Origin: Lutibacter maritimus
GTDB taxonomy: Bacteria; Bacteroidota; Bacteroidia; Flavobacteriales; Flavobacteriaceae
Direction: 5' to 3'
Assembly (NCBI RefSeq): GCF_900116115.1
Contig: NZ_FOZP01000006.1
Location: 124,001-188,000, forward strand
DNA length: 64,000 nt
Shown here: positions 1 to 64,000 of the stretch, piece by piece
How the letters are laid out: every line of letters starts with the position of its first letter
How positions within the stretch are numbered: the first letter of the stretch is position 1
Program-made: the position numbers and the translations under genes
Notes under the pieces: generated by a model
Told to the model about the DNA's origin: nothing
The model's database searches: none
The model's input: only the letters and a program-made list of their open reading frames with translations

Positions 1-2579
1 CCAAAATTAAATTTGGTTTGATATTGAGGTGTGCTTGCCATATGCCATTGCTGAATTGATTTTATTTCTAAAGGAATTTGCGATCCTTCAAAATCATCAA
101 CATATGATGTGGCTTCACCATTTTGCTCAATTCGTTTTGGCGAACCTGGTTTTAAATACGCAAAATCACCTCTAACCGAAATGTTTGACATTACATCAGT
201 ATCAATATTAGGCAACTTGTTTACTAGTTTTGTTAAAAAAGGAACCTCAGTACCGTAACTAGCATTTAAACCAAAAATTGTATTATTTATAGGTTCTTGA
301 TTAAATAAGGCTTTTTGAGTAATAGGCTTTTCATTTAAATTTAAAAAAGTAGCACCTGCAATAAATTTATCTGAAAATTTATGCTCTATATCTATTCCAA
401 AAAAACGTTTAGTTTGTAAATTAAAAGCTGCATTATTTTCTACAGAAACTTGTATTGGTGCATTGGAAGCTTCTAAACTTGGATTTACAATTTGAACTCT
501 ACCCATTTGATAATCTACTACATAATCTACACCTTCAACCAATTCTCTACCTCCGCTGGTAACTTTAACCGATCCTTGAGGCACATTAAATGCTCCTAAT
601 GGTATTCCGTTAGCGCTTTCTGATTTATGATAACCTTTTAATAGATATTTATCTTTTTGCTGAAAATTATTTTTTGCTTCAGATTGCGTTATTTCATAAA
701 GTTCTTTAAAAATATAATTAGCATCAGCAGCATTTGTTAGTTTTGATGCTAAATCATCTCCAAATGGTTGAACTGATGGAAAAATGATATATCCTTTTTC
801 TGAATTTACTGTAGCTCCTTCAACATAATCAAAATAACCATCTCCTTCTGGGGTTAAAAATTGACTTTGGTCGAGTCTATCAATATCAAATAAGTTTAAA
901 AGTGTTTTATCCGCCACTCCTGGTGTTTCTGCATTTTGCAAAATATTGATTGGAACTCCAGTAGCATCATCAGCATATAATAACTCTAATCTAAAACCTT
1001 CTTGTTGCATTCTAAAAGTTTGTAAAGAGTAGATGTTTTTCATCATTAAATCCCACATTGGAATTTTTGTGCTTATAATTTCACTGCGTAACAATTTTAC
1101 AACAATGTTATCTGGGGCAATAATTCCATCACTTGTAAACTCTCCAACTTTATACACTTTTGAATCTCCACTAATTGTATATTCAAATGCAACTGCTAAT
1201 ACATCAGAATCAGCTAATCTTCTATTTAATGAAATAAATCCTAATTGTGGATGTAATGTAAATTCATCAGGTCTTAATTTAATGGCATTTTCTAGAACCG
1301 AATAATCTCTACCTTGTTGCATTGAATATGGTGAAAGTCCGTTTCCTACTGTCGAAATTTTTCTAACAACATTATCTAATGTTAAAATATCTACAATATT
1401 ATTAGCACTATTTGACGGATAACTTGCTCCTGGATTTGGAACTACATTTGCTGGTCCAATATTTGTTGGGTCTGCTTCTCCAATATCAGCTAAGGCAACT
1501 ATATTTCTAACATCAATTGTTGTTGCATTTCTATTTGTTACCCAAACTTCAATTTTAGTGATATTTATTGGGCTATTTATTAGTGGGTAATCTTTTAAAG
1601 CAGTATTGTAATTATCTTTAAAATATTGTGATAGAAAAAAGTGACGGTTTTCATCATAATCTGTTGCTTGTAACTCAAATTCTTCTATTGTGGAGCCTCC
1701 TTGCGCAGCAACGGAACGAGATTGTGATTTTTGTTCAGCAAAAACACCCGTTACAGTAGTTTTTCCAAATTGTAATTGTGTTTTAACACCAAATAAACTT
1801 TGCGCGCCAACAATTAATGAATTTTTTATAGGCATACTTACGTTACCCACTTCTATTTTTTGAAGAATATCATCTTCGGTTGGTGTATATTCTAACTTTA
1901 TTTGATTTTGAAAATTAAATGTTGACTGTGTATCGTATTGTGCACCAACTTTTAATCTAGTTCCAACTTTAGCCTGAATACTAGCACTTATTTCTTGATT
2001 AAAATCAAATGTAAAACTACTTCTGTTTCGTTCAGATAATTGGGGATTATCAACTTTCTGGTACAACATTCCCATTTTAACTAACACGGAACCTTGCGGA
2101 TTTACTTCAATGGTATTTCCTCCAAAAAGTGATTCAAAAAAATCGGATTTTACGTAATAGGTTGGTAATAAATTTTTTTGTGCGTCTAAACTTCCTTCCT
2201 TTTTACTATTTGTAGCACTTACTTTATTTTTATAATAAGTAAGCATGTCCTTTTTAAGTTTATATTTTTCATATTCCTCAGGAGTCATATAAATTGGACG
2301 TTTTATTTGATAATCTCCTATTTTTTCAATTACAATGTATTTTTTTATTTCGGCATCATAAATAATTTCCGTTTGCGATAAATCGGATAAAAATAAATTT
2401 CCTGTTTGAGTATTTTTAAATGGATATTTTAATTTTAAGGAATCTGATTGTTTTAAAACAGCCAATGAATCATTAGCTTTTACTAATGGAGGTGTTGTTT
2501 GTGCTTTAATTATTGTATGAAATACTAACAATAAAAAAAGGAACATATATTGTTTTAAAATAGATGATCTTTTCTTCAA
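1..2579 (-). CDS. sprA: SprA, T9SS outer-membrane translocon / gliding protein (partial)
   Basis: Partial: the 5' end lies in the window and about 859 codons are visible before the left edge. SprA is the giant outer-membrane barrel of the type IX secretion system, needed for gliding and surface export in Bacteroidota. The reverse-strand translation has a signal peptide (KKRSSILKQYMFLFLLLVF then ...IIKAQ) and SprA-like blocks such as FFESLFGGNTIEVNPQGS near the N-terminus and GEATSYVDDFEGSQIPLEI near the window edge. I chose the TTG at 2579, which keeps the basic n-region of the signal peptide; an in-frame ATG at 2546 is the alternative. It starts 3 bp after the ruvA stop, so the two are very probably cotranscribed, as is usual in flavobacteria. 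Confidence 0.9.
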   Translation of the reverse strand, partial: MKKRSSILKQYMFLFLLLVFHTIIKAQTTPPLVKANDSLAVLKQSDSLKLKYPFKNTQTGNLFLSDLSQTEIIYDAEIKKYIVIEKIGDYQIKRPIYMTPEEYEKYKLKKDMLTYYKNKVSATNSKKEGSLDAQKNLLPTYYVKSDFFESLFGGNTIEVNPQGSVLVKMGMLYQKVDNPQLSERNRSSFTFDFNQEISASIQAKVGTRLKVGAQYDTQSTFNFQNQIKLEYTPTEDDILQKIEVGNVSMPIKNSLIVGAQSLFGVKTQLQFGKTTVTGVFAEQKSQSRSVAAQGGSTIEEFELQATDYDENRHFFLSQYFKDNYNTALKDYPLINSPINITKIEVWVTNRNATTIDVRNIVALADIGEADPTNIGPANVVPNPGASYPSNSANNIVDILTLDNVVRKISTVGNGLSPYSMQQGRDYSVLENAIKLRPDEFTLHPQLGFISLNRRLADSDVLAVAFEYTISGDSKVYKVGEFTSDGIIAPDNIVVKLLRSEIISTKIPMWDLMMKNIYSLQTFRMQQEGFRLELLYADDATGVPINILQNAETPGVADKTLLNLFDIDRLDQSQFLTPEGDGYFDYVEGATVNSEKGYIIFPSVQPFGDDLASKLTNAADANYIFKELYEITQSEAKNNFQQKDKYLLKGYHKSESANGIPLGAFNVPQGSVKVTSGGRELVEGVDYVVDYQMGRVQIVNPSLEASNAPIQVSVENNAAFNLQTKRFFGIDIEHKFSDKFIAGATFLNLNEKPITQKALFNQEPINNTIFGLNASYGTEVPFLTKLVNKLPNIDTDVMSNISVRGDFAYLKPGSPKRIEQNGEATSYVDDFEGSQIPLEIKSIQQWHMASTPQYQTKFNF

Positions 2580-2582
2580 TTT

Positions 2583-3164
2583 TTATAAATTTTTTAGCGC
2601 TTTTTTAATTAAAGTTTCTACAGTTGCAGTTTTTTCTTCAATTAAAATTTTATCTAATACTTTTTCTGCTTGCTTTTTATTAAAACCTAATACTTCTAAA
2701 GCAGATAACGCTTCATTTTTATTAGTATTGCTTTCATTTATAAAAACTTCATCATTCACAAATGTATTTGAAATTTTATCTCTCAAATCAACCAATACTC
2801 TTTGAGCGGTTTTAGCACCAATTCCTTTAACAGATTGTATTAAGCTAACATTTCCTGAAGCTATCGCTCGTTGAATTTCATCTGTAGTCATAGATGACAA
2901 CATTGTACGCGCAATGCTTGGTCCTACACCTGAAACAGAAATTAATAACCTAAAAATTTCTCTTTCAACTTTAGTGATAAAACCATACAACGTATGCGCA
3001 TCTTCTTTTATAGACAAATGTGTATATAAAAAGACAGATTCTTGATTTGGTAAATTCGAAAAAGTGTTAAGGGAAATATTTAGCCAATAACCTACACCAT
3101 TTGCTTCAATAACAACAAACGTTGGATTTTTTTCAACTAATTTTCCCTTGATATGAGTAATCAT
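2583..3164 (-). CDS. ruvA: Holliday junction DNA helicase subunit RuvA
   Basis: RuvA binds Holliday junctions as a tetramer and loads the RuvB motor for branch migration. The 193-residue length is normal. The N-terminal OB fold starts MITHIKGKLVEK and carries YGF near residue 60. Helix-hairpin-helix segments follow (VSGVGPSIARTMLS and VKGIGAKTAQRVLVDLRDK). The C-terminal RuvB-contacting domain (EALSALEVLGFNKKQAEKVLDKI) is intact. It lies upstream of sprA, separated by only 3 bp. A -7 box and a 10-bp inverted repeat sit just upstream of its start. Confidence 0.96.
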   Translation of the reverse strand: MITHIKGKLVEKNPTFVVIEANGVGYWLNISLNTFSNLPNQESVFLYTHLSIKEDAHTLYGFITKVEREIFRLLISVSGVGPSIARTMLSSMTTDEIQRAIASGNVSLIQSVKGIGAKTAQRVLVDLRDKISNTFVNDEVFINESNTNKNEALSALEVLGFNKKQAEKVLDKILIEEKTATVETLIKKALKNL

Positions 3165-3166
3165 AA

Positions 3167-3194
3167 ATTTGAAAACATTAAGTTTTCAAATGTA
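3167..3194 (-). promoter_or_regulatory. ruvA-sprA candidate -7 box overlapping a 10-bp inverted repeat
   Basis: On the minus strand TACATTTG (3194-3187) matches the Bacteroidota -7 consensus TAnnTTTG and ends 22 bp before the ruvA ATG. No good -33 TTTG was found. Perfect arms ATTTGAAAAC / GTTTTCAAAT (3167-3176 and 3182-3191) overlap the box. The repeat could be a leader hairpin or a protein site; it has no clear T tract, so a terminator for maeB is less likely. Confidence 0.4.
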
Positions 3195-3203
3195 CTAAAA
3201 TTA

Positions 3204-5480
3204 TTATTGTTTTTTACTATTTTCCTGTGCATCAACAACAGCAACGCAAACCATATTCACAATTTCATCAACACTAGAACCTAATTGTAAAATATGAACA
3301 GGCTTATTTAAACCCATTACTATGGGGCCAATAGATTCAATATTGTGTAGTTTTTTTAATAATTTATAACTAATATTTGCTGAATTTAGGTTTGGAAAAA
3401 TTAGCCCATTTACCTTTTTGTTATGCAATTTAGAAAACGGAAATTTATCACTTCTTAAAGAGTTACTTAACGCAAAATCTGCTTGAATTTCACCATCAAT
3501 CACAATATTTGGATAGTGTTTATGCATATACGCCACAGCATTTGCTCCTTTATTTGCAGATTTTGACGGTGAAGAACCAAAATTAGAATAAGATAGCATT
3601 GCTAACACAGGATCTATTCCAAATATTTTCATAACTCTATCAGTCATTGAAGCTATTTGTACAAGGTCATCTTCATTAGGATTAATGTTAAATGCTGTAT
3701 CAGAAAAAAACATAGGTCCCCTTTCAGTTAACATAATATTTGTTGCAGCAACTCTGCTTACTCCTTTTGCTTTGCCAATTAATTCAATCATTGGTTTTGC
3801 AACTTCTCTATAACTTCTTGAAAAACCAGTTACCAATGCATCTGCTTCACCTAAATTAACCATCATGGCTGCAAAAAAGTTACGTTCACGCATTAACTTT
3901 CTGGCATTAATATAAGTTACGCCATTTCTTTTTCTACTTTCCCAATAAGCTTTTGCATATCTGTCTTTTCGTTCTTTTTCTTCATCTAATTTAGGATCAA
4001 TAATTTCAACATCTCCTTCAAAATTAATTTCTTTCATCAATTCTTTAATAATTTCTTTATTTCCTAATAGAATTGGAACGCAAATACCTTCTTCATGCGC
4101 AAGATAGGCTGCTTTTAAAACATTTAAATGATCTGCTTCTGCAAAAACAACACTTTTTGGATTTGATTTTGCTCGGGTAGTTAACATTCTCATCAACTTA
4201 CTTCCAGTACCTAATCTTTCTGCTAATCTTTCTCTATATGCTTCCCAATCAGTTATCGGTTCTTTTGCTACACCAGATTCCATAGCTGCTTTTGCTACTG
4301 CTGGTGGAATTTCAACTATTAATCTATGATCAAAAGGTTTTGGTATGATATAATTTCTACCAAATTGAATATTTGTTTCATTATAAGTTATATTAACTTG
4401 CTCGGGTACTGATTCTTTTGCCAAATTAGCCAACGCATGAACGGCTGCCATCTTCATTTCTTCATTAATTTTTGTTGCTCTAACATCTAAAGCTCCTCTA
4501 AAAATAAATGGAAATCCTAACACATTATTCACCTGATTTGGATGATCAGACCTTCCCGTTGCAATTAATACATCTTTGCGCGTTTTTACTGCTAAATTAT
4601 AATCTATTTCGGGAGTTGGATTTGCCATTGCAAAAACAATTGGTTCATCGGCCATAGATAATAACATTTTTGGTGTTAATATATTTCCTACGGAAAGACC
4701 AATAAACACATCCGCACCAACCATAGCTTCTTCTAAAGTGTTTAAATCTCTATCGGTAGCAAATTCTGCTTTTTGTTCTGTTAAATTTAAAGCATCTTTT
4801 CTAATAACTCCTTTGCTATCACACATTACCATATTATTTCTATTGGCTCCAAGTGCAATATATAATCTAGAGCAAGAAATAGCTGCTGCGCCAGCTCCAT
4901 TAATTACTATTTTTACTTTTGAAATATCTTTGCCGGTAATTTCAATGGCATTTTTTAAAGCAGCTGTAGAAATAATAGCTGTTCCGTGTTGATCATCATG
5001 CATTACTGGAATATCTAACTCCTCTTTCAGCCTACGTTCAATTTCAAATGCTTCTGGAGCTTTAATATCTTCTAAATTAATTCCTCCAAAAGTTGGTGCA
5101 ATATTTTTTACTGTTTGAATAAATTCTTCAACATTTTTAGTATTTACTTCAATATCAAAAACATCAATATCAGCAAAAATTTTGAACAATAAACCTTTTC
5201 CTTCCATTACAGGCTTAGATGCTTCTGGACCAATATCACCTAAACCAAGCACTGCAGTTCCGTTAGAAATTACAGCAACTAAATTTCCTTTTGAAGTATA
5301 TTTATAAACGTTATTTATGTCTTTTTCAATTTCTAAACAAGGCTCAGCAACACCAGGTGAATACGCCAATGACAAATCTCTTTGTGTTGAATACTTTTTT
5401 GTTGGTACAACTTGAATCTTTCCTGGCGTTGGTTTAGCATGATACAACAAGGCTTCTCTCCTTAAATTAGATTTATTCAT
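3204..5480 (-). CDS. maeB: NADP-dependent malic enzyme with phosphotransacetylase-like C-terminal domain
   Basis: Converts malate to pyruvate and CO2 with reduction of NADP. The 758 residues follow the MaeB-type hybrid plan. The malic-enzyme N-terminal domain (about 1-160) has [31 protein letters not shown] and the metal-site region [14 protein letters not shown] Rossmann domain (about 165-400) has [13 protein letters not shown]-terminal phosphate-acetyltransferase-like domain (about 430-755) starts near [20 protein letters not shown]. In this family the C-terminal domain is generally regulatory rather than catalytic. It is a single gene with no close partner. The start at 5480 is the ATG of [14 protein letters not shown], the usual beginning of flavobacterial MaeB. 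Confidence 0.95.
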
Positions 5481-5502
5481 GATTTTTATTTTTATGACAA
5501 CA

Positions 5503-5510
5503 CAAAGATA
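5503..5510 (-). promoter_or_regulatory. Candidate -7 box for maeB
   Basis: Minus-strand TATCTTTG matches TAnnTTTG, 22 bp before the maeB ATG. The nearest TTTG upstream is 31 bp away, longer than usual, so only the -7 element is supported. The rest of the gap up to queG (to 5650) is A/T homopolymer-rich and shows no gene. Confidence 0.4.
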
Positions 5511-5650
5511 TTGAATTTAAAATTCTGAATATTTTTTTATTCAAAAAAAAGACAAATTTGACCTATTTTGTTTAATCAGTATACTTTTTTTTTGAATTTA
5601 GTTGTTAAAAAACTAAAAAAAAATAAAGTTTTCGTAATTAAATTTATAGC

Positions 5651-6577
5651 TTAATCTTTTAAAAATGAGATATTTCTAACTAAACCGGCAAATTTTGTAC
5701 GTTTTACAGCTGACTTTTTAAATATTATTTGAAAAACTTCTTCGGTGATTTCTTGCCAATCATTTTTTGACATGGAAAATAAATCAGGATGTGGTTTAAA
5801 TTTTTCTTCAGAATGAGGTTTTGAAAATCGGTTCCACGGACAAACATCCTGACAAATATCGCAGCCAAACATCCAATCTTCAAATTTTCTTTTCATTGAA
5901 GTTGGGATTTCATCTTTTAATTCAATAGTAAAATACGAAATACATTTGCTTCCATCAATGGTATTATTGGGCAAAATGGCATTTGTTGGACAAGCATCAA
6001 TACATTTTGTACACGTTCCACAGTGGTCTGCTTTAAACGGATTGTCATAAGCTAACTCTACGTCTAAAATAAGTTCTGCTAAAAAGAAAAATGAACCTTT
6101 ATTTTTTTGAAGTAATAATGAGTTTTTTCCTCGCCAACCTACACCGCTTTTTTCTGCCCAAGCGCGTTCTAAAACTGGTGCTGAATCTACAAAAGCTCTT
6201 CCGTTTACTTGCCCTATTAAATTTTCAATAAAAAAAGTTAATTCTTTTAACTTTCCTTTTATAATATGATGATAATCTTCACCATACGCATATTTTGCAA
6301 TTTTATACGTATCATTATTTTGAAGTTCTTTTGGAAAATAATTGTACGATAAACTAATTACGGATTTGGCATCATCAAGCAACAAACGTGGATCAAGTCG
6401 TTTATCAAAATAGTTCTCCATATAATTCATTTTTCCATGGAAACCATTTTTTAACCAATTTTCTAAATTTGAAGCTTCTTTTTCTAAAAAATCTGCTTTT
6501 GAAATACCACAACTTTCAAAACCTGATCGTTTTGCTTCTTGTTTTATTAAGTGGGAATATGTTTGAAGATTTTTCAT
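5651..6577 (-). CDS. queG: Epoxyqueuosine reductase QueG
   Basis: Last step of queuosine synthesis: reduces epoxyqueuosine in tRNA to queuosine with cobalamin and [4Fe-4S] clusters. The protein is 308 residues from [20 protein letters not shown]. It has the QueG block [17 protein letters not shown] and two ferredoxin-like motifs, [16 protein letters not shown] and [10 protein letters not shown]. The reading frame stays open to 6712, but that extension runs through a terminator hairpin and the 3' end of the upstream oxidoreductase gene, so the ATG at 6577 is preferred. Confidence 0.94.
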
Positions 6578-6590
6578 TACATACAAAGCT

Positions 6591-6620
6591 AAAAAAATCC
6601 CGCAATTGCGGGATTTTTTT
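6591..6620 (-). terminator. Rho-independent terminator of the molybdoenzyme operon
   Basis: The self-complementary core ATCCCGCAATTGCGGGAT is flanked by A7 and T7 runs. It lies 4 bp after the oxidoreductase stop and 14 bp before the queG ATG. Because it is flanked by A and T tracts it could work in both directions, but both neighbours read minus. Confidence 0.85.
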
Positions 6621-6623
6621 TTA

Positions 6624-9521
6624 TTATTCTTCTTTCGGAATATAGTAACAACCTCCTGGAGATTTATCTGGCGTAAAAGCTCTGTTGAACCATAAAGGTC
6701 TGCGTTCTCCATTTGGACCAGGCGCTGGACGCGTCATTGCCAACCATTCTTTATAAATTTCGTGAGATTTGTTGGTGTCTACAAAAATATCGCCATACTT
6801 ATCTTCGGGTTTTGGTTTTTCAATTCGCACACGTTGATGCCAACAATGCATTCCACTTATAGGATCTGGATGCACTGCATGTGTAATATTTTGATGTACA
6901 CCACCATCTTTCCAAAAAATTCGTTTTGAATCTTTATCGCTAGATTCAAAAGGATGAATTCCTGAAATAGTGTTCATTTTCCAACCACCTTCTCCATTAC
7001 TTTGAATTTTTACCGTATTTGTTGCCCATCTATTTCCTATTTTATCTTGCGGTCTGCGCCAACGTCCAATATGATGTGAGCACGCAACAACACCTGGTTT
7101 CATACTTTGTGTTACCCAAACTTTATCAATAAAATAACCAATATCAGTATTCATTTTTACCAAATCACCTGTTTGAAATCCCCATTTATTTGCATCATCT
7201 GGATGCATCCAAATTGGGTTTCTATTAGAAATTTCAACCAACCATTTTGCGTTTCCTGATCGTGTATGAATTAAAGTTGGCAACCTAAATGTTGGAACCA
7301 ACACGTATTCTCCTTTCGATTTATCGAGATTATCATTATGAATATGACTTTTAATATATCTTGGAATTGCATATTCTGGCCACTTCCAATCAACCATGGT
7401 TTGAGAATAAAATTCATTTTTTCGTGATGGCGTTGGAAAACCAACCATTGCTTTTCCATTAATCATCACTCCAATTTCTTTTCCATTTTTTGAAATTACA
7501 TCATTATCTTTATCAATTATAGAACCTTTCAACTCTTCTTCAGTTAACAGCATTTCATTCTTTTTGTAAGATTCGCCTTTTTCAATTTCAAAAGCGCCAT
7601 ACTTTTGCATGTACTGCAATTCAGTAAGTCCTTCTTTTTTTGCAGCTTCTGGCAAGCCTTTTACACGTTCAAATAAATATTGATAATATTCATCAATAGT
7701 AATTTTTTCTCCAGGACGATAAGGTGATTCAAAATGTTTACGAATTCCCATGCTTCCATCAGGATCAATTTTCCAACTTAAGGCAATCCAAAATTCATCT
7801 TCTTCCCAAACTTCACCTGGATTTGCCTGATACGTATATTCCACTGGTTTTCCATTTCTACGAGCCGCTTCTCTTAAAACTGGTTGACGAAATGCTACCC
7901 AAGTTCCACCGTGTGTTGCGTAAGAATTGATGTCGTGACGTTCTGAAGCCAAACCCATTGGTAACACAAAATCTGCGTGAAAAGCCGTTTCATTCCATGT
8001 TGGAGTTAATGCTGCGTGCAATCCAAATTTACTTTCGTCCATAAACATTTCCATCCACGTAAATCCATCTGGATACGTCCAAACTGGATTGAATACTCTT
8101 GAAAAATACACATCCATTTTACCTCTACCTTCTTTTAAGAAATGTGGCAGTAACTGACTCATTTCAAAAAATGCTAACGGATATTCTTTTGGAAAATGCA
8201 TTTCATTCCATTTTTTTTGAGGCTGCGGTTTATTTGGTTGTGTTGGTGCAAATTTATTCCAACTATTTGGAGAAGTTCCTCCTTTAGCACCAACTGCTCC
8301 AGTTAAGACAGTTAGAAAATGTAAGCAACGTGCCACTGCCCAACCACCTAAATTTGATGCGCCTGCTGCACGCCAATTGTGCGATGCAAATCGTTCACCT
8401 GCTTCTCCAATTTTATGTGCAATTTCAACAATCATAGCAGCTTTTACTCCTGATTCTTCTTCGGCGTATTCAGGTGTAAACTCTTTATATTCATCAATCA
8501 TAGCAGCAATATAGTTTTCAAAAGTAACTTCTTTATCGCTGTGCATTGCTTTTAAATAAGCTTTCCAGTTGGTCCAGTTTTCTAAATAATTTCTATTGTA
8601 TAATCCTTCTTTTAAAATGATTAAAGCCATAGCCAATAAAACGGCTGCTTCGGTTCCTGGATAAGATGGCAGCCAATAATCGGACATACTTGCTGTGTTA
8701 GATAAACGAGGATCCATAGTGGCTAACTTTGCACCTTTCATTTTTCCTTCAATAATACGTTGTGCATGTGGATTAAAATAATGGCCAGATTCTAAATGAG
8801 CCGAAACCAACAAAATAAATTTTGCTTCGGCGTGATCTGGTGATGGGCGATCATAACCGTACCATAAATTGTACCCAAAACGTGCTCCGGATGAGCAAAT
8901 ATTGGTGTGAGAATTATGTCCATCTATTCCCCAACCTTGTAAAATCCAGTTCATAAATTTTTCATGGCCTGGTCTTCCAACGTGGTAGGCTATTTCATTA
9001 TGTCTATCTTCTTTTATTGCTTTTCTAATTCGTTCAGCAAATGTATCTAAAACTTCATCCCAAGAAACTCGTTCCCATTCTCCATCGCCACGCTTTCCTT
9101 TTCTTTTTAAGGGAAATAAAATACGGTCTGGATCTGTTAATTGATTAATAGTTGCTGGACCTTTCGCACAGTTTCTTCCTCTACTTCCTGGGTGATAAGG
9201 ATTTCCTTCAAATTTTTTAACTTCTTGTGTTTCTTTATCAATAAATGCTGTTAAACCACAAGCACTTTCGCAATTAAAACAAGTTGTTGGCACAATTTGA
9301 TAGGTTTTTTTCTCTTTTCTTGGCCAAACTTTTGGATTGTATTCTACCCAATTATCCCACTTTTCTGGTGGAGGAAAGTTCTCATACATTTTAGCAACTT
9401 CTTCATCGGTAAAATGACGCATATCTTTATCAAACTCTTGATATCCTTCTTTGTGCAGATTTGGAATTAATCCAATTTTCTCTGCAATATTTTCTATAAA
9501 TGATGGTTTTTTGTATCCCAT
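6624..9521 (-). CDS. Molybdopterin oxidoreductase catalytic subunit (CISM family)
   Basis: Catalytic subunit (965 aa) of a complex iron-sulfur molybdoenzyme of the DMSO-reductase superfamily. The N-terminal [4Fe-4S] motif is C81-x2-C84-x3-C88-x29-C118. A molybdopterin-binding core follows, and a C-terminal dinucleotide-binding domain begins near [22 protein letters not shown]. Cys209 in [10 protein letters not shown] is the likely Mo ligand, as in polysulfide/thiosulfate-type enzymes. No twin-arginine signal precedes the FeS motif (the start is [15 protein letters not shown]), so I infer a cytoplasm-facing enzyme, as in SoeABC-type sulfite dehydrogenases. It is cotranscribed with the upstream fused FeS/NrfD subunit (18-bp gap). 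Neighbouring YeeE/YedE transporter genes favour a sulfur substrate, but the exact reaction cannot be read from sequence. Confidence 0.88.
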
Positions 9522-9539
9522 GACTTTCTGTGTTTTAAA

Positions 9540-11156
9540 TTAAGCTAAAGGAATTCTTTGTGGTGCTTCCACCCAAATTTTCTCCGTTGCTATAATTCCT
9601 ATTAAAACTAATACTGCTGATCCAACTAATAAAGGCAATGTGTTGCCAACTAATAAAAATATTAGTGGAATTATATTACCTACCATTACTGTTACAACCC
9701 AAAATAAGTTTTTATACCTTCCTTTTGTAATCATTTTCACTACAGTTTTTGCAGCTGTTGTTGGATGTGTTATAGTTAATTCTGTAATAAGTGTGAATAA
9801 ATTAACCACTAATGCAATTATCATTGTATTTTTTAAAATAACCATCCAATTTTCAGTTCCAAAAATTAAGGAGGCAATTACAAAAATTGCTGTTCCTGCC
9901 ATTATACTATGAACTAACATATGTAATGGTAATGTTGGACTTTGCCAAAAATCGCGTCCTTTTGCTTGTGCAAATAAAAATGCAGTATAAACGGCTAATA
10001 AAATTGCAAATGCAGCTGTTACCCACAACAAAGCTTTTTCAGGAATGGCAATTTTAAAGAATGTTACTGCTCCCCAAACGGTTACTAACAAACCAAAAAT
10101 TGTAATGGTATAACCTCCTTTTACCAACCAAGAATTCCATTGTGGACGCAATAAAACGTTTAAAAATCGATCTGGTCTGTCTAAATCCATTACCAAGAAT
10201 AATCCTGTTAATGCTAAAAATGTTAATGAAATTCCAGCAGACCATAATTTAGCTGTAGGAGAAACTTCGTATCCTAAAATAATTGCTAAAAACGGTATTA
10301 AAAATGCGCCAGCCGCAATTGCTTTTGTAAATACATAAGCAGAAACTTCCCATCCCCAAAGTATTCCTTTGTCTGGAGTATCGTAAACTCTACGCGCTTT
10401 TCCGCTTAAAACATCAATATAATTAGGATTTTCTGTTTCTTTACGTTGATATGCTGCCTGAATATCATTATCTATTACCATTTGTAATAAATCTACATCA
10501 TCATTTGTATGCATCATTTTTTCTGCAGCTTTTGCAAAATGACCAACACCGCGCGCTTGAGAATTCCATAAACTTGGTCCAGATTTAGCTGTAGCCTCAG
10601 GGACTAAAGAAGCATCATCAGCATCAATATAAAATAGGTTGGGATTGGTTCCTTTTTCTGGTTTTCTAACCTTCACCGCTTGACGAGCTAATAATTGTGA
10701 AATTTCAGTGGTTGGGTTGTGCATATCACCAGCAATAATTGCATGTTCTGGACAAACGGCTACACAAGCTGGCTCTCTACCAACATCAACTCTGTGCGCA
10801 CAATAATTACATTTTGCTGCTGTGTTATTATCTGGGTCAATATACAAGGCATCATATGGACACGCTTGCATACAAGATTTACAACCAATACAACGGTTGT
10901 TGTCAAAATCTACAATGCCATCTTCACGTGTATGCAATGCTTCAACTGGACAAATTTCAACGCAAGGTGCGTCTGTACAATGGTTGCAACGCATTACAGA
11001 AAAAATTCTCCGCGTATCTGGAAACTCGCCTTTTTCAACTTGCTTTACATACGTTCTGTTTACACCAATGGCAACATCGTGTTCTGATTTACAAGCAGTT
11101 GTACAAGCATGGCAACCGATACATTTTCGATTATCAATTATAAAACCGTACTTCAT
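9540..11156 (-). CDS. Fused four-cluster ferredoxin subunit and NrfD/PsrC-like membrane anchor
   Basis: Electron-transfer and quinone-interacting partner of the molybdoenzyme. Residues 1-180 carry four [4Fe-4S] motifs: CIGCHACTTAC, CNHCTDAPCVEICP, CIGCKSCMQACP and a CNYC...CVAVCP set. After a linker of about 90 residues, the last 270 residues form about eight membrane helices with the NrfD-type signature DLDRPDRFLNVLLRP. These are usually two separate proteins (B and C subunits), so this is a B-C fusion. The frame opens 24 bp earlier, but MKYGFIIDNRKCIGC at 11156 is the natural ferredoxin start and fits the promoter upstream. First gene of the minus-strand enzyme operon. Confidence 0.9.
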   Translation of the reverse strand: MKYGFIIDNRKCIGCHACTTACKSEHDVAIGVNRTYVKQVEKGEFPDTRRIFSVMRCNHCTDAPCVEICPVEALHTREDGIVDFDNNRCIGCKSCMQACPYDALYIDPDNNTAAKCNYCAHRVDVGREPACVAVCPEHAIIAGDMHNPTTEISQLLARQAVKVRKPEKGTNPNLFYIDADDASLVPEATAKSGPSLWNSQARGVGHFAKAAEKMMHTNDDVDLLQMVIDNDIQAAYQRKETENPNYIDVLSGKARRVYDTPDKGILWGWEVSAYVFTKAIAAGAFLIPFLAIILGYEVSPTAKLWSAGISLTFLALTGLFLVMDLDRPDRFLNVLLRPQWNSWLVKGGYTITIFGLLVTVWGAVTFFKIAIPEKALLWVTAAFAILLAVYTAFLFAQAKGRDFWQSPTLPLHMLVHSIMAGTAIFVIASLIFGTENWMVILKNTMIIALVVNLFTLITELTITHPTTAAKTVVKMITKGRYKNLFWVVTVMVGNIIPLIFLLVGNTLPLLVGSAVLVLIGIIATEKIWVEAPQRIPLA

Positions 11157-11181
11157 TATTAAAATATATTTGGACTTCAAT

Positions 11182-11226
11182 CAAAGTTAGTTTAAAGGAA
11201 TATTAGTTTTGTAACTAAGATCACAT
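11182..11226 (-). promoter_or_regulatory. Crp/Fnr-type operator and -7 box of the molybdoenzyme operon
   Basis: At 11209-11226 lies TTGTAACTAAGATCACAT, an imperfect copy of the perfect palindrome at 19739-19756: 6 of 6 in one half-site and 4 of 6 in the other. On the minus strand it is followed by exactly 19 bp and then TAACTTTG (11189-11182), a perfect TAnnTTTG -7 box, 25 bp before the ATG. The palindrome centre would fall near -40, as in class II Crp activation. The TF assignment is inference. Confidence 0.65.
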
Positions 11227-11284
11227 ATAAATTTATTTAGAATGATTTTAAATAAAATAAGCATATCATTAAATCAAAATGGTT

Positions 11285-11292
11285 TATTTTTG
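11285..11292 (+). promoter_or_regulatory. Candidate -7 box for moaD
   Basis: TATTTTTG matches TAnnTTTG, 20 bp before the moaD ATG. No -33 TTTG is visible at the usual spacing. The Crp-like palindrome of the divergent operon lies 58 bp upstream. Confidence 0.45.
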
Positions 11293-11312
11293 TTAAATTA
11301 TTCAATAAAAAT

Positions 11313-11555
11313 ATGAAGATTCAACTACTTTTTTTTGGAATTACAACCGATTTAACTGGAGAGAATTCTATTAATTTTGAATTAAATACTGACATTACAG
11401 TACAAGATTTAAAAGAAGTTTTGATGCAAAAATTTCCAAAATTGAAAAATATGCATCAATTTGCTATTGCGGTAAATGAAGAATATGCTGAAGACACTCT
11501 AACTTTAAAGGAAAACGATGTTGTTGCAATAATTCCACCTGTTAGTGGCGGTTAA
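11313..11555 (+). CDS. moaD: MoaD, small subunit of molybdopterin synthase
   Basis: Ubiquitin-like sulfur carrier (80 aa) that delivers sulfur as a C-terminal thiocarboxylate to cyclic pyranopterin monophosphate. The family shape is clear: MKIQLLFFGITTDLTG start, the acidic VAIIPPVSGG end and the required terminal Gly-Gly. It is divergent from the molybdoenzyme operon and reads toward moaE, its partner, from which it is separated by a convergent DUF3817 gene. Its stop overlaps that gene's stop by 4 bp. Confidence 0.95.
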   Translation: MKIQLLFFGITTDLTGENSINFELNTDITVQDLKEVLMQKFPKLKNMHQFAIAVNEEYAEDTLTLKENDVVAIIPPVSGG

Positions 11556-11827
11556 TTTCTGAAGTGTTTTTTATCGATATAAAAAGTGCCAAATGGAATT
11601 ATAGATGCCACTAAAACCGTTACAAAGGTTTTAGATTTCCATTCTAACTGATATTTTAAAACTATTGCTAAAATAACATATGCTATAAAAAGTAAACCGT
11701 GTGGCATTCCTAATAATTTTACATAAGAATCTACACCTGTTAAATATTTAATTGGCGTTGCAATAAACAGCAACAATAAATAAGATACTCCTTCTAACAC
11801 GCTAATAATTCTAAATGTTTTCTTCAT
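11552..11827 (-). CDS. DUF3817 family membrane protein
   Basis: Small integral membrane protein of 91 residues with about three helices (ISVLEGVSYLLLLFIATPI, MPHGLLFIAYVILAIVL, TFVTVLVASIIPFGTFYI). The GVSYLLLLF and PHG..F motifs are typical of DUF3817 proteins; their function is unknown. It sits on the minus strand between moaD and moaE, which otherwise would form a natural pair, and overlaps the moaD stop. A -7 box TACTTTTG is seen at 11861-11854 on the minus strand. Confidence 0.85.
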   Translation of the reverse strand: MKKTFRIISVLEGVSYLLLLFIATPIKYLTGVDSYVKLLGMPHGLLFIAYVILAIVLKYQLEWKSKTFVTVLVASIIPFGTFYIDKKHFRN

Positions 11828-11875
11828 TAAGTTAAATATAAATTACAATTGGGCAAAAGTACACTTTTGATTTCT

Positions 11876-11883
11876 TAACTTTG
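11876..11883 (+). promoter_or_regulatory. Candidate -7 box for moaE
   Basis: TAACTTTG matches TAnnTTTG, 18 bp before the moaE ATG. This suggests moaE has its own promoter despite lying downstream of moaD. Confidence 0.4.
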
Positions 11884-11901
11884 TGAACGTTATCTTAAAA
11901 A

Positions 11902-12327
11902 ATGGAAAATAAAACTTCAGTAAAAATAACTTCGGATACTTTAAACCTTCAGGAATGTTACAATTTTGTACAAGATGCAGCCTGCGGTGGTATTGCTTTG
12001 TTTATTGGAACCGTAAGAAATGCTACACAAAATAAAGAAGTAACTTTATTAGATTTTAGCGGTTACGAACCAATGGCTATAAAAGAAATGCAAAAAATTG
12101 CAGATACTGCTTTGGTAAAATTTGCAATTCATAAAATTGCTATTCATCATGCGATAGGCGAATTAAAGATTGGTGATATTCCTGTAATTATTGCGGTTTC
12201 ATCAGCGCATAGAAAAGCAGCTTTTGAAGCTTGTGAATTTGCTATTGATACATTAAAAGAAACGGTTCCTATTTGGAAAAAAGAACATTTTGAAGATGGC
12301 GAAGTTTGGGTGAATACGCACCCTTAA
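11902..12327 (+). CDS. moaE: MoaE, large subunit of molybdopterin synthase
   Basis: Catalytic subunit (141 aa) that, with MoaD, converts cyclic pyranopterin monophosphate to molybdopterin. Family motifs present: GGIALFIGTVRNATQ, LDFSGYEPMA, AIHHAIGELKIGDIPVIIAVSSAHRKAAFEAC split over residues 75-110, and the catalytic lysine region PIWKKEHFEDGEVWV. Its 3' end is 1 bp from the convergent moeB-like gene. Confidence 0.95.
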   Translation: MENKTSVKITSDTLNLQECYNFVQDAACGGIALFIGTVRNATQNKEVTLLDFSGYEPMAIKEMQKIADTALVKFAIHKIAIHHAIGELKIGDIPVIIAVSSAHRKAAFEACEFAIDTLKETVPIWKKEHFEDGEVWVNTHP

Positions 12328-12328
12328 A

Positions 12329-13408
12329 TTAGTATTTTTCTATTCCTTCAAACAAACTAAAAACAGCTAAATCTGGAAATTTATTTTTAATTTTTTGAGT
12401 TATATCATAGCTCTTAATACCTTTTTCACAAACAAAAACATAGGTTTTATCAAACTTTGGAATAAACATTTCTATATCAAAAATTTTATGAGGAATTTTT
12501 TTATGTACTTCAAACGGAATAACCGTTTGAAGATTATTTATAACACTCACAATTTCAATATTTGAATCTTTTACCCGTTTTTTAAAATTAGATGAAGAAA
12601 TTAATAAAGCACTATCTTGTGTGGTGCAATGTGCATCTAAATAATTGGAGTTTCTAAAAATATCTTCAAAAATTAATGACTTGTTTTTCTTTAGCTTTAT
12701 TTTTAACTGACTGTTTTCTAAAGAATTATATATCAACAATTGATTAGTTAATAATTTACCTGTTTTGGTAATTAATTTTACAACTTCATTAACTTGCAAT
12801 AATGCAATAATACCAACAATTGGATTTAAAGTTCCTGCTTCTTCACAATTAGGAATATCAGTAGCAATTTCAGGAAAAGCGTCTCGTAAATTACACGTAT
12901 AATCACCATCACCATTTAATACATTAAAGGTTGCAACATAACCATCAAACTTATATAAAGAACCATAAACCAATGGCTTTTTTTTAAGCACACAAGCATC
13001 GTTTATTAAGTATTTAATCTGTAAATTATCGGTTCCATCAACAATTATATCATACTTAGCAATTAGTTCTAAAATAGAATTTTTATTGATGGCTTTGTTG
13101 GTGCAAGTAACTTTTGTAAACGGTGCTCTTTTTTCAATTTCTTTTGCTAAAATTTCAACCTTTGGCTGCTGAATATCTTTAACTCTAAAAAATACCTGAC
13201 GGTGTAGATTGGAAACAGAAACGTTATCAAAATCAACCAAATGCAATTCTCCAACACCGCTTGTGGCTAAATAAATGGCAACTGGACTTCCTAATCCTCC
13301 ACAACCAATAACCAAAACTTTGGCTTTTTGCAACAAATCTTGTCCGGTCAAACCAATTTCGGTTAAGGTAGTTTGCCGTTGAAAATATGCCTGTTTATTA
13401 AAGTCCAT
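12329..13408 (-). CDS. moeB: MoeB/ThiF-family adenylyltransferase with C-terminal rhodanese-like domain
   Basis: Activates the MoaD C-terminus by adenylation. Residues 1-250 are a ThiF/MoeB Rossmann domain with VIGCGGLGSPVAIYLATSGVG and the Asn/Arg block SNLHRQVFF. The catalytic Cys region is PNCEEAG. The last 100 residues resemble a rhodanese domain ending VFVCEKGIKSYDI, with the expected Cys. The paired CxxC zinc ligands of E. coli MoeB are not seen: only YTCNLRD remains at the first site. It overlaps the upstream DUF1835 gene by 11 bp and ends the minus-strand Moco operon. Confidence 0.88.
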   Translation of the reverse strand: MDFNKQAYFQRQTTLTEIGLTGQDLLQKAKVLVIGCGGLGSPVAIYLATSGVGELHLVDFDNVSVSNLHRQVFFRVKDIQQPKVEILAKEIEKRAPFTKVTCTNKAINKNSILELIAKYDIIVDGTDNLQIKYLINDACVLKKKPLVYGSLYKFDGYVATFNVLNGDGDYTCNLRDAFPEIATDIPNCEEAGTLNPIVGIIALLQVNEVVKLITKTGKLLTNQLLIYNSLENSQLKIKLKKNKSLIFEDIFRNSNYLDAHCTTQDSALLISSSNFKKRVKDSNIEIVSVINNLQTVIPFEVHKKIPHKIFDIEMFIPKFDKTYVFVCEKGIKSYDITQKIKNKFPDLAVFSLFEGIEKY

Positions 13409-14243
13409 TACTTAATAATTTACGTTTCCCATTTTCATTTAAATAATACTTTTCATCATCTACAAAAAAGAAATTATTTAACTCCTTAAGATACGCAAAA
13501 AATTGCACATCCCCAAAACCATACACAGTATTTTCATTTTGCCAAAATAGTAATTTTTGAACTATTTTTTCAGAAGATAAAGCTTCAGACGCAATAATTT
13601 GAAGTATTTTATTCTCAATTTCATTGAAACCATTTTCTTGCGGAAACCTTTTTAAATGTTGATTTATTGCAGCTTGTAAATAGGTGAATTTTCCGGTTTT
13701 ACTAAAGTTAAAATCGGATAGTTCTTTATAATTATTTTGAACATATAATTTCCAAGCCTGATCTGCAAAAATTAAATTATTTTTTGTGAGTTTTACTTTA
13801 TTTTTATAAAGTGCTACATATTCTTCTGAAGAAAAGTCACTTAATGAATGTAACTTGGTTTTTCCTTTTACCCTTCCAGTGCAAACTAAATTATAGGTAA
13901 CATCTTTTCGGTAATTCTGCAATAAAAATGAACACATTGCCAATAAATTTACTTGACAAAACAAATCGTATTCAAACCACAAAACAATTTCATCATACAC
14001 CGCTAAATCTTCAATTTTTAAGATTTCTTTAATGGTTTTGTCAAAATATTCTAATTTTCCTATGCTAAAATATTTTTCAAAAAAAGCATAGCGTTGTTTC
14101 CAAAAATCATCACTGGCGACTTGCTCCAAAATTGGTCCTTCACAAAACATTTCTCTACAAATTACAATATCGCCTTTTATTCCTGATTTTTGAAATATTG
14201 GCAAAATTGCATCACCGTTAAGTACGTGAATAGAATTAGTCAT
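13398..14243 (-). CDS. DUF1835 domain-containing protein embedded in the Moco operon
   Basis: 281 residues. The N-terminal third (IHVLNGDAILPIFQKSGIKG, then WFEYDLFCQVNLL near residue 105) matches DUF1835, a family of unknown function with a Rossmann-like start. No metal or cofactor motif is obvious. It overlaps mobA upstream by 8 bp and the moeB-like gene downstream by 11 bp, so it is translationally packed inside the Moco operon. A Moco role is inference from position only. Confidence 0.8.
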   Translation of the reverse strand: MTNSIHVLNGDAILPIFQKSGIKGDIVICREMFCEGPILEQVASDDFWKQRYAFFEKYFSIGKLEYFDKTIKEILKIEDLAVYDEIVLWFEYDLFCQVNLLAMCSFLLQNYRKDVTYNLVCTGRVKGKTKLHSLSDFSSEEYVALYKNKVKLTKNNLIFADQAWKLYVQNNYKELSDFNFSKTGKFTYLQAAINQHLKRFPQENGFNEIENKILQIIASEALSSEKIVQKLLFWQNENTVYGFGDVQFFAYLKELNNFFFVDDEKYYLNENGKRKLLSNGL

Positions 14244-15348
14244 TTATTTCTTTGTATGCTTCTTTAAAATCTTCAGGAGTATTAATATTTCTGATAAAAC
14301 TATCATCAATTTCAACAATTTCAACATCAGAATTTATCAATACTTTACGCGGACAAGAATAACCTTGCGCTAAATAATTTAACAATAACGTATAACTTTT
14401 AGGCTCCCAAATGGTAATTAATGGTTCTGGAAACTGAGCGTTTTTCCCTTTAATAGTTGTTGCTATTTTTGATGGATTTCTATGTTTTAATAACAATTGA
14501 ATAACCTCACTATTTACAAATGGCAAATCGGTAGCTAATACTAGCCAAGCAACATTAGGGTTTTCTTGAAAAGCAGAACAAATTGCACCAAACGGACCTA
14601 AACCAATAAATTTATCGGTGATTTTATTTTCTATTGAAATTTCTTGTTCTTCACGAACCGATAAAAACGTTTTTAAATGATTTTTTTCCAACAAATCAAT
14701 AGTTACATCACGCTGATTTTTACCATAAAATTGCAGCGTTCCTTTGTCCGTTCCCATTCTGGTACTTTTCCCACCGGCTAACACTAAACCTTGAATTGGA
14801 GCTATTCTTTGCTTGATAAGATTCTCTATATGTTTAGAGATTTTATCAATTTCATCAATAGAATAACAGATTAAATTTTTAATTTGAGGATTATGCTCTT
14901 CTAAAAAATAGAAATATTTTGAATCATTTGTTAATTTTATAACAAACTGTATATTATTTAACTGATTTAATCTTTTTAAAACCGAAGTTTCTTTATCATT
15001 ATCTAAAATCAAAATTTGTTTGGCAGCTTCGTAATGATTTCCGTTGATAAATAAAAAATCGTACTGAGAAAACTGAATGCGTTGATTGAATTTATTTACA
15101 CTAGAATTCACTTCAATTTTAGCAGTTCCTTTATGGTGAAAAACATATTTTTCTAGCGGTTTAGTTTCAATTGCATCATTATGTGAAGCATCAAAATATG
15201 CCAATTTATAATTCGCCATTTTTTGACTAACTTGATGTACTAAATTAGAAATAACATCGCATTTAGTACCAACAATTGAAATTTCATTGGTTGCAAAATT
15301 ATCGTTATCTCTTAATGCAAGTTTTGCGTGTTTTTGATGTTTACCCAT
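14236..15348 (-). CDS. mobA: MobA-like molybdenum cofactor guanylyltransferase with degenerate MobB-like N-terminal domain
   Basis: Attaches GMP to Mo-molybdopterin to make the bis-MGD cofactor used by DMSO-reductase-family enzymes. The C-terminal half (about 185-370) has the nucleotidyltransferase signature GLVLAGGKSTRMGTDKGTL. The N-terminal half looks like a MobB fold (ISIVGTKCDVISNLVHQV, then YFDASHND), but the Walker A GxxGxGK[ST] is lost. I start at the ATG of MGKHQKHAKLALR (15348), overlapping moaC by 8 bp; the frame is open to 15381. Confidence 0.87.
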   Translation of the reverse strand: MGKHQKHAKLALRDNDNFATNEISIVGTKCDVISNLVHQVSQKMANYKLAYFDASHNDAIETKPLEKYVFHHKGTAKIEVNSSVNKFNQRIQFSQYDFLFINGNHYEAAKQILILDNDKETSVLKRLNQLNNIQFVIKLTNDSKYFYFLEEHNPQIKNLICYSIDEIDKISKHIENLIKQRIAPIQGLVLAGGKSTRMGTDKGTLQFYGKNQRDVTIDLLEKNHLKTFLSVREEQEISIENKITDKFIGLGPFGAICSAFQENPNVAWLVLATDLPFVNSEVIQLLLKHRNPSKIATTIKGKNAQFPEPLITIWEPKSYTLLLNYLAQGYSCPRKVLINSDVEIVEIDDSFIRNINTPEDFKEAYKEIND

Positions 15349-15820
15349 TTTTAATATCACTTTTTCCACCCGATTTTTCAAACAATTTCACTTCTTTAAT
15401 TACCATTTTTTGCGAAATGGCTTTACACATATCATATACGGTAAGTGCCGCTAAATTTGCACCTGTTAAAGCTTCCATTTCAACACCGGTTTTCCCTTCA
15501 ATTGCAACGGTACAAAGTATTTCAATATGCTCTTTATCTGTAATTTCTATATCAATATCAACGCCATTAATTAGTAAAGGATGGCACATTGGAATTAATT
15601 CTGAAGTTTTTTTAACTGCCTGAATACCAGCGATAATAGCCGTTTGAAAAACAGGACCTTTTTTAGTAATTAATTCATCATTATTAAAATGAGAAATAAT
15701 TTCCTCACCTAAAAACATAGTGGCTTTTGCTGTTGCTTTTCGTTTAGTGATTTTTTTATCGCCAACATTCACCATCTTAGGTTGATTTTTTTTATTGATA
15801 TGGCTAAATTTATCTTCCAT
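15341..15820 (-). CDS. moaC: Cyclic pyranopterin monophosphate synthase MoaC
   Basis: Second step of Moco synthesis. 159 residues with the conserved MVNVGDKKITKRKATA start, ELIPMCHPLLINGVDI and the catalytic region GKTGVEMEALTGANLAALTVYDMCKA. Length and motifs are complete. It lies between moeA (36 bp upstream) and mobA (8-bp overlap downstream). Confidence 0.97.
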   Translation of the reverse strand: MEDKFSHINKKNQPKMVNVGDKKITKRKATAKATMFLGEEIISHFNNDELITKKGPVFQTAIIAGIQAVKKTSELIPMCHPLLINGVDIDIEITDKEHIEILCTVAIEGKTGVEMEALTGANLAALTVYDMCKAISQKMVIKEVKLFEKSGGKSDIKNG

Positions 15821-15856
15821 AAATATAAGATTCCAAAACGAGTTCAGAATAATGTT

Positions 15857-17050
15857 TTATCTAAATTTAATAATTGGAAAAATTGTTCCTTTCGTAAAGT
15901 TAGTGCTATCATCTGGCAATTCCAAAAAAGCATCCGCATCTACTAAATTTGCTAAATCCCCAGAGCCTTTTCCTGCTATTGGGGTTGCATATAATTTCCC
16001 TTCTTCTTGCGTAAGTTTTACTTGTAAAAAATAGGTTAAATTAGGTTTAAAATAAAAATCTTCTGATAAAATTGCTTCATTTTTAGGCATTTCTAAATTA
16101 ACAGATTTATAATACCACGGATAAAAATATTTTAAACAACTTACAAAGGTAGAAACCGGATTTCCTGGAAAAGCAAAAACCGTTTTATGCTGCTTTTTAC
16201 CAAACCAAAATGGTTTTCCTGGTCGTTGTTTTACTTGATGAAATAATTTTTGAACACCTAAATTATTCAAAACTTCAGGAATAAAATCGAATTTACCTTT
16301 AGAAACTGCACCGCTAAAAAGTAATACATCATATTCATTTAAAAAACCTTCAATTGTAGAAGTTAACGTTTCTTTATCATCTAAAATATGTGCTGTTTCA
16401 GCTTTTATTTGCAGTTTTTCTAATAATGAAACCAACGCATACACATTACTTCTTCTAATTTGATGTTCTGCCGGAATTTGGTCTACTTCAACCAACTCAT
16501 TTCCTGTTGAAACAATCATAACTTTTGGCTGCTTTGCAACTTTTACTTTCTCTTTACCAACCGTTGCAAACACGCTAATTTCAGCTGCAGAAATTAAAAT
16601 GTCTTTGGGAATTAAAACATCACCTTGCTTTCTGTCCAATCCTTTTAAATGCACATTTTGAAATTCCTTTACAGCTTCTAAATTAACTGTTGCACTATTA
16701 TTTTCTATAGTTAATAATTCATATTGAATTACAGCATCAGTATTTTTTGGTAAGACAGCACCTGTCATTGCTTCAATACAATTTTCTGTATTTTTTAATG
16801 ATAATTGTGGGCTTCCAGCAGCTTGTATTCCTTCAATTTTAAAAGAACGAATTCCGTTATTAAAAGCTTCGGATGAAATTGCAATTCCATCCATACTAAC
16901 TCTGTTAAACGGTGGAAAATCTCTATCGGCAACAATATTTTCTTGTAAAATTCTACCTGAAGATTGTAAAAAATCAATTTCTTCAATTCCAAAATCTTCA
17001 GCGCTTTTTAAAATAATTTCAAGAGCATCTTTTACTGTTGTTAATTCCAT
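15857..17050 (-). CDS. moeA: Molybdopterin molybdenumtransferase MoeA
   Basis: Inserts molybdate into adenylated molybdopterin. 397 residues with the MoeA plan: domain with DFPPFNRVSMDGIAI, GAVLPKNTDAVIQYE, the MoCF-binding core VMIVSTGNELV and VLLFSGAVSKGKFDFIPEVL, and FAFPGNPVSTFV. In typical MoeA the third motif reads SGGVS; here it is SGAVSKGKFD. Follows moaA by 21 bp in the same operon. Confidence 0.96.
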   Translation of the reverse strand: MELTTVKDALEIILKSAEDFGIEEIDFLQSSGRILQENIVADRDFPPFNRVSMDGIAISSEAFNNGIRSFKIEGIQAAGSPQLSLKNTENCIEAMTGAVLPKNTDAVIQYELLTIENNSATVNLEAVKEFQNVHLKGLDRKQGDVLIPKDILISAAEISVFATVGKEKVKVAKQPKVMIVSTGNELVEVDQIPAEHQIRRSNVYALVSLLEKLQIKAETAHILDDKETLTSTIEGFLNEYDVLLFSGAVSKGKFDFIPEVLNNLGVQKLFHQVKQRPGKPFWFGKKQHKTVFAFPGNPVSTFVSCLKYFYPWYYKSVNLEMPKNEAILSEDFYFKPNLTYFLQVKLTQEEGKLYATPIAGKGSGDLANLVDADAFLELPDDSTNFTKGTIFPIIKFR

Positions 17051-17071
17051 TGTTGTTGGTTATTAATTAAT

Positions 17072-18058
17072 TTACCCTCCAATTGTAGACATACTTTCGG
17101 AAATATCATTTCCTCTGTTGGCTTCTGCAATAAAACCGTTTTCTGGTTTATGATGTACGGTTTTTATAAACAATTCTTTCAACTCATCATCACTTGCGCC
17201 ATTTCTAATAAAATCGCGCACATTAAAAACGCCACCGTCAAACAAGCAGTTTTTAAACATTCCGGTTGCTGTAATTCTAATTCTATTACAATCGTTGCAA
17301 ATGGTTCTGGTAAATGCTGGAATTATACCAAAAGTTCCTTTATAATTTGGGATTTTATAGTTTTTTGAAGTGGACGACTTTTTTGAAATAACTGATTCAA
17401 CCTCTGGAAAATGATTTTTTATATGATTTATAATTTTATTGAAATCCCAAAGTTCTGCCATATCTCTTTGTCCTTTTCCATTAAAAGGCATCTCTTCAAT
17501 AAAACGAACTGCAATATCTTTTTCTTTTGAAAGCTCAACAAAATCTATAATTTCATCGGTATTAAAACCAGATTGCACTACTACATTCAGTTTTAATTTA
17601 AGTTTACTTTTTTCTAATTTCTGAAAAGTATCAAACACATTTTCAAAAACATCTCTACGCGTTATTGTCGCAAATTTTTCTTTATGTAAACTATCAATAC
17701 TTAAATTAATAGCGTTTATGTTTAAAGCTTCTAACTTATCTATATAATTTGAAATTAATGCGCCGTTTGTAGTAATGTTAATTTCATCTAACTTATCATT
17801 AAAGGAAAGTGATTCTAAAAAATTCACAAAATCTTTTCTTACAAACGGTTCTCCACCAGTTAAACGAACTTTATTTACACCTAATTCAGACAGTACACGA
17901 GTAATTCTGTACATTTCTTTATAGGAAAGTAATTCTTTTCTATCAACAATATCAATTCCTTTAGCTGGCATACAGTATTGACAGCGCAAATTACAACGAT
18001 CTGTAACTGCTAAACGTAAATATGAAATTTTTCTACCAAATTTATCCCTTAACTCCAT
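17072..18058 (-). CDS. moaA: GTP 3',8-cyclase MoaA
   Basis: Radical SAM enzyme for the first Moco step. 328 residues. The SAM cluster motif is CNLRCQYC (C-x3-C-x2-C), followed by VRLTGGEPFVRKDF. The C-terminal second cluster motif is CNDCNRIRIT with a third Cys at MFKNCLFDGG. The chain ends in Gly-Gly, as MoaA should. Its ATG touches the upstream crp stop (1-bp overlap), implying coupled translation. Confidence 0.97.
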   Translation of the reverse strand: MELRDKFGRKISYLRLAVTDRCNLRCQYCMPAKGIDIVDRKELLSYKEMYRITRVLSELGVNKVRLTGGEPFVRKDFVNFLESLSFNDKLDEINITTNGALISNYIDKLEALNINAINLSIDSLHKEKFATITRRDVFENVFDTFQKLEKSKLKLKLNVVVQSGFNTDEIIDFVELSKEKDIAVRFIEEMPFNGKGQRDMAELWDFNKIINHIKNHFPEVESVISKKSSTSKNYKIPNYKGTFGIIPAFTRTICNDCNRIRITATGMFKNCLFDGGVFNVRDFIRNGASDDELKELFIKTVHHKPENGFIAEANRGNDISESMSTIGG

Positions 18059-18693
18059 TAATTGAGTGTTATTTTATTTCTTCCTAAAATTATAACTTCT
18101 TCTTTTTCTAATTTTTTTAGTACTCTTGAAATAGCTTCTCTTGATACTTTTAAATCACGTGCAATATCAAAATGCTTTCTATTAATTGTATTGCTATTAT
18201 AAACTAAACTAGCATTTTCCAGATACTTTAACAATCTGAATTCTAAATTTTCAAAAGCAATGTCATTTATTTTCTCAATTAAAAATGATGTTTGCCTGTA
18301 ATTTAGTTTCATAAAATATAAACGCCACGAATTGTATTTTACAAACCACGAATTTACGGTTTTTACAGGAACTGCTATGTAAGTAATAGTACTTTCAGCT
18401 TTTAACCTAATTTCACTATTTTTATTTTCTAATGCGTAAGTAATTGCAATGGAGCTTGTTTGTTGTGACGTTAAATAATGTAAAAAAATACCGTTTCCTT
18501 TTCCATCACGTCTCATCACTTTAACAACTCCTGAAGTTATAAAAGGAATAAACTCAATCTCTCGACGAATTTCTAAAATTATTTTATCTGGCTCAGCTTT
18601 TTTTAAAATACCATAATTACAGATTTCTTGCCTTAAATTATCTTCAAAAATGGTTGAAAAATTTTGGGCAACAATTTCATTTATTTTCATCAA
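18058..18693 (-). CDS. Crp/Fnr-family regulator in the sulfur transporter / Moco operon
   Basis: 211 residues: cyclic-nucleotide-binding-like beta-roll (about 20-120), long helix, and C-terminal winged helix with DIARDLKVSREAISRVLKKLE. No CxxC-type FeS motif is seen, so it is not a classical Fnr. Paralogous to the protein encoded at 19760-20395. Lies 10 bp after the second YeeE/YedE gene and overlaps moaA by 1 bp. A role in controlling the two Crp-box promoters of this region is inference. A second ATG lies one codon in. Confidence 0.88.
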   Translation of the reverse strand: MMKINEIVAQNFSTIFEDNLRQEICNYGILKKAEPDKIILEIRREIEFIPFITSGVVKVMRRDGKGNGIFLHYLTSQQTSSIAITYALENKNSEIRLKAESTITYIAVPVKTVNSWFVKYNSWRLYFMKLNYRQTSFLIEKINDIAFENLEFRLLKYLENASLVYNSNTINRKHFDIARDLKVSREAISRVLKKLEKEEVIILGRNKITLN

Positions 18694-18703
18694 AATAAAT
18701 AAT

Positions 18704-19117
18704 TTAATGTGGTAGTTTATTTTTTAAAAGACCATATAAAAAGGCTCCTAAAGTTGCGCCAAATATTACTATTAAAATAGCTACAATACCTCTGCCTATT
18801 AAAACAAACATTGGGCCTGGACAAGCTCCGGCTAATGCCCAACCTAAGCCAAATAAAATACCGCCTAATAAATTTCTGTACAATCCAACTTTTTTAAGAG
18901 CTATATGAATTTCATTTCCTTCAAAAGTTTTAACCATTTTTTTTCGGAATAAAAACATACTTATCATTCCTAAAACAACTGCTGAACCGATAATTCCGTA
19001 CATATGAAACGACTGAAATTTAAACATTTCATAAATTCTAAACCACGAAATAATTTCGGCTTTGCTCATTACTATTCCAAAAAGAATACCTACTAAAAAA
19101 AATTTAATGTATTTCAT
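18704..19117 (-). CDS. YeeE/YedE (DUF6691-type) sulfur transport membrane protein, second half
   Basis: 137 residues, about four membrane helices. The motif ALAGACPGPMFVLIGRG holds the conserved Cys of the YeeE/YedE repeat thought to relay thiosulfate or other sulfur species across the membrane. It lies 12 bp after the first half, so the two half-size proteins probably form one transporter. The position directly ahead of the Moco genes suggests that sulfur supply or substrate uptake is linked to the molybdoenzyme. Confidence 0.88.
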   Translation of the reverse strand: MKYIKFFLVGILFGIVMSKAEIISWFRIYEMFKFQSFHMYGIIGSAVVLGMISMFLFRKKMVKTFEGNEIHIALKKVGLYRNLLGGILFGLGWALAGACPGPMFVLIGRGIVAILIVIFGATLGAFLYGLLKNKLPH

Positions 19118-19129
19118 AATGCTTTCTTT

Positions 19130-19687
19130 TTAAAATAATAGTGGTAAAATAAACCAAGTCATTATTAAACCTCCAATAAAAAAACCAATTACAGAAATTA
19201 ATGATGGAAGTTCTAAATTACTTAAGCCAACAATTGCGTGTCCAGAAGTACAACCGCCAGCCCATCTTGCACCAAAACCAACCATAATACCTGCAATTAT
19301 TAAAATTAAAAATCCTTTTAATGAAAGCATTGTATCTATACTAAAGATTTCATCAGGTAAATAAGATGTTCCTGCATTTTGAATTCCAATAGCTGCTAAA
19401 TCTTGAACAGTTTGAGGATTTAATGCAACTGCATCATTTGGAGATAACCAATAAAATGCAATAAATCCGCCCACAATAGAACCTGCAACAAAAATTAAGT
19501 TCCATGAATTTTCTTTCCAATCTATTTTAAAATAGTCTACAAACTTGCCTGCACCGCCAATTGAACAAAAAGTTTCTAAATTTGAAGAGACTCCAAATCG
19601 TTCGCCAAAATAATATAGTAAAAACATGACAAACGCTATAATTGGACCTGCAACATACCAAGCCCAAGGTTGAGTAATAAATTCCAT
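19130..19687 (-). CDS. YeeE/YedE sulfur transport membrane protein, first half
   Basis: 185 residues, about five helices, starting with WYVAGPIIAFVMFLLYYFGE. It has the GARWAGGCTSGHAIVG motif, the thiosulfate-relay Cys motif of YeeE/TsuA proteins. First gene of a minus-strand operon that appears to run through yeeE2, crp, moaA, moeA, moaC, mobA, DUF1835 and moeB with gaps of at most 36 bp. A Crp-like palindrome lies 52 bp upstream. Confidence 0.9.
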   Translation of the reverse strand: MEFITQPWAWYVAGPIIAFVMFLLYYFGERFGVSSNLETFCSIGGAGKFVDYFKIDWKENSWNLIFVAGSIVGGFIAFYWLSPNDAVALNPQTVQDLAAIGIQNAGTSYLPDEIFSIDTMLSLKGFLILIIAGIMVGFGARWAGGCTSGHAIVGLSNLELPSLISVIGFFIGGLIMTWFILPLLF

Positions 19688-19711
19688 AATTTATTTAATT
19701 AGTTAGTTTTA

Positions 19712-19756
19712 TAAAAGTATTCTATAAATTATGCTGATATGTAACTTGTGTTACAT
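19712..19756 (-). promoter_or_regulatory. Crp/Fnr-type palindrome and -7 box of the YeeE/Moco operon
   Basis: ATGTAACTTGTGTTACAT (19739-19756) has perfect 7-bp arms ATGTAAC/GTTACAT around a 4-bp centre. On the minus strand it is followed by exactly 19 bp and TACTTTTA (19719-19712), one mismatch from TAnnTTTG, and then 24 bp to the ATG. This is the same geometry as upstream of the molybdoenzyme operon. The site is just downstream of the crp gene at 19760. Confidence 0.72.
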
Positions 19757-19759
19757 TAG

Positions 19760-20395
19760 TTAAAACTCAAGTATTTCAATTTTATTTCTATTAAGCTTTA
19801 TTTTCCCTTCATTTTCTAGCTGTTTTAGCAATCTAGAAATTACAACACGTGAAGTATGCATATCATAAGCAATGTCTTGATGCGTTGTATTTAAGGAAGT
19901 TTCTCGCATAATTTGGGCTTTATCTTTTAAATATTTGTACAAACGCTCGTCCATTCGCATAAAAGCTAAAGTATCAATAGTTTCCATCATTTCGTTTAAG
20001 CGAATATTATAACTATCAATTACAAAATTTCTCCATGATTTGTATTTTACCAACCATTCATCTAACTTTTCTTTTGGTAAAAACACAATTTCAGATTCTT
20101 TTTCTGCAATGGCTCTAATGCCACATTTTCCATTAGAAATTGCACTTGCAAATGAACTTGCACAAGTATCTCCACGCTCTAAAAAGTATAACAAAATTTC
20201 TTCACCTTTTTTATCTTCACGAACAATTTTTATGGCACCATCTAAAAGTAAAGGAACTCCTTTCATTTTATCGCCTAAATCAACTAATAACTCATTTTCA
20301 CGTAATTTTTTATATACGCCAACTTGCTCGATTTCATCCAACAATTCTTTTTCAAAAACAAATGAATAATAATTATCTAATTTTTCTCTTATCAT
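19760..20395 (-). CDS. Crp/Fnr-family transcriptional regulator
   Basis: 211 residues: beta-roll sensor domain (about 20-120) and a C-terminal winged helix with DIAYDMHTSRVVISRLLKQLE. Similar in length and helix-turn-helix to the neighbour encoded at 18058-18693; in the recognition helix the usual Glu of SRE is Val (SRVVISR). Its start overlaps the waaA stop by 4 bp (ATGA type), so it may be read from the waaA promoter. Lies directly before the palindrome of the YeeE/Moco operon. Common partner gene of YeeE/YedE in flavobacteria. Effector unknown. Confidence 0.88.
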   Translation of the reverse strand: MIREKLDNYYSFVFEKELLDEIEQVGVYKKLRENELLVDLGDKMKGVPLLLDGAIKIVREDKKGEEILLYFLERGDTCASSFASAISNGKCGIRAIAEKESEIVFLPKEKLDEWLVKYKSWRNFVIDSYNIRLNEMMETIDTLAFMRMDERLYKYLKDKAQIMRETSLNTTHQDIAYDMHTSRVVISRLLKQLENEGKIKLNRNKIEILEF

Positions 20396-21624
20396 TTTAA
20401 ATAGTTTAAAATTTTGTTAGTAGCTCCTGTTTTATCTAAAACATAATTTTGAGCTCTTTTTCCTGCTTCAATTCTTTTACCTTTTGGCAATAAAAATTCG
20501 CTTAAAAGTACGGATAATTTTTGAGAATTATCAACCATAAAACAAGCTTCGTTTTTCACCAATTCTATAGCCTCATTAAATTTGTAATAATTTGGACCAA
20601 TTATAATTGGAACACCAAAAGTTGCGGGTTCTAAAACGTTATGAACTCCAGATTTTGTATAACCTCCTCCAACATAAGCTACATCTGCATAACTGTAAAT
20701 TTTCGTTAAAATGCCAATTGTATCAATTATAAACACTTGAAATTCTTCAAGGTTTTTACCTTCTTTTTCAGAGAATAAAATAGTTGGCTTTGATATTGAT
20801 TTTTTTAACTGTTGAATTTCTTGTTGATGAATATTATGGGGTGCAATTATAAATTTTTCGTTTTCTGTAGCATTATTATTTATATAATCTACTAATAAAA
20901 CTTCATCTTCTTTCCAAGTACTTCCTGCAACTAAAGTATGTTTGCTGTTTATAAAATGATTGATAAAATTTAATTGATTATCTTGTTTTGTAATTTCAAA
21001 AACACGATCAAAACGCGTGTCACCACTAACAGTTACGTTGCTAAAATGAATACTATTTAATAATTTTTCTGAAACTGAATCTTGCACAAAAAAATGAGAA
21101 AATGCTTGTAAAGATTTTCGCATCCAACCGCCATACCATTTAAAAAATACTTGATTTTCTCTAAAAATTCCAGAAATTAAAATGGTTTTAATCTTTCTGT
21201 TTTTAAGAACTTTTAAATAATTTGGCCAAAACTCATATTTAACAAAAATAGCCGTTTCAGGATGAACAATGTCAAGAAATTTTTTAGCATTAAAAGTTGT
21301 ATCTAAAGGTAAATAGCAAACTACATCAGCTACTTCATAATTTTTCCGAACTTCATAACCTGATGGAGAAAAAAAAGTAAGTAAAATTTTTTTTGAAGGA
21401 AAATTAAGTTTTAATTTTTCAATAAGTGGTCTACCTTGTTCAAATTCCCCTAAAGATGCGCAATGTACCCAAATTACAGTGTCTGCACTTTTTATTGATG
21501 ATTTTAACTTTGTAAAAACATCGTTTCTACCTTCAACAAAAAGTTTTATTTTAGTATTGAATAATGCTATTAATTTCATTAAGAAACTAGCCACAATAAC
21601 TACTATGTTGTAAATTTTATGCAT
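20392..21624 (-). CDS. waaA: 3-deoxy-D-manno-octulosonic acid (Kdo) transferase
   Basis: Transfers Kdo from CMP-Kdo to lipid A at the inner membrane. About 410 residues: N-terminal hydrophobic anchor (YNIVVIVASFLMKLIALF), then GT-B fold with VHCASLGEFEQGRPLIEKL, LLTFFSPSGYEV and the C-terminal donor site YVGGGYTKSGVHNVLEPA. ATG at 21624 chosen over a TTG 9 bp upstream. A -7 box (TAACTTTG, 21638-21631) ends only 6 bp before this ATG, which would give a nearly leaderless message. Confidence 0.94.
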   Translation of the reverse strand: MHKIYNIVVIVASFLMKLIALFNTKIKLFVEGRNDVFTKLKSSIKSADTVIWVHCASLGEFEQGRPLIEKLKLNFPSKKILLTFFSPSGYEVRKNYEVADVVCYLPLDTTFNAKKFLDIVHPETAIFVKYEFWPNYLKVLKNRKIKTILISGIFRENQVFFKWYGGWMRKSLQAFSHFFVQDSVSEKLLNSIHFSNVTVSGDTRFDRVFEITKQDNQLNFINHFINSKHTLVAGSTWKEDEVLLVDYINNNATENEKFIIAPHNIHQQEIQQLKKSISKPTILFSEKEGKNLEEFQVFIIDTIGILTKIYSYADVAYVGGGYTKSGVHNVLEPATFGVPIIIGPNYYKFNEAIELVKNEACFMVDNSQKLSVLLSEFLLPKGKRIEAGKRAQNYVLDKTGATNKILNYLK

Positions 21625-21630
21625 AAATAT

Positions 21631-21638
21631 CAAAGTTA
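21631..21638 (-). promoter_or_regulatory. -7 box of waaA, very close to the start codon
   Basis: Minus-strand TAACTTTG matches TAnnTTTG. Six bases separate it from the waaA ATG, so a transcription start at the normal distance would fall at or next to the start codon. Confidence 0.4.
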
Positions 21639-21654
21639 CAAAATTAGCGCATAA

Positions 21655-21689
21655 AAAAACTCCTAAACTTTAAAAGTAAAGGAGTTTTT
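21655..21689 (-). terminator. Terminator of the rplU-rpmA operon
   Basis: Arms AAAAACTCCT (21655-21664) and AGGAGTTTTT (21680-21689) around a 15-nt loop. On the minus strand it ends in a T tract, 22 bp after the rpmA stop. Confidence 0.75.
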
Positions 21690-21710
21690 AAATCAATAAA
21701 AATCTATGTA

Positions 21711-21971
21711 TTAAACCTCAAAAGGTTCAATAGAAACATAAGACTTGTTGTCTTTTCTTTTTTGGAATTTAACCACACCGTCCACTTTTGCGTGTAATGT
21801 ATGATCTTTACCCATATATACGTTATCACCAGGATGGTGTTGAGTTCCTCTTTGACGGATTAAAATGTTACCTGCAATTGCAGCTTGTCCACCAAATATT
21901 TTTACTCCTAGTCGTTTCGATTCTGATTCTCTACCGTTCTTCGAACTACCTACTCCTTTTTTATGTGCCAT
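21711..21971 (-). CDS. rpmA: 50S ribosomal protein L27
   Basis: bL27, 86 residues, near the peptidyl-transferase centre. Starts [20 protein letters not shown] and has the conserved [23 protein letters not shown] and VGM/KDHTLHA blocks. No N-terminal cleavage extension is present. 27 bp after rplU, standard operon. Confidence 0.98.
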
Positions 21972-21998
21972 GATATTATGGTTTTAAAATTGTGAATA

Positions 21999-22499
21999 TT
22001 ATTTAGTTAATGCTTCAATTAATTCAGCTTTCTTTAAAGACGTGTATCCTGAAATACCTCTTTCTTTAGCTAACTCTTTTAATTCAGCAACTGTCATTGC
22101 GCTTAAATCTTCAGAAACAGCTACTGGAGCTTCAACTTCTTTTGATTTAGGTGCTGCTTTTTTAGCTGGTGCTTTTTTTTCTGCGCCAGATGCTGCAATA
22201 CCTTCAATTTGAATTTCAGTAAAAGATTGTCTATGACCATTTTTTACTTTATATCCTTTTCTACGTTTCTTTTTGAAAACGATAACTTTATCACCTTTTA
22301 AGTGACCTAAGATTTTTGCCGTTACTTCGGCTCCTTCTATAGCTGGGGCGCCAACTGTTACTGTACCTCCGTTTTCTAAAAGAAGAACTTTATCAAAAGA
22401 TACTTTTGACCCTTCTTCTCCTTGTAAGCGGTGCACGTAAACCTTTTGGTCTTTTGCTACTTTAAACTGCTGCCCTGCTATCTCTACAATTGCATACAT
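21999..22499 (-). CDS. rplU: 50S ribosomal protein L21 with C-terminal SAP/HeH-like extension
   Basis: bL21 core (residues 1-103: [29 protein letters not shown]) followed by an Ala/Lys/Pro-rich linker and a C-terminal helix-extension-helix-like module ([29 protein letters not shown]). At 166 residues it is about 60 longer than E. coli L21. Such extensions occur in Bacteroidota L21; their function is not known to me. First gene of rplU-rpmA with a well-formed promoter upstream. Confidence 0.97.
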
Positions 22500-22559
22500 A
22501 AGCTTTATTTTATATTCGCTTTATTAATTAATTAATTTACCTTTCTATTAAGGCGGGTG

Positions 22560-22590
22560 CAAATATAAATCTTTTTTCTTTTTTGACAAA
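22560..22590 (-). promoter_or_regulatory. Promoter of rplU-rpmA
   Basis: Minus-strand -33 TTTG (22590-22587), 19-bp spacer, -7 TATATTTG (22567-22560). This matches the Bacteroidota consensus at both elements. The rest of the 325-bp gap to the M16 gene (22500-22824) holds no gene that I can support. A plus-strand TACTTTTG at 22692-22699 is a possible -7 box for the peptidase genes. Confidence 0.75.
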
Positions 22591-22824
22591 AATTATTTTA
22601 AAGAATACGTTCACATATAAGCTTTTAACATAATCAATCTTAATTTTTAGTTATTTTTTTCACAAACCTATTATTACATAAAAAACTTTAATACTTTTGA
22701 TAATATTGTTTTTGCTATGAAAATTACCCATTACCTATTTTTAATTTCAAGTAAAAACTGTAACAAGTTTAACTTATTAGCGACTTATTCGCTGAATCTT
22801 AATTTAATTAAACAATTACAAACT

Positions 22825-24141
22825 ATGAGAAAAATTTATCTAGTAAGTTTTTTAACCCTACTAGTAAGCGCTTCTATTATTGCGCAAAAAGTAGAATTTG
22901 AAGAATATGATTTAAGTAACGGTTTACACGTCATTTTACATCAGGACAATTCAGCGCCTGTTGTAACAACTTCGGTAATGTATCATGTTGGTGCAAAAGA
23001 CGAAGTGAAAGGAAGAACTGGATTTGCACACTTTTTCGAGCATTTATTATTTGAAGGAACTAAAAATATTCCTAAAGGAGAATTTTTTAAAATAGTTTCT
23101 GCAAATGGTGGTAATAATAATGCCAATACAACTCAAGACAGAACTTATTACTACGAAACGTTCCCTTCTAACAATCTAGAATTAGGATTATGGCTAGAGT
23201 CAGAACGTATGTTACACCCAGTTATTAATCAAGATGGTGTTGACACTCAAAATGAAGTTGTAAAAGAAGAAAAAAGAGCCAGAATTGACAATGCACCTTA
23301 CGGTAAAATTATTTACAGAACGGGAATTAATCAACATATATTTGCTAAACATCCATATAAAAACTCTGTAATTGGAAGTATGGAAGATTTAGATGCTGCT
23401 CAATTAAATGAGTTTTTAGCTTTTCACAAAAAGTTTTACGCACCAAACAATGCAGTATTAGTTGTAGCTGGAGATTTTGAAAAAGATAGTGCAAAAAAAA
23501 TGATTCAAGATTATTTTGGTGACATTCCTGCAGGAGAACCTGTAGAACGAGTAAGTATTGTTGAAGATGCCGTTGAAGCTAAAAAAGTAGTTGAATACGA
23601 TTCTAATATTCAAATTCCTATTAAATTATTTATTTTCAGAACACCTTCAAGTAAAGATAAAGATGCGTATGTTTTAGATATGGTTTCCTCAATTTTAACA
23701 AGCGGGAAAAGCTCTAGAATGTATAAAAAATTAGTTGAAGAGAAAAAAGCGTTGCAAGTGCTTGCTTTCAATGACTCTCAAGAAGATTATGGAACTTATA
23801 TTATGGGAGCACTTCCATTAGGCGAAACTTCATTAGATGAATTAGCTGCTGCAATGGAAAATGAAATTACAAAACTTCAAACCGAATTAATTTCTGAAAA
23901 AGAATATCAAAAATTACAAAACCAGTTTGAAAATAATTTTGTTAACTCAAATTCTGGAGTTGAAAACATAGCTTCCACTTTAGCTACAAACTATATGCTA
24001 AAAGGAAATACCAATTTAATTAATGATGAGTTAAACATTTATCGCTCAATTACAAGAGAAGACATTAAACGCGTTGCAAATGAACTTTTAAACGCAAACA
24101 ATCGTGTTGAAATGGATTACCTTAAAGCTAAAAGCGAATAA
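22825..24141 (+). CDS. M16-family zinc metallopeptidase, catalytic subunit
   Basis: 438 residues. Signal peptide MRKIYLVSFLTLLVSASIIAQ places it outside the cytoplasm. The inverted zinc motif HFFEHLLFEGT (HxxEH) is intact, with the downstream Glu region NEVVKEEKRARIDN. Two M16 domains follow. The frame is open to 22717, but the signal peptide begins at the ATG at 22825. Partner gene starts 8 bp downstream. Confidence 0.93.
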   Translation: MRKIYLVSFLTLLVSASIIAQKVEFEEYDLSNGLHVILHQDNSAPVVTTSVMYHVGAKDEVKGRTGFAHFFEHLLFEGTKNIPKGEFFKIVSANGGNNNANTTQDRTYYYETFPSNNLELGLWLESERMLHPVINQDGVDTQNEVVKEEKRARIDNAPYGKIIYRTGINQHIFAKHPYKNSVIGSMEDLDAAQLNEFLAFHKKFYAPNNAVLVVAGDFEKDSAKKMIQDYFGDIPAGEPVERVSIVEDAVEAKKVVEYDSNIQIPIKLFIFRTPSSKDKDAYVLDMVSSILTSGKSSRMYKKLVEEKKALQVLAFNDSQEDYGTYIMGALPLGETSLDELAAAMENEITKLQTELISEKEYQKLQNQFENNFVNSNSGVENIASTLATNYMLKGNTNLINDELNIYRSITREDIKRVANELLNANNRVEMDYLKAKSE

Positions 24142-24149
24142 TTTTAAAG

Positions 24150-26216
24150 ATGAGAAGACAAATGAAAACTAAAATAACAACATTAATTGCATTGTTTCTT
24201 ATTTCTTTAGGAATAAATGCACAAATAGATAGAACAAAACAACCTGTTGCTGGCCCGGCACCTAAAATTAATTTAGGAAAACCACAAACTTTTGAGTTAA
24301 AAAACGGTTTAAAAGTAATGGTTGTTGAAAACCATAAGCTACCAAAAGTCACCGCTAGTTTAATTTTAGATAACGGACCAATTTTTGAAGGAAATAAAGC
24401 CGGTTTATCAAGTATTGCTGGTGGAATGATGGGTAACGGTACAACTAACATTCCAAAAGATGCTTTTGTTGAGGAAATTGACTTTTTAGGTGCTTCCTTA
24501 AACATAGGAAGCCAAAGCGCTAGCTTTAACACTTTATCAAAATACTTTCCTCGTATTTTTGAATTAATGGCTGATGCTGTTCAAAATCCATTATTTACTC
24601 AAGAAGAATTTGAAAAGCAACAAACACAATTAATTGAAGGAATAAAATCTGGAGAAAATAGTGTTGCAGAAATTGCTGGAAAAGTAGAAAGCGCATTAGT
24701 ATATGGGAAAAAGCATCCGTACGGAGAATTTGCAACAGAACAAACAGCTAAAAATGTAACTATTGATGATGTTAAAAACTTTTATACTACATATTTTAAA
24801 CCAAACAATGCCTACTTAGTAATAATTGGTGATGTTAATTTTAAAGATGTGAAAAAACTAGTAACATCTAAATTAGGAAAATGGAACAAAGGAACACTAC
24901 CTGCGTATACAATGCCTGAAGTAAAAAATGTTCCTAAAACAGAAATCAACTTTGTTAATATGCCAAATGCAGTACAATCAAATATTGCAGTTGTAAATAC
25001 TGTTGATTTAAAAATGAGCAATCCAGATTATTTTCCATTATTGTTAGCCAACAAAATTTTTGGTGGAGGTGGAGAAGGTCGTTTATTCCTAAACTTACGT
25101 GAAGATAAAGGGTATACCTATGGCGCATATTCAAGAATTGGAAACGACGAAAGAACTGCTGCAACATTTAAATCATCTGCAACAGTTAGAAATATGGTTA
25201 CAGACAGTTCTGTAGTAGAATTTATAAAAGAAATTAAAACTTTTAGAGACACCAAAGTTTCTGATGAAGAACTTAAAAATGCAAAAGCAGCATACATTGG
25301 AAATTTTGTAATGGCTTTAGAAAGACCATCTACTGCAGCGAGTTATGCTTTAAATATTGCTACTAAAAATTTACCAGCAGACTTTTACGAAACGTATTTA
25401 GAAAAAATAAATGCTGTAACTGTAGATGATATACAACGCGTAGCTCAAAAATATTTTAGTGCAGATAATGCCAGAATTGTAATTGTTGGAAAAGCATTAG
25501 ATGTATTGCCTAATTTAGAAAAAATGCCTTATAAAATTAATTATTTTGATAAAGAGGCAAACGCAACATCTAAACCAGCAATGACAAAACCAATTCCGGC
25601 TGGAGTTACAAAAGTTTCTGTAATTGACAATTATTTTAACGCAATTGGTGGTGCTGATAAAATTAAAGCTTTAAAAAGTACATTGGTAACTTACGAAGCA
25701 TCCGCAATGGGAAGCACCATTCAATCAACAGAAAAAAGAACTGCAACACATTATGCCAATGAAACAAGTATGGGCGGAAATGTTTTAGCTAAAGTTATAA
25801 TGACGGCTGATGGTGTTTTTATGAACAAACAACCTCTACCTCCTGCAATGGCTAGTGAAATGACCAATACTTTAGGTACATTTTTAGAAATGGGGTTACT
25901 TAATAATGAAAACTCCATTTTAAGTGGAATTGAACCTATAGATGGTAAAGATGCTTACGTCATTTCTACTAAAGGAGAAGTTGTATCAACAGCAATTTAT
26001 TTTGATGTTGCAACAGGTTTAAAAGTAAAAGAAGTTCAAACAGTTTCAATGGGTGGTCAAACTCAAAGTCAAGAAGCTACTTTTTCTGATTATAAAGAGT
26101 TTGATGGTGTTAAATTTCCAACAATAAAAAGTGGAAGTTTAGGACCTCAAAAAGTTGAATTTAAATTAATTGATGCTAAAGTTAACAAAGGTGTAACTGA
26201 TGCAGATTTTCAATAA
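24150..26216 (+). CDS. M16-family protein lacking the zinc motif, with C-terminal extension
   Basis: 688 residues; signal peptide KITTLIALFLISLGINAQ. The first M16 domain has GLSSIAGGMMGNGTT where HxxEH should be, so it should be catalytically dead and probably forms a heterodimer with the upstream peptidase, as in mitochondrial processing peptidase. A second M16 domain follows (FGGGGEGRLFLNLREDKGYTYG). About 190 extra residues at the C-terminus start near VIDNYFNAIGGADKIKALK, resembling outer-membrane lipoprotein-sorting-like domains. Start may be 24150 or the ATG at 24162. Confidence 0.9.
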   Translation: MRRQMKTKITTLIALFLISLGINAQIDRTKQPVAGPAPKINLGKPQTFELKNGLKVMVVENHKLPKVTASLILDNGPIFEGNKAGLSSIAGGMMGNGTTNIPKDAFVEEIDFLGASLNIGSQSASFNTLSKYFPRIFELMADAVQNPLFTQEEFEKQQTQLIEGIKSGENSVAEIAGKVESALVYGKKHPYGEFATEQTAKNVTIDDVKNFYTTYFKPNNAYLVIIGDVNFKDVKKLVTSKLGKWNKGTLPAYTMPEVKNVPKTEINFVNMPNAVQSNIAVVNTVDLKMSNPDYFPLLLANKIFGGGGEGRLFLNLREDKGYTYGAYSRIGNDERTAATFKSSATVRNMVTDSSVVEFIKEIKTFRDTKVSDEELKNAKAAYIGNFVMALERPSTAASYALNIATKNLPADFYETYLEKINAVTVDDIQRVAQKYFSADNARIVIVGKALDVLPNLEKMPYKINYFDKEANATSKPAMTKPIPAGVTKVSVIDNYFNAIGGADKIKALKSTLVTYEASAMGSTIQSTEKRTATHYANETSMGGNVLAKVIMTADGVFMNKQPLPPAMASEMTNTLGTFLEMGLLNNENSILSGIEPIDGKDAYVISTKGEVVSTAIYFDVATGLKVKEVQTVSMGGQTQSQEATFSDYKEFDGVKFPTIKSGSLGPQKVEFKLIDAKVNKGVTDADFQ

Positions 26217-26240
26217 ATAATATTGTTTAAATACCGAAGA

Positions 26241-26269
26241 GCGGCACAAGAAATTGTGTCGCTTTTTTT
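26241..26269 (+). terminator. Terminator of the M16 operon
   Basis: Stem GCGGCACAA / TTGTGTCGC (one G-T pair) with GAAA loop, then T7. 24 bp after the M16 stop; the T tract touches the 3' end of the convergent DMT gene. Confidence 0.85.
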
Positions 26270-27140
26270 ATTTTGCTTTATTCACCAAATACACACCAAA
26301 AATTATAATTCCACCAGCCAATATTTGAACCGCGGAGATTTTCTCTCCATCTAAAATTCCCCATAAAATTGCTACAATTGGGATTAAATAAGTTACAGAC
26401 GATGAATAAACAGGTGTTGATATTTTAATTAAATGGTTGTATAATATTTTAGCCAAACCAGTTCCAAAAACTGCTAAAATAGTAATGTAAACTAAAGACA
26501 TTGTACTGGCTTCATCAACTTCAAAAGTTGAAAATATTCCTGTAAAATATAATATTATTAAAGCTGGAATCATTAAAATCATAAAATTTCCTACCGCAAT
26601 ACTTAACGCATCTAAATCTTGCAAATGCTTTTTAATAATATTTAAGTTAAAGGCGTAACAAATTGTTGCTATTAAAACCAATATTGAATATAAATAATTT
26701 TGAGAAGGATTTATTTCAGCCCCTTTTAAAATTAAAATTACCGTCCCTGCTAAACCAATTAAAACTCCTAACAACTGTTTTCTTCTATAAGCAAATCCAA
26801 AAACTAAGTATCCAAAAATTAAAGTATTTAATGGCGTAAGCGAATTTAAAATGGACGCAATAGAACTATCTATATGCTTTACTGCAAAAGCAAACAAAAA
26901 AACAGGTATAAAACTACCAATTACACCATTTAAAAATAAATAATACCATTGTGTTTTATTAATTTTAAAAACACGCTTAAAACCAATTAAAAATAGAAAT
27001 ATAGCAGTTATTAATATTCGTAAAGCGCCAACTTGCACTGGGTTAAGACTTATTAATGCTTTTTTCATTAAAATAAATGAACTCCCCCAAACTAATGAAA
27101 GTATTATTAAAAAAATCCATTTTTGTTTATGTTGCTCCAT
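26268..27140 (-). CDS. EamA/DMT-family transporter
   Basis: 290 residues, about ten membrane helices in two EamA repeats. N-terminal repeat has LSLVWGSSFILMKKAL and NPVQVGALRILI; C-terminal repeat has SVTYLIPIVAILWGILDGEK. Drug/metabolite exporter superfamily; substrate unknown. A second DMT protein occurs at 55638-56546. Confidence 0.9.
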   Translation of the reverse strand: MEQHKQKWIFLIILSLVWGSSFILMKKALISLNPVQVGALRILITAIFLFLIGFKRVFKINKTQWYYLFLNGVIGSFIPVFLFAFAVKHIDSSIASILNSLTPLNTLIFGYLVFGFAYRRKQLLGVLIGLAGTVILILKGAEINPSQNYLYSILVLIATICYAFNLNIIKKHLQDLDALSIAVGNFMILMIPALIILYFTGIFSTFEVDEASTMSLVYITILAVFGTGLAKILYNHLIKISTPVYSSSVTYLIPIVAILWGILDGEKISAVQILAGGIIIFGVYLVNKAK

Positions 27141-27231
27141 TGTAAAAATAAAACAACAAAAATCGTATAATTATTCGGAAATGAATGTATTAGTTTATAA
27201 ATTCGCTTTTATAACTATATACACACTAATT

Positions 27232-27600
27232 ATGAGAAAATTAACGCTCCTTGTTCTTTTTGTTTTAAGTTTAATTTCTTGCGATCAAAAGAAAAAAGAA
27301 ACCAAACAAAATGAAACTCCTCTAGAAAATAATACTATTGCTGCAGTATATGAAACTTATGAAATGGATATAGAAGGAATGACCTGTGAAATTGGCTGTG
27401 CACGCACCATTGAATCTAAATTATCAAAAATGAAAGGTGTTTCGTATTCTAAAGTAGATTTTGAAAGTAAAAAAGGTGTGTTTACTATAGATACAAATAT
27501 AGTAAATGAACAAAAAGTTAGGGGAAAAATTGCGGGTATAGCGGGTGGAGACCTCTATTCTGTAGTGAATTCAAAAAAAATTAACAAAATTTTAAAATAA
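27232..27600 (+). CDS. Lipoprotein with HMA-like domain and a CxxxC metal motif
   Basis: 122 residues from the ATG at 27232. Lipoprotein signal LLVLFVLSLISC, a charged linker, then a heavy-metal-associated-like ferredoxin fold: YEMDIEGMTCEIGCARTIESKL and a second half VDFESKKGVFTID. The usual metal loop GMTCxxC is altered to C-E-I-G-C (CxxxC). It would act at a membrane surface, perhaps in copper handling. The frame is open to 27181, but the lipoprotein signal fixes the start. Next gene is another small lipoprotein. Confidence 0.8.
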   Translation: MRKLTLLVLFVLSLISCDQKKKETKQNETPLENNTIAAVYETYEMDIEGMTCEIGCARTIESKLSKMKGVSYSKVDFESKKGVFTIDTNIVNEQKVRGKIAGIAGGDLYSVVNSKKINKILK

Positions 27601-27611
27601 TTTAAATATTT

Positions 27612-27644
27612 TTTGTAAAGATTAAAAATTTTGTCGTTAATTTG
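27612..27644 (+). promoter_or_regulatory. Promoter of the small Glu/Val-rich lipoprotein
   Basis: TTTG at 27612-27615, 21-bp spacer, then TTAATTTG at 27637-27644 (one mismatch from TAnnTTTG), 25 bp before the ATG at 27670. Confidence 0.5.
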
Positions 27645-27669
27645 CACCACAAATAAAAATCAATCGAAA

Positions 27670-27864
27670 ATGAAACAAATTAAATTTTTAATCGCAGTTG
27701 CATTAGTTAGTGTATTTGCGTTTTCTTGTAAAGAAGCTCCAAAAGAGGAAGCAGTAGAAGAAGTAGTAGTTGAAGAAACTGCTCCAGTTGTAGAAGAAGT
27801 AGAAGTTGCTGTTGATACTACTGCTGCTGCTGTAGAAGAAGTTGTTGAAGAAGTACAACAATAA
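27670..27864 (+). CDS. Small low-complexity Glu/Val-rich lipoprotein
   Basis: 64 residues. Lipoprotein signal MKQIKFLIAVALVSVFAFSC, then a mature part built almost wholly from Glu, Val, Ala, Pro and Thr with EEV/VEE repeats. No domain recognised. It has its own promoter and terminator, which suggests a real, probably abundant transcript. The long reading frame on the opposite strand is a shadow of the repeats. Confidence 0.75.
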   Translation: MKQIKFLIAVALVSVFAFSCKEAPKEEAVEEVVVEETAPVVEEVEVAVDTTAAAVEEVVEEVQQ

Positions 27865-27885
27865 TTAGTCTTTTCAGAACAAAAT

Positions 27886-27917
27886 AAAAAGAGCTTCAAA
27901 TTGAAGCTCTTTTTTTT
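27886..27917. terminator. Bidirectional terminator between the small lipoprotein and ctaA
   Basis: Stem GAGCTTC / GAAGCTC with AAATT loop, preceded by A5 and followed by T8. Placed between two convergent genes; it touches the ctaA stop. Confidence 0.85.
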
Positions 27918-28971
27918 ATACCCTTTTATTTCTTAATGAAAAGTAAAAGAACAATAAACTCATAAAAAATAATAAGCCAACTAATTGATGGCTAACACCA
28001 TAAAAAAGGGGAATCTTTCCTTTTACATTAATTACAGTTAAAATCCCTAAAGTGACTTGAACTAAAACAAGTATCACCGTTAAATTTAACCACTTTTTTG
28101 AAGTTCGTTCAACTTTCTTTTGCATTTTAAAAAACATATACAAAACACATACAACTATAATATAAGCTAACATTCTGTGTATAAATTGTATAAGTGCTGG
28201 CGCAAATAAATAACTATCATAGTTTATCATATTTCCCCAATTCCAATGTTTCAAATCTAACAACACACTAGGAATAAATTCTCCATTCATACTTGGCCAA
28301 CTCGGATAATAAAGTCCTGCTCGCATACCCGAAATAAGTCCTGCTATTATTAATTGGAAAAAAGTAAGCAATAAAACACCAACCACTATTCGTTTAGATT
28401 TTATTTTCTTCAAACTTTTAAACACATACACATCAGCAACTGTTTTAACCATTGCGGCAATTACCAAAACAGCTAATATAAAGTGAATAGTAAGTTTATA
28501 CGCATTTACCCAAGGTCTATCAACCAAACCACTCTTTACCATTATCCAACCTGCAGAAGCAGTTAAAATTGTTAGGAATACTACCAAACCTAATCGTTTC
28601 ATTAAATAAGAGTCTATCTTTTTTGTAAAAACAAAAAATAAAAATGGAATTAAAAAGATAAAACCCAATGCTCGCACCCACAAACGATGAAAATACTCCC
28701 AGAAATAAATAAATTTAAATTCTTGTATTGTAAATGTGGAATTAATTTTATGAAATTGAGGTGTTTCTTTGTACAATTCAAATTCTTGCATCCATTCCGT
28801 TTCATTTAACGGTGGAACTACTCCTGTAATAACATCCCATTTTGTTATGGATAACCCAGATCCAGTTAATCTTGTGATACCTCCTAAAATAACTTGACCA
28901 ACTAACATTATTAAGCCAATTAGTAACCAAATTCTTATTGTTTTAGAATATTTATAAGTTTTATATTTCAT
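27916..28971 (-). CDS. ctaA: Heme A synthase (COX15/CtaA)
   Basis: Oxidises the C8 methyl of heme O to make heme A for cytochrome oxidase. 351 residues, about eight helices. Family motifs: GGITRLTGSGLSITKWDVITGVVPP, a heme-ligand His in YFWEYFHRLWVRALG, and the second-half His motifs LIQFIHRMLAYI and YGVSHQLVGLLFF. Overlaps gldD by 11 bp. Confidence 0.95.
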   Translation of the reverse strand: MKYKTYKYSKTIRIWLLIGLIMLVGQVILGGITRLTGSGLSITKWDVITGVVPPLNETEWMQEFELYKETPQFHKINSTFTIQEFKFIYFWEYFHRLWVRALGFIFLIPFLFFVFTKKIDSYLMKRLGLVVFLTILTASAGWIMVKSGLVDRPWVNAYKLTIHFILAVLVIAAMVKTVADVYVFKSLKKIKSKRIVVGVLLLTFFQLIIAGLISGMRAGLYYPSWPSMNGEFIPSVLLDLKHWNWGNMINYDSYLFAPALIQFIHRMLAYIIVVCVLYMFFKMQKKVERTSKKWLNLTVILVLVQVTLGILTVINVKGKIPLFYGVSHQLVGLLFFMSLLFFYFSLRNKRV

Positions 28972-29521
28972 TTTCCCACTCTATTGTTTCAACTAAATGA
29001 ATAATATCTTTTTCTATATATTTTACAGCTGGTAATATAGAATCGTAATTAGGTTTTGTATAAAAATATAGCGCTCCAGCCAATACATTTTTCACACTAT
29101 CCGTTACTCTAAATTGAATATTTGTTGCCACATCTCCTTCAACTGAGTACAATTTTCCATATACATTTTTATCAAAATTTTCATAAGGAATGGCATTAAT
29201 AACATCGGCTTTTATTGTGTGTTTAAATGTTAATTTTTCAACCTCTGATAATATTTCATTTAAGTTATTATTTACTTGACGATACGTAATATGTATAGTA
29301 GCCTTTAATTGAGGATATTCAATTGTTAACCAACAATTATCTTTTAAATGCACAATTGCTTCGTTTGATATTTCAAAAGAATACGGACAATTAAAATTAT
29401 GTGTTATGTAGTTTGGTTTTGGATACTGTAAAGTTAAATAAGGCTTAGGCTTGGGTAGAGTTTCGTTTCCACAAGATTGAAAACCAATCATTATTAAAAA
29501 CAAGATTATTAATTTTTTCAT
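28961..29521 (-). CDS. gldD: Gliding motility lipoprotein GldD
   Basis: 186 residues; lipoprotein signal ending IGFQSCGNE. Matches GldD by the PKPKPYLTLQYP motif, CPYSFEIS and a C-terminal IEWENEI. GldD is needed for gliding and T9SS function in Flavobacterium johnsoniae; its exact role is unclear. Directly downstream of gldE (6 bp), the conserved flavobacterial order. Confidence 0.93.
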   Translation of the reverse strand: MKKLIILFLIMIGFQSCGNETLPKPKPYLTLQYPKPNYITHNFNCPYSFEISNEAIVHLKDNCWLTIEYPQLKATIHITYRQVNNNLNEILSEVEKLTFKHTIKADVINAIPYENFDKNVYGKLYSVEGDVATNIQFRVTDSVKNVLAGALYFYTKPNYDSILPAVKYIEKDIIHLVETIEWENEI

Positions 29522-29527
29522 ATTAAA

Positions 29528-30838
29528 TTACGCCCCTCTTACAATAGTTACTTTAATTTGTTTTATTCTTTTTTTATCCATTAATTCTATTTTAAATGAA
29601 TAATTATTAAATTTTATTACTTGATTTTTTCTTGGAAATTTTCCGTAAATTTCTAAAATAAAACCTGCAATTGTTTCAGATTCTCCTTTTTCTTCTTCAA
29701 ATAATTGCGCATCATCAGATCCAATAACTTTATAAAAGTCTTTTAGGTTTGTTTTTCCTTCAAATAAAAACGTGTTTTCATTTATTTTAGTGTAAAATAA
29801 ATCGTCATCATCATATTCATCATTAATATCTCCAACAATTTCTTCTATTACATCTTCTAAAGTAATAATACCACTTGTGCCTCCATATTCATCAACCACA
29901 ATTGCTAAATGATTTTTCATTTCTTGAAATTCATTTAACAAATCATCTAACTTTTTATTTTCCGGCACAAAATAAGGCTCTCTTATTAATTTTTGCCAGT
30001 TAAATTGTTTTTTATTTAAATGTGGTAATAAATCCTTTGCATATAAAACACCAATTATATCGTCAATATTTTCTTTATATACAGGATTTCTTGAAAATCC
30101 TTTTGATACAATTTTGGCAATTACACTTTCATACTCTTCATCATTTGCCAATGCAAAAATATCCATTCGAGGTGTCATTATCTGACTCGTTTCTGTATTT
30201 CCAAAATTTACAATGCCTTGTAATATTTTTTGTTCGTCTTTTGTTGTGGCATCATTTGATGTTATTTCTAATGCTTGCGACAATTTTTCAACCGATAAAT
30301 TAGATTGTTTTTTACGTAATTTGTTTTCAATTACATTTGTTAAACTTAATAACGGAATGCTTACAAATGAGAGCAATACATTTAATACTTTTATGGGAAT
30401 TACCATAAAAATTGCAAATTTTAATGAATTACGTGTTGCGTAAATTTTTGGTAAAACTTCGCCAAATAATAATATTAAAAATGTTACAAGAACAACTTCA
30501 ATTAAAAATTTAATAATTTCTGAACTAATATTAGCAAAAATACTTTCTCCTATATAGGCAAATATTAAAACAATTAAAATATTTATAAAATTATTTGAAA
30601 TAAGAATTGTAGCTAATAATTTTTTTGGATTTTCTAATAATTGAGCCACCATTTTTTTGCTGTTTGAATTAGACTCAGTAGCTTCATTTAAAGTTGTTCT
30701 GGACAATGAAAAAAAGGCAACTTCAGCACCCGATATTAATGCTGATAATATTAATAATAAAAATAACGATACAACACTTAGTGTTAACCAAATGTTTGGG
30801 TTTTGTAGTAAAATTAAAAACGTGGGTTCAGGGTCCAA
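29528..30838 (-). CDS. gldE: GldE, CBS-domain / CorC-type membrane protein
   Basis: 436 residues: DUF21/CNNM membrane domain (residues 15-200; LILSALISGAEVAFFSLSRT), a CBS pair (MTPRMDIFALAND..., VPENKKLDDLLNEF, VVDEYGGTSGIITLEDVIEEIVGDI) and a C-terminal CorC/HlyC domain. Works with GldD in gliding; the fold is that of magnesium/cobalt efflux-type proteins. 23 bp after ssb. Confidence 0.94.
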   Translation of the reverse strand: MDPEPTFLILLQNPNIWLTLSVVSLFLLLILSALISGAEVAFFSLSRTTLNEATESNSNSKKMVAQLLENPKKLLATILISNNFINILIVLIFAYIGESIFANISSEIIKFLIEVVLVTFLILLFGEVLPKIYATRNSLKFAIFMVIPIKVLNVLLSFVSIPLLSLTNVIENKLRKKQSNLSVEKLSQALEITSNDATTKDEQKILQGIVNFGNTETSQIMTPRMDIFALANDEEYESVIAKIVSKGFSRNPVYKENIDDIIGVLYAKDLLPHLNKKQFNWQKLIREPYFVPENKKLDDLLNEFQEMKNHLAIVVDEYGGTSGIITLEDVIEEIVGDINDEYDDDDLFYTKINENTFLFEGKTNLKDFYKVIGSDDAQLFEEEKGESETIAGFILEIYGKFPRKNQVIKFNNYSFKIELMDKKRIKQIKVTIVRGA

Positions 30839-30861
30839 ATTACATCAAAATTAAATTAAAC

Positions 30862-31302
30862 TTAGAAAGGCAAATCATCATCTTCTATATTAGAATCAAG
30901 AGGTTCTGGCTTATTTGGTGTAGAAATTTTGGTTGATTCTTTATTTGGTTCTGCATTTAAATCATTTTTAGTAGTCAAAAATGTCATATCAACCACATGA
31001 ATTTCTGTTGAATATCTTTTTACACCATCTTCACCTTCCCATTGACGAGATTTTATTCTTCCTTCAACATATACTTTATCTCCTTTACTAAGGTATTTTT
31101 CACAAATTTCAGCCAATTTATTTCTTACTACAATATTATGCCACTCTGTTGTAGTAACTTTTTCTCCGGTTTGCTTATTTGTATAGGTTTCATTAGTTGC
31201 AATTGGAAAACGGCCAATTGAATTTCCACCTTCAAAATAATGCATTTTAACTTCATCACCAAGGTGACCAATAAGTATAACTTTATTTACAGTTCCTGCC
31301 AT
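30862..31302 (-). CDS. ssb: Single-stranded DNA-binding protein
   Basis: 146 residues: OB fold starting MAGTVNKVILIGHLGDEV, with TEWHNIVVRNKLAEICEKYLSKGDKVYVEG split across residues 52-85, a short disordered linker and the acidic tail IEDDDLPF that recruits repair and replication proteins. Between mutY and gldE. Confidence 0.97.
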   Translation of the reverse strand: MAGTVNKVILIGHLGDEVKMHYFEGGNSIGRFPIATNETYTNKQTGEKVTTTEWHNIVVRNKLAEICEKYLSKGDKVYVEGRIKSRQWEGEDGVKRYSTEIHVVDMTFLTTKNDLNAEPNKESTKISTPNKPEPLDSNIEDDDLPF

Positions 31303-31344
31303 TTTTTAGTAGATTTTCAGTGAATAACAAAAGTACTAAAAATT

Positions 31345-32385
31345 TTAGTTGCTTTTATATTCATTTAAAAAATTATCAATTAGTATTGGTACTGGAAAAC
31401 GTTTAATTTCATCCCAATTTAATGAAAATTTTGCTGAATTTGGTATGTTGATAATCCAAAATTTCGTGTAAATATGTTGATGCGATAATTTATGAACTAC
31501 CATTGTTTGGTTAAATAATTTAACCGATGTATTTAATTTACCAAACAATTTATCAAATTTTTCACTTGTAATTAATTGGTTTACATCAATTTCATGCGCA
31601 CTTTCCAATAAAGGGAATTGATATAAATTTATCCAAATACCTTTTTCTCTTTTTTCAATAATTGTTTTATTATTAGGTGTTTGCACTACTAAATAATTAA
31701 AATATCGCTTTTTAATTGTTAGTTTTTTCTCTTTAACCGGAAGTGTTTTTACTATTTGTTTTTGTAACGCTACACAACTTTCATTTAACGGACAAATTTC
31801 ACAATCAGGGTTTTGTGGTTTACACATTCTTGCACCAAACTCCATAACTGCCTGGTTATGTGTTCCTGAAATTGTTGGATTTAGTAGCTTTTGCGCCAGT
31901 AATTTAAACTCTTTAATACCTTTTGTACTATTAATAGGTGTAGCAATTCCAAAATAGCGTGCCAAAACCCTATAAACATTTCCATCAACAACAGCTGTTG
32001 CTTCATTGTAACAAATAGAGGCTATAGCTGAAGCAGTATAGTCACCAACTCCCTTTAGTTTTAATATCTGTATATAAGATGAAGGAAAATGACCTTTTAA
32101 CTCATTTACAATATATTTTGCTGAAAAATGTAAATTTCTTGCACGCGAATAATAACCTAAACCTTGCCATAATTTTAAAACCTCTTCTTCTGAGGCTTTT
32201 GCTAAGTGAAAAACGGTAGGAAAATGTTCAATAAATTTAAAATAATAGACCATTCCTTGGTCAACTCTCGTTTGTTGAAGAATAATTTCCGACAACCAAA
32301 TTTTATAAGGATTGCTTGTTTGTCGCCAAGGCAAATCTCTTTTGTTTTGTAAATACCACTGTACTAATACATTAGAAAATTTCAT
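31345..32385 (-). CDS. mutY: A/G-specific adenine glycosylase MutY
   Basis: Removes A mispaired with 8-oxoG. About 346 residues from MKFSNVLVQWYLQNKRDLPWRQ. HhH-GPD motif LKGVGDYTASAIASICYNEATAVVDGNV spans residues 110-137 with the catalytic Asp; FeS cluster motif C-x6-C-x2-C-x5-C (CKPQNPDCEICPLNESC). A C-terminal NUDIX-like domain follows. The frame is open to 32406, but the ATG at 32385 is the family start. Confidence 0.95.
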   Translation of the reverse strand: MKFSNVLVQWYLQNKRDLPWRQTSNPYKIWLSEIILQQTRVDQGMVYYFKFIEHFPTVFHLAKASEEEVLKLWQGLGYYSRARNLHFSAKYIVNELKGHFPSSYIQILKLKGVGDYTASAIASICYNEATAVVDGNVYRVLARYFGIATPINSTKGIKEFKLLAQKLLNPTISGTHNQAVMEFGARMCKPQNPDCEICPLNESCVALQKQIVKTLPVKEKKLTIKKRYFNYLVVQTPNNKTIIEKREKGIWINLYQFPLLESAHEIDVNQLITSEKFDKLFGKLNTSVKLFNQTMVVHKLSHQHIYTKFWIINIPNSAKFSLNWDEIKRFPVPILIDNFLNEYKSN

Positions 32386-32446
32386 CGCTTTTAATATAAA
32401 ACACAATAATACATGATTTAATCAATTAAATTTTAATGAATTAACT

Positions 32447-32477
32447 TTTTGATTTTGATTAATATATCATATATTTG
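32447..32477 (+). promoter_or_regulatory. Promoter of hup
   Basis: TTTTG ending at 32451, 18-bp spacer, -7 TATATTTG at 32470-32477, 40 bp before the ATG. Good match to the Bacteroidota consensus. Confidence 0.7.
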
Positions 32478-32517
32478 CCGTCTTAATTTTATAATAAACT
32501 ATATAACAATAATAAAA

Positions 32518-32808
32518 ATGACGAAAGCAGAAATCGTATCAAATATCTCAGACAAATCTGGGATAGAAAAAGCAGATGTTTTAGCAACTGTTGAAGCGTT
32601 TATGGAAGAGGTAAAAAGCTCCTTAGAAAAAGGTGACAATGTTTACTTAAGAGGATTTGGAAGTTTTATAATTAAAACTAGAGCCGAAAAAACTGGTAGA
32701 AACATTTCAAAAAACACTACAATTAAAATTCCTGCTCACAACATTCCATCGTTTAAACCTGCAAAAGTTTTTGTAGAAGGTGTAAAAAACAAAGTAACTG
32801 TTGCATAA
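32518..32808 (+). CDS. hup: HU-family DNA-binding protein
   Basis: 96 residues from the ATG at 32518. Histone-like fold: MTKAEIVSNISDKSGIEKAD, helix, RGFGSFIIKTRAEKTGRNIS and the DNA-intercalating arm NTTIKIPAHNIPSFKPAK. The reading frame extends upstream to 32449, but the promoter lies inside that extension. Followed 37 bp later by a tiny basic-protein gene. Confidence 0.95.
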   Translation: MTKAEIVSNISDKSGIEKADVLATVEAFMEEVKSSLEKGDNVYLRGFGSFIIKTRAEKTGRNISKNTTIKIPAHNIPSFKPAKVFVEGVKNKVTVA

Positions 32809-32845
32809 GCAAAAACTAATTATTAACAAAAAATAACATTTTATT

Positions 32846-32938
32846 ATGCCAAGTGGTAAAAAAAGAAAGAGATCAAAGATTTCTACGCATAAACGCAAGA
32901 AAAGAGCAAGAGCAAATAGACATAAAAAGAAAAAGTAA
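32846..32938 (+). CDS. 30-residue highly basic protein
   Basis: An ATG with 30 codons: MPSGKKRKRSK..., ending HKKKK. Two thirds of the residues are Lys, Arg or His; there is one Ile and no acidic residue. It follows hup by 37 bp, precedes a terminator that overlaps its stop, and lies before rng. Short basic proteins of this type sit at this place in other Bacteroidota as I recall; a ribosomal or RNA-binding role (like the tiny Thx/bS22-type proteins) is inference. I do not assign a name. Confidence 0.75.
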   Translation: MPSGKKRKRSKISTHKRKKRARANRHKKKK

Positions 32939-32957
32939 GCTTTGCTTACTTTTTTTC
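32934..32957 (+). terminator. Terminator after hup and the basic peptide gene
   Basis: Stem AGTAAGC / GCTTACT with TTT loop followed by a T-rich run. The stem includes the stop codon of the basic peptide gene. Confidence 0.75.
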
Positions 32958-33084
32958 TTTACGCGTTAAGTTCATTGAAATAAATATTTGCAGTACATTA
33001 TTGCAAATATTGTTGGGTAAATTCCTGCAAAAACATAGTATAAATCGCTCAACTATTTATAGTTGCGCATAAAAACAATTCAGA

Positions 33085-34638
33085 GTGAAAACAGAATTAA
33101 TTATTAGATCAAATTCCTCTGATATTGATTTTGCCTTATTAAAAGACGGCAAATTAACTGCACTAAATAATGAAACCAATGATAATAAATTTTCAGTTGG
33201 TGATATTTTTTTAGCTAAAATTGGAAAAGTGCTATCTGGCTTAAACGCATCATTTGTTGATGTTGGTTATGAAAAAGATGGCTTTTTACATTACCAAGAT
33301 TTAGGCGCACAATTAAAGTCTTTAAATAAATTTATAAAAGGTGTTAGCACAGGTAAAATTAAAGATTACACTTTAAAAAACTTTCAACTAGAAAAAGACA
33401 TTGATAAAAATGGAAGTATAGTTGACGTATTAAAATCAGGTCAAAGTTCATTAGTACAAATTGTAAAAGAACCAATATCTACAAAAGGTCCTCGATTGAG
33501 TTCAGAAATCTCAATTGCTGGTAGATATTTAGTATTAGTTCCTTTTTCTGACAGAGTATCCGTTTCTCAAAAAATTATGGATCCTTTAGAAAAAGAACGA
33601 TTAAAAAGACTTATAAAAAGTATTAAACCGAAAGGCTTTGGAGTTATTGTAAGAACAGTAGCTGAAAATAAAAAAGTTGCAGAACTTGATAGAGATTTGC
33701 AAAACTCTTTAGAACGCTGGGTTGTAATGTGTAAAAAGTTTAGAACTTTAAAAACACAAGATACACCTACCAAAGTATTAAGTGAATTAAACAGAGCTTC
33801 TTCTATTTTAAGAGACTTGTTTAATGATTCTTTTTCAAGTATTGTTACTAATGATGAAGTACTGTTCTTAGAAATTAAAGAATACTTACAAGAAATTGCT
33901 CCAGACAAAGAGTCAATTGTAAGTTTGTACAAATCACAACTTCCTATATTCGAAAAATATGGAATTGAACGTCAAATAAAAACATCATTTGGCCGAACAG
34001 TTTCTATGAGTAAAGGAGCTTATTTAGTTATTGAACACACTGAAGCTTTACATGTTATTGATGTAAATAGCGGAAACCGTTCAAACAAAGCAACTTCCCA
34101 GGCAGATACTGCCCTTGAAGTTAATTTAATTGCTGCATCAGAAATTGCACGACAATTACAATTAAGAGACATGGGAGGAATTATTGTTGTTGATTTTATT
34201 GATATGCATACAGCTGAACACAGACAAAAGTTATATGATCATTTAAAAGCTGAAATGGATTTTGACAGAACAAAACACAAAATATTACCACCAAGTAAAT
34301 TTGGCTTGGTACAAATAACCAGACAAAGAGTTCGACCTGAACTTGTAATTAAAACTCAAGAATCTGACCCTAATGGTGGTTCTGGAGAAGTAGAAGCACC
34401 AATTGTTATAATTGACAAAATTGGTGTTGAACTTGAAAAACTAATTAGCTCAAATAAACACAAAAAGATATCATTAAATGTTCATCCTTTTATTGCTGCT
34501 TATTTAACTAAAGGTTTTCCATCAATTCAACACAGATGGTTTACAAAATACAAAAAGTGGATAAAAATTTTACCAAGAGATGCTTACCAATATTTAACAT
34601 TTAATTTTACCAATAAACACGGTAAAATTATTGAATAA
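33085..34638 (+). CDS. rng: Ribonuclease E/G
   Basis: Single-strand endoribonuclease for rRNA maturation and mRNA decay. 517 residues: S1-type RNA-binding domain (residues 35-130, KIGKVLSGLNASFVDVGYEKDGFLHYQDL over 46-74), then the RNase E/G catalytic core with HVIDVNSGNRSNK (metal-binding Asp) and VVDFIDMHTAEHRQKL. It starts with GTG. No C-terminal degradosome scaffold, so G-type. Last gene of the conserved hup-rng block. Confidence 0.95.
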   Translation: MKTELIIRSNSSDIDFALLKDGKLTALNNETNDNKFSVGDIFLAKIGKVLSGLNASFVDVGYEKDGFLHYQDLGAQLKSLNKFIKGVSTGKIKDYTLKNFQLEKDIDKNGSIVDVLKSGQSSLVQIVKEPISTKGPRLSSEISIAGRYLVLVPFSDRVSVSQKIMDPLEKERLKRLIKSIKPKGFGVIVRTVAENKKVAELDRDLQNSLERWVVMCKKFRTLKTQDTPTKVLSELNRASSILRDLFNDSFSSIVTNDEVLFLEIKEYLQEIAPDKESIVSLYKSQLPIFEKYGIERQIKTSFGRTVSMSKGAYLVIEHTEALHVIDVNSGNRSNKATSQADTALEVNLIAASEIARQLQLRDMGGIIVVDFIDMHTAEHRQKLYDHLKAEMDFDRTKHKILPPSKFGLVQITRQRVRPELVIKTQESDPNGGSGEVEAPIVIIDKIGVELEKLISSNKHKKISLNVHPFIAAYLTKGFPSIQHRWFTKYKKWIKILPRDAYQYLTFNFTNKHGKIIE

Positions 34639-34657
34639 GGTAATTCACAATATCTAT

Positions 34658-34685
34658 AAAGTCCTGCGAAAGCAGGGCTTTTTTT
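34658..34685. terminator. Terminator between rng and the convergent patatin gene
   Basis: AAAGTCCTGC GAAA GCAGGGCTTT (one G-T pair) then T5; GAAA tetraloop. Serves rng on the plus strand, and the A/T flanks would also serve the convergent gene. Confidence 0.85.
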
Positions 34686-36900
34686 AAAACCAATACCCAA
34701 CATTAAAATACCAAAATCTATCATTATGATCTGGCGACCAAGCATAATTAATTTCAATTGGTCCTAAAAAAGTATCTAAACCATAGCCAAACATATAACC
34801 CGATTTAGTGTTCTCAAAAATCTTCCCTTCATTAAATAAATCTTTCTCAACCCTTGCATAATTAGCTGTAAAAGAAACATAGTTTTTTGGCAAAAACTCA
34901 CATCTAGCAGTTAAAGCCGATTTTAAAAAGGCATTTTCATTTAACGATGCCAAATTATAACCACTTAATGGAATTAAATTATTTATAAAATTTTCTCCAT
35001 AACCACCAACATTATAATCAAGCGCTCTATTTTCATTTTTCCCAAAAGTTACTCCAGCATCTGATTTAAAATGTAATGTTAGTTTATTAAAAAACGTTTG
35101 TGCAAATCCAATTTGCCCTTTTAATTGAGAAAAAGGACTGAAATTTCCATTATAATCTGATGATGTTAAAAACCATCTAAAATCAGCATCCAAATAAAAC
35201 CCTTTCTTCTGAAAATATTTTTTATCATAAGTATCTAACTTTAGATATGAAATTAAATTAAAATAATTCGATTTATCAAAAAACAACCTTGATTGGTTTG
35301 ATGGAACTCCGTTATTTTCTAACGAAGTTATGGTTTCAGTAAAAGCTTTTAATTTTTTATGTTCAATTCCTGCTCCAATAGCAAACTTCCTACTAAATAC
35401 AGTTTGTACATAAGCTTGGTTGGTTAAATCTTCATACACTAAATTAATTTTGTTTACATTAGCTTCATCAAATTTTACATTAGAATTAAAACTATTATAT
35501 CGAGATCTAAATCCAAAACTTGTATAAAAACCATTGTCAATAAAATAGTTGATATTGTATCTAATATTATCACCTAAAACAAGATCTGTTGAAATAACAT
35601 CGTTTTTATTAAATAAATGTTTTGATGTAATATTTAATAAAATTCCTGTTTTGTATAAATCATCAAAATGCACCCCAAATTGTAAATAATTTGAAACCTT
35701 ATTTTCTTTCATTTTAAATTTTACAATACTTCCCTTTTCATCATTTACTAGTTTGTATTGTATGTTTTCAAAGTTTCCTGTAGCCGATAAATTATTAATT
35801 CCTTCAATTAAATCAGAATAGCTAATAGTATCACGTTTTTTTAAATTAAGTTTTCCTAAAATATAAGCTCTGGTATAATTTTTATTACCTTCAATTTCAA
35901 TATCTTTTATATGTAATTTTTTAATTTGATTTGTTTTTATTTTTTTCGCTGGTTTATGCACTTGTTTTTGAGCAATTTTAATTAACTCGTCTGTTTTTTC
36001 TCTTGAAGCTCTATCACCTTCAGCCATAATTTCATTCAATTTATCAAATGAAATTACATTAAAATCTTTCATATCAGGCTTAATTAACAAATCCACTTTT
36101 TCATGTTTGTATTCTAATGTTTTATACATTTGAAAACCCACTATTTGATTTAAAATTTTTACAGCTGAATTTAAATCTTTTTTAGCTTCTAATCCGCTTT
36201 GTATATCAACACCAATAATTACGTCGGCTCCCATATCAAGTACTTCATTAACAGGGAAATTATTCACTACACCTCCATCAGTTAATAATATTCCATCAAT
36301 TTCAACAGGTGCTAATAATGTTGGAAAAGAACCACTCGCTTTAACAGCTTCTGGTAAAAACCCTTTATCTAAGACAACCTGTGTACCAGTTTCTAAGTTA
36401 GTTGCTATGCAAACAAATGGAATTGGAAGTTTACTAAAATCGTTAATATGATCTACATGTTGTAATAACTGTGTTAATAAGTTTAATACATTTTGCCCTT
36501 CAGAAATTGCTGTTGGAATACCTACTCTTTTTGATTTTACTGGCAAGGTTAAGGCATATTTTTCACCACTTTCTTTTTCGTAAAAAGGTTTTGATTTTCT
36601 AGGTAATTCATCCCTTAAAATTTTATCAAAATTTACCGATTTTAAAATTGAATCTAGTTGTGAAGCTGTATAACCTGAAGCGTATAAAGCACCTACAATT
36701 GCGCCCATACTTGTTCCTCCAATATAATCAACTCTAACGCCTGTTTCTTCTAAAACTTTTAAAACGGCAACATGTGCAAATCCTTTAGCACCTCCACCGC
36801 TTAAAACCAATCCAACTTTCACGTCTTTTTTTTCAGATTTCTCTTGAGAAAAACCAATTAAAAAAGAAAATAAAATTGTTACAAATAGTATTTTTTTCAA
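34684..36900 (-). CDS. Patatin-like phospholipase fused to POTRA and outer-membrane beta-barrel
   Basis: 738 residues, signal peptide ILFVTILFSFLIGFSQ. Patatin domain (30-300): GLVLSGGGAKGFAHVAVL oxyanion loop, GTSMG nucleophile elbow, DGGVVNNFPVNEV catalytic Asp. A POTRA-like unit (about 315-400; LHIKDIEIEGNKNYTRAYIL) and a BamA/D15-type barrel follow, ending in an aromatic terminal Phe (YFNVGYWF). The order resembles type Vd autotransporters (PlpD). In Bacteroidota the patatin part may stay linked to the barrel. Lies 7 bp after uvrC's stop on the same strand. Confidence 0.92.
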   Translation of the reverse strand: MKKILFVTILFSFLIGFSQEKSEKKDVKVGLVLSGGGAKGFAHVAVLKVLEETGVRVDYIGGTSMGAIVGALYASGYTASQLDSILKSVNFDKILRDELPRKSKPFYEKESGEKYALTLPVKSKRVGIPTAISEGQNVLNLLTQLLQHVDHINDFSKLPIPFVCIATNLETGTQVVLDKGFLPEAVKASGSFPTLLAPVEIDGILLTDGGVVNNFPVNEVLDMGADVIIGVDIQSGLEAKKDLNSAVKILNQIVGFQMYKTLEYKHEKVDLLIKPDMKDFNVISFDKLNEIMAEGDRASREKTDELIKIAQKQVHKPAKKIKTNQIKKLHIKDIEIEGNKNYTRAYILGKLNLKKRDTISYSDLIEGINNLSATGNFENIQYKLVNDEKGSIVKFKMKENKVSNYLQFGVHFDDLYKTGILLNITSKHLFNKNDVISTDLVLGDNIRYNINYFIDNGFYTSFGFRSRYNSFNSNVKFDEANVNKINLVYEDLTNQAYVQTVFSRKFAIGAGIEHKKLKAFTETITSLENNGVPSNQSRLFFDKSNYFNLISYLKLDTYDKKYFQKKGFYLDADFRWFLTSSDYNGNFSPFSQLKGQIGFAQTFFNKLTLHFKSDAGVTFGKNENRALDYNVGGYGENFINNLIPLSGYNLASLNENAFLKSALTARCEFLPKNYVSFTANYARVEKDLFNEGKIFENTKSGYMFGYGLDTFLGPIEINYAWSPDHNDRFWYFNVGYWF

Positions 36901-36907
36901 TGTCTAT

Positions 36908-38689
36908 TTATTTTTTATAATAATCTATAATGCGCTTTGCTTTGCTTTTACCAACTACTTTTTCTAAATCTTCAAATGAAGCTTCAGAAACTCGTTTGGC
37001 AGATTTAAAATGTTTTAATAAAGATACAACAGTTTGTTTTCCAATACCAGAAATTTCTTCTAATTCATTTGTAATAGCGCTTTTACTTCTTTTGTTTCTA
37101 TGATGTGTAATTCCGAATCTGTGTGCCTCATTACGTAACTGCTGGATAATTTTTAAAGTTTCCGATTTTTTATCTAAATACAGCGGTACCGAATCTCCTG
37201 GATAATAGATTTCTTCTAAACGCTTTGCAATACCAATAATTGCTATTTTATTTCTAAGTCCTAAAACATCTAAACTCTTTAAAGCCGAAGAAAGTTGTCC
37301 TTTACCACCATCAATTACAATTAATTGTGGCAATGGTTCTTCTTCATCTTGCAATCTTTTATAACGCCTAAAAACTACTTCTTCCATAGAAGCAAAATCA
37401 TCAGGACCATCAACAGTTTTAATATTAAAATGTCTGTAATCTTTTTTACTTGGCTTTCCATCTTTAAAAACAACACAAGCCGCAACTGGGTTTGTACCTT
37501 GTATATTAGAATTATCGAAACACTCAATGTGTCGAGGCTCTTCACTTAAACGTAAATCTTTTTGCATTTGTGCCATAATTCTGTTCACGTGTCTATCTGG
37601 ATCTACAATTTTAATTTGCTTAAATTGCTCCTGACGATAGTATTTTGCATTTCGCAAACTCAAATCTACAATTCTTTTTTTATCACCAAGTTTTGGTACT
37701 GTTACTTTTATGTTATCTCCAACCTCCACTGTAAAAGGAACATAAATTTCTGTAGATTGAGAATTAAATCGCTGACGAATTTCTATAATTGCAAGTTCTA
37801 ATAAATCCTTATCTGTTTCATCCAACTTCTTCTTAATTTCAGTGGTATGCGACTGAATAATTGCGCCATTTGAAATTTTAAAAAAGTTTACATAGCTATA
37901 GCTTTCATCAGAAACAATTGAAAATACATCAACATTGGTAATTGACGGATTTACAACAGTAGATTTTGCCTGGTAATTGGCTAACAAATCTATTTTTTCT
38001 TTAATTTTTTGCGCTTCTTCAAATTCCATTTCAGCAGCAAAACGCATCATTAATGTTTCAAAAGTTTTTATAGATTCTTTAAAATTACCTTTTATAATGT
38101 TTCTAATTGCTGTAATATCATTTATATAATCTTCTTCTTCTTGCAAGCCTTCACAAGCTCCTTTACAGTTTCCAATATGAAAATCTAAACAAACTTTATA
38201 TTTGCCTGTTTCCACATTTTTTTCACTTAAATCAAACATACAAGAGCGTAACTGATACAATTCTTTAATTAAATCTAGTAAGGCTTTTGCCGTTCTTACC
38301 GATGTATAAGGTCCGTAATATTCCGAGCCATCTTTAATAACATTTCTGGTTAAAAATACTCTAGGGAAACGTTCTTTTTTGATACAAATCCAAGGATACG
38401 TTTTGTCATCTTTCAACATTACATTGTAACGTGGCTGGTATTTTTTTATTAAATTGTTTTCTAATAATAACGCATCGGTTTCAGTATCAACAACAATATG
38501 TTTTATAGTTGCAATTTTTTTTACTAAAACTCTTGTTTTACCATTTTCCTGAGTTTTATTAAAATATGATGCTACTCTTTTTTTTAAGTTTTTCGCTTTT
38601 CCAACATACAAAATCTTATCGTTTTTATCGTAATATTGATAAACTCCAGGTTGATTTGGTAAGGTTTTTATTTGAATTTCTATGTCCAA
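36908..38689 (-). CDS. uvrC: Excinuclease ABC subunit C
   Basis: 593 residues. GIY-YIG nuclease domain (GVYQYYDKNDKILYVGKAKNL), UVR segment MEFEEAQKIKEKIDLL, RNase H-like domain with ECFDNSNIQGTNPVAA and LIVIDGGKGQLSSAL, and C-terminal helix-hairpin-helix (ELEEISGIGKQTVVSLLKHF). Complete incision subunit of nucleotide excision repair. Confidence 0.97.
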   Translation of the reverse strand: MDIEIQIKTLPNQPGVYQYYDKNDKILYVGKAKNLKKRVASYFNKTQENGKTRVLVKKIATIKHIVVDTETDALLLENNLIKKYQPRYNVMLKDDKTYPWICIKKERFPRVFLTRNVIKDGSEYYGPYTSVRTAKALLDLIKELYQLRSCMFDLSEKNVETGKYKVCLDFHIGNCKGACEGLQEEEDYINDITAIRNIIKGNFKESIKTFETLMMRFAAEMEFEEAQKIKEKIDLLANYQAKSTVVNPSITNVDVFSIVSDESYSYVNFFKISNGAIIQSHTTEIKKKLDETDKDLLELAIIEIRQRFNSQSTEIYVPFTVEVGDNIKVTVPKLGDKKRIVDLSLRNAKYYRQEQFKQIKIVDPDRHVNRIMAQMQKDLRLSEEPRHIECFDNSNIQGTNPVAACVVFKDGKPSKKDYRHFNIKTVDGPDDFASMEEVVFRRYKRLQDEEEPLPQLIVIDGGKGQLSSALKSLDVLGLRNKIAIIGIAKRLEEIYYPGDSVPLYLDKKSETLKIIQQLRNEAHRFGITHHRNKRSKSAITNELEEISGIGKQTVVSLLKHFKSAKRVSEASFEDLEKVVGKSKAKRIIDYYKK

Positions 38690-38789
38690 AGGATAATCAG
38701 ATTTAAAAATTAAAATTACTCATTTTTTATGGAATAAATTTCAACTATATATCAGACGTTTAAAAGCATTTTTAATAACATAATTTATG

Positions 38790-38797
38790 TACTTTTG
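38790..38797 (+). promoter_or_regulatory. Candidate -7 box of the PLP decarboxylase gene
   Basis: TACTTTTG matches TAnnTTTG, 62 bp before the ATG. No convincing -33 TTTG at 17-23 bp. Confidence 0.35.
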
Positions 38798-38859
38798 CGA
38801 AAAGTTTAAGAATTGCCTTTTTTTTGACCTTTTTTTAAATATAATTCAAAATATTAAGC

Positions 38860-40089
38860 ATGAAATACTGGAAAAAATATTCAAAAGAAAAATTAATCGC
38901 AAGAATTGATGAAGCTTTAGCATCAACAATTGATTTTCAAAACAGCAAACATTTGGGTTATCCGGTTTCAAAATTAGATGAAAACGTTTTTAATACCAGC
39001 GGTGCTTTTTTAAAAGATTCACCTTTATTAAAATCTTTTATATCCAACCCAAACAATATTGGTTGTCACACTTTAGGTAAATCTGAACCCGCTTTTAAAG
39101 GTTCTCAAGAGTTAGAAAAAGAAGTTATAAAAGTTTTAGCTGTTGATATTTTTAAAGCCAAAGAAAATGAATACGACGGCTATATTGCAACTGGTGGGAC
39201 CGAAGCAAATATTCAGGCGCTTTGGATTTATAGAAATTTATATAAAAAAGAGTTTAATGCTACGTTAGATGAAATGGTTATTTTATCATCCATAGATACA
39301 CACTACTCGGTAAATAAAGGTTCTAATTTATTAAGTGTTGATAATGTTCAGATTCCGGTAGATTTTAATACCAGAGAATTAATAACTGAAGAACTAGACC
39401 AAATTGTAAGCAATTTAATTGCCAACGGTAAAAAATACTTTATGGTAATTTCTAATATGGCAACAACAATGTTTGGATCTGTTGATAATCCCGATGTTTA
39501 TGCCGAAATTTTAACAAAGCATAAAGTTCCTTTTAAAATTCATGTTGATGGTGCTTTTGGTGGATTTATTTACCCAATTTCTAACAGAAAATCTACCATT
39601 AATTTTGAAAACCCAAACCTATCTTCTATCACAATTGATGCACACAAAATGTTGCAAGCTCCTTACGGAACCGGTGTATTTTTATGTAGAAAAAATTTAA
39701 TTGAAAATGTTTTAACCAAAGAAGCCCAATATGTAGATGGAATGGATTTAACCATTGTTGGTAGCCGATCTGGTGCAAACGCAATTGCGGTTTGGATGAT
39801 TTTATTCAGCTACGGATATTATGGTTGGTTTGAAAAAATTAATACGCTTTTGCTACGTACTGAATGGTTTTGTAATCAATTAGATGATTTAGGAATTGAG
39901 TATTACCGAAATGAATTTATGAATATTGTTACGTTAAAATCTGCTTATGTACCTGAAGATTTAGCTAAAAAATTTGGCGTAGTTCCGCAAACACATGAAG
40001 GAGACAATCATTGGTACAAAGTAATTATGATGGATCACGTTGAAATTGATGATTTATTAAAATTTATAAATGAATTAAAAGTTTCTTAA
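38860..40089 (+). CDS. PLP-dependent group II decarboxylase
   Basis: 409 residues of the aromatic-amino-acid/glutamate/histidine decarboxylase fold. Motifs: YIATGGTEANIQALWIYRN (cofactor phosphate loop), HVDGAFGGFIYP (Asp contacting the pyridine N), SITIDAHKMLQAPYGTG (Schiff-base Lys). The absence of longer N- and C-terminal regulatory parts is like histidine decarboxylase or archaeal MfnA. The substrate cannot be assigned. Own promoter, single-gene unit. Confidence 0.88.
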   Translation: MKYWKKYSKEKLIARIDEALASTIDFQNSKHLGYPVSKLDENVFNTSGAFLKDSPLLKSFISNPNNIGCHTLGKSEPAFKGSQELEKEVIKVLAVDIFKAKENEYDGYIATGGTEANIQALWIYRNLYKKEFNATLDEMVILSSIDTHYSVNKGSNLLSVDNVQIPVDFNTRELITEELDQIVSNLIANGKKYFMVISNMATTMFGSVDNPDVYAEILTKHKVPFKIHVDGAFGGFIYPISNRKSTINFENPNLSSITIDAHKMLQAPYGTGVFLCRKNLIENVLTKEAQYVDGMDLTIVGSRSGANAIAVWMILFSYGYYGWFEKINTLLLRTEWFCNQLDDLGIEYYRNEFMNIVTLKSAYVPEDLAKKFGVVPQTHEGDNHWYKVIMMDHVEIDDLLKFINELKVS

Positions 40090-40113
40090 ATTTTAAACCT
40101 TTAAATAATTAAT

Positions 40114-40142
40114 AAATGTTCGTTTTATAACGGGCATTTTTT
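40114..40142. terminator. Bidirectional terminator between the decarboxylase gene and the ars operon
   Basis: Arms AAATGTTCGTT / AACGGGCATTT (two G-T pairs) with TTAT loop, then a T run. Sits between two convergent units. Confidence 0.7.
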
Positions 40143-40144
40143 AT

Positions 40145-40252
40145 TTAAAAAAGTAACTCTTTTAAATATTCCCAATTAGAAAAAATGGTGCTGAAAACCA
40201 AAAAAGTAACCATAAAAACTACCAAAGCTAAGTACACTTGTTTTTTATTCAT
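40145..40252 (-). CDS. 35-residue single-helix membrane peptide at the end of the ars operon
   Basis: ATG at 40252, 35 codons: MNKKQVYLALVVFMVTFLVF then STIFSNWEYLKELLF. Lys-rich start, one membrane helix of about 18 residues and an amphipathic tail. It lies 9 bp after the ArsG-like permease and directly before a terminator, so it looks like the last gene of the operon. No family recognised; it may be a small partner subunit of the permease (inference). Confidence 0.65.
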   Translation of the reverse strand: MNKKQVYLALVVFMVTFLVFSTIFSNWEYLKELLF

Positions 40253-40261
40253 TTTAAAAAT

Positions 40262-40969
40262 TTAAATTAATCCTACAAATATAAATACATAATACAAACC
40301 AACTACTATAAAAATAAAACCAGTTAGTATACGAATCCATTTTTCAATTTTTGTAATTTTAGTATGAAATGTGCCAATACTACTTGCTGCAAATACCAAT
40401 AAATAGGTGAAAATGAGTACTGGAATTCCTGTTCCAAATGCAAATACAATCGGCAAATACAATCCATCAGCACTTGCAATTGTCATAGGAATTAACATTC
40501 CAAAATACAACGCACCGCTATAAGGACAAAAAGCTAGCGCAAATAAAGCACCTATTAAAAAAGAACCAAACAATCCATTTCCAATAAATTTTTCAGATAA
40601 TTTATCTATAAAATTAGTTTTGCTTAAAAAATTAAGTCTAATAATATTTAACATTACTAAACCTATTATAATTAGTAAAGGCCCTAAATATTTTTCTCCA
40701 TTTTGTTGAAAAAATCGAGCTACGTGAAACTTACTTGCTCCAAAATATATTATAAATCCAATTAAGGTATAACTAAAAGCGCGTCCTAAAGAGTAAATAA
40801 TTCCACTCAATAAAACTTTCTTTTTACTAGTTATATTTTTTGAAATATAAGCAGTAGCTGTAATGTTTGTAGCTAGTGGACACGGACTAATTGATGTCAT
40901 TAACCCTAAAACTAATGCCGAAACAATTGGTATATTATAATTTTCGAGTAATGATTTTAATAATTCCAT
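40262..40969 (-). CDS. ArsG-family / CcdA-like membrane permease
   Basis: 235 residues, six helices, DsbD/CcdA fold: ALVLGLMTSISPCPLATNITATAYIS and GALFALAFCPYSGALYFGMLIP hold the paired-Cys/Pro signature positions of each repeat. In arsenic clusters this type is called ArsG, an efflux permease for trivalent aromatic arsenicals. Adjacent (0-bp gap) to the ArsF-like redox protein, supporting that reading. A general thiol/electron transfer role is the alternative. Confidence 0.8.
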   Translation of the reverse strand: MELLKSLLENYNIPIVSALVLGLMTSISPCPLATNITATAYISKNITSKKKVLLSGIIYSLGRAFSYTLIGFIIYFGASKFHVARFFQQNGEKYLGPLLIIIGLVMLNIIRLNFLSKTNFIDKLSEKFIGNGLFGSFLIGALFALAFCPYSGALYFGMLIPMTIASADGLYLPIVFAFGTGIPVLIFTYLLVFAASSIGTFHTKITKIEKWIRILTGFIFIVVGLYYVFIFVGLI

Positions 40970-41401
40970 TTAGATTTTTGCTAGCTCAACATCAATTTTA
41001 GCTTTTAATTCATCTGAAAAAACCTTGGTGTTGGTTCCATTCATAAAAGCAAAATCTGTTAAATCTATTGCAGTTTCTTTACCATCAACAATTATATTTA
41101 AAAACAAAGATGTTCCTGTTGCTTCAAACTTTTCAGCTAATTTAAAATTTGCTTCTTCATCTACGTTTACAACTTTAAATGTAATTTTATTTGCAGCTAA
41201 TTCTTCTGAAAAATACGTTTCTAATGTATACTTTGTATTGCTTTCAATAGCATTACAAGTCATACATCTGTGGGTAGAATGAAAATCTATTACTTCAATT
41301 TTATTGGCTAAATCCTTTACTTCAACAATTTCCTTTTTTGAAGTTTCTTTACATGAAACTAACACTGTAATTACTAAAATTAATACGCTCAAGTTTTTCA
41401 T
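40970..41401 (-). CDS. ArsF-like lipoprotein with Trx-like fold
   Basis: 143 residues. Lipoprotein signal LSVLILVITVLVSC. Then a thioredoxin-like fold with the redox pair RCMTCN (CxxC) after DFHSTH and a cis-Pro-like region ATGTSLFL. ArsF-family proteins are reported as partners in nitro/aromatic arsenical reduction with ArsE; no ArsE is seen here. With ArsG it may form a periplasm-side redox module. Confidence 0.8.
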   Translation of the reverse strand: MKNLSVLILVITVLVSCKETSKKEIVEVKDLANKIEVIDFHSTHRCMTCNAIESNTKYTLETYFSEELAANKITFKVVNVDEEANFKLAEKFEATGTSLFLNIIVDGKETAIDLTDFAFMNGTNTKVFSDELKAKIDVELAKI

Positions 41402-41418
41402 TAATATTTATTTATTAG

Positions 41419-42396
41419 TTAAAAAATTATATTAAAAATATACCCAGATATAATGATACATGCGGTTACAACAGAAAAGAAAATAGCAATTAATTTAATG
41501 GTCATTACCTTTTTTAATAGCATTGCTTCAGGTAAAGATAAGCCTACAACACCCATCATAAAAGCAATGGCTGTTCCTAAAGGAATTCCTTTTGATACCA
41601 AAACCTGAATTACTGGCAAAACACCTGAAGCGTTCATATACATTGGCACCGCCATGATGGTTGCTAAAGGCACAGCGAAAAAATTGTCTTTTCTCATGTA
41701 TTGCTCAAAAAAACCTTCAGGAATGTATCCATGCATTAATCCGCCAATAGCAATACCAACCAAAACATAGGGAAAAATTCCTTTTAAAATAGTTTTAGTT
41801 TCTTTCCAAATTGATGGCAATTTATCTTTAAATGAAGTATGTTCCAACTCAAATTTTTCGGTTTCATGCTGGGAATTCTCCAATACTTGTTTTACCCAAG
41901 TTGATAAGTATTTTTCTAGCTTTAATTTTTGAAGAATCATGCCAGAAATTGTTCCTAATAAAACCCCACTAATTACATAAATAAAAGTGGTTTTTACTCC
42001 AAACAAACCAATAAATAAACCTATTGCAACTTCATTTACCAAAGGCGATGTTATTAAAAAAGCAAACGTTACTCCTAACGGAATTCCGCCTTTTACAAAA
42101 CCTATGAATAATGGTACTGATGAACACGAACAAAACGGAGTAACAACTCCAAATGATGAAGCCATTAAATACTCAAAACCATATAATTTTTTACGAGACA
42201 AATAATTGCGGACTTTTTCAACAGGAAAATAACTGTTTACTATTCCCATAAAAAAGATAATAACTAAAACTAATAATAAAATTTTAATACTATCGTAAAT
42301 AAAGAAATTTAAAGCTTCAGTTAAATGTCGTCCTTTTTCTAAATTAAGAACGTTAAAAACCAGCCAGTCTGAAAGTTGTTGAATCCAGTCAAACAT
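41419..42396 (-). CDS. arsP: ArsP-type permease (DUF318 / SO_0444 family)
   Basis: 325 residues, about eight helices. Signature TPFCSCSSVPLFIGFVKGG holds the Cys-Ser-Cys-Ser metalloid site of ArsP, the MAs(III)/organoarsenical efflux permease; the repeat has PMYMNASGVLPVIQ. A charged cytoplasmic loop (about 165-205) joins the halves. It lies 17 bp upstream of the ArsF-like gene. A divalent-metal efflux role is the alternative in this superfamily. Confidence 0.85.
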   Translation of the reverse strand: MFDWIQQLSDWLVFNVLNLEKGRHLTEALNFFIYDSIKILLLVLVIIFFMGIVNSYFPVEKVRNYLSRKKLYGFEYLMASSFGVVTPFCSCSSVPLFIGFVKGGIPLGVTFAFLITSPLVNEVAIGLFIGLFGVKTTFIYVISGVLLGTISGMILQKLKLEKYLSTWVKQVLENSQHETEKFELEHTSFKDKLPSIWKETKTILKGIFPYVLVGIAIGGLMHGYIPEGFFEQYMRKDNFFAVPLATIMAVPMYMNASGVLPVIQVLVSKGIPLGTAIAFMMGVVGLSLPEAMLLKKVMTIKLIAIFFSVVTACIIISGYIFNIIF

Positions 42397-42410
42397 TGTT
42401 TATTTATTTA

Positions 42411-42686
42411 TTAGCAACAAGATGATCCAGCAGATGAACTACAACAAGGAGTATCATTTAATAAAGCCTTAACTTCATCAACACTTGGCACTTTACCTTT
42501 AAAAACAACTACTTCATTTATTACAATTGCAGGAGTACTCATCACATCATAAGCCATAATTTCCATAATATCTGTAACCTTTTCAATTTTAGCTTCAATA
42601 TTTAATTGGTTTACAACTTCTGTAATCACTTTTTCTGTTGAAACACAACTTGGGCAACCAGTACCTAATACTTTAATTATTTTCAT
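42411..42686 (-). CDS. Small thioredoxin-fold redox protein with Cys-rich tail (copy 1)
   Basis: 91 residues of the redox-active disulfide (glutaredoxin-like, MTH895) family. CxxC at residues 10-13 in KVLGTGCPSCVSTEK, and TPAIVINEVVVFKG. An extra tail CCSSSAGSSCC follows the fold. Closely similar to the copy at 44748-45065. Likely a thiol partner or metalloid carrier for the neighbouring permeases (inference). Confidence 0.88.
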   Translation of the reverse strand: MKIIKVLGTGCPSCVSTEKVITEVVNQLNIEAKIEKVTDIMEIMAYDVMSTPAIVINEVVVFKGKVPSVDEVKALLNDTPCCSSSAGSSCC

Positions 42687-42706
42687 TTTAAATTTATTTT
42701 ATACTA

Positions 42707-43015
42707 TTATTTATCAAAAAATGTTTGAAATAACACTTTTGCTTTTTCCCAATTTTTTTTATTTATACAGTACTTTATTTTAGGAGGATTTACTTCACCT
42801 TGAATTAAACCTGCATCTTTCAATTCTTTTAAATGTTGTGAAATTGTTGATTGTGCTAAAGGAATAACTTCAACCAAATCACCCGTAAAACAACAACTTC
42901 GATTTTCTAAATAATTTAGAATTTTAATACGTGTTGGATGACCCAAAGCTTTTGCAAACCGAACTAATTCTTCGGTGTCTTCTAAATACTCTATATTTTT
43001 TGATGTTCTTTTCAT
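42707..43015 (-). CDS. arsR: ArsR-family transcriptional repressor (copy 1)
   Basis: 102 residues, winged helix: LGHPTRIKILNYLENRSCCFTGDLVEVIPLAQSTISQHLKELKDAG across residues 24-70. Cys pair SCC at the metal-sensing helix, as in As(III)-responsive ArsR proteins (they use Cys in ELCVC). Leads the trx1-arsP-arsF-arsG unit. A candidate operator and -7 box precede it. Confidence 0.92.
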   Translation of the reverse strand: MKRTSKNIEYLEDTEELVRFAKALGHPTRIKILNYLENRSCCFTGDLVEVIPLAQSTISQHLKELKDAGLIQGEVNPPKIKYCINKKNWEKAKVLFQTFFDK

Positions 43016-43025
43016 AAGTATATCG

Positions 43026-43044
43026 CAAATGTACGATTGATATT
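43026..43044 (-). promoter_or_regulatory. Candidate operator and -7 box of arsR copy 1
   Basis: Minus strand: AATATCAATCG directly followed by TACATTTG (43033-43026), a perfect TAnnTTTG. The 13-mer AATATYAATCGTA is shared with the other arsR promoter, with one pyrimidine difference. Overlap with the -7 box fits repression. Confidence 0.6.
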
Positions 43045-43047
43045 TTC

Positions 43048-43077
43048 AGCTAAAAATGATTAAAATCATTTTTAGCT
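43048..43077. repeat. 13-bp perfect inverted repeat between acr3 and arsR copy 1
   Basis: Arms AGCTAAAAATGAT / ATCATTTTTAGCT with TAAA loop. 14 bp after the acr3 stop. The T run is inside the stem rather than after it, so it could be an atypical terminator or a processing/binding site. Confidence 0.7.
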
Positions 43078-43090
43078 TATTTTTTAAATT

Positions 43091-44119
43091 TTAGAAATAT
43101 TTTTTCTTTAACCAAAAGGAAACTCGAACTAATAAAATCAGCGCAGGAACTTCAACTAAAGGACCAATTACACCTGTAAATGCTTGTCCGGAGTTTAAGC
43201 CAAAAACCGCTATGGCAACTGCAATTGCTAATTCAAAATTATTTCCAGCGGCAGTAAATGCAACTGCAGCAGTTTCACTATAAGTAGCTCCCATTGCTTT
43301 GGTTGTAATAAACCCTATTAAAAACATAATGGCAAAATATATTAACAGCGGCACTGCAATAATTAGCACATCCATAGGTATTTCTACAATTAATTCTCCT
43401 TTTAAAGAGAACATGACCACAATGGTAAACAGTAAAGCTATTAAGGTTAATGGTGATATGGTTGGAATAAACTTTTCGGTATACCATTTTTCACCTTTTA
43501 CTTTTACCAATATAAGTCTACTTAAAATTCCTAATAAAAATGGTACCCCTAAATAAATAGCAACACTTTCAGCAATAGTTGCAATTGAAATATCTACAAT
43601 AGCACCTTCAAAACCAAAATATGGAGGTAAAACTGTAATGAAAAGCCAAGCATAAAAACTATACGCAAATACTTGAAATATACTATTTAACGCTACAAGT
43701 CCAGCTCCATATTCACTACTTCCATCCGCTAAATCGTTCCAAACCAATACCATAGCAATGCAACGTGCTAAACCTATTAAGATTAACCCAACCATGTATT
43801 CTGGATAATCTTGTAAAAAAATAAGTGCCAACACAAACATTAAAACCGGTCCAATAATCCAGTTTAAAATTAATGAAATGGAAAGTATTTTAACATTTTT
43901 AAAAACCTTTGGCAATAAGGCATAATTCACTTTTGCCAGTGGAGGATACATCATAATTATTAAACCAATTGCTATTGGAATATTTGTTGAACCTCTGCTA
44001 AAAGAATCAATTAACGTTGGGAATGACGGTACAAAATAACCAATTCCAACCCCAATTGCCATTGCAATAAATATCCACAAGGTTAAATAACTATCTAAAA
44101 AACTAAGTTTCTTCTTCAT
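43091..44119 (-). CDS. acr3: Acr3-family arsenite efflux transporter
   Basis: 342 residues, ten helices of the bile-acid/arsenite transporter fold. Motifs: [31 protein letters not shown] (conserved Cys) and [15 protein letters not shown]. Acr3 exports As(III) using the membrane potential. 3 bp after the ArsC-like gene, so coupled. Confidence 0.95.
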
Positions 44120-44122
44120 TTT

Positions 44123-44737
44123 TTACAATTTTATTTGAGAGAAAACATATAACATTTCTGAAGCAATTTGATTGCTACGTTCTGTATATTTTTCGGCTTG
44201 TTGTGGTGTGTTATCAAATGCTTTTGGATCATCATATTTTACAGGAATACGTTTTTCAGCTCCAGGAATAAACGGACAACCTACATCGGCATTATTACAA
44301 GTCATAATTGCTGCAAACTCACTTTTTGGATTAAATTCACTGTCATAGGTTTTTGAAAATGCAATTATAGGATGCTCATTTTCAGCATATTTAATACTAT
44401 AAACTGGATTATCACCTTTTGATAAATTATTAATTTTTAATCCAGCCAATTCTAAAGCTTTTGCTGCCATTGGAAACATTGCCGTAGCTTCTGTTCCACC
44501 AGAATAACAATACACATTTTTTACGTTAAAATAATGTGCGGCAACTTGTGCCCAAACTTGTGATAAATGACTTCGACGTGAATTATGTGTACAAATAAAA
44601 TTAAGATTTATAGTTTTATTTGCTAAAACTTTCCCTTGAATAAAATCTATTAAAGGTTTTAATACTGCTTTACGTTCATCTGAGATTTGAACATTTTTTA
44701 TAACATCTATTGTGCTACTTATTTTTTCTAATAACAT
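44123..44737 (-). CDS. arsC: ArsC-like low-molecular-weight phosphatase-fold arsenate reductase
   Basis: 204 residues. LMW protein-tyrosine-phosphatase fold with the P-loop CTHNSRRSH (Cx5R) after NLNFI. The resolving Cys region is MTCNNADVGCPFIPG and the acid loop KYDDPKAFDNTP. Longer than S. aureus ArsC (131 aa), with about 45 extra N-terminal residues, as is usual for the flavobacterial version. Reduces As(V) to As(III) for Acr3. 10 bp after the redox protein gene. Confidence 0.9.
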   Translation of the reverse strand: MLLEKISSTIDVIKNVQISDERKAVLKPLIDFIQGKVLANKTINLNFICTHNSRRSHLSQVWAQVAAHYFNVKNVYCYSGGTEATAMFPMAAKALELAGLKINNLSKGDNPVYSIKYAENEHPIIAFSKTYDSEFNPKSEFAAIMTCNNADVGCPFIPGAEKRIPVKYDDPKAFDNTPQQAEKYTERSNQIASEMLYVFSQIKL

Positions 44738-44747
44738 ATATTAATTT

Positions 44748-45065
44748 TTAACAACAAGATTGATTTTCATCAGTAGAACAACAAGAAGACTCATAATTTT
44801 CATCAGAACAACAAGCATTGTTTGCAAAATTATCTACCAAAAACGGTAATAAATCTTCTTTTGACGGGATTTTTCCAGCCAAAACAACTTTTCCATCAAT
44901 AACAATTGCAGGAGTTCGCATTACATCGTAAATCATAATCTCTTCTATGTCTGTAACTTTTACAATTTTAGCTTCTATGTTTAATTCATCAACAATATTA
45001 ACTACTGCTTTCTCCGCGCTTACACAACTCGGACAGCCTGTTCCTAACACTTTAATTATTTTCAT
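44748..45065 (-). CDS. Small thioredoxin-fold redox protein with Cys-rich tail (copy 2)
   Basis: 105 residues. Same fold as the copy at 42411-42686 (KVLGTGCPSCVSAEK, TPAIVIDGKVVLAGK). Its tail is longer, with three Cys-Cys pairs (residues 85-86, 95-96 and 104-105) separated by acidic/serine spacers. Probable thiol reductant or metalloid carrier for ArsC/Acr3 (inference). Confidence 0.88.
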   Translation of the reverse strand: MKIIKVLGTGCPSCVSAEKAVVNIVDELNIEAKIVKVTDIEEIMIYDVMRTPAIVIDGKVVLAGKIPSKEDLLPFLVDNFANNACCSDENYESSCCSTDENQSCC

Positions 45066-45114
45066 TTCGTATGTTTTTATTATTTAATTTGAAGACATTC
45101 TTTTCATTCTATTT

Positions 45115-45588
45115 TTAACAGCAATTTGAATCTGTTGAACAACAACTCGAAGTTTTATTTTCCAATCCTGAAAGTTTTAACTTTGGTTTTTCAGTTGGTA
45201 TTCCACAATTATCTTTTGCTAAACAGTCTGTTTGTTTTGTGGTTAACAAAAAATTTATTCCATCAAAATCCAACCCATATTTACCTATTGTAGTTCCTTG
45301 ATATTCTACTTCAATTGTTAAATTTCCCAAATTTAAAAGCTTATCAGATAATTCAATAATATGAATTAATTTTTCTGGATGCAACCTATGATCATAATCA
45401 TTAGCTTCCCACAATTGAAAGTTTGCTTTCACTTCATTTCTAAGGGTCCCACCACAATCAATAAAATGTTTGGTTACTTTACCAACTTCGGTAACGTGAA
45501 AATGATTGGGAACTAACGTACCATTTGGTAATTGAAATGCAATAGTATTTAATTTACTTAAATGATGTTTGATTTCTGTAATGGTCAT
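45115..45588 (-). CDS. DUF6428 family protein with Cys-Cys tail
   Basis: 157 residues; starts MTITEIKHHLSKLNTIAFQL and has FHVTEVGKVTKHFIDCGGT, matching DUF6428, which commonly accompanies ars genes in Bacteroidota. Function unknown. A C-terminal tail with two Cys-Cys pairs (SSCCSTDSNCC) resembles those of the redox proteins. Between arsR copy 2 and trx copy 2. Confidence 0.82.
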   Translation of the reverse strand: MTITEIKHHLSKLNTIAFQLPNGTLVPNHFHVTEVGKVTKHFIDCGGTLRNEVKANFQLWEANDYDHRLHPEKLIHIIELSDKLLNLGNLTIEVEYQGTTIGKYGLDFDGINFLLTTKQTDCLAKDNCGIPTEKPKLKLSGLENKTSSCCSTDSNCC

Positions 45589-45601
45589 AATTTCTAATTT
45601 T

Positions 45602-45934
45602 TTATATACAACAACTATTATTTTCTATATCTTGATTCAAAAATTTTAAAAAGATTTGTTTGGTATTTTCCCATACTTCAACATTTATACAATAACAAAC
45701 GCTTGTTCCTTCAATGTTTCCTTTTATAATTCCTAAATTTTTTAATTCTTTTAAGTGTTGAGAAATGGTAGCTTGTGCCAATCCAATTTCAACAACCAAA
45801 TCTCCACAAACACATGTGTTTAGTTTAAATAATTGTTGCAAAATTGCAATTCTGGCAGGATGTGCAAATACTTTAGCTATTGTTGCTAGCGTATTTTGTT
45901 CTTCATTAAACTTATCTGTTTTTGTAATTCCCAT
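45602..45934 (-). CDS. arsR: ArsR-family transcriptional repressor (copy 2)
   Basis: 110 residues, winged helix: FAHPARIAILQQLFKLNTCVCGDLVVEIGLAQATISQHLKELKNLG over residues 24-69. The CVCG motif is the classic As(III) sensor (ELCVCDL type). C-terminus ends NNSCCI. Leads the DUF6428-trx2-arsC-acr3 unit. Confidence 0.93.
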   Translation of the reverse strand: MGITKTDKFNEEQNTLATIAKVFAHPARIAILQQLFKLNTCVCGDLVVEIGLAQATISQHLKELKNLGIIKGNIEGTSVCYCINVEVWENTKQIFLKFLNQDIENNSCCI

Positions 45935-45953
45935 AATATTAATTGTTACATTG

Positions 45954-45974
45954 CAATATTACGATTAATATTGA
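45954..45974 (-). promoter_or_regulatory. Candidate ArsR operator and -7 box of arsR copy 2
   Basis: Inverted repeat CAATATT-N6-AATATTG (45954-45973). On the minus strand it contains AATATTAATCGTA, shared with the arsR copy 1 promoter, followed by TAATATTG, one mismatch from TAnnTTTG, about 20 bp before the ATG. Confidence 0.6.
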
Positions 45975-45979
45975 TATAA

Positions 45980-46013
45980 AAAAACCTAAATCAAAAAAAT
46001 TTAGGTTTTTTTT
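45980..46013 (-). terminator. Terminator of rseP
   Basis: Arms AAAAACCTAAAT / ATTTAGGTTTTT around CAAAAAA, with flanking A and T runs. 8 bp from the rseP stop. Confidence 0.8.
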
Positions 46014-46021
46014 ATATTATG

Positions 46022-47344
46022 TTAAAAAAATTTCGAAATTAATTTCACTACATCATTTCCATTTGCCAATAGCAGTAAACCAATTAAAAGAATAAAGCCA
46101 GTAATTTGGGCATATTCTAAAAACTTATCATTTGGTTTTCTTCCAGTGATCATTTCAAACAATGTAAATACAACGTGACCACCATCTAGAGCTGGGATTG
46201 GTAATAAGTTCATAAAACCAAGCATTATTGATAAAAATGCCGTAATTCCCCAGAAAGATTGCCAACTCCATGTTGCAGGAAAAATATTTCCAATGGCTAT
46301 AAATCCACCAATACTTGTAGCGCCTTTTTTAGTAAACACATATTTAAATTGTGTGATATAATCTTTTAATGTCCAAATTGCTAAAGAATTTCCTTTTGAA
46401 ATACTTTCAAAAAATGAATACTCTTTATGCTGAATGGTAATACCTCGTAATTTTGAGTTAGACACTCCTATTGTATTATCTTCTCTAGGCGTGATGGTTG
46501 CTGTTTTTGATAAACCATCTCTCTCAAAATCAATATTAATAGCATCATTTGAATTTACCACTAAGTTTGTAAATTCTTGCCAATAGGTAACTGGAGTTCC
46601 ATTTACAGCAACTATTTTGTCATATTTCATTAAACCAGCTTTTTCTGCAGGTGAATCTACAATTACAGTATCTATAACTGCTTCAGTTCTTACAGAAAAA
46701 GGTTCCATTACTCCATTTCCCCACATTATATTTCCAATATCTTCTGGAATACTAATTGTTTCGGAAGTTCCATCTTCATGCAATACATCTAATGAGGTAA
46801 TTCCTCTTAAAAATAAATGCTTATTAATATCGGTAACATCTAAAGGTTCTTCACCGTTAAATTTTGTGATTTTATCACCATCTTTAAATCCGAATTCTTT
46901 AAACAATTCATTAACCGCAAAACCGTTTTTTACATCTAAAGGTTTTACAAATTCAACTCCCCAAGTAAAGGTTATTAAAATATAAATTACAATACCTAAA
47001 ATAAAATTTACAATAACTCCGCCCAACATAATAATTAAACGTTGCCAAGCTGGTTTAGATCTAAATTCCCAAGGTTGTGCAGGTTGCTTCATTTGTTCAG
47101 TGTCCATGCTTTCATCAATCATACCTGATATTTTTACATAGCCACCTAAAGGAATCCAACCAATTCCATACTCGGTTTCTCCTATTTTCTTTTTTAATAA
47201 TGAGAATTTATAATCAAAAAATAAGTAGAATTTTTCTACTCTTGTTTTAAATAGTTTTGCAGGTATAAAATGTCCTAATTCGTGTAAAACAATTAAAAAC
47301 GATAAACTTAAAATAAACTGTGCTGCCTTTATTAATATTTCCAT
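46022..47344 (-). CDS. rseP: RIP metalloprotease RseP (site-2 protease)
   Basis: 440 residues; membrane zinc protease. HExxH motif VLHELGHFIPAKLF at the first helix, PDZ domains (DKITKFNGEEPLDVT; AGLMKYDKIVAVNGTPV) and the second-helix motif NLLPIPALDGGHVVF. In flavobacteria it takes part in regulated intramembrane proteolysis of anti-sigma factors. Single-gene unit. Confidence 0.95.
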   Translation of the reverse strand: MEILIKAAQFILSLSFLIVLHELGHFIPAKLFKTRVEKFYLFFDYKFSLLKKKIGETEYGIGWIPLGGYVKISGMIDESMDTEQMKQPAQPWEFRSKPAWQRLIIMLGGVIVNFILGIVIYILITFTWGVEFVKPLDVKNGFAVNELFKEFGFKDGDKITKFNGEEPLDVTDINKHLFLRGITSLDVLHEDGTSETISIPEDIGNIMWGNGVMEPFSVRTEAVIDTVIVDSPAEKAGLMKYDKIVAVNGTPVTYWQEFTNLVVNSNDAINIDFERDGLSKTATITPREDNTIGVSNSKLRGITIQHKEYSFFESISKGNSLAIWTLKDYITQFKYVFTKKGATSIGGFIAIGNIFPATWSWQSFWGITAFLSIMLGFMNLLPIPALDGGHVVFTLFEMITGRKPNDKFLEYAQITGFILLIGLLLLANGNDVVKLISKFF

Positions 47345-47504
47345 AAATGTGTTTCAAAAAACTAAAATCGCACAAATGTACGGTTTTAAATACAGTTTTT
47401 AAAAGTCCTTAATTAAGATATTGAAGGTTTTAACAAAGTTTTAAAGCAATACGGTTACTATAATATCTAATTATACTAAATTTGTTATTTAATTTAACAG
47501 TAAA

Positions 47505-48173
47505 ATGGACTTAAAATTTTTCAAAAAATCAATTCCAACACTTGCTATTATGGCGGTATTTTCAGTTGGAATGATTTATGCAATTTATACTTTGCTAACG
47601 CCAAATAAAAAATTACCAATTTTTAATCCTTCTGATGTAAATCCAAAATTAGTTGATGAAAGCGTTGTTCACATTAGAAGAAATCATAAAGTTGCCGATT
47701 TTAGTTTAATCAACCAAAATGGCAATACCATTACACAAGACAATTATAAAGATAAAATTTATGTAGCAGATTTTTTCTTTACCAGATGCATGACCATTTG
47801 CCCGGTAATGACAAACAATATTGGAAAATTACAAGAAGTTTTTAAAAATGATGATGATGTTATGTTTTTATCTCATTCGGTAACGCCAGATATTGATAGC
47901 GTTTCAGTATTAAAAGAATACGCAATTGCAAAAGGTGTAATTGACGCCAAATGGAATATAACAACCGGAAGTAAAAAACATATTTATGAGCTTGCCCGAA
48001 AAAGTTATTTTGCTGTTTTAGAAGAAGGCGATGGCGGTTTGCAAGATTTTATACATACAGAAAATTTTATATTGGTTGATAAGAAAAAACAAATTAGAGG
48101 TTTTTACGATGGCACCAATAATGAAGACATAGAAAGACTTATTAGTGATATTAAACTACTGCAAACTGAATAA
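47505..48173 (+). CDS. SCO1/SenC family protein
   Basis: 222 residues; N-terminal membrane anchor TLAIMAVFSVGMIYAIYTLL, then a Trx-like fold with copper-ligand motif DFFFTRCMTICPVMT (CxxxC) and ligand His in FIHTENFILVD. SCO proteins help to insert copper into cytochrome oxidase CuA. A TAAATTTG -7 box is at 47477-47484. Confidence 0.93.
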   Translation: MDLKFFKKSIPTLAIMAVFSVGMIYAIYTLLTPNKKLPIFNPSDVNPKLVDESVVHIRRNHKVADFSLINQNGNTITQDNYKDKIYVADFFFTRCMTICPVMTNNIGKLQEVFKNDDDVMFLSHSVTPDIDSVSVLKEYAIAKGVIDAKWNITTGSKKHIYELARKSYFAVLEEGDGGLQDFIHTENFILVDKKKQIRGFYDGTNNEDIERLISDIKLLQTE

Positions 48174-48198
48174 TTTTATTAATGATATTTATCATAGT

Positions 48199-48226
48199 TT
48201 AGAATCATTCTAATTTACTATATTTG
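48199..48226 (+). promoter_or_regulatory. feoA promoter with DtxR-like palindrome
   Basis: TTAGAATCATTCTAA (48199-48213): 7-bp arms around one base. Five bp later comes -7 TATATTTG (48219-48226), 26 bp before the ATG. The half-site TTTAGA resembles the dtxR palindrome at 54636-54657. Iron repression by a DtxR or Fur protein is inferred. Confidence 0.6.
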
Positions 48227-48252
48227 CTCATTATTTATAATTATTCTTAATA

Positions 48253-48480
48253 ATGGGTGATACTATAGCAAGTTTGCGAATTGGAGAACGTGGAATTATT
48301 GAAGATTTTTCTTTAGATATTATTCCGTTATGTTTACTAGAAATGGGTTGCTTACCAGGTAAAGAAGTAAGTTTAATTCAAATTGCACCACTTAAAGATC
48401 CGTTGTATATTAAGGTTAATGGAAGTCATTTAGCAATTAGAAAAGAAATGGCTGATCTAATTAATATCACAAAGTTGTAG
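48253..48480 (+). CDS. feoA: FeoA, ferrous iron transport accessory protein
   Basis: 75 residues, SH3-like: SLRIGERGIIEDFS, LLEMGCLPGKEVSLIQIAPL and YIKVNGSHLAIRKEMADLI. Small cytoplasmic partner of FeoB. 3 bp before feoB. Confidence 0.95.
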   Translation: MGDTIASLRIGERGIIEDFSLDIIPLCLLEMGCLPGKEVSLIQIAPLKDPLYIKVNGSHLAIRKEMADLINITKL

Positions 48481-48483
48481 TAC

Positions 48484-50595
48484 ATGAGAAATAATGCCGT
48501 TTTAAATGTTGCATTAGTGGGAAACCCTAATACCGGAAAAACTTCACTATTTAATCAACTTACAGGTTTAAAACAAAAAGTAGGAAATTACCCAGGCATA
48601 ACGGTAGATAAAAAGCATGGAAAATGTAAAATTTCTGATGAATTAACTGCCGAAATTGTAGACTTACCAGGAACATACAGTATTAATCCACAAACTTTAG
48701 ACGAAACTATTGTTCTTGAAACACTTTTAAATAAAAAAAACGAATCGTATCCCGATGCAATAATTGTTGTTGCTGAGGTTGAAAATTTAAAAAGAAACCT
48801 ATTATTATTCACTCAAATTAAAGACTTACAAATTCCAACCATTTTGGTCATAAACATGTCCGATCAAATGGAAAGAAAAGGAATAAATATTGATATTGAA
48901 ACACTTAAAACAGCTTTAAAAACCGAAATTGTTTTAATTAGCTCTCGTAAAAATATTGGAATTGATGTTCTAAAAAAAGAATTAGCCAATTATAAAAATT
49001 GGAATACAGAAACACTCGCTAACATTTCAACAAAAATTGATGCTAATTATTTTAGTGAACTTGAAAAAACTTTTTCTGAAAATTCATTATACAAATCTTG
49101 GTTATTAATTACACAACAAGAATATTGTCATTTTTTAACTGAAGCGCAAAATAAAAAAATAAATACCTTTAAAACTGATGTTGAAAAAATAAAAAAATAC
49201 CAACATAAGGAAACTATTTTTAGGTATCAAAAAATAAATGAAATTTTAAAAACAGCATATAAAGTTGATAAATCTAAGGCAACTGATTTACGTTCTAAAT
49301 TAGATAGTATATTAACTCATAAAATATGGGGTTATGTTATTTTTGCTTTTATTTTACTACTTATATTTCAATCAATTTTTGAATGGGCTAGTTTTCCAAT
49401 GGACTTAATTGATGGCATATTTGCCAAATTAAGTCAACTTGCAAAAAATAATTTACCCGAAGGCGTATTTACCAATTTAATAGCTGAAGGTATTATACCA
49501 GGTATTGGTGGTGTTTTAATCTTCATTCCACAAATTGCCATATTATTTTTGTTTATTTCACTATTAGAAGAAACCGGTTATATGAGCCGAGTTGTATTTT
49601 TAATGGATAAAATAATGCGTAAGTTTGGAATGAGTGGAAAAAGTATTATTCCATTAATTTCAGGAACAGCTTGTGCAATTCCAGCTGTTATGGCTTCCCG
49701 TAATATAAGCAATTGGAAAGAACGCCTAATTACAATTTTAGTGGTTCCATTTACAACTTGCTCTGCAAGGTTACCTGTTTATGCCATTTTAATATCCTTA
49801 ATAATTCCTAGTAAAAGAATTTTTGGCATCTTTAACCTACAAGGTTTAACATTAATGGCGTTGTATTTATTAGGATTTACTGCAGCTATATTTTCAGCAA
49901 TTTTACTTAATAATGTGTTGAAAGTTGAACATAGAAGCTTTTTTGTAATTGAAATGCCAAATTATAAAGTGCCTTCTGTTAAAAATGTATTTTATGAAGT
50001 AGTTGAAAAAACTAAAGCGTTTATTTTAGGAGCTGGGAAAATTATTTTAGCATTATCAATAGTATTATGGTTTTTAGCTTCTAACGGAACATCAGCATAT
50101 AAAAATGCAGAAAAACATGTTACAACACTTGAAGAAAATTCCAATTTAGATAATGAAGCACTTCAAAAGAAAATAGCATCATATAAATTAGAAAACTCCT
50201 ACATTGGTACAATGGGAAAATTTATTGAACCTGTAATTGAACCTATGGGTTATGATTGGAAAATAGGAATAGCTTTAATAAGTTCATTTGCCGCTCGTGA
50301 AGTTTTTGTTGGCGCATTAGCAACCATTTATAGTGTTGAAAGTGAAGGAGAAGATGTTGGCACCATAAAAGAACGAATGGGGGCGGAAATAAACCCAAAA
50401 ACAGGTTTAAAACGTTTTAATTTTGCTACAGGAATGTCACTACTGCTTTTTTATGCTTTTGCAATGCAATGTATTGGCACATTGGCAATTGTTAAACGTG
50501 AAACTAAAAGTTGGAAATGGCCTATTTTACAATTGGTTGGAATGGGAGCTTTAGCCTATATTGCAGCTTTTTTAGCCTTTAATATACTAAGCTAA
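48484..50595 (+). CDS. feoB: FeoB, ferrous iron transporter
   Basis: 703 residues. N-terminal G domain (GNPNTGKTSLFNQL, GITVDKKHG, DLPGTYS, NMSD), helical GDI domain, then membrane domain with canonical gate motifs GTACAIPAVMASRNI and PFTTCSARLPVYA. Full-length and intact. Overlaps the next small gene in a TAATG arrangement. The second FeoB in this window lacks these canonical gate residues. Confidence 0.97.
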   Translation: MRNNAVLNVALVGNPNTGKTSLFNQLTGLKQKVGNYPGITVDKKHGKCKISDELTAEIVDLPGTYSINPQTLDETIVLETLLNKKNESYPDAIIVVAEVENLKRNLLLFTQIKDLQIPTILVINMSDQMERKGINIDIETLKTALKTEIVLISSRKNIGIDVLKKELANYKNWNTETLANISTKIDANYFSELEKTFSENSLYKSWLLITQQEYCHFLTEAQNKKINTFKTDVEKIKKYQHKETIFRYQKINEILKTAYKVDKSKATDLRSKLDSILTHKIWGYVIFAFILLLIFQSIFEWASFPMDLIDGIFAKLSQLAKNNLPEGVFTNLIAEGIIPGIGGVLIFIPQIAILFLFISLLEETGYMSRVVFLMDKIMRKFGMSGKSIIPLISGTACAIPAVMASRNISNWKERLITILVVPFTTCSARLPVYAILISLIIPSKRIFGIFNLQGLTLMALYLLGFTAAIFSAILLNNVLKVEHRSFFVIEMPNYKVPSVKNVFYEVVEKTKAFILGAGKIILALSIVLWFLASNGTSAYKNAEKHVTTLEENSNLDNEALQKKIASYKLENSYIGTMGKFIEPVIEPMGYDWKIGIALISSFAAREVFVGALATIYSVESEGEDVGTIKERMGAEINPKTGLKRFNFATGMSLLLFYAFAMQCIGTLAIVKRETKSWKWPILQLVGMGALAYIAAFLAFNILS

Positions 50596-50711
50596 TGCAA
50601 GAAATATTAACATACATAGCTTTAGTACTCGCAGTCGGATTTTTAATTAAAAAATACTTTTTTAAAAATAAAAAAAAGGGTAATTGTATAGATGGTTGTG
50701 ACTGCCATTAA
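50595..50711 (+). CDS. FeoB-associated Cys-rich membrane peptide
   Basis: 38 residues: one membrane helix (EILTYIALVLAVGFLIKKYFF) then a basic stretch and a Cys-rich end GNCIDGCDC. Matches the FeoB-associated Cys-rich family by shape. Its ATG overlaps the feoB stop. Its 3' end is 1 bp from the convergent split-FeoB permease gene. May help Feo assembly or iron binding. Confidence 0.85.
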   Translation: MQEILTYIALVLAVGFLIKKYFFKNKKKGNCIDGCDCH

Positions 50712-50712
50712 A

Positions 50713-52125
50713 TTACACTAATATTCGCCATACCTGCGCAACAATAAAACAAACCACAAAACCTATAATTAAAGGTAAAACACTTGCTATAACAGTCCAT
50801 TTTACACTTTTAGTTTCTTTATAAATGGTGTAAATTGTAGTACTACAAGGGTTATGTAATAAACTGAATAACATTAAATTAACCGCTGTTAAAAGTGTCC
50901 ATCCACCTGCTCTTAATATTTCTCCTGTTGCTGTAGCCGATTCTAATTCAAACATTACACCGTTCCCTTCTCCTACACCTGAAATGGAAACACTCATTAC
51001 AGTTAACATTAATATAGTTGGAATTACAATTTCATTTGCAGGAATTGCAACTATATAAGCTAATAAAATAACACCATTAAGCCCTATTAAAAAACCAAAA
51101 CCATTTAAATGTTCTATCATCCAATGCGCAATAGTTATATTGCCAATTGAGATATTGGCAATTAACCAAATTACTGCACCTGCTGGGGCTGCAAATACAC
51201 AAGCTCGCCATAAAACAATTAAAGTCCTATCAATTAATGATGTATAAATTGTTTTCCAAAATACTGGAGGTCTGTATGGAGGCAATTCTAATGTAAAGGA
51301 TGAAACTTCACCTTTTAACAAAGTTTTGGATAAGAAATATGATACAGCAAATGTAAAAAACACACCTAAAAGCGCAATTGTGATTACAGACAAAGTTGAT
51401 AAAGCTCCAGCAAATCCTTTGGGAACCATTGCCCCAATAAAAATAGACGCAATTAATATTTGTGTTGGCCAACGCCCATTACATAAAGAAAAATTATTAG
51501 TTATGATTGCAATTAACCTTTCCCGTGGACTATCAATTATTCTAGTAGCAACAACTCCCGCAGCGTTACAACCAAATCCCATACTCATTGTTAAAGCTTG
51601 CTTTCCGTGCGCGCCAGATTTTTTAAATAAATTATCTAAATTAAAAGCAGCTCGTGGTAAATATCCAAAATCTTCTAACAAAGTAAATAGCGGGAAAAAT
51701 ATAGCCATTGGCGGTAACATAACAGCAATCACCCAAGCTAAAGCCAAGTATACACCATCAAACAAAAAACCAGCCAACCAAATAGGAAATCCTATTGAAA
51801 TTGTTGTTTCTTTTAACCAAGGATGAATGGTATCTAACAATAATTGTGACAATAAACCCGATGGATAATTTGCGCCAATAATAGTTAACCATAAAACAAC
51901 TGATAAAATTAAAATCATAATTGGGAAACCCCAAATTTTACTGGTTACAATTTTATCTAAAACTCTATCAAAACGAAAATGTTTTGTGGCTCCTTTTTTA
52001 AATACTGAATTTTGAGCAATTTGAGCTGCATCAGAATAAATACCTTCGGTTAATTTATCATGAAAGCCATCTCCAATTTGCCATCTTAAATCGTTACTTA
52101 TATTTAATATTTTATTTGTTTTCAT
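50713..52125 (-). CDS. Split FeoB: membrane (nucleoside-recognition/Gate) half
   Basis: 470 residues. Begins in the helical linker region ([20 protein letters not shown]), then about ten helices with the two FeoB gate repeats. The motif positions read [13 protein letters not shown] and [14 protein letters not shown] instead of the usual CxxPAVMAAR and CGARLPVY. There is no G domain; this is encoded by the upstream gene 25 bp away. The altered pore motifs suggest a substrate other than Fe(II), perhaps Mn(II), which is inference supported by the DtxR-type regulators upstream. Confidence 0.88.
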
Positions 52126-52150
52126 TTATTGTATATCTACTAAAAATAAG

Positions 52151-52921
52151 TTATTCTGTAATAAATTCACCTGTTTTTACAGCTTCAATAATACGTTCAT
52201 CACCATCTAATAATCGTAGTGCAATCCATCTGCTATTTGGAATATTTGGATATTCTTTTTCAATTTCAACACATAATTTTTCAATGGCATTATTAATTTG
52301 TTTTGGCACATTTTTTATGCGGTGTGGTTTACAAATAATTTCACCAGTTGCAACTTTGTGAATTGTACTAATTAATTCTTGAATTCCTACTTTTGAACGT
52401 GCACTAGTTGGAATTACAGGAATCCCTAAATCGCGTGCTAAAGTTCTATCATCAATCTCAATTTCCATACGTTTTGCTTCATCCATTAAGTTTAAACATA
52501 AAACAGCTTTATTGGTAATTTCTAAAATTTGTAGCACTAAATTTAGATTTCTTTCCAACCTACTAGCATCTACAACTATAACGGTAACGTCTGGTTTTCC
52601 GAAAAGTATAAAGCTTCTGGCAACTTCTTCATCTTGAGAAGTAGAAAGCAATGAATACGTTCCTGGTAAATCAACCAATTTATATTTTTTCTCATTAAAA
52701 CTATAGCCACCTTCTGCTCTGGTTACAGTTTTCCCTGGCCAGTTTCCTGTATGTTGCCTTAATCCTGTTAAAGCATTAAAAACAGTACTTTTACCGGTGT
52801 TTGGATTTCCTGCTAATGCAACAACAAAATCTGTATCATCTGTATTTATTCCTAATTTTTTTAATCCAGATGTGTTGCTGTATTCACAACTGTCGCAAGC
52901 GCTTTTAGTTACTGTTTGCAT
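52151..52921 (-). CDS. Split FeoB: GTPase half
   Basis: 256 residues. CxxC near the N-terminus (CDSCEYS), then a FeoB G domain: [14 protein letters not shown] (about 38-51), [27 protein letters not shown] and SARSKVGI. It stops at a normal TAA after the GDI-like region ([14 protein letters not shown]). No frameshift is needed to explain the split: both halves have proper starts and stops. Overlaps the upstream regulator gene by 17 bp. Confidence 0.9.
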
Positions 52922-53942
52922 GGTTTTTAATTTTTTCGATTAAAATAAATTTTGCTTGTTCATTTCTAATAGCTATTGCGGTATTTCTTACTAAATAAGA
53001 TCTTGGGTTGTTCATTGGACTGATTAAATCTAACTCAATTGTTGTGTTTAAAACAAACCCTAAATCTAAGAGTCTTCTTCGCATTTCTCCTCTACATTCA
53101 TTAGAAATACCAATAATTTTAGCACTTTCATTTTCTTTTAAACTAGAAAGTCTGAAAGTGTTTTCTTCTAAAATTTCATCTTTTAATAATTGTAAAATGG
53201 TAATATTATTTGCAACAATAGGCGCTAGCACATATTCTTCACCTTCGGAATGAAATACAATTCGTTTTTCATTATTTTCAACAATATGAACGTGTGAACC
53301 AATATGTAAATCTTCGGCTAAAATTTGTTGGTAAATAATATCTGGTTCATCTTCAATATGAACAATTCTACCTATAGTTCCTTCTTTAAAAACAGGCATT
53401 GGTTTTCCTTGGATAGCTTCAATTTCACCAAATTCTGTAGGAATTGGATCTCCGTGAGGATCAAATCTTGGATTTCCTAAATTAGTTGCCAGCTCTTTTG
53501 CTTGCTTGGTATTTAATTTATGTTCCATTTTTTCAGCAATATCATGCCAATCTTTTTTATCAAAACCTGTTTTTTCTGATAAATATTTTTCCCATAAACG
53601 GTGAACTCTAATAATTCGTAACGCATAGTCCATACCATTTTCTGTAAGTTTAATAGTACCATTATTAAAATTTATTAATTGGTTTGCCTCCATTTGGGCT
53701 ATAGTTTCTATTATTTTTTTGGGGCGAATATTTGTTGATGAAATAATATCGTTGGTACTTAAAGAATTTCCACCATCTTCCGCGTGATATAATTTTTTTA
53801 AAATATCTTCAATTAATGTTTTTGAATCGTTTTTAAAACTGTTTTTTAATCGCCAATAAATACCACCTTTTGGATAAAAAAGCACAACTAAAAGTATTAT
53901 TACAGCTGTAAAAACAAGTAAATATGTTATAGGACTTGCCAT
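52905..53942 (-). CDS. Membrane-anchored DtxR-family regulator fused to FeoA domains
   Basis: 345 residues. An N-terminal membrane helix ([19 protein letters not shown]) precedes a DtxR winged helix (about 40-110; [23 protein letters not shown]), the dimer/metal domain ([33 protein letters not shown]) and two FeoA/SH3-like domains (about 195-265 and 270-340). A DNA-binding metal sensor tethered to the membrane is unusual. The FeoA part may instead serve the split FeoB directly as its missing FeoA partner. Cotranscribed between dtxR and the split feoB. Confidence 0.85.
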
Positions 53943-53946
53943 AAGT

Positions 53947-54606
53947 TTATTTTAAATTAACAAAAACGTTTGTACTCACTTTATTTGAAAGTATTATTGA
54001 ATGTCCTCCAATTAATTTAACAGTCATAGAATCGTCAAAATCAAATTTATCTACAATTGTTAATTCAGAATTAATTGTTATTTCATGCTTATCTAAAAAC
54101 TGCAAAAATGATTTAGAGTTATCTTTTACACAAGAAACTTTATAAATTTTATTGGTAATTCCTTCACTTAATAAAATTGAGTTATTGAATGGTATTTCTC
54201 CATTTTTTTTAGGAATAGGATCTCCATGCGGATCTATTGTTGGATAGTTTAAAAAAGTATCCAATCTATCTATTAATTGATCAGATTTTATATGCTCTAA
54301 TTGTTCGGCAACGTCATGTACTTCGTCCCAATTAAATTTTAATGTATCTACCAAAAAAACCTCCCACAATCTATGTTTTCTAACAACATTTACAGCGATT
54401 AATTCTCCTTTTTTTGTTAATGAAACTCCTCTATATTTTTCATAATTAACCAATTTTTTATCTGCCAATTTTTTTAGCATATCGGTAACAGAAGACGCTT
54501 TTGTTTGCAGCTCATTTGCTATTAAGTTAGTGCTAACATTTTTGCTATTAGAAAACGCTAATTTGTGAATAACCTTTAAATAATTTTCTTCAGAGTGTGA
54601 AAACAT
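53947..54606 (-). CDS. DtxR/MntR-family metal-dependent regulator
   Basis: 219 residues: winged helix (SEENYLKVIHKLAFSNSKN; LQTKASSVTDMLKKLADKKLV), dimerisation and metal-binding domain (VRKHRLWEVFLVDTLKFNWDEVHDVAEQLEH across 73-105; DPHGDPIP) and a C-terminal FeoA-like SH3 domain. First gene of the operon; preceded by a 22-bp perfect palindrome. Fe or Mn sensing cannot be decided from sequence alone. Confidence 0.92.
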   Translation of the reverse strand: MFSHSEENYLKVIHKLAFSNSKNVSTNLIANELQTKASSVTDMLKKLADKKLVNYEKYRGVSLTKKGELIAVNVVRKHRLWEVFLVDTLKFNWDEVHDVAEQLEHIKSDQLIDRLDTFLNYPTIDPHGDPIPKKNGEIPFNNSILLSEGITNKIYKVSCVKDNSKSFLQFLDKHEITINSELTIVDKFDFDDSMTVKLIGGHSIILSNKVSTNVFVNLK

Positions 54607-54622
54607 ACATATAATATTTAGA

Positions 54623-54657
54623 CAAATATAACTAAAAATTTAGACTAGTCTAAATTT
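54623..54657 (-). promoter_or_regulatory. DtxR operator (22-bp perfect palindrome) and -7 box
   Basis: A perfect palindrome with 11-bp arms AAATTTAGACT spans 54636-54657. On the minus strand it ends 5 bp before TATATTTG (54630-54623), a perfect -7 box. The operator covers the promoter, so repression of the dtxR operon is the simplest reading. DtxR/MntR operators are commonly palindromes with a TTAG-type half-site. Confidence 0.8.
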
Positions 54658-54668
54658 GAGATTATTAT

Positions 54669-54700
54669 TTTGATTTTCAACACATAAAATTGTATTTTTG
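54669..54700 (+). promoter_or_regulatory. Promoter of panE
   Basis: TTTG at 54669-54672, 20-bp spacer, -7 TATTTTTG at 54693-54700, 16 bp before the ATG. Confidence 0.6.
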
Positions 54701-54716
54701 AATAAATTGAAATTTA

Positions 54717-55646
54717 ATGAATATAGTAATATACGGAACCGGTGGCGTTGGCGGTTATTTTGGAGCAAGACTTGCACAAGCAGGAAATAACGTAACATTT
54801 ATTGCGCGAGGCAAACATTTAGCAACCATACAAAAAAATGGTTTAAAATTAATAAGTCCTAAAGGAGATTGTTTAATTTATCCGGCAAATGTGACTGATT
54901 CAATAGCCCAAATAAACAACATTGATTTAGTTTTAGTGTGTGTAAAAACTTGGCAGTTAAAAGATGTTGCCAAAAAAATTAATAAAAATATTAATGAAAA
55001 AACCGTTGTAATTTCATTATTAAATGGTGTTGAAAACCAAGATATACTAATTTCAGAAATTAATAAAAAACATATTATTGGTGGCTTGTGCAAAGTAATT
55101 AGTAAGGTTAAAGATTTTGGAGTTATACACCACATTTCCTATGAACCAACTATAATTTTTGGTGAACTAAATCACGAAAAATCTCAAAGAGCAATTAAAA
55201 TTGAACAAGTTTTAAAAAATGCAGGAATAAACACTATTTTGTCTGATGATATTCAAAAAGAGATTTGGACAAAATTTTTATACATTACAACAGTTAGCGC
55301 CATTGGTGCACTAACGCGCACGTATGTTGATGAAATGGTTGCTTTGCCTGAAATAAAAAAAATAATGTACAAAACAGCTGAAGAAATTTTAGCCATTGCA
55401 AACGCAAAAGACATAAATATTAATAAAGAAACTATTGAAACCCAATTTAAAATAATAGAAAATCAACCTCCAAAAACAACATCGTCTTTGCAACGAGATA
55501 TTATGGATGGAAAGCCCTCTGAGTTAGAGTCTCAAAACGGAACAATTGTTAGATTGGGCAAAGAATTAGGAATTCCAACACCAACAAACGATTTTATATA
55601 TTTTTGTTTATTACCACAAGAAAAAAAGGCAAGACAATTATGCTAA
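54717..55646 (+). CDS. panE: 2-dehydropantoate 2-reductase
   Basis: 309 residues: NADP site GTGGVGGYFGARLAQAGNNV, catalytic Lys in KEIWTKFLYITTVSAIGALTR (about 179-199) and SSLQRDIMDGKPSELESQNG (catalytic Asp/Glu region). Ketopantoate to pantoate for pantothenate/CoA synthesis. Convergent with the DMT gene, overlapping by 9 bp. Confidence 0.93.
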   Translation: MNIVIYGTGGVGGYFGARLAQAGNNVTFIARGKHLATIQKNGLKLISPKGDCLIYPANVTDSIAQINNIDLVLVCVKTWQLKDVAKKINKNINEKTVVISLLNGVENQDILISEINKKHIIGGLCKVISKVKDFGVIHHISYEPTIIFGELNHEKSQRAIKIEQVLKNAGINTILSDDIQKEIWTKFLYITTVSAIGALTRTYVDEMVALPEIKKIMYKTAEEILAIANAKDININKETIETQFKIIENQPPKTTSSLQRDIMDGKPSELESQNGTIVRLGKELGIPTPTNDFIYFCLLPQEKKARQLC

Positions 55647-56546
55647 TTTCGGTTTTTTACTAATCATATAAACTCCAAAAACAACTAATATACAACTGGC
55701 AATTTTAACCAAATTAATATCTTGGGCATATTCATCATTTCCAAAAACATAAGCATATAAGCTCACTAAAATAAAACTTAAAACTGGTTGCAAATAAATA
55801 TAACTTCCGTTAACTGAAGGAGGCACATAGTTAAGTGCGTAAATATTAAATAAATAGGTAAAAAAAGTTGTTCCAATAATAACAAAAGCAATTGCCAAAT
55901 AAGTGTTTGTAGTAAATCCATTAAAGTTTGTTGCCAATAAATCATTTATTCCAAACGGAAATACAAAAATAAGTCCAAATAAAAATACCCAGCTTATAAC
56001 TGTGATTGCTTTATATTTTTTCATTAAAGGTTTTACCAATACTAAATACAAACCGTAAGAACAAGCATTTAAAAACACAAATAAATTCCCTAAAAAAGAA
56101 CTTGTTCCTACTGCATTTTTCCCATAAACTATTAAAATTACGGCTCCAATAGCTCCTATTAAAATTCCAATATATTTATTTTTGGTTATTTTTTCTTTTA
56201 AAATAAATGCACTTAAAATTAAAACAATTACTGGAGTAGCAGTCATAATTATTGAAGCATCAATGGGCGAAGTCAAGCTTAAACCATGAAAAAAAAGTAA
56301 CATATTTGTTGAAATACCAAACAATCCGCAAAAAGCTAGTAAAACAATATCCTTCTTTTTAACCTTCTCTTTTACAAACTGTTTTACAATCCAAAATAAA
56401 ATTCCAGCAACAATAATTCTTAATAATACTAAAGCAGATGCGCCAATTTTATCGGGCATTAAACCTTTTGCAATTAAAAAATTAGCGCCATAAATAATGT
56501 TAGCTCCTAAAAGTGCTAAATGTGCTTTGTAGTTATTATCAGTCAA
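55638..56546 (-). CDS. EamA/DMT-family transporter
   Basis: 302 residues, ten helices, two EamA repeats. LALLGANIIYGANFLIAKGL at the start and NYVPPSVNGSYIYLQPVLSF in the second repeat. Substrate unknown. Own unit, 85 bp after the patatin gene's distal end on the same strand. Confidence 0.9.
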   Translation of the reverse strand: MTDNNYKAHLALLGANIIYGANFLIAKGLMPDKIGASALVLLRIIVAGILFWIVKQFVKEKVKKKDIVLLAFCGLFGISTNMLLFFHGLSLTSPIDASIIMTATPVIVLILSAFILKEKITKNKYIGILIGAIGAVILIVYGKNAVGTSSFLGNLFVFLNACSYGLYLVLVKPLMKKYKAITVISWVFLFGLIFVFPFGINDLLATNFNGFTTNTYLAIAFVIIGTTFFTYLFNIYALNYVPPSVNGSYIYLQPVLSFILVSLYAYVFGNDEYAQDINLVKIASCILVVFGVYMISKKPKLA

Positions 56547-56631
56547 ATTATTAAATACTATATTTCAATTTTGAAAAGTACAAATTAACATAAAATTATT
56601 ACCAACTAAAGTACCCTTTACTAATATTAAA

Positions 56632-57399
56632 TTAGCTGACTGCTTTTAAAATTAGTTTTATTTCTTTTTTAGCTAATTCATAACCTAAATCGTAGGCTTT
56701 TTTTACAGCATTTCCGTCTAACACACCAATTTTATTTAATTCCACAGGAGCAAACACATAATTGCATTGATTAAATTTTTTCACATTAACTGCATCCAAA
56801 CCAATATGATATACTCTATATAAAAGTTTTAATGATGAATTTATTTCAGATTTATCAATTTTTGCAACTGGGTTTACAAAACTTCCCATTATAATATCAC
56901 AATCTAACAATGGTTCAATGGGAAAATTATTTAAAATACCTCCATCAGAATATAAATTTTCTTCAATTTCAATTGGCGAAAAAATTGGTGGTAAAGCTGA
57001 CGAAGCAATTAATGGTTTTATCAATTCTCCAGAATTAAAAAAATCAAGTTTTCCTTCAATTAAATTAGTAGCTGTAACGGTTAATGGATATTTTAAACTT
57101 TCAAAAGAATTATCAGGAAAAAACTTTTTAAAAAACAAGGCATATTTATCGCTATCCATAATACCAGGTTTATTCATTGCATACAATGATAATTTTAACA
57201 AAGGAGTTTGTTCAAAAAAAGATAGCATTTCTTTTGGACTATAACCTGCAGCATATAGCGCAGAAACCAACGCGCCCGCAGATGTTCCAGCAACTTTTGT
57301 GGGCACAATATTATTATCAAGCAAAACTTGAATAAACCCAATATGAGCGATTGCTCTAACGCCTCCGCCCGATAAAACTAATCCAATTTTTTGTGCCAT
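56632..57399 (-). CDS. Soluble patatin-like phospholipase
   Basis: 255 residues from MAQKIGLVLSGGGVRAIAHIG. GTSAGALVSALYAAG holds the nucleophile Ser, and YSDGGILNNFPIEP the catalytic Asp. No signal peptide and no barrel domain, unlike the patatin at 34684-36900. Lipid hydrolase, RssA/YlbK type. ATG at 57399 preferred over an upstream in-frame ATG at 57420. Confidence 0.92.
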   Translation of the reverse strand: MAQKIGLVLSGGGVRAIAHIGFIQVLLDNNIVPTKVAGTSAGALVSALYAAGYSPKEMLSFFEQTPLLKLSLYAMNKPGIMDSDKYALFFKKFFPDNSFESLKYPLTVTATNLIEGKLDFFNSGELIKPLIASSALPPIFSPIEIEENLYSDGGILNNFPIEPLLDCDIIMGSFVNPVAKIDKSEINSSLKLLYRVYHIGLDAVNVKKFNQCNYVFAPVELNKIGVLDGNAVKKAYDLGYELAKKEIKLILKAVS

Positions 57400-57486
57400 T
57401 TTTAATTTGTAATTAACCAAAAATACTAATTAAAATCAAAAAAAAGTTAACTAAAAAATAGACTTTACTATTTTCTATATAAAGCG

Positions 57487-57494
57487 TAACTTTG
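57487..57494 (+). promoter_or_regulatory. Candidate -7 box of leuS
   Basis: TAACTTTG matches TAnnTTTG, 25 bp before the ATG. No clear -33 element. Confidence 0.4.
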
Positions 57495-57519
57495 CGCTTT
57501 TAAAAAATGAATAGCAAAA

Positions 57520-60333
57520 ATGGAATACAATTTTAGAGAGATAGAAGCTAACTGGCAAAAATATTGGGCAGACAACCAAACATTTAAGGCAACAAACAAA
57601 TCCGATAAACCAAAATTTTATGTATTAGATATGTTTCCTTATCCTTCTGGCGCAGGACTGCACGTTGGTCATCCACTGGGTTATATTGCATCAGATATTT
57701 ACGCGCGTTACAAACGTCATAAAGGATATAATGTATTGCATCCTCAAGGATATGATTCATTTGGTTTGCCAGCAGAACAATATGCTATTCAAACAGGGCA
57801 ACATCCTGCAATTACTACTGAAGCTAATATTGCCACTTACAGAAAACAATTAGATAAAATTGGTTTTTCATTTGATTGGTCACGTGAAGTAAGAACTTCC
57901 GATCCTACTTATTATAAATGGACACAGTGGATTTTTATTCAATTATTTAATTCGTGGTATAACAAAACAAGTGATAAGGCTGAAGATATTTCAACACTAA
58001 TTTCAATTTTTGAGGTTGAAGGAAATGCAGCTGTTAAAGCAGCTTGTGATGATGAAATTACAATTTTTTCTGCGGATGATTGGAAAAACTACTCAGAAGA
58101 AGAAAAACAACATATATTATTAAAATACCGATTAACATTTTTATCAGAAACCGAAGTTAACTGGTGTCCTGCATTAGGAACTGTTTTAGCAAATGATGAA
58201 ATTGTAAACGGAGTTTCTGAACGTGGCGGACACACAGTTGTACGTAAAAAAATGATGCAATGGAGTATGCGAATTACTGCCTATGCACAACGTTTATTAG
58301 ATGGATTGGCAAAAATTGATTGGCCACAACCTTTAAAAGATTCCCAAACATATTGGATTGGAAGATCTGAAGGCGCAATGGTTTCTTTTAATATTGATGG
58401 TTTTGAAGATAAGATAGACGTATTTACTACCAGACCTGATACTATTTTTGGTGTTAGCTTTATGACACTGGCTCCAGAACATGAGTTGGTTACAAAAATA
58501 ACAACTACCGAACAAAAAGAAGCTGTTGAGGCTTATGTGAAAGCTACAGCAAAACGTAGTGAATTAGAACGCATGGCCGATGTAAAAACCATTTCGGGTG
58601 TATTTACTGGCGCTTATGCATTACATCCTTTTACTGGCGAAAAAGTGCAAATTTGGATTGGCGATTATGTATTAGCTGGTTATGGAACTGGTGCTGTAAT
58701 GGCGGTTCCTTGTGGCGATGACCGCGATTATGCTTTTGCAAAACATTTTGGTATTGAAATCATTAATATTTTTGAAGATGTAGATATTTCAGAAGAAGCT
58801 TTTACAGATAAAGAAAACTCTGTAATTGCAAATTCAGATTTTTTAAATGGTTTGCCTTATAAAAAAGCAATGAAAACTATTATCTATGAAATTGAAAAAC
58901 GTGGTTTTGGTTATGGAAAAATAAATTACCGTTTGCGCGATGCTGTTTTTAGCCGCCAACGTTATTGGGGCGAGCCTTTTCCAGTGTATTACAAAAACGG
59001 TTTACCGCAAATGATTGACAAACAATATTTGCCAATTGTATTGCCAGAAGTGGAAAAATATTTACCTACTGAAGATGGAAAACCACCATTAGGAAACGCA
59101 ACAACTTGGGCTTGGGATACTGTTAAAAACGCAGTCGTTTCAAATGAATTGATTAATAATGAAACTGTTTTTCCTTTAGAATTAAATACTATGCCAGGTT
59201 GGGCAGGAAGTTCATCATATTTTAATAGATATATGGATCCTGAAAATACGGAAGAATTTGTAAGTAAAGAAGCGGTGGAATATTGGCAAGATGTAGATTT
59301 ATACATTGGTGGTAGCGAGCATGCAACCGGACATTTATTGTATTCTCGTTTTTGGCAAAAATTCTTGTTTGATAAAGGAATTTTACCTGTTGATGAATAT
59401 GCTAAAAAACTAATTAACCAAGGAATGATTACCGGGACTTCTGCTTTTGTTTATAGAGTTGAAGGAGAAAATAAATTTGTTTCAAAAGGTTTAATTGGAG
59501 ATTTAAAAGTACAACCAATCCATTCAGATGTTTCTTTTGTAAATGCTTCAGATGAATTAGATATTGAGGCATTTAAAAACTGGAGAGAAGAATATAAAGA
59601 TGCAGAGTTTGTGTTGGAGGATGGAAAATACATTGTTGGTCGTGAGGTTGAAAAAATGAGTAAATCTAAATACAATGTTGTAAACCCTGATCAAATTTGT
59701 GAAGAATATGGCGCAGATAGTTTGCGTTTGTTCGAAATGTTTTTAGGTCCGTTAGAACAATCTAAACCTTGGAAAACTTCAGGAATTTCAGGTGTGTATA
59801 GTTTCTTAAAAAAATTATGGAAATTGTATATTGTTGATGGAGAGTTTTCTGTTTCTGATGAAAATCCTACTCCAGAAGAATTAAAAACATTGCACAAAAC
59901 CATTAAAAAAGTAGAAGAAGATATTGCTAATTTTTCATTCAACACATCGGTTTCAACATTTATGATTGCAGTAAATGAGTTAACTGCTTTAAAATGTAAT
60001 AAAAGAGCAATTTTAGAACCTTTAGCTATTATTATTGAGCCTTATGCACCACATATTGCAGAAGAATTATGGAAAAATTTAGGACATACAACATCTATTT
60101 CAACAGCTGATTTTCCAGTTTTTAAACCAGAATATTTGGTTGAGAACAGTAAAGAATATCCTGTTTCATTCAATGGAAAAATGCGGTTTAAAATAGAATT
60201 GCCATTAAATTTATCAATAAAAGAAATTGAAGAAATAGTAATGACTCATGAAAAAACACAAGAACAATTACAAGGAAAAACACCTAAAAAAGTAATTATT
60301 GTTCCTGGTAAAATAATAAATATAGTAGGATAA
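57520..60333 (+). CDS. leuS: Leucyl-tRNA synthetase
   Basis: 937 residues. HIGH-type motif PYPSGAGLHVGHPLGYIASD, KMSKS motif VEKMSKSKYNVVNPDQ and the CP1 editing domain (TTRPDTIFGVSFMTLAPEHE; GYGTGAVMAVPCGDDRDYAFA). An insert of about 60 residues after SWYNKTSDKAEDI is seen, as commonly in Bacteroidota LeuRS. Followed by a strong terminator. Confidence 0.98.
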   Translation: MEYNFREIEANWQKYWADNQTFKATNKSDKPKFYVLDMFPYPSGAGLHVGHPLGYIASDIYARYKRHKGYNVLHPQGYDSFGLPAEQYAIQTGQHPAITTEANIATYRKQLDKIGFSFDWSREVRTSDPTYYKWTQWIFIQLFNSWYNKTSDKAEDISTLISIFEVEGNAAVKAACDDEITIFSADDWKNYSEEEKQHILLKYRLTFLSETEVNWCPALGTVLANDEIVNGVSERGGHTVVRKKMMQWSMRITAYAQRLLDGLAKIDWPQPLKDSQTYWIGRSEGAMVSFNIDGFEDKIDVFTTRPDTIFGVSFMTLAPEHELVTKITTTEQKEAVEAYVKATAKRSELERMADVKTISGVFTGAYALHPFTGEKVQIWIGDYVLAGYGTGAVMAVPCGDDRDYAFAKHFGIEIINIFEDVDISEEAFTDKENSVIANSDFLNGLPYKKAMKTIIYEIEKRGFGYGKINYRLRDAVFSRQRYWGEPFPVYYKNGLPQMIDKQYLPIVLPEVEKYLPTEDGKPPLGNATTWAWDTVKNAVVSNELINNETVFPLELNTMPGWAGSSSYFNRYMDPENTEEFVSKEAVEYWQDVDLYIGGSEHATGHLLYSRFWQKFLFDKGILPVDEYAKKLINQGMITGTSAFVYRVEGENKFVSKGLIGDLKVQPIHSDVSFVNASDELDIEAFKNWREEYKDAEFVLEDGKYIVGREVEKMSKSKYNVVNPDQICEEYGADSLRLFEMFLGPLEQSKPWKTSGISGVYSFLKKLWKLYIVDGEFSVSDENPTPEELKTLHKTIKKVEEDIANFSFNTSVSTFMIAVNELTALKCNKRAILEPLAIIIEPYAPHIAEELWKNLGHTTSISTADFPVFKPEYLVENSKEYPVSFNGKMRFKIELPLNLSIKEIEEIVMTHEKTQEQLQGKTPKKVIIVPGKIINIVG

Positions 60334-60337
60334 ATCA

Positions 60338-60374
60338 ATAGAAACTCTAAACTTAGTTTAGAGTTTCTATTTTA
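60338..60374 (+). terminator. Terminator of leuS
   Basis: 15-bp perfect stem ATAGAAACTCTAAAC / GTTTAGAGTTTCTAT with TTA loop, then T4. Four bp after the leuS stop. The SemiSWEET start is 10 bp further, so some read-through is possible. Confidence 0.85.
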
Positions 60375-60383
60375 AAATATAAA

Positions 60384-60641
60384 ATGATAAATAAATTTGA
60401 AATTATTGGATTAATAGCAGCTACTTTAACAACAGCTGCTTTTGTTCCTCAGGTTTATAAAGCTTGGAAAACTAAATCTACAAAAAGCTTATCATTACCA
60501 ATGTACCTCATTTTTTTTGTAGGTATTATGTTATGGCTTGTTTACGGTTTTCATTTAAACAGTTTGGCCATGATACTTTCAAATATTGTTACAGGAATTT
60601 TAACTTTAATACTAATTCTTTTAAAACTAAAATATAAATAA
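60384..60641 (+). CDS. SemiSWEET-family sugar transporter
   Basis: 85 residues, three helices, one PQ-loop: TTAAFVPQVYKAWKTKSTKSLSLPMYLIF spans residues 16-44. Half-size bacterial homologue of SWEET uniporters; works as a dimer. Directly after the leuS terminator. Confidence 0.93.
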   Translation: MINKFEIIGLIAATLTTAAFVPQVYKAWKTKSTKSLSLPMYLIFFVGIMLWLVYGFHLNSLAMILSNIVTGILTLILILLKLKYK

Positions 60642-60707
60642 TTTAGTTGGTACATTTGTTGTTAAATAGACTGTAATTTATTACTTATATTTACTACAAA
60701 TTACAAT

Positions 60708-62168
60708 ATGAAACTTAAGCAACTTTCTTTACGTATTCGTATATTCTTAGCAATGATATTGTTAATATTGTTGGCCTCAATATTAATTGCAGCGGTAACA
60801 ATTTACCAATACAAAGAGCAAACAAATGAATATAATCAAGGTAGATTAGAACGTAAAGAAGAATCAGTACAAGCATCAATTAATTATTGGCTAAATAGCG
60901 GAAACGGTAATACTTTCCCTTTAGAAACTAAAAATTTACCTTTTATTTTTAAAGATAAAGTTTATGAAATTGCTGATATTGAAAAATTAGAAATTAATAT
61001 TTATGATTTAGAAGGAAATATTGTAAAAAGTTCACATTCTGGATTTGTAAAAAGCGATGCTCCTGATAAACTTCCTCAAGAAATATTATACGTGGTTAGC
61101 AATAGTTACGACCATAGATATGTGAATGATAAAATTGTAAATAACAACAACTTACAATCTTCCTACACCTTTATAACTGATAATAAATTTAAACCTATTG
61201 GAATTTTAAATTTACAATATGTACAAGACAATACAGATCAAGAAAGAGATTTAGAAGAATTTTTAGTTAGAATGGCTTATGTTTATTGCTTTATGTTTTT
61301 ATTAGCCATCGGTTTAGCATATTTTATTTCAAGCTATATTACCAGAAATATAAAAGCTGTAACTGATAAAATGCGGCAAACAAGTTTAAATAAAACAAAT
61401 GAAAAAATAATTTTAAACGATGCCAGTGTAGAAATTTCTACTTTGGTAAACGCATACAATCACATGGTTAATGAATTGGAAAAAAGCGCACTAAAATTAG
61501 CCAAAGGTGAACGTGAGCAAGCTTGGAGAGAAATGGCAAAACAAGTTGCTCACGAAATAAAAAATCCGTTAACCCCAATGCGATTAACCGTACAAAGTTT
61601 TCAACGAAAATTTGACCCAACTGATCCAAAAATTAATGAAAAATTAAATGAATTTAGCAAAGCCTTAATTCAACAAATTGATATTATGAGTTCAATAGCT
61701 TCTGCATTTTCCAACTTTGCTAAAATGCCATCACAAAACAGAGAAGAAATTGATGTGGTTGAAACTATAAAGCATGCCTTGGATATTTTTACTGAAGATT
61801 ATATTTCATTTTTCCCTAAACAACCTATAATAATAGCAAATTTAGATAAAAATCAACTGATAAGAATCGTAACTAATTTAGTAAAAAATGCCACTCAAGC
61901 ATTAGAAGAAATAGAAAATGAGAAAATTGAAGTTACTGTTTCTGAAAAAGAAAATAATGTAATTATTGTAGTTGCTGATAACGGAAAAGGAATTACAGAA
62001 AATGATAAAACAAAAGTTTTTGAGCCACAATTTACCACCAAATCTAGCGGAACTGGTTTAGGTTTAGCTATGGTTAAAAATATTGTAGAAGCTTACAACG
62101 GAACAATTACATTTACATCACAAGAAAACACTGGCACAGTATTTAAAATAATTTTACCTAAAAAATAA
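60708..62168 (+). CDS. NtrY-like sensor histidine kinase
   Basis: 486 residues. Two membrane helices (IFLAMILLILLASILIAAVTIYQY; MAYVYCFMFLLAIGLAYFISSYI) flank an extracytoplasmic sensor of about 155 residues; a HAMP domain follows. H-box VAHEIKNPLTPMRLTVQS with phospho-acceptor His, N-box NLVKNATQALEEI, G1 DNGKGI and G2 GTGLGLAMVKNIVEA. No response regulator gene adjoins. The enoyl-CoA hydratase ATG lies 5 bp after its stop. Confidence 0.93.
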   Translation: MKLKQLSLRIRIFLAMILLILLASILIAAVTIYQYKEQTNEYNQGRLERKEESVQASINYWLNSGNGNTFPLETKNLPFIFKDKVYEIADIEKLEINIYDLEGNIVKSSHSGFVKSDAPDKLPQEILYVVSNSYDHRYVNDKIVNNNNLQSSYTFITDNKFKPIGILNLQYVQDNTDQERDLEEFLVRMAYVYCFMFLLAIGLAYFISSYITRNIKAVTDKMRQTSLNKTNEKIILNDASVEISTLVNAYNHMVNELEKSALKLAKGEREQAWREMAKQVAHEIKNPLTPMRLTVQSFQRKFDPTDPKINEKLNEFSKALIQQIDIMSSIASAFSNFAKMPSQNREEIDVVETIKHALDIFTEDYISFFPKQPIIIANLDKNQLIRIVTNLVKNATQALEEIENEKIEVTVSEKENNVIIVVADNGKGITENDKTKVFEPQFTTKSSGTGLGLAMVKNIVEAYNGTITFTSQENTGTVFKIILPKK

Positions 62169-62173
62169 ATATC

Positions 62174-62950
62174 ATGAAATTTGAAAATTTAATAATAGAT
62201 AAAAAAAGAAACATTGGAATAATTACAATAAACAGACCTTCTAAGTTAAACGCTTTAAACAAAGCCACTATTGAAGAATTGCATATTGCCTTTAAAGTTT
62301 TAAATAAAAACATTGAAATTAAAACAATTATACTCACCGGAAGTGGCGAAAAAGCATTTGTAGCTGGCGCAGATATTTCTGAATTTGCCAATTTCAATAT
62401 TGAAGAAGGAACCGAATTGGCAAGAAAAGGTCACGAAATTCTATTTAATTTTGTTCAAAATCTAGAAACTCCAGTAATTGCTGCAGTAAATGGTTTTGCA
62501 TTGGGTGGTGGTTTAGAACTTGCAATGGCTGCACATTTTAGAGTAGCAAGTACCAATGCGAAAATGGGATTACCAGAAGTAAGTTTAGGTGTTATTCCTG
62601 GTTATGGAGGCACACAACGTTTACCGCAATTGGTTGGGAAAGGAAAAGCGATGGAAATGATTATGACTGCCGGAATGATTGGTGCTGAAGAAGCAAAAGA
62701 ATGGGGATTGGTAAATTATGTTGTAGACCAATCAGAATTAATTGCTTTTTGTGAAAAGTTAGCCGAAAAAATTACCAAAAATTCATCGGTTGCAATTTCG
62801 GCTGCCATAAAAGCCATAAATGCAAATTACACCAATGGAGTAAATGGTTTTAGTGTTGAAATTGAGCAATTTGGAGTAAGTTTTGGTACAAATGATTTTA
62901 AAGAAGGAACAACTGCCTTTTTAGATAAACGCAAACCAAACTTTGAATAA
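62174..62950 (+). CDS. Enoyl-CoA hydratase/isomerase family protein
   Basis: 258 residues, crotonase fold. GEKAFVAGADISEFANF and GFALGGGLELAMAAHFRVAS (oxyanion hole), then NAKMGLPEVSLGVIPGYGGT (two catalytic Glu positions). Typical 3-hydroxybutyryl-CoA dehydratase / enoyl-CoA hydratase. Probably cotranscribed with the kinase gene; start preceded by a close 5-bp gap. Confidence 0.93.
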   Translation: MKFENLIIDKKRNIGIITINRPSKLNALNKATIEELHIAFKVLNKNIEIKTIILTGSGEKAFVAGADISEFANFNIEEGTELARKGHEILFNFVQNLETPVIAAVNGFALGGGLELAMAAHFRVASTNAKMGLPEVSLGVIPGYGGTQRLPQLVGKGKAMEMIMTAGMIGAEEAKEWGLVNYVVDQSELIAFCEKLAEKITKNSSVAISAAIKAINANYTNGVNGFSVEIEQFGVSFGTNDFKEGTTAFLDKRKPNFE

Positions 62951-62978
62951 AAATCGTAAGTTTTCAAATTAATTTTAA

Positions 62979-63563
62979 ATGAACGCCCAACCTCTTCTCA
63001 ATTACATCAACAAATACATCAGTTTAACTGAGGAGGAAACGTTATTTTTAATTTCAAAAGTAACGTTTAGAAAATATTTAAAAGGACAATATATTGTGCA
63101 GCAAGGTGATATTTGCAAAAAACAATGTTTTATAATTTCAGGCTGCACAAAAACTTTTTATATGGATGCTGGCGGACAGGAACACATTGTTTTATTTGCC
63201 ATTGAAGATTGGTGGACATCCGATATGGGAAGTTTTATAACCCAAGCTCCTGCAGATTTTAATGTACAATGTATTGAAAATACTGAGCTTATTCAAATTA
63301 CATATGAAGATAATGAAGAAATACTTCGTGAAATTCCAAAATTAGAGCGTTTTTTTAGAAAAATTGTAGAATCTGCCTATGCAGCTTCTCAAAAAAGAAT
63401 TATTAGAAGTTTTAGCCTAACTGCTAAAGAACAATACCTTTTTTTTAAAGAGCAATATCCAACAATTGAGCAACGAGTACCCCAATATATGATTGCATCG
63501 TATCTTGGTATTACAAAAGAATTTTTTAGTAAAATAAAAAGTCAGCTTGCAATAGAAGAATAA
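62979..63563 (+). CDS. Crp/Fnr-family regulator
   Basis: 194 residues: beta-roll domain (FRKYLKGQYIVQQGDICKKQCFIISG across 30-55) and a short, divergent C-terminal helix-turn-helix (PQYMIASYLGITKEFFSKIKS). Only distantly like the two regulators of the Moco region. Followed after a 114-bp gap by a YceI-like gene; control of that gene is possible but not shown. Confidence 0.88.
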   Translation: MNAQPLLNYINKYISLTEEETLFLISKVTFRKYLKGQYIVQQGDICKKQCFIISGCTKTFYMDAGGQEHIVLFAIEDWWTSDMGSFITQAPADFNVQCIENTELIQITYEDNEEILREIPKLERFFRKIVESAYAASQKRIIRSFSLTAKEQYLFFKEQYPTIEQRVPQYMIASYLGITKEFFSKIKSQLAIEE

Positions 63564-63677
63564 AAATGTTAATCTATATTAACTATATTTAATAAGCTAC
63601 CTTTTTTTAATTTGTAAATTACTTACGCAACTTTGCATTAAATAATATTAATTTAATTTTATAAAAAACATAAGCAC

Positions 63678-64000
63678 ATGAAAACATTTAAAAATTTAGC
63701 GTTAATAGCACTTATTGCTGTTTTCACATTTTCATTTACAAAAGTAAATGCACAACAAAAAGAAATTAAAATTGCAAATAGTAACGTAATTTGGAAAGGA
63801 TACAAAGTTACAGGTTCTCATGAAGGAACAATTAGCTTAAAATCAGGATTTTTAACCTTTAATGACAACAAATTAACTGGAGGAGAATTTGTAATGGATA
63901 TGAATACTATTGTTACAACAGATTTACAAGGTGAATACAAAGGAAAATTAGAAGGACATTTAAAATCGGACGATTTTTTTGGTGTTGAAAAACACCCAAC
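63678..64000 (+). CDS. YceI-family protein (partial)
   Basis: Truncated by the right edge after 107 codons. Signal peptide LALIALIAVFTFSFTKVNAQ, then NSNVIWKGYKVTGSHEGTI and GGEFVMDMNTIVTTDLQ, GHLKSDDFFGVEKHPT. YceI proteins are periplasmic lipocalin-like isoprenoid-binding proteins. In flavobacteria a Crp-like gene often lies next to yceI. Confidence 0.9.
   Translation, partial: MKTFKNLALIALIAVFTFSFTKVNAQQKEIKIANSNVIWKGYKVTGSHEGTISLKSGFLTFNDNKLTGGEFVMDMNTIVTTDLQGEYKGKLEGHLKSDDFFGVEKHP

Follow-up and report, generated by a model that had tools for sequence, protein, structure and literature searches.

Two matching promoters of one architecture stand in the 64-kb window (the whole stretch of DNA analysed here, from the marine bacterium Lutibacter maritimus), one before an operon of sulfur-transport and molybdenum cofactor (Moco) genes, termed operon A, and the other before psrBC and psrA, which encode a predicted molybdoenzyme. 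Both are likely to be activated by Crp/Fnr-family proteins, and the two half-site types that recur at such promoters are probably shared between two paralogs within one sulfur-oxidation regulon, Crp2 reading GTAAC and Crp1 reading GTGAY, half-sites with one main point of difference. The features concerned are given from the highest coordinates downwards.

19760..20395, minus strand: crp2, Crp/Fnr-family regulator with a cNMP-type domain, helix SRVVISR, Cys78 and Cys91 (PF00027, PF13545)
19739..19756: site A, 18-bp palindrome ATGTAACACAAGTTACAT, GTAA type on both arms, predicted operator of the yeeE1 promoter
19712..19719, minus strand: -7 box of operon A, TACTTTTA, 19 nt from the 18-bp palindrome
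19130..19687, minus strand: yeeE1, operon A gene 1, predicted half of a sulfur (thiosulfate-type) transporter (PF04143)
18704..19117, minus strand: yeeE2, second YeeE/DUF6691 transporter half (PF04143, PF20398)
18058..18693, minus strand: crp1, Crp/Fnr-family regulator, helix SREAISR (PF13545, alignments)
12329..18058, minus strand: Moco genes, namely what we take to be moaA, moeA and moaC, then mobA, a DUF1835 gene and moeB (order, synteny; ThiF, MobA-like and DUF1835 Pfam hits)
11313..12327, plus strand: divergent Moco genes conserved beside psrBC, presumably moaD (11313-11555) and moaE (11902-12327)
11235..11253: second conserved inverted repeat ATTTAGAATGATTTTAAAT, upstream of site B, between the divergent psrBC and moaD
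11209..11226: site B, ATGTGATCTTAGTTACAA, one GTGA arm and one GTAA arm, predicted operator of the psrBC promoter
11182..11189, minus strand: -7 box of the psrBC promoter, TAACTTTG, 19 nt from the 18-bp palindrome
9540..11156, minus strand: psrBC, 4Fe-4S (PsrB/SoeB-type) protein fused to an NrfD-type membrane subunit (PF13247, PF03916)
6624..9521, minus strand: psrA, PsrA/SoeA-type molybdopterin oxidoreductase (PF00384, PF01568, PF04879)

The block from moaA to moeB probably forms the remainder of operon A. The yeeE1 product matches the TsuA model weakly, below its cut-off, and every NCBIfam model listed for psrA scored far below its own cut-off.

The coordinates, spacing and -7 boxes that a sequence-only reading of this DNA had assigned to both palindromes all agree with a re-reading of the minus strand, on which ATGTAACACAAGTTACAT (19756..19739) is followed by 19 nt, TACTTTTA, 24 nt and the ATG of the YeeE-like gene, and ATGTGATCTTAGTTACAA (11226..11209) by 19 nt, TAACTTTG, 25 nt and the ATG of the FeS-NrfD fusion gene. 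Site B, described there as degenerate, is present at 11209-11226 but is less degenerate than that, each arm being a good half-site (TGTGAT, and TGTAAC read from the opposite side). Exactly two copies of GTRAY-N4-RTYAC occur in the window, both with TAnnTTT at 21 nt (core to box), and the claim that such identical spacing is unlikely by chance holds: first-order Markov simulation gave a mean of 0.013 core-plus-box sites per window, with one site in 4 of 300 simulated windows and two sites in none. The palindrome alone, allowing up to three mismatches, is barely above chance (61 matches versus 44.3 expected). The pattern used for the ATTTAGAATGATTTTAAAT repeat matched in 18 of 28 Lutibacter promoters.

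Both checks that could have refuted the earlier proposal, in its own genome and in relatives, turned out in its favour. The whole genome holds 13 exact matches to the core, 21-22 nt and TAnnTTT, versus 2 for a reversed control; across a comparative set of 38 genomes, 90 GTAAC and 53 GTGAT matches were obtained versus 13 and 1 with reversed patterns, and the distance peaks at 21-22 nt for 64 of the former and 50 of the latter. In Flavobacterium psychrophilum, also a flavobacterium, the TAnnTTTG -7 box lies at -12 to -5 (PMC9723704), so the palindrome centre would fall at -40.5 for a spacing of 21 nt and at -41.5 for one of 22 nt. With the start position inferred from that species, class II Crp/Fnr geometry is supported, and the class II, Crp/Fnr-family control first suggested from two promoters fits the genus-wide spacing peak, the conservation of sites amid drifting spacers and the recurrence at functionally related genes.

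All 28 Lutibacter psrBC promoters read retain site B, its core perfect (10/10) in 25 and with one mismatch in 3, and 26 of 35 Lutibacter crp2-yeeE1 intervals retain site A, which reads GTGAT-N4-ATCAC in 11 of these 26. Six of the 32 Crp1-bearing Lutibacter intervals have no site A. Joint loss of site A and psr was considered and is true in part: G019, G020, G036, G009 and G024 have neither a psrBC ortholog nor site A, and the pattern is broken by G012, G018 (one mismatch), G026 and G028, which are without site A though Crp1 and psrBC are present. In all 36 related loci mapped, including two from other genera, yeeE1 directly follows crp2, and it does so in G084 too. That two crp genes are encoded in this region stands, but they do not simply lie between the operons, as had been stated; crp2 runs to 3 nt short of site A, and crp1 sits third in operon A.

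This genome has five further promoters of this kind, upstream of genes for sulfide:quinone-oxidoreductase-like, persulfide-dioxygenase-like, rhodanese and SulP proteins; four lie in one sulfur cluster, and a PspE-type rhodanese carries another elsewhere. For 5 of the 13 genomic sites, the gene downstream has no obvious link to sulfur. The psrBC and yeeE1 operons appear, with support from these gene contexts, to be only part of a wider sulfur-oxidation regulon. From the 38-genome scans 60 loci were fetched, and the 49 with 21-22 nt spacing were read: in the GTAAC class all 21 lie upstream of rhodanese or persulfide-dioxygenase-like genes, and in the GTGAT class 26 of 28 lie upstream of psrBC, SulP or yeeE1.

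The half-site types also follow Crp1. The SulP1 promoter carries GTGA on both arms (GG) in 32 of 32 Crp1-bearing genomes, counting G015 and G035, where Crp1 is only a fragment at a contig end, and no GTGA arm in the 3 of 3 genomes without Crp1. On the tree, presence of Crp1 and type of the SulP1 arms show two changes, both concordant; as there are only two changes in Crp1 presence, a sign test on Crp1 loss (2 pairs, p 0.5) cannot reach significance. The change in G014 may be an original absence of Crp1. In Lutibacter every psrBC site read (28 of 28) bears GTGA on one or both arms, whereas in two of two other genera, in whose psr loci no Crp1 is seen, both arms are GTAAC. Among Crp1-bearing genomes, SQR2 is GG in 15 of 16 and the rhodanese lipoprotein AA in 22 of 25, with no site found in the remaining one and three genomes respectively, and PDO sites are mixed (28 genomes: 11 AA, 6 GA, 1 AG, 3 GG, 7 with no site found). 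Hybrid sites, with one arm of each type, make up 11 of the 28 Lutibacter psrBC sites, site B of this species among them; they also occur in genomes without Crp1, at the PDO promoter of G020 and, in G019 and G036, as 22-nt sites upstream of the gene for a 95-aa protein and of a peroxiredoxin-like gene. A single GTGA arm is therefore no proof of Crp1.

Specificity mutants of E. coli CRP at E181 exist. The structural role of CRP Glu181 is described in two papers (PMC11253593, PMC4868304), in the first of which Glu181 and Arg185 read the G:C pair at the discriminating base of the half-site (PMC11253593). The Crp1 helix is CRP-like (R-E--SR) and has Glu at the place of E181, and the Crp2 helix (R-V--SR) has Val there; the Glu181 and Arg185 equivalents are kept in 28 of 28 Crp1 helices read, and Val replaces Glu in 37 of 37 Crp2 helices. 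Crp2 combines a cNMP-type sensor (PF00027) with a Crp-type HTH (PF13545), and Crp1, for which Pfam calls PF13545 only, has its sensor part within an alignment to a Crp/Fnr structure (E 1.1e-4), placing both in the Crp/Fnr superfamily. Identity with cAMP-CRP was rejected (NF008732, 43.6 bits for Crp2 and 26.4 for Crp1 versus a cut-off of 266), as was identity with Fe-S FNR, whose cysteine pattern differs and whose model gave Crp2 23.7 versus 228 bits and did not have Crp1 among its listed matches. FNR has four cluster-binding cysteines, three of them N-terminal; the only conserved Crp2 cysteines are Cys78 (37 of 37 orthologs) and Cys91 (35 of 37, with Ser in G040 and G062), a candidate pair for dithiol persulfide sensing, which calls for two conserved cysteines in the sensor. 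The Crp of G084 has its further cysteines near 85, and Crp1 has no invariant cysteine.

An alternative, judged unlikely, is that a single regulator (Crp2 or its paralog Crp3) with a relaxed GTRAY consensus serves every site, the types reflecting drift or affinity tuning and Crp1 acting elsewhere. The abundance of hybrid sites and the G020 PDO site would suit it, as would the switching of yeeE1 site type among genomes under a constant Crp2 helix (a helix change accompanying the site A switch was considered and rejected, R-V--SR occurring in both groups); against it stand the target-specific fidelity of the SulP1, SQR2 and rhodanese lipoprotein sites in Crp1-bearing genomes and the exact overlap of two sets among the 35 SulP1-bearing genomes, in which the three that lack Crp1 are also the only three to lack GTGA arms. 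It is more doubtful still that another Crp/Fnr paralog binds the sites and the adjacent crp genes are bystanders. A search of this genome with Crp2 returned 13 candidates, 5 of them significant, and the third paralog, Crp3, which combines the V-type helix with a GDTC cysteine motif and lies beside another sulfur/molybdoenzyme cluster, could serve GTAA sites; no core-plus-box site was found in that cluster. Three of the 38 genomes (G004, G006, G014) yielded no Crp2 ortholog, for which assembly gaps may account, and GTAAC sites are kept in G006 and G014. The invariant position of crp2 before yeeE1 speaks against bystanders, and the GTGA type tracks Crp1 rather than Crp3-like proteins, which are present in the Crp1-less G014, G019 and G036.

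Very improbable is the reading of the palindromes as repressor operators or RNA hairpins rather than activator sites, site A being then a crp2 terminator. The closeness of site A to the crp2 stop codon and the joint, hairpin-like change of both its arms (GTAAC/GTTAC to GTGAT/ATCAC) are in keeping with this, and repression from -41 is compatible with the sequence, but site A is followed by no T-run and the same letters recur at other promoters (psrBC, pspE, SulP1), two findings that led to rejection of the terminator or hairpin, and the spacing from the -7 box is in most cases 21-22 nt.

Since two half-site types exist, two regulators probably share the work, and we infer binding, activation, the pairing of regulators with sites, their signals and the specificity for sulfite as follows. 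Dimeric Crp/Fnr-family activators would sit on both palindromes about 41 bp upstream of the start, replace the -33 element and contact RNA polymerase (class II). The regulon would comprise sulfide:quinone-oxidoreductase-like, persulfide-dioxygenase-like and rhodanese functions, YeeE sulfur import, Moco synthesis, psrBC-psrA as a sulfite-dehydrogenase-like molybdoenzyme, and SulP transport, probably sulfate export. Crp2, with Val for Glu181 and conserved cysteines, would read the GTAAC sites of persulfide handling and probably senses sulfane sulfur; Crp1, with its Arg-Glu--Ser-Arg helix, would read the GTGAY sites of the final steps, in which sulfite is oxidised to sulfate and sulfate is exported. 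As crp1 belongs to operon A, that operon would either regulate itself or form a step in a cascade. In this species it has a Crp2-type site and codes for Crp1 as well as the cofactor pathway, so Crp2 would first turn on Crp1 and Moco synthesis, and Crp1 would then turn on the enzyme. More tentatively, the system may embody a natural Glu181 specificity switch, in which a Val-type, cysteine-bearing, sulfane-sulfur-responsive Crp2 (GTAA) is paired with a Glu-type Crp1 from a Crp2-controlled operon (GTGA), and loss of Crp1 is accompanied by conversion of GTGA promoters to GTAA.

The arrangement resembles class II promoters dependent on E. coli CRP and FNR in its two-fold symmetric site near -41.5 and family HTH, in the R-E--(S/G)R helix of Crp1 and in the TGTGA-type half-site of the GTGA sites; it differs in its Bacteroidota promoter with a TAnnTTTG -7 box, in its natural V-type paralog with TGTAAC half-sites, and in that neither Crp1 nor Crp2 passes the CRP or FNR family models. 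Control of persulfide dioxygenase and related sulfur genes is also exerted by the sulfide/persulfide-responsive regulators BigR/SqrR (ArsR family), CstR and FisR, several of which use a cysteine pair; unlike the present candidates, they belong to protein families other than Crp/Fnr. BigR is a repressor (PMC5823870), in contrast to Crp/Fnr candidates at an activator position. No Crp/Fnr regulator of sulfane-sulfur genes was found among the papers listed in literature searches (15-20 of up to 151), which makes this absence a weak one. The SoeABC sulfite:quinone oxidoreductase offers a like set of modules (Mo-type A, 4Fe-4S B and NrfD-like C), but in the putative enzyme encoded here the B and C parts are fused in one protein. 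No Tat signal was visible by eye on the PsrA subunit, which is compatible with the N-side location proposed for SoeAB (PMC8076601).

If true, the proposed scheme would define a regulatory circuit for heterotrophic sulfide-to-sulfate oxidation across the flavobacterial genus Lutibacter, assign roles to a pair of uncharacterised Crp/Fnr proteins and a molybdoenzyme without an assigned substrate, and provide a natural test of co-evolution between one recognition-helix residue and its base pair.

Two promoters in the window share one architecture, read on the minus strand as an 18-bp palindrome, 19 nt, a -7 box, 24 or 25 nt and the ATG, just as the sequence-only reading had described:

11209..11226, minus strand: site B, palindrome before psrBC, with psrA (molybdoenzyme) following
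19739..19756, minus strand: site A, palindrome before yeeE1 of operon A (yeeE1, yeeE2, crp1 and, probably, Moco genes)

The core GTRAY-N4-RTYAC occurs twice in the window, at these sites only, with TAnnTTT 21 nt past the core in both. The claim that such shared spacing is unlikely by chance was upheld, as 0/300 first-order Markov simulations yielded two such sites and 4/300 yielded one. The palindrome alone, with up to three mismatches, gave 61 matches in the window versus 44.3 expected (1/100 shuffles reached 61); because this loose count barely exceeds chance, the spacing provides the bulk of the signal. Beyond site B, on its upstream side, the divergent moaD-psrBC region contains a second inverted repeat, ATTTAGAATGATTTTAAAT (11235-11253), which we take to be Fur/PerR-like in appearance; the pattern used for this repeat fits 18 of 28 Lutibacter promoters, and several more fit a looser form.

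Both sites are conserved in relatives, that at psrBC with a diverging spacer, a pattern that the sequence-only reading had named as supporting evidence. The neighborhood of crp2, which lies just upstream of site A, was mapped in 36 relatives (34 of the same genus and two of other genera), all of which hold kdtA, crp2 and yeeE1 (partial in G024), while crp1, the Moco genes and psr are variable or beyond contig ends. A two-armed site A is present in 26/35 Lutibacter intervals (own genome counted), with TAnnTTT at 21 nt in 23 copies, at 22 nt in one (G035) and imperfect in two (G023, G029); its arms co-vary, being GTAA on both in 14, GTGA on both in 11 and mixed in one. The site B core was found in all 28 Lutibacter psrBC promoters read (25 perfect, three with one mismatch), always at 21 nt. 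Among named genomes, a scan with Crp1 gave matches at 31 loci, comprising 25 from Lutibacter, one from Gelidibacter, one from Lewinellaceae (37% identity) and four titled only Flavobacteria, Flavobacteriia, Flavobacteriaceae or Bacteroidetes bacterium. Within the Moco operon, a DUF1835 gene (13398-14243) sits between mobA and moeB; several relatives retaining both neighbors (e.g., G031, G023, G027, G010, and G002) yielded no hit to it at E 1e-8.

A genome-wide scan of the kind proposed in the sequence-only reading, run on nine genomes with the box TAnnTTT, gave more sites than the reversed pattern (GTAAY, 62 vs 24; GTGAY, 34 vs 4). In 38 genomes of the genus, with TAnnTTTG allowed anywhere 6-36 nt downstream, GTAAC-N4-GTTAC gave 90 matches against 13 for the reversed control (44 at 21 nt, 20 at 22 nt), and GTGAT-N4-ATCAC gave 53 against one (45 and five, respectively). 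A minor GTAAC group (9/90; e.g., L125, L128, L132, and L137) has the box just 9 nt downstream, too close for the 21-22 nt geometry. In Flavobacterium psychrophilum, TAnnTTTG is reported at -12 to -5 (PMC9723704), which would center the Lutibacter palindrome at -40.5 or -41.5, a predicted class II geometry with the box position taken from another genus.

Sixty scan loci were fetched, 30 per class, and those at 21-22 nt were read. The 21 GTAAC sites precede genes for PspE-like rhodaneses (15), a rhodanese lipoprotein (five) and a persulfide-dioxygenase-like metallo-beta-lactamase/rhodanese fusion (PDO; one), and the 28 GTGAT sites precede SulP (12), psrBC (eight), yeeE1 (six) and other genes (two). 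Four promoters of the palindrome-spacing-box design lie on a single L. maritimus contig, whose genes include those for SulP1 and SulP2, the fusion, a Tll0287-like protein paired with the rhodanese lipoprotein, a sulfide:quinone-oxidoreductase (SQR)-like flavoprotein with an HMA protein, and a type III SQR-like enzyme. The names SQR, PDO and PspE derive from domains and partial model matches; 0/5 proteins tested passed the NCBIfam cut-off, SulP1 falling short by 2 bits. Seven of 13 own-genome sites precede sulfur genes, five precede other genes, presumably encoding TolC-like, 95-aa, peroxiredoxin-like, LysE-like and FAD oxidoreductase proteins, and one has no gene directly after it.

The two half-site types are predicted to reflect two regulators, Crp1 for GTGA and Crp2 for GTAA. 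In CRP, G2 of the half-site is read by Arg180 and G4:C4 by Glu181 with Arg185 (PMC11253593); the assignment follows from these contacts, given that the recognition helix is Arg-Glu--Ser-Arg in 28/28 Crp1 helices read and Arg-Val in 37/37 of Crp2. The discriminating base is stable, target by target, in genomes with Crp1: GTGA on both arms at SulP1 (32/32) and SQR2 (15/16; no site found in the other), and GTAA at the rhodanese lipoprotein (22/25; no site found in three), PDO being the mixed exception. A Crp1 ortholog was not found in 5/38 genomes (G004 and G014, 86-87% complete; G019, G020 and G036, 99-100%), and the three of these having SulP1 show no GTGA arm there (0/3), with palindrome, spacing and box kept (one arm mismatch in G036). 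Fisher's test gives p = 0.00015 for 32 vs 3 genomes with kinship ignored; on the SulP1+PDO tree the three represent two changes, G019/G036 nesting beside Crp1-bearing G031 and G014 forming a long branch near the root, so that a sign test has two pairs only. In two other genera with psr (G062 and G084), both arms of the psrBC site are of the GTAAC type, with spacings of 21 nt in G062, where the site stands ~90 nt from the ATG, and 22 nt in G084; Crp1 was not seen within the mapped psr locus of either.

Some findings weigh against this assignment. Hybrid sites, with one arm of each type, occur without Crp1 (G020 PDO; 22-nt sites in G019 and G036), and hybrids, including site B of L. maritimus, are thus not assignable from letters alone. 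Furthermore, a third paralog, Crp3, also has a V-type helix, and a Crp2 ortholog was not found in G004, G006 or G014, two of which retain GTAAC sites. That G014 also lacks a detected Crp2 ortholog and may never have had Crp1 slightly lowers our confidence in the overall explanation, which we still consider fairly probable. Hybrids of the form GTGAT-N4-GTTAC, spaced at 22 nt (at 21 nt in L181), precede the 95-aa protein and peroxiredoxin-like genes, Crp1-less genomes included (L395, L396, L407, L415, L417-L419; L181, L400, L401), and are perhaps another Crp/Fnr regulon. Crp3, bearing a GDTC motif, is encoded elsewhere in the genome (L198, C12:137000-152500), where its neighbors are a second molybdoenzyme with NrfD and FeS proteins, another YeeE pair, tandem rhodaneses and a porin-like protein; this cluster yielded no palindrome with the 21-nt architecture.

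Under the two-regulator assignment, operon A would supply sulfur import, Crp1 and Moco, and site B would next drive the Moco-requiring enzyme. Conserved cysteines (Cys78 in 37/37 orthologs, Cys91 in 35/37), together with its targets, suggest that Crp2 is a thiol sensor of sulfane sulfur; no invariant cysteine was found in 27 aligned Crp1 sequences, and sulfite as the Crp1 signal is a guess. In G084, of another genus (L112), crp-yeeE1-yeeE2-psrBC-psrA stand in a single row, with GTAAC sites before yeeE1 at 21 nt and before psrBC at 22 nt; this row behind its Crp ties the transporter to the enzyme. The predicted role of PsrA-PsrBC is that of a sulfite dehydrogenase (SoeABC-like), favored over polysulfide or thiosulfate reduction in the periplasm by the predicted co-control with SulP and the persulfide-dioxygenase-like protein and by the absence of a visible Tat signal on PsrA. 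Rhodanese genes have been described for Lutibacter isolated from sulfidic waters of the Black Sea (PMC11129491).

Class II Crp/Fnr control is of an already known kind. Two-paralog control of a Bacteroidota sulfide-to-sulfate pathway was not found among the literature matches listed, a weak negative as the spelling "Crp/Fnr" is hard to search; what is new is the class II control of this pathway by two Crp/Fnr paralogs through two half-site types, as predicted here.
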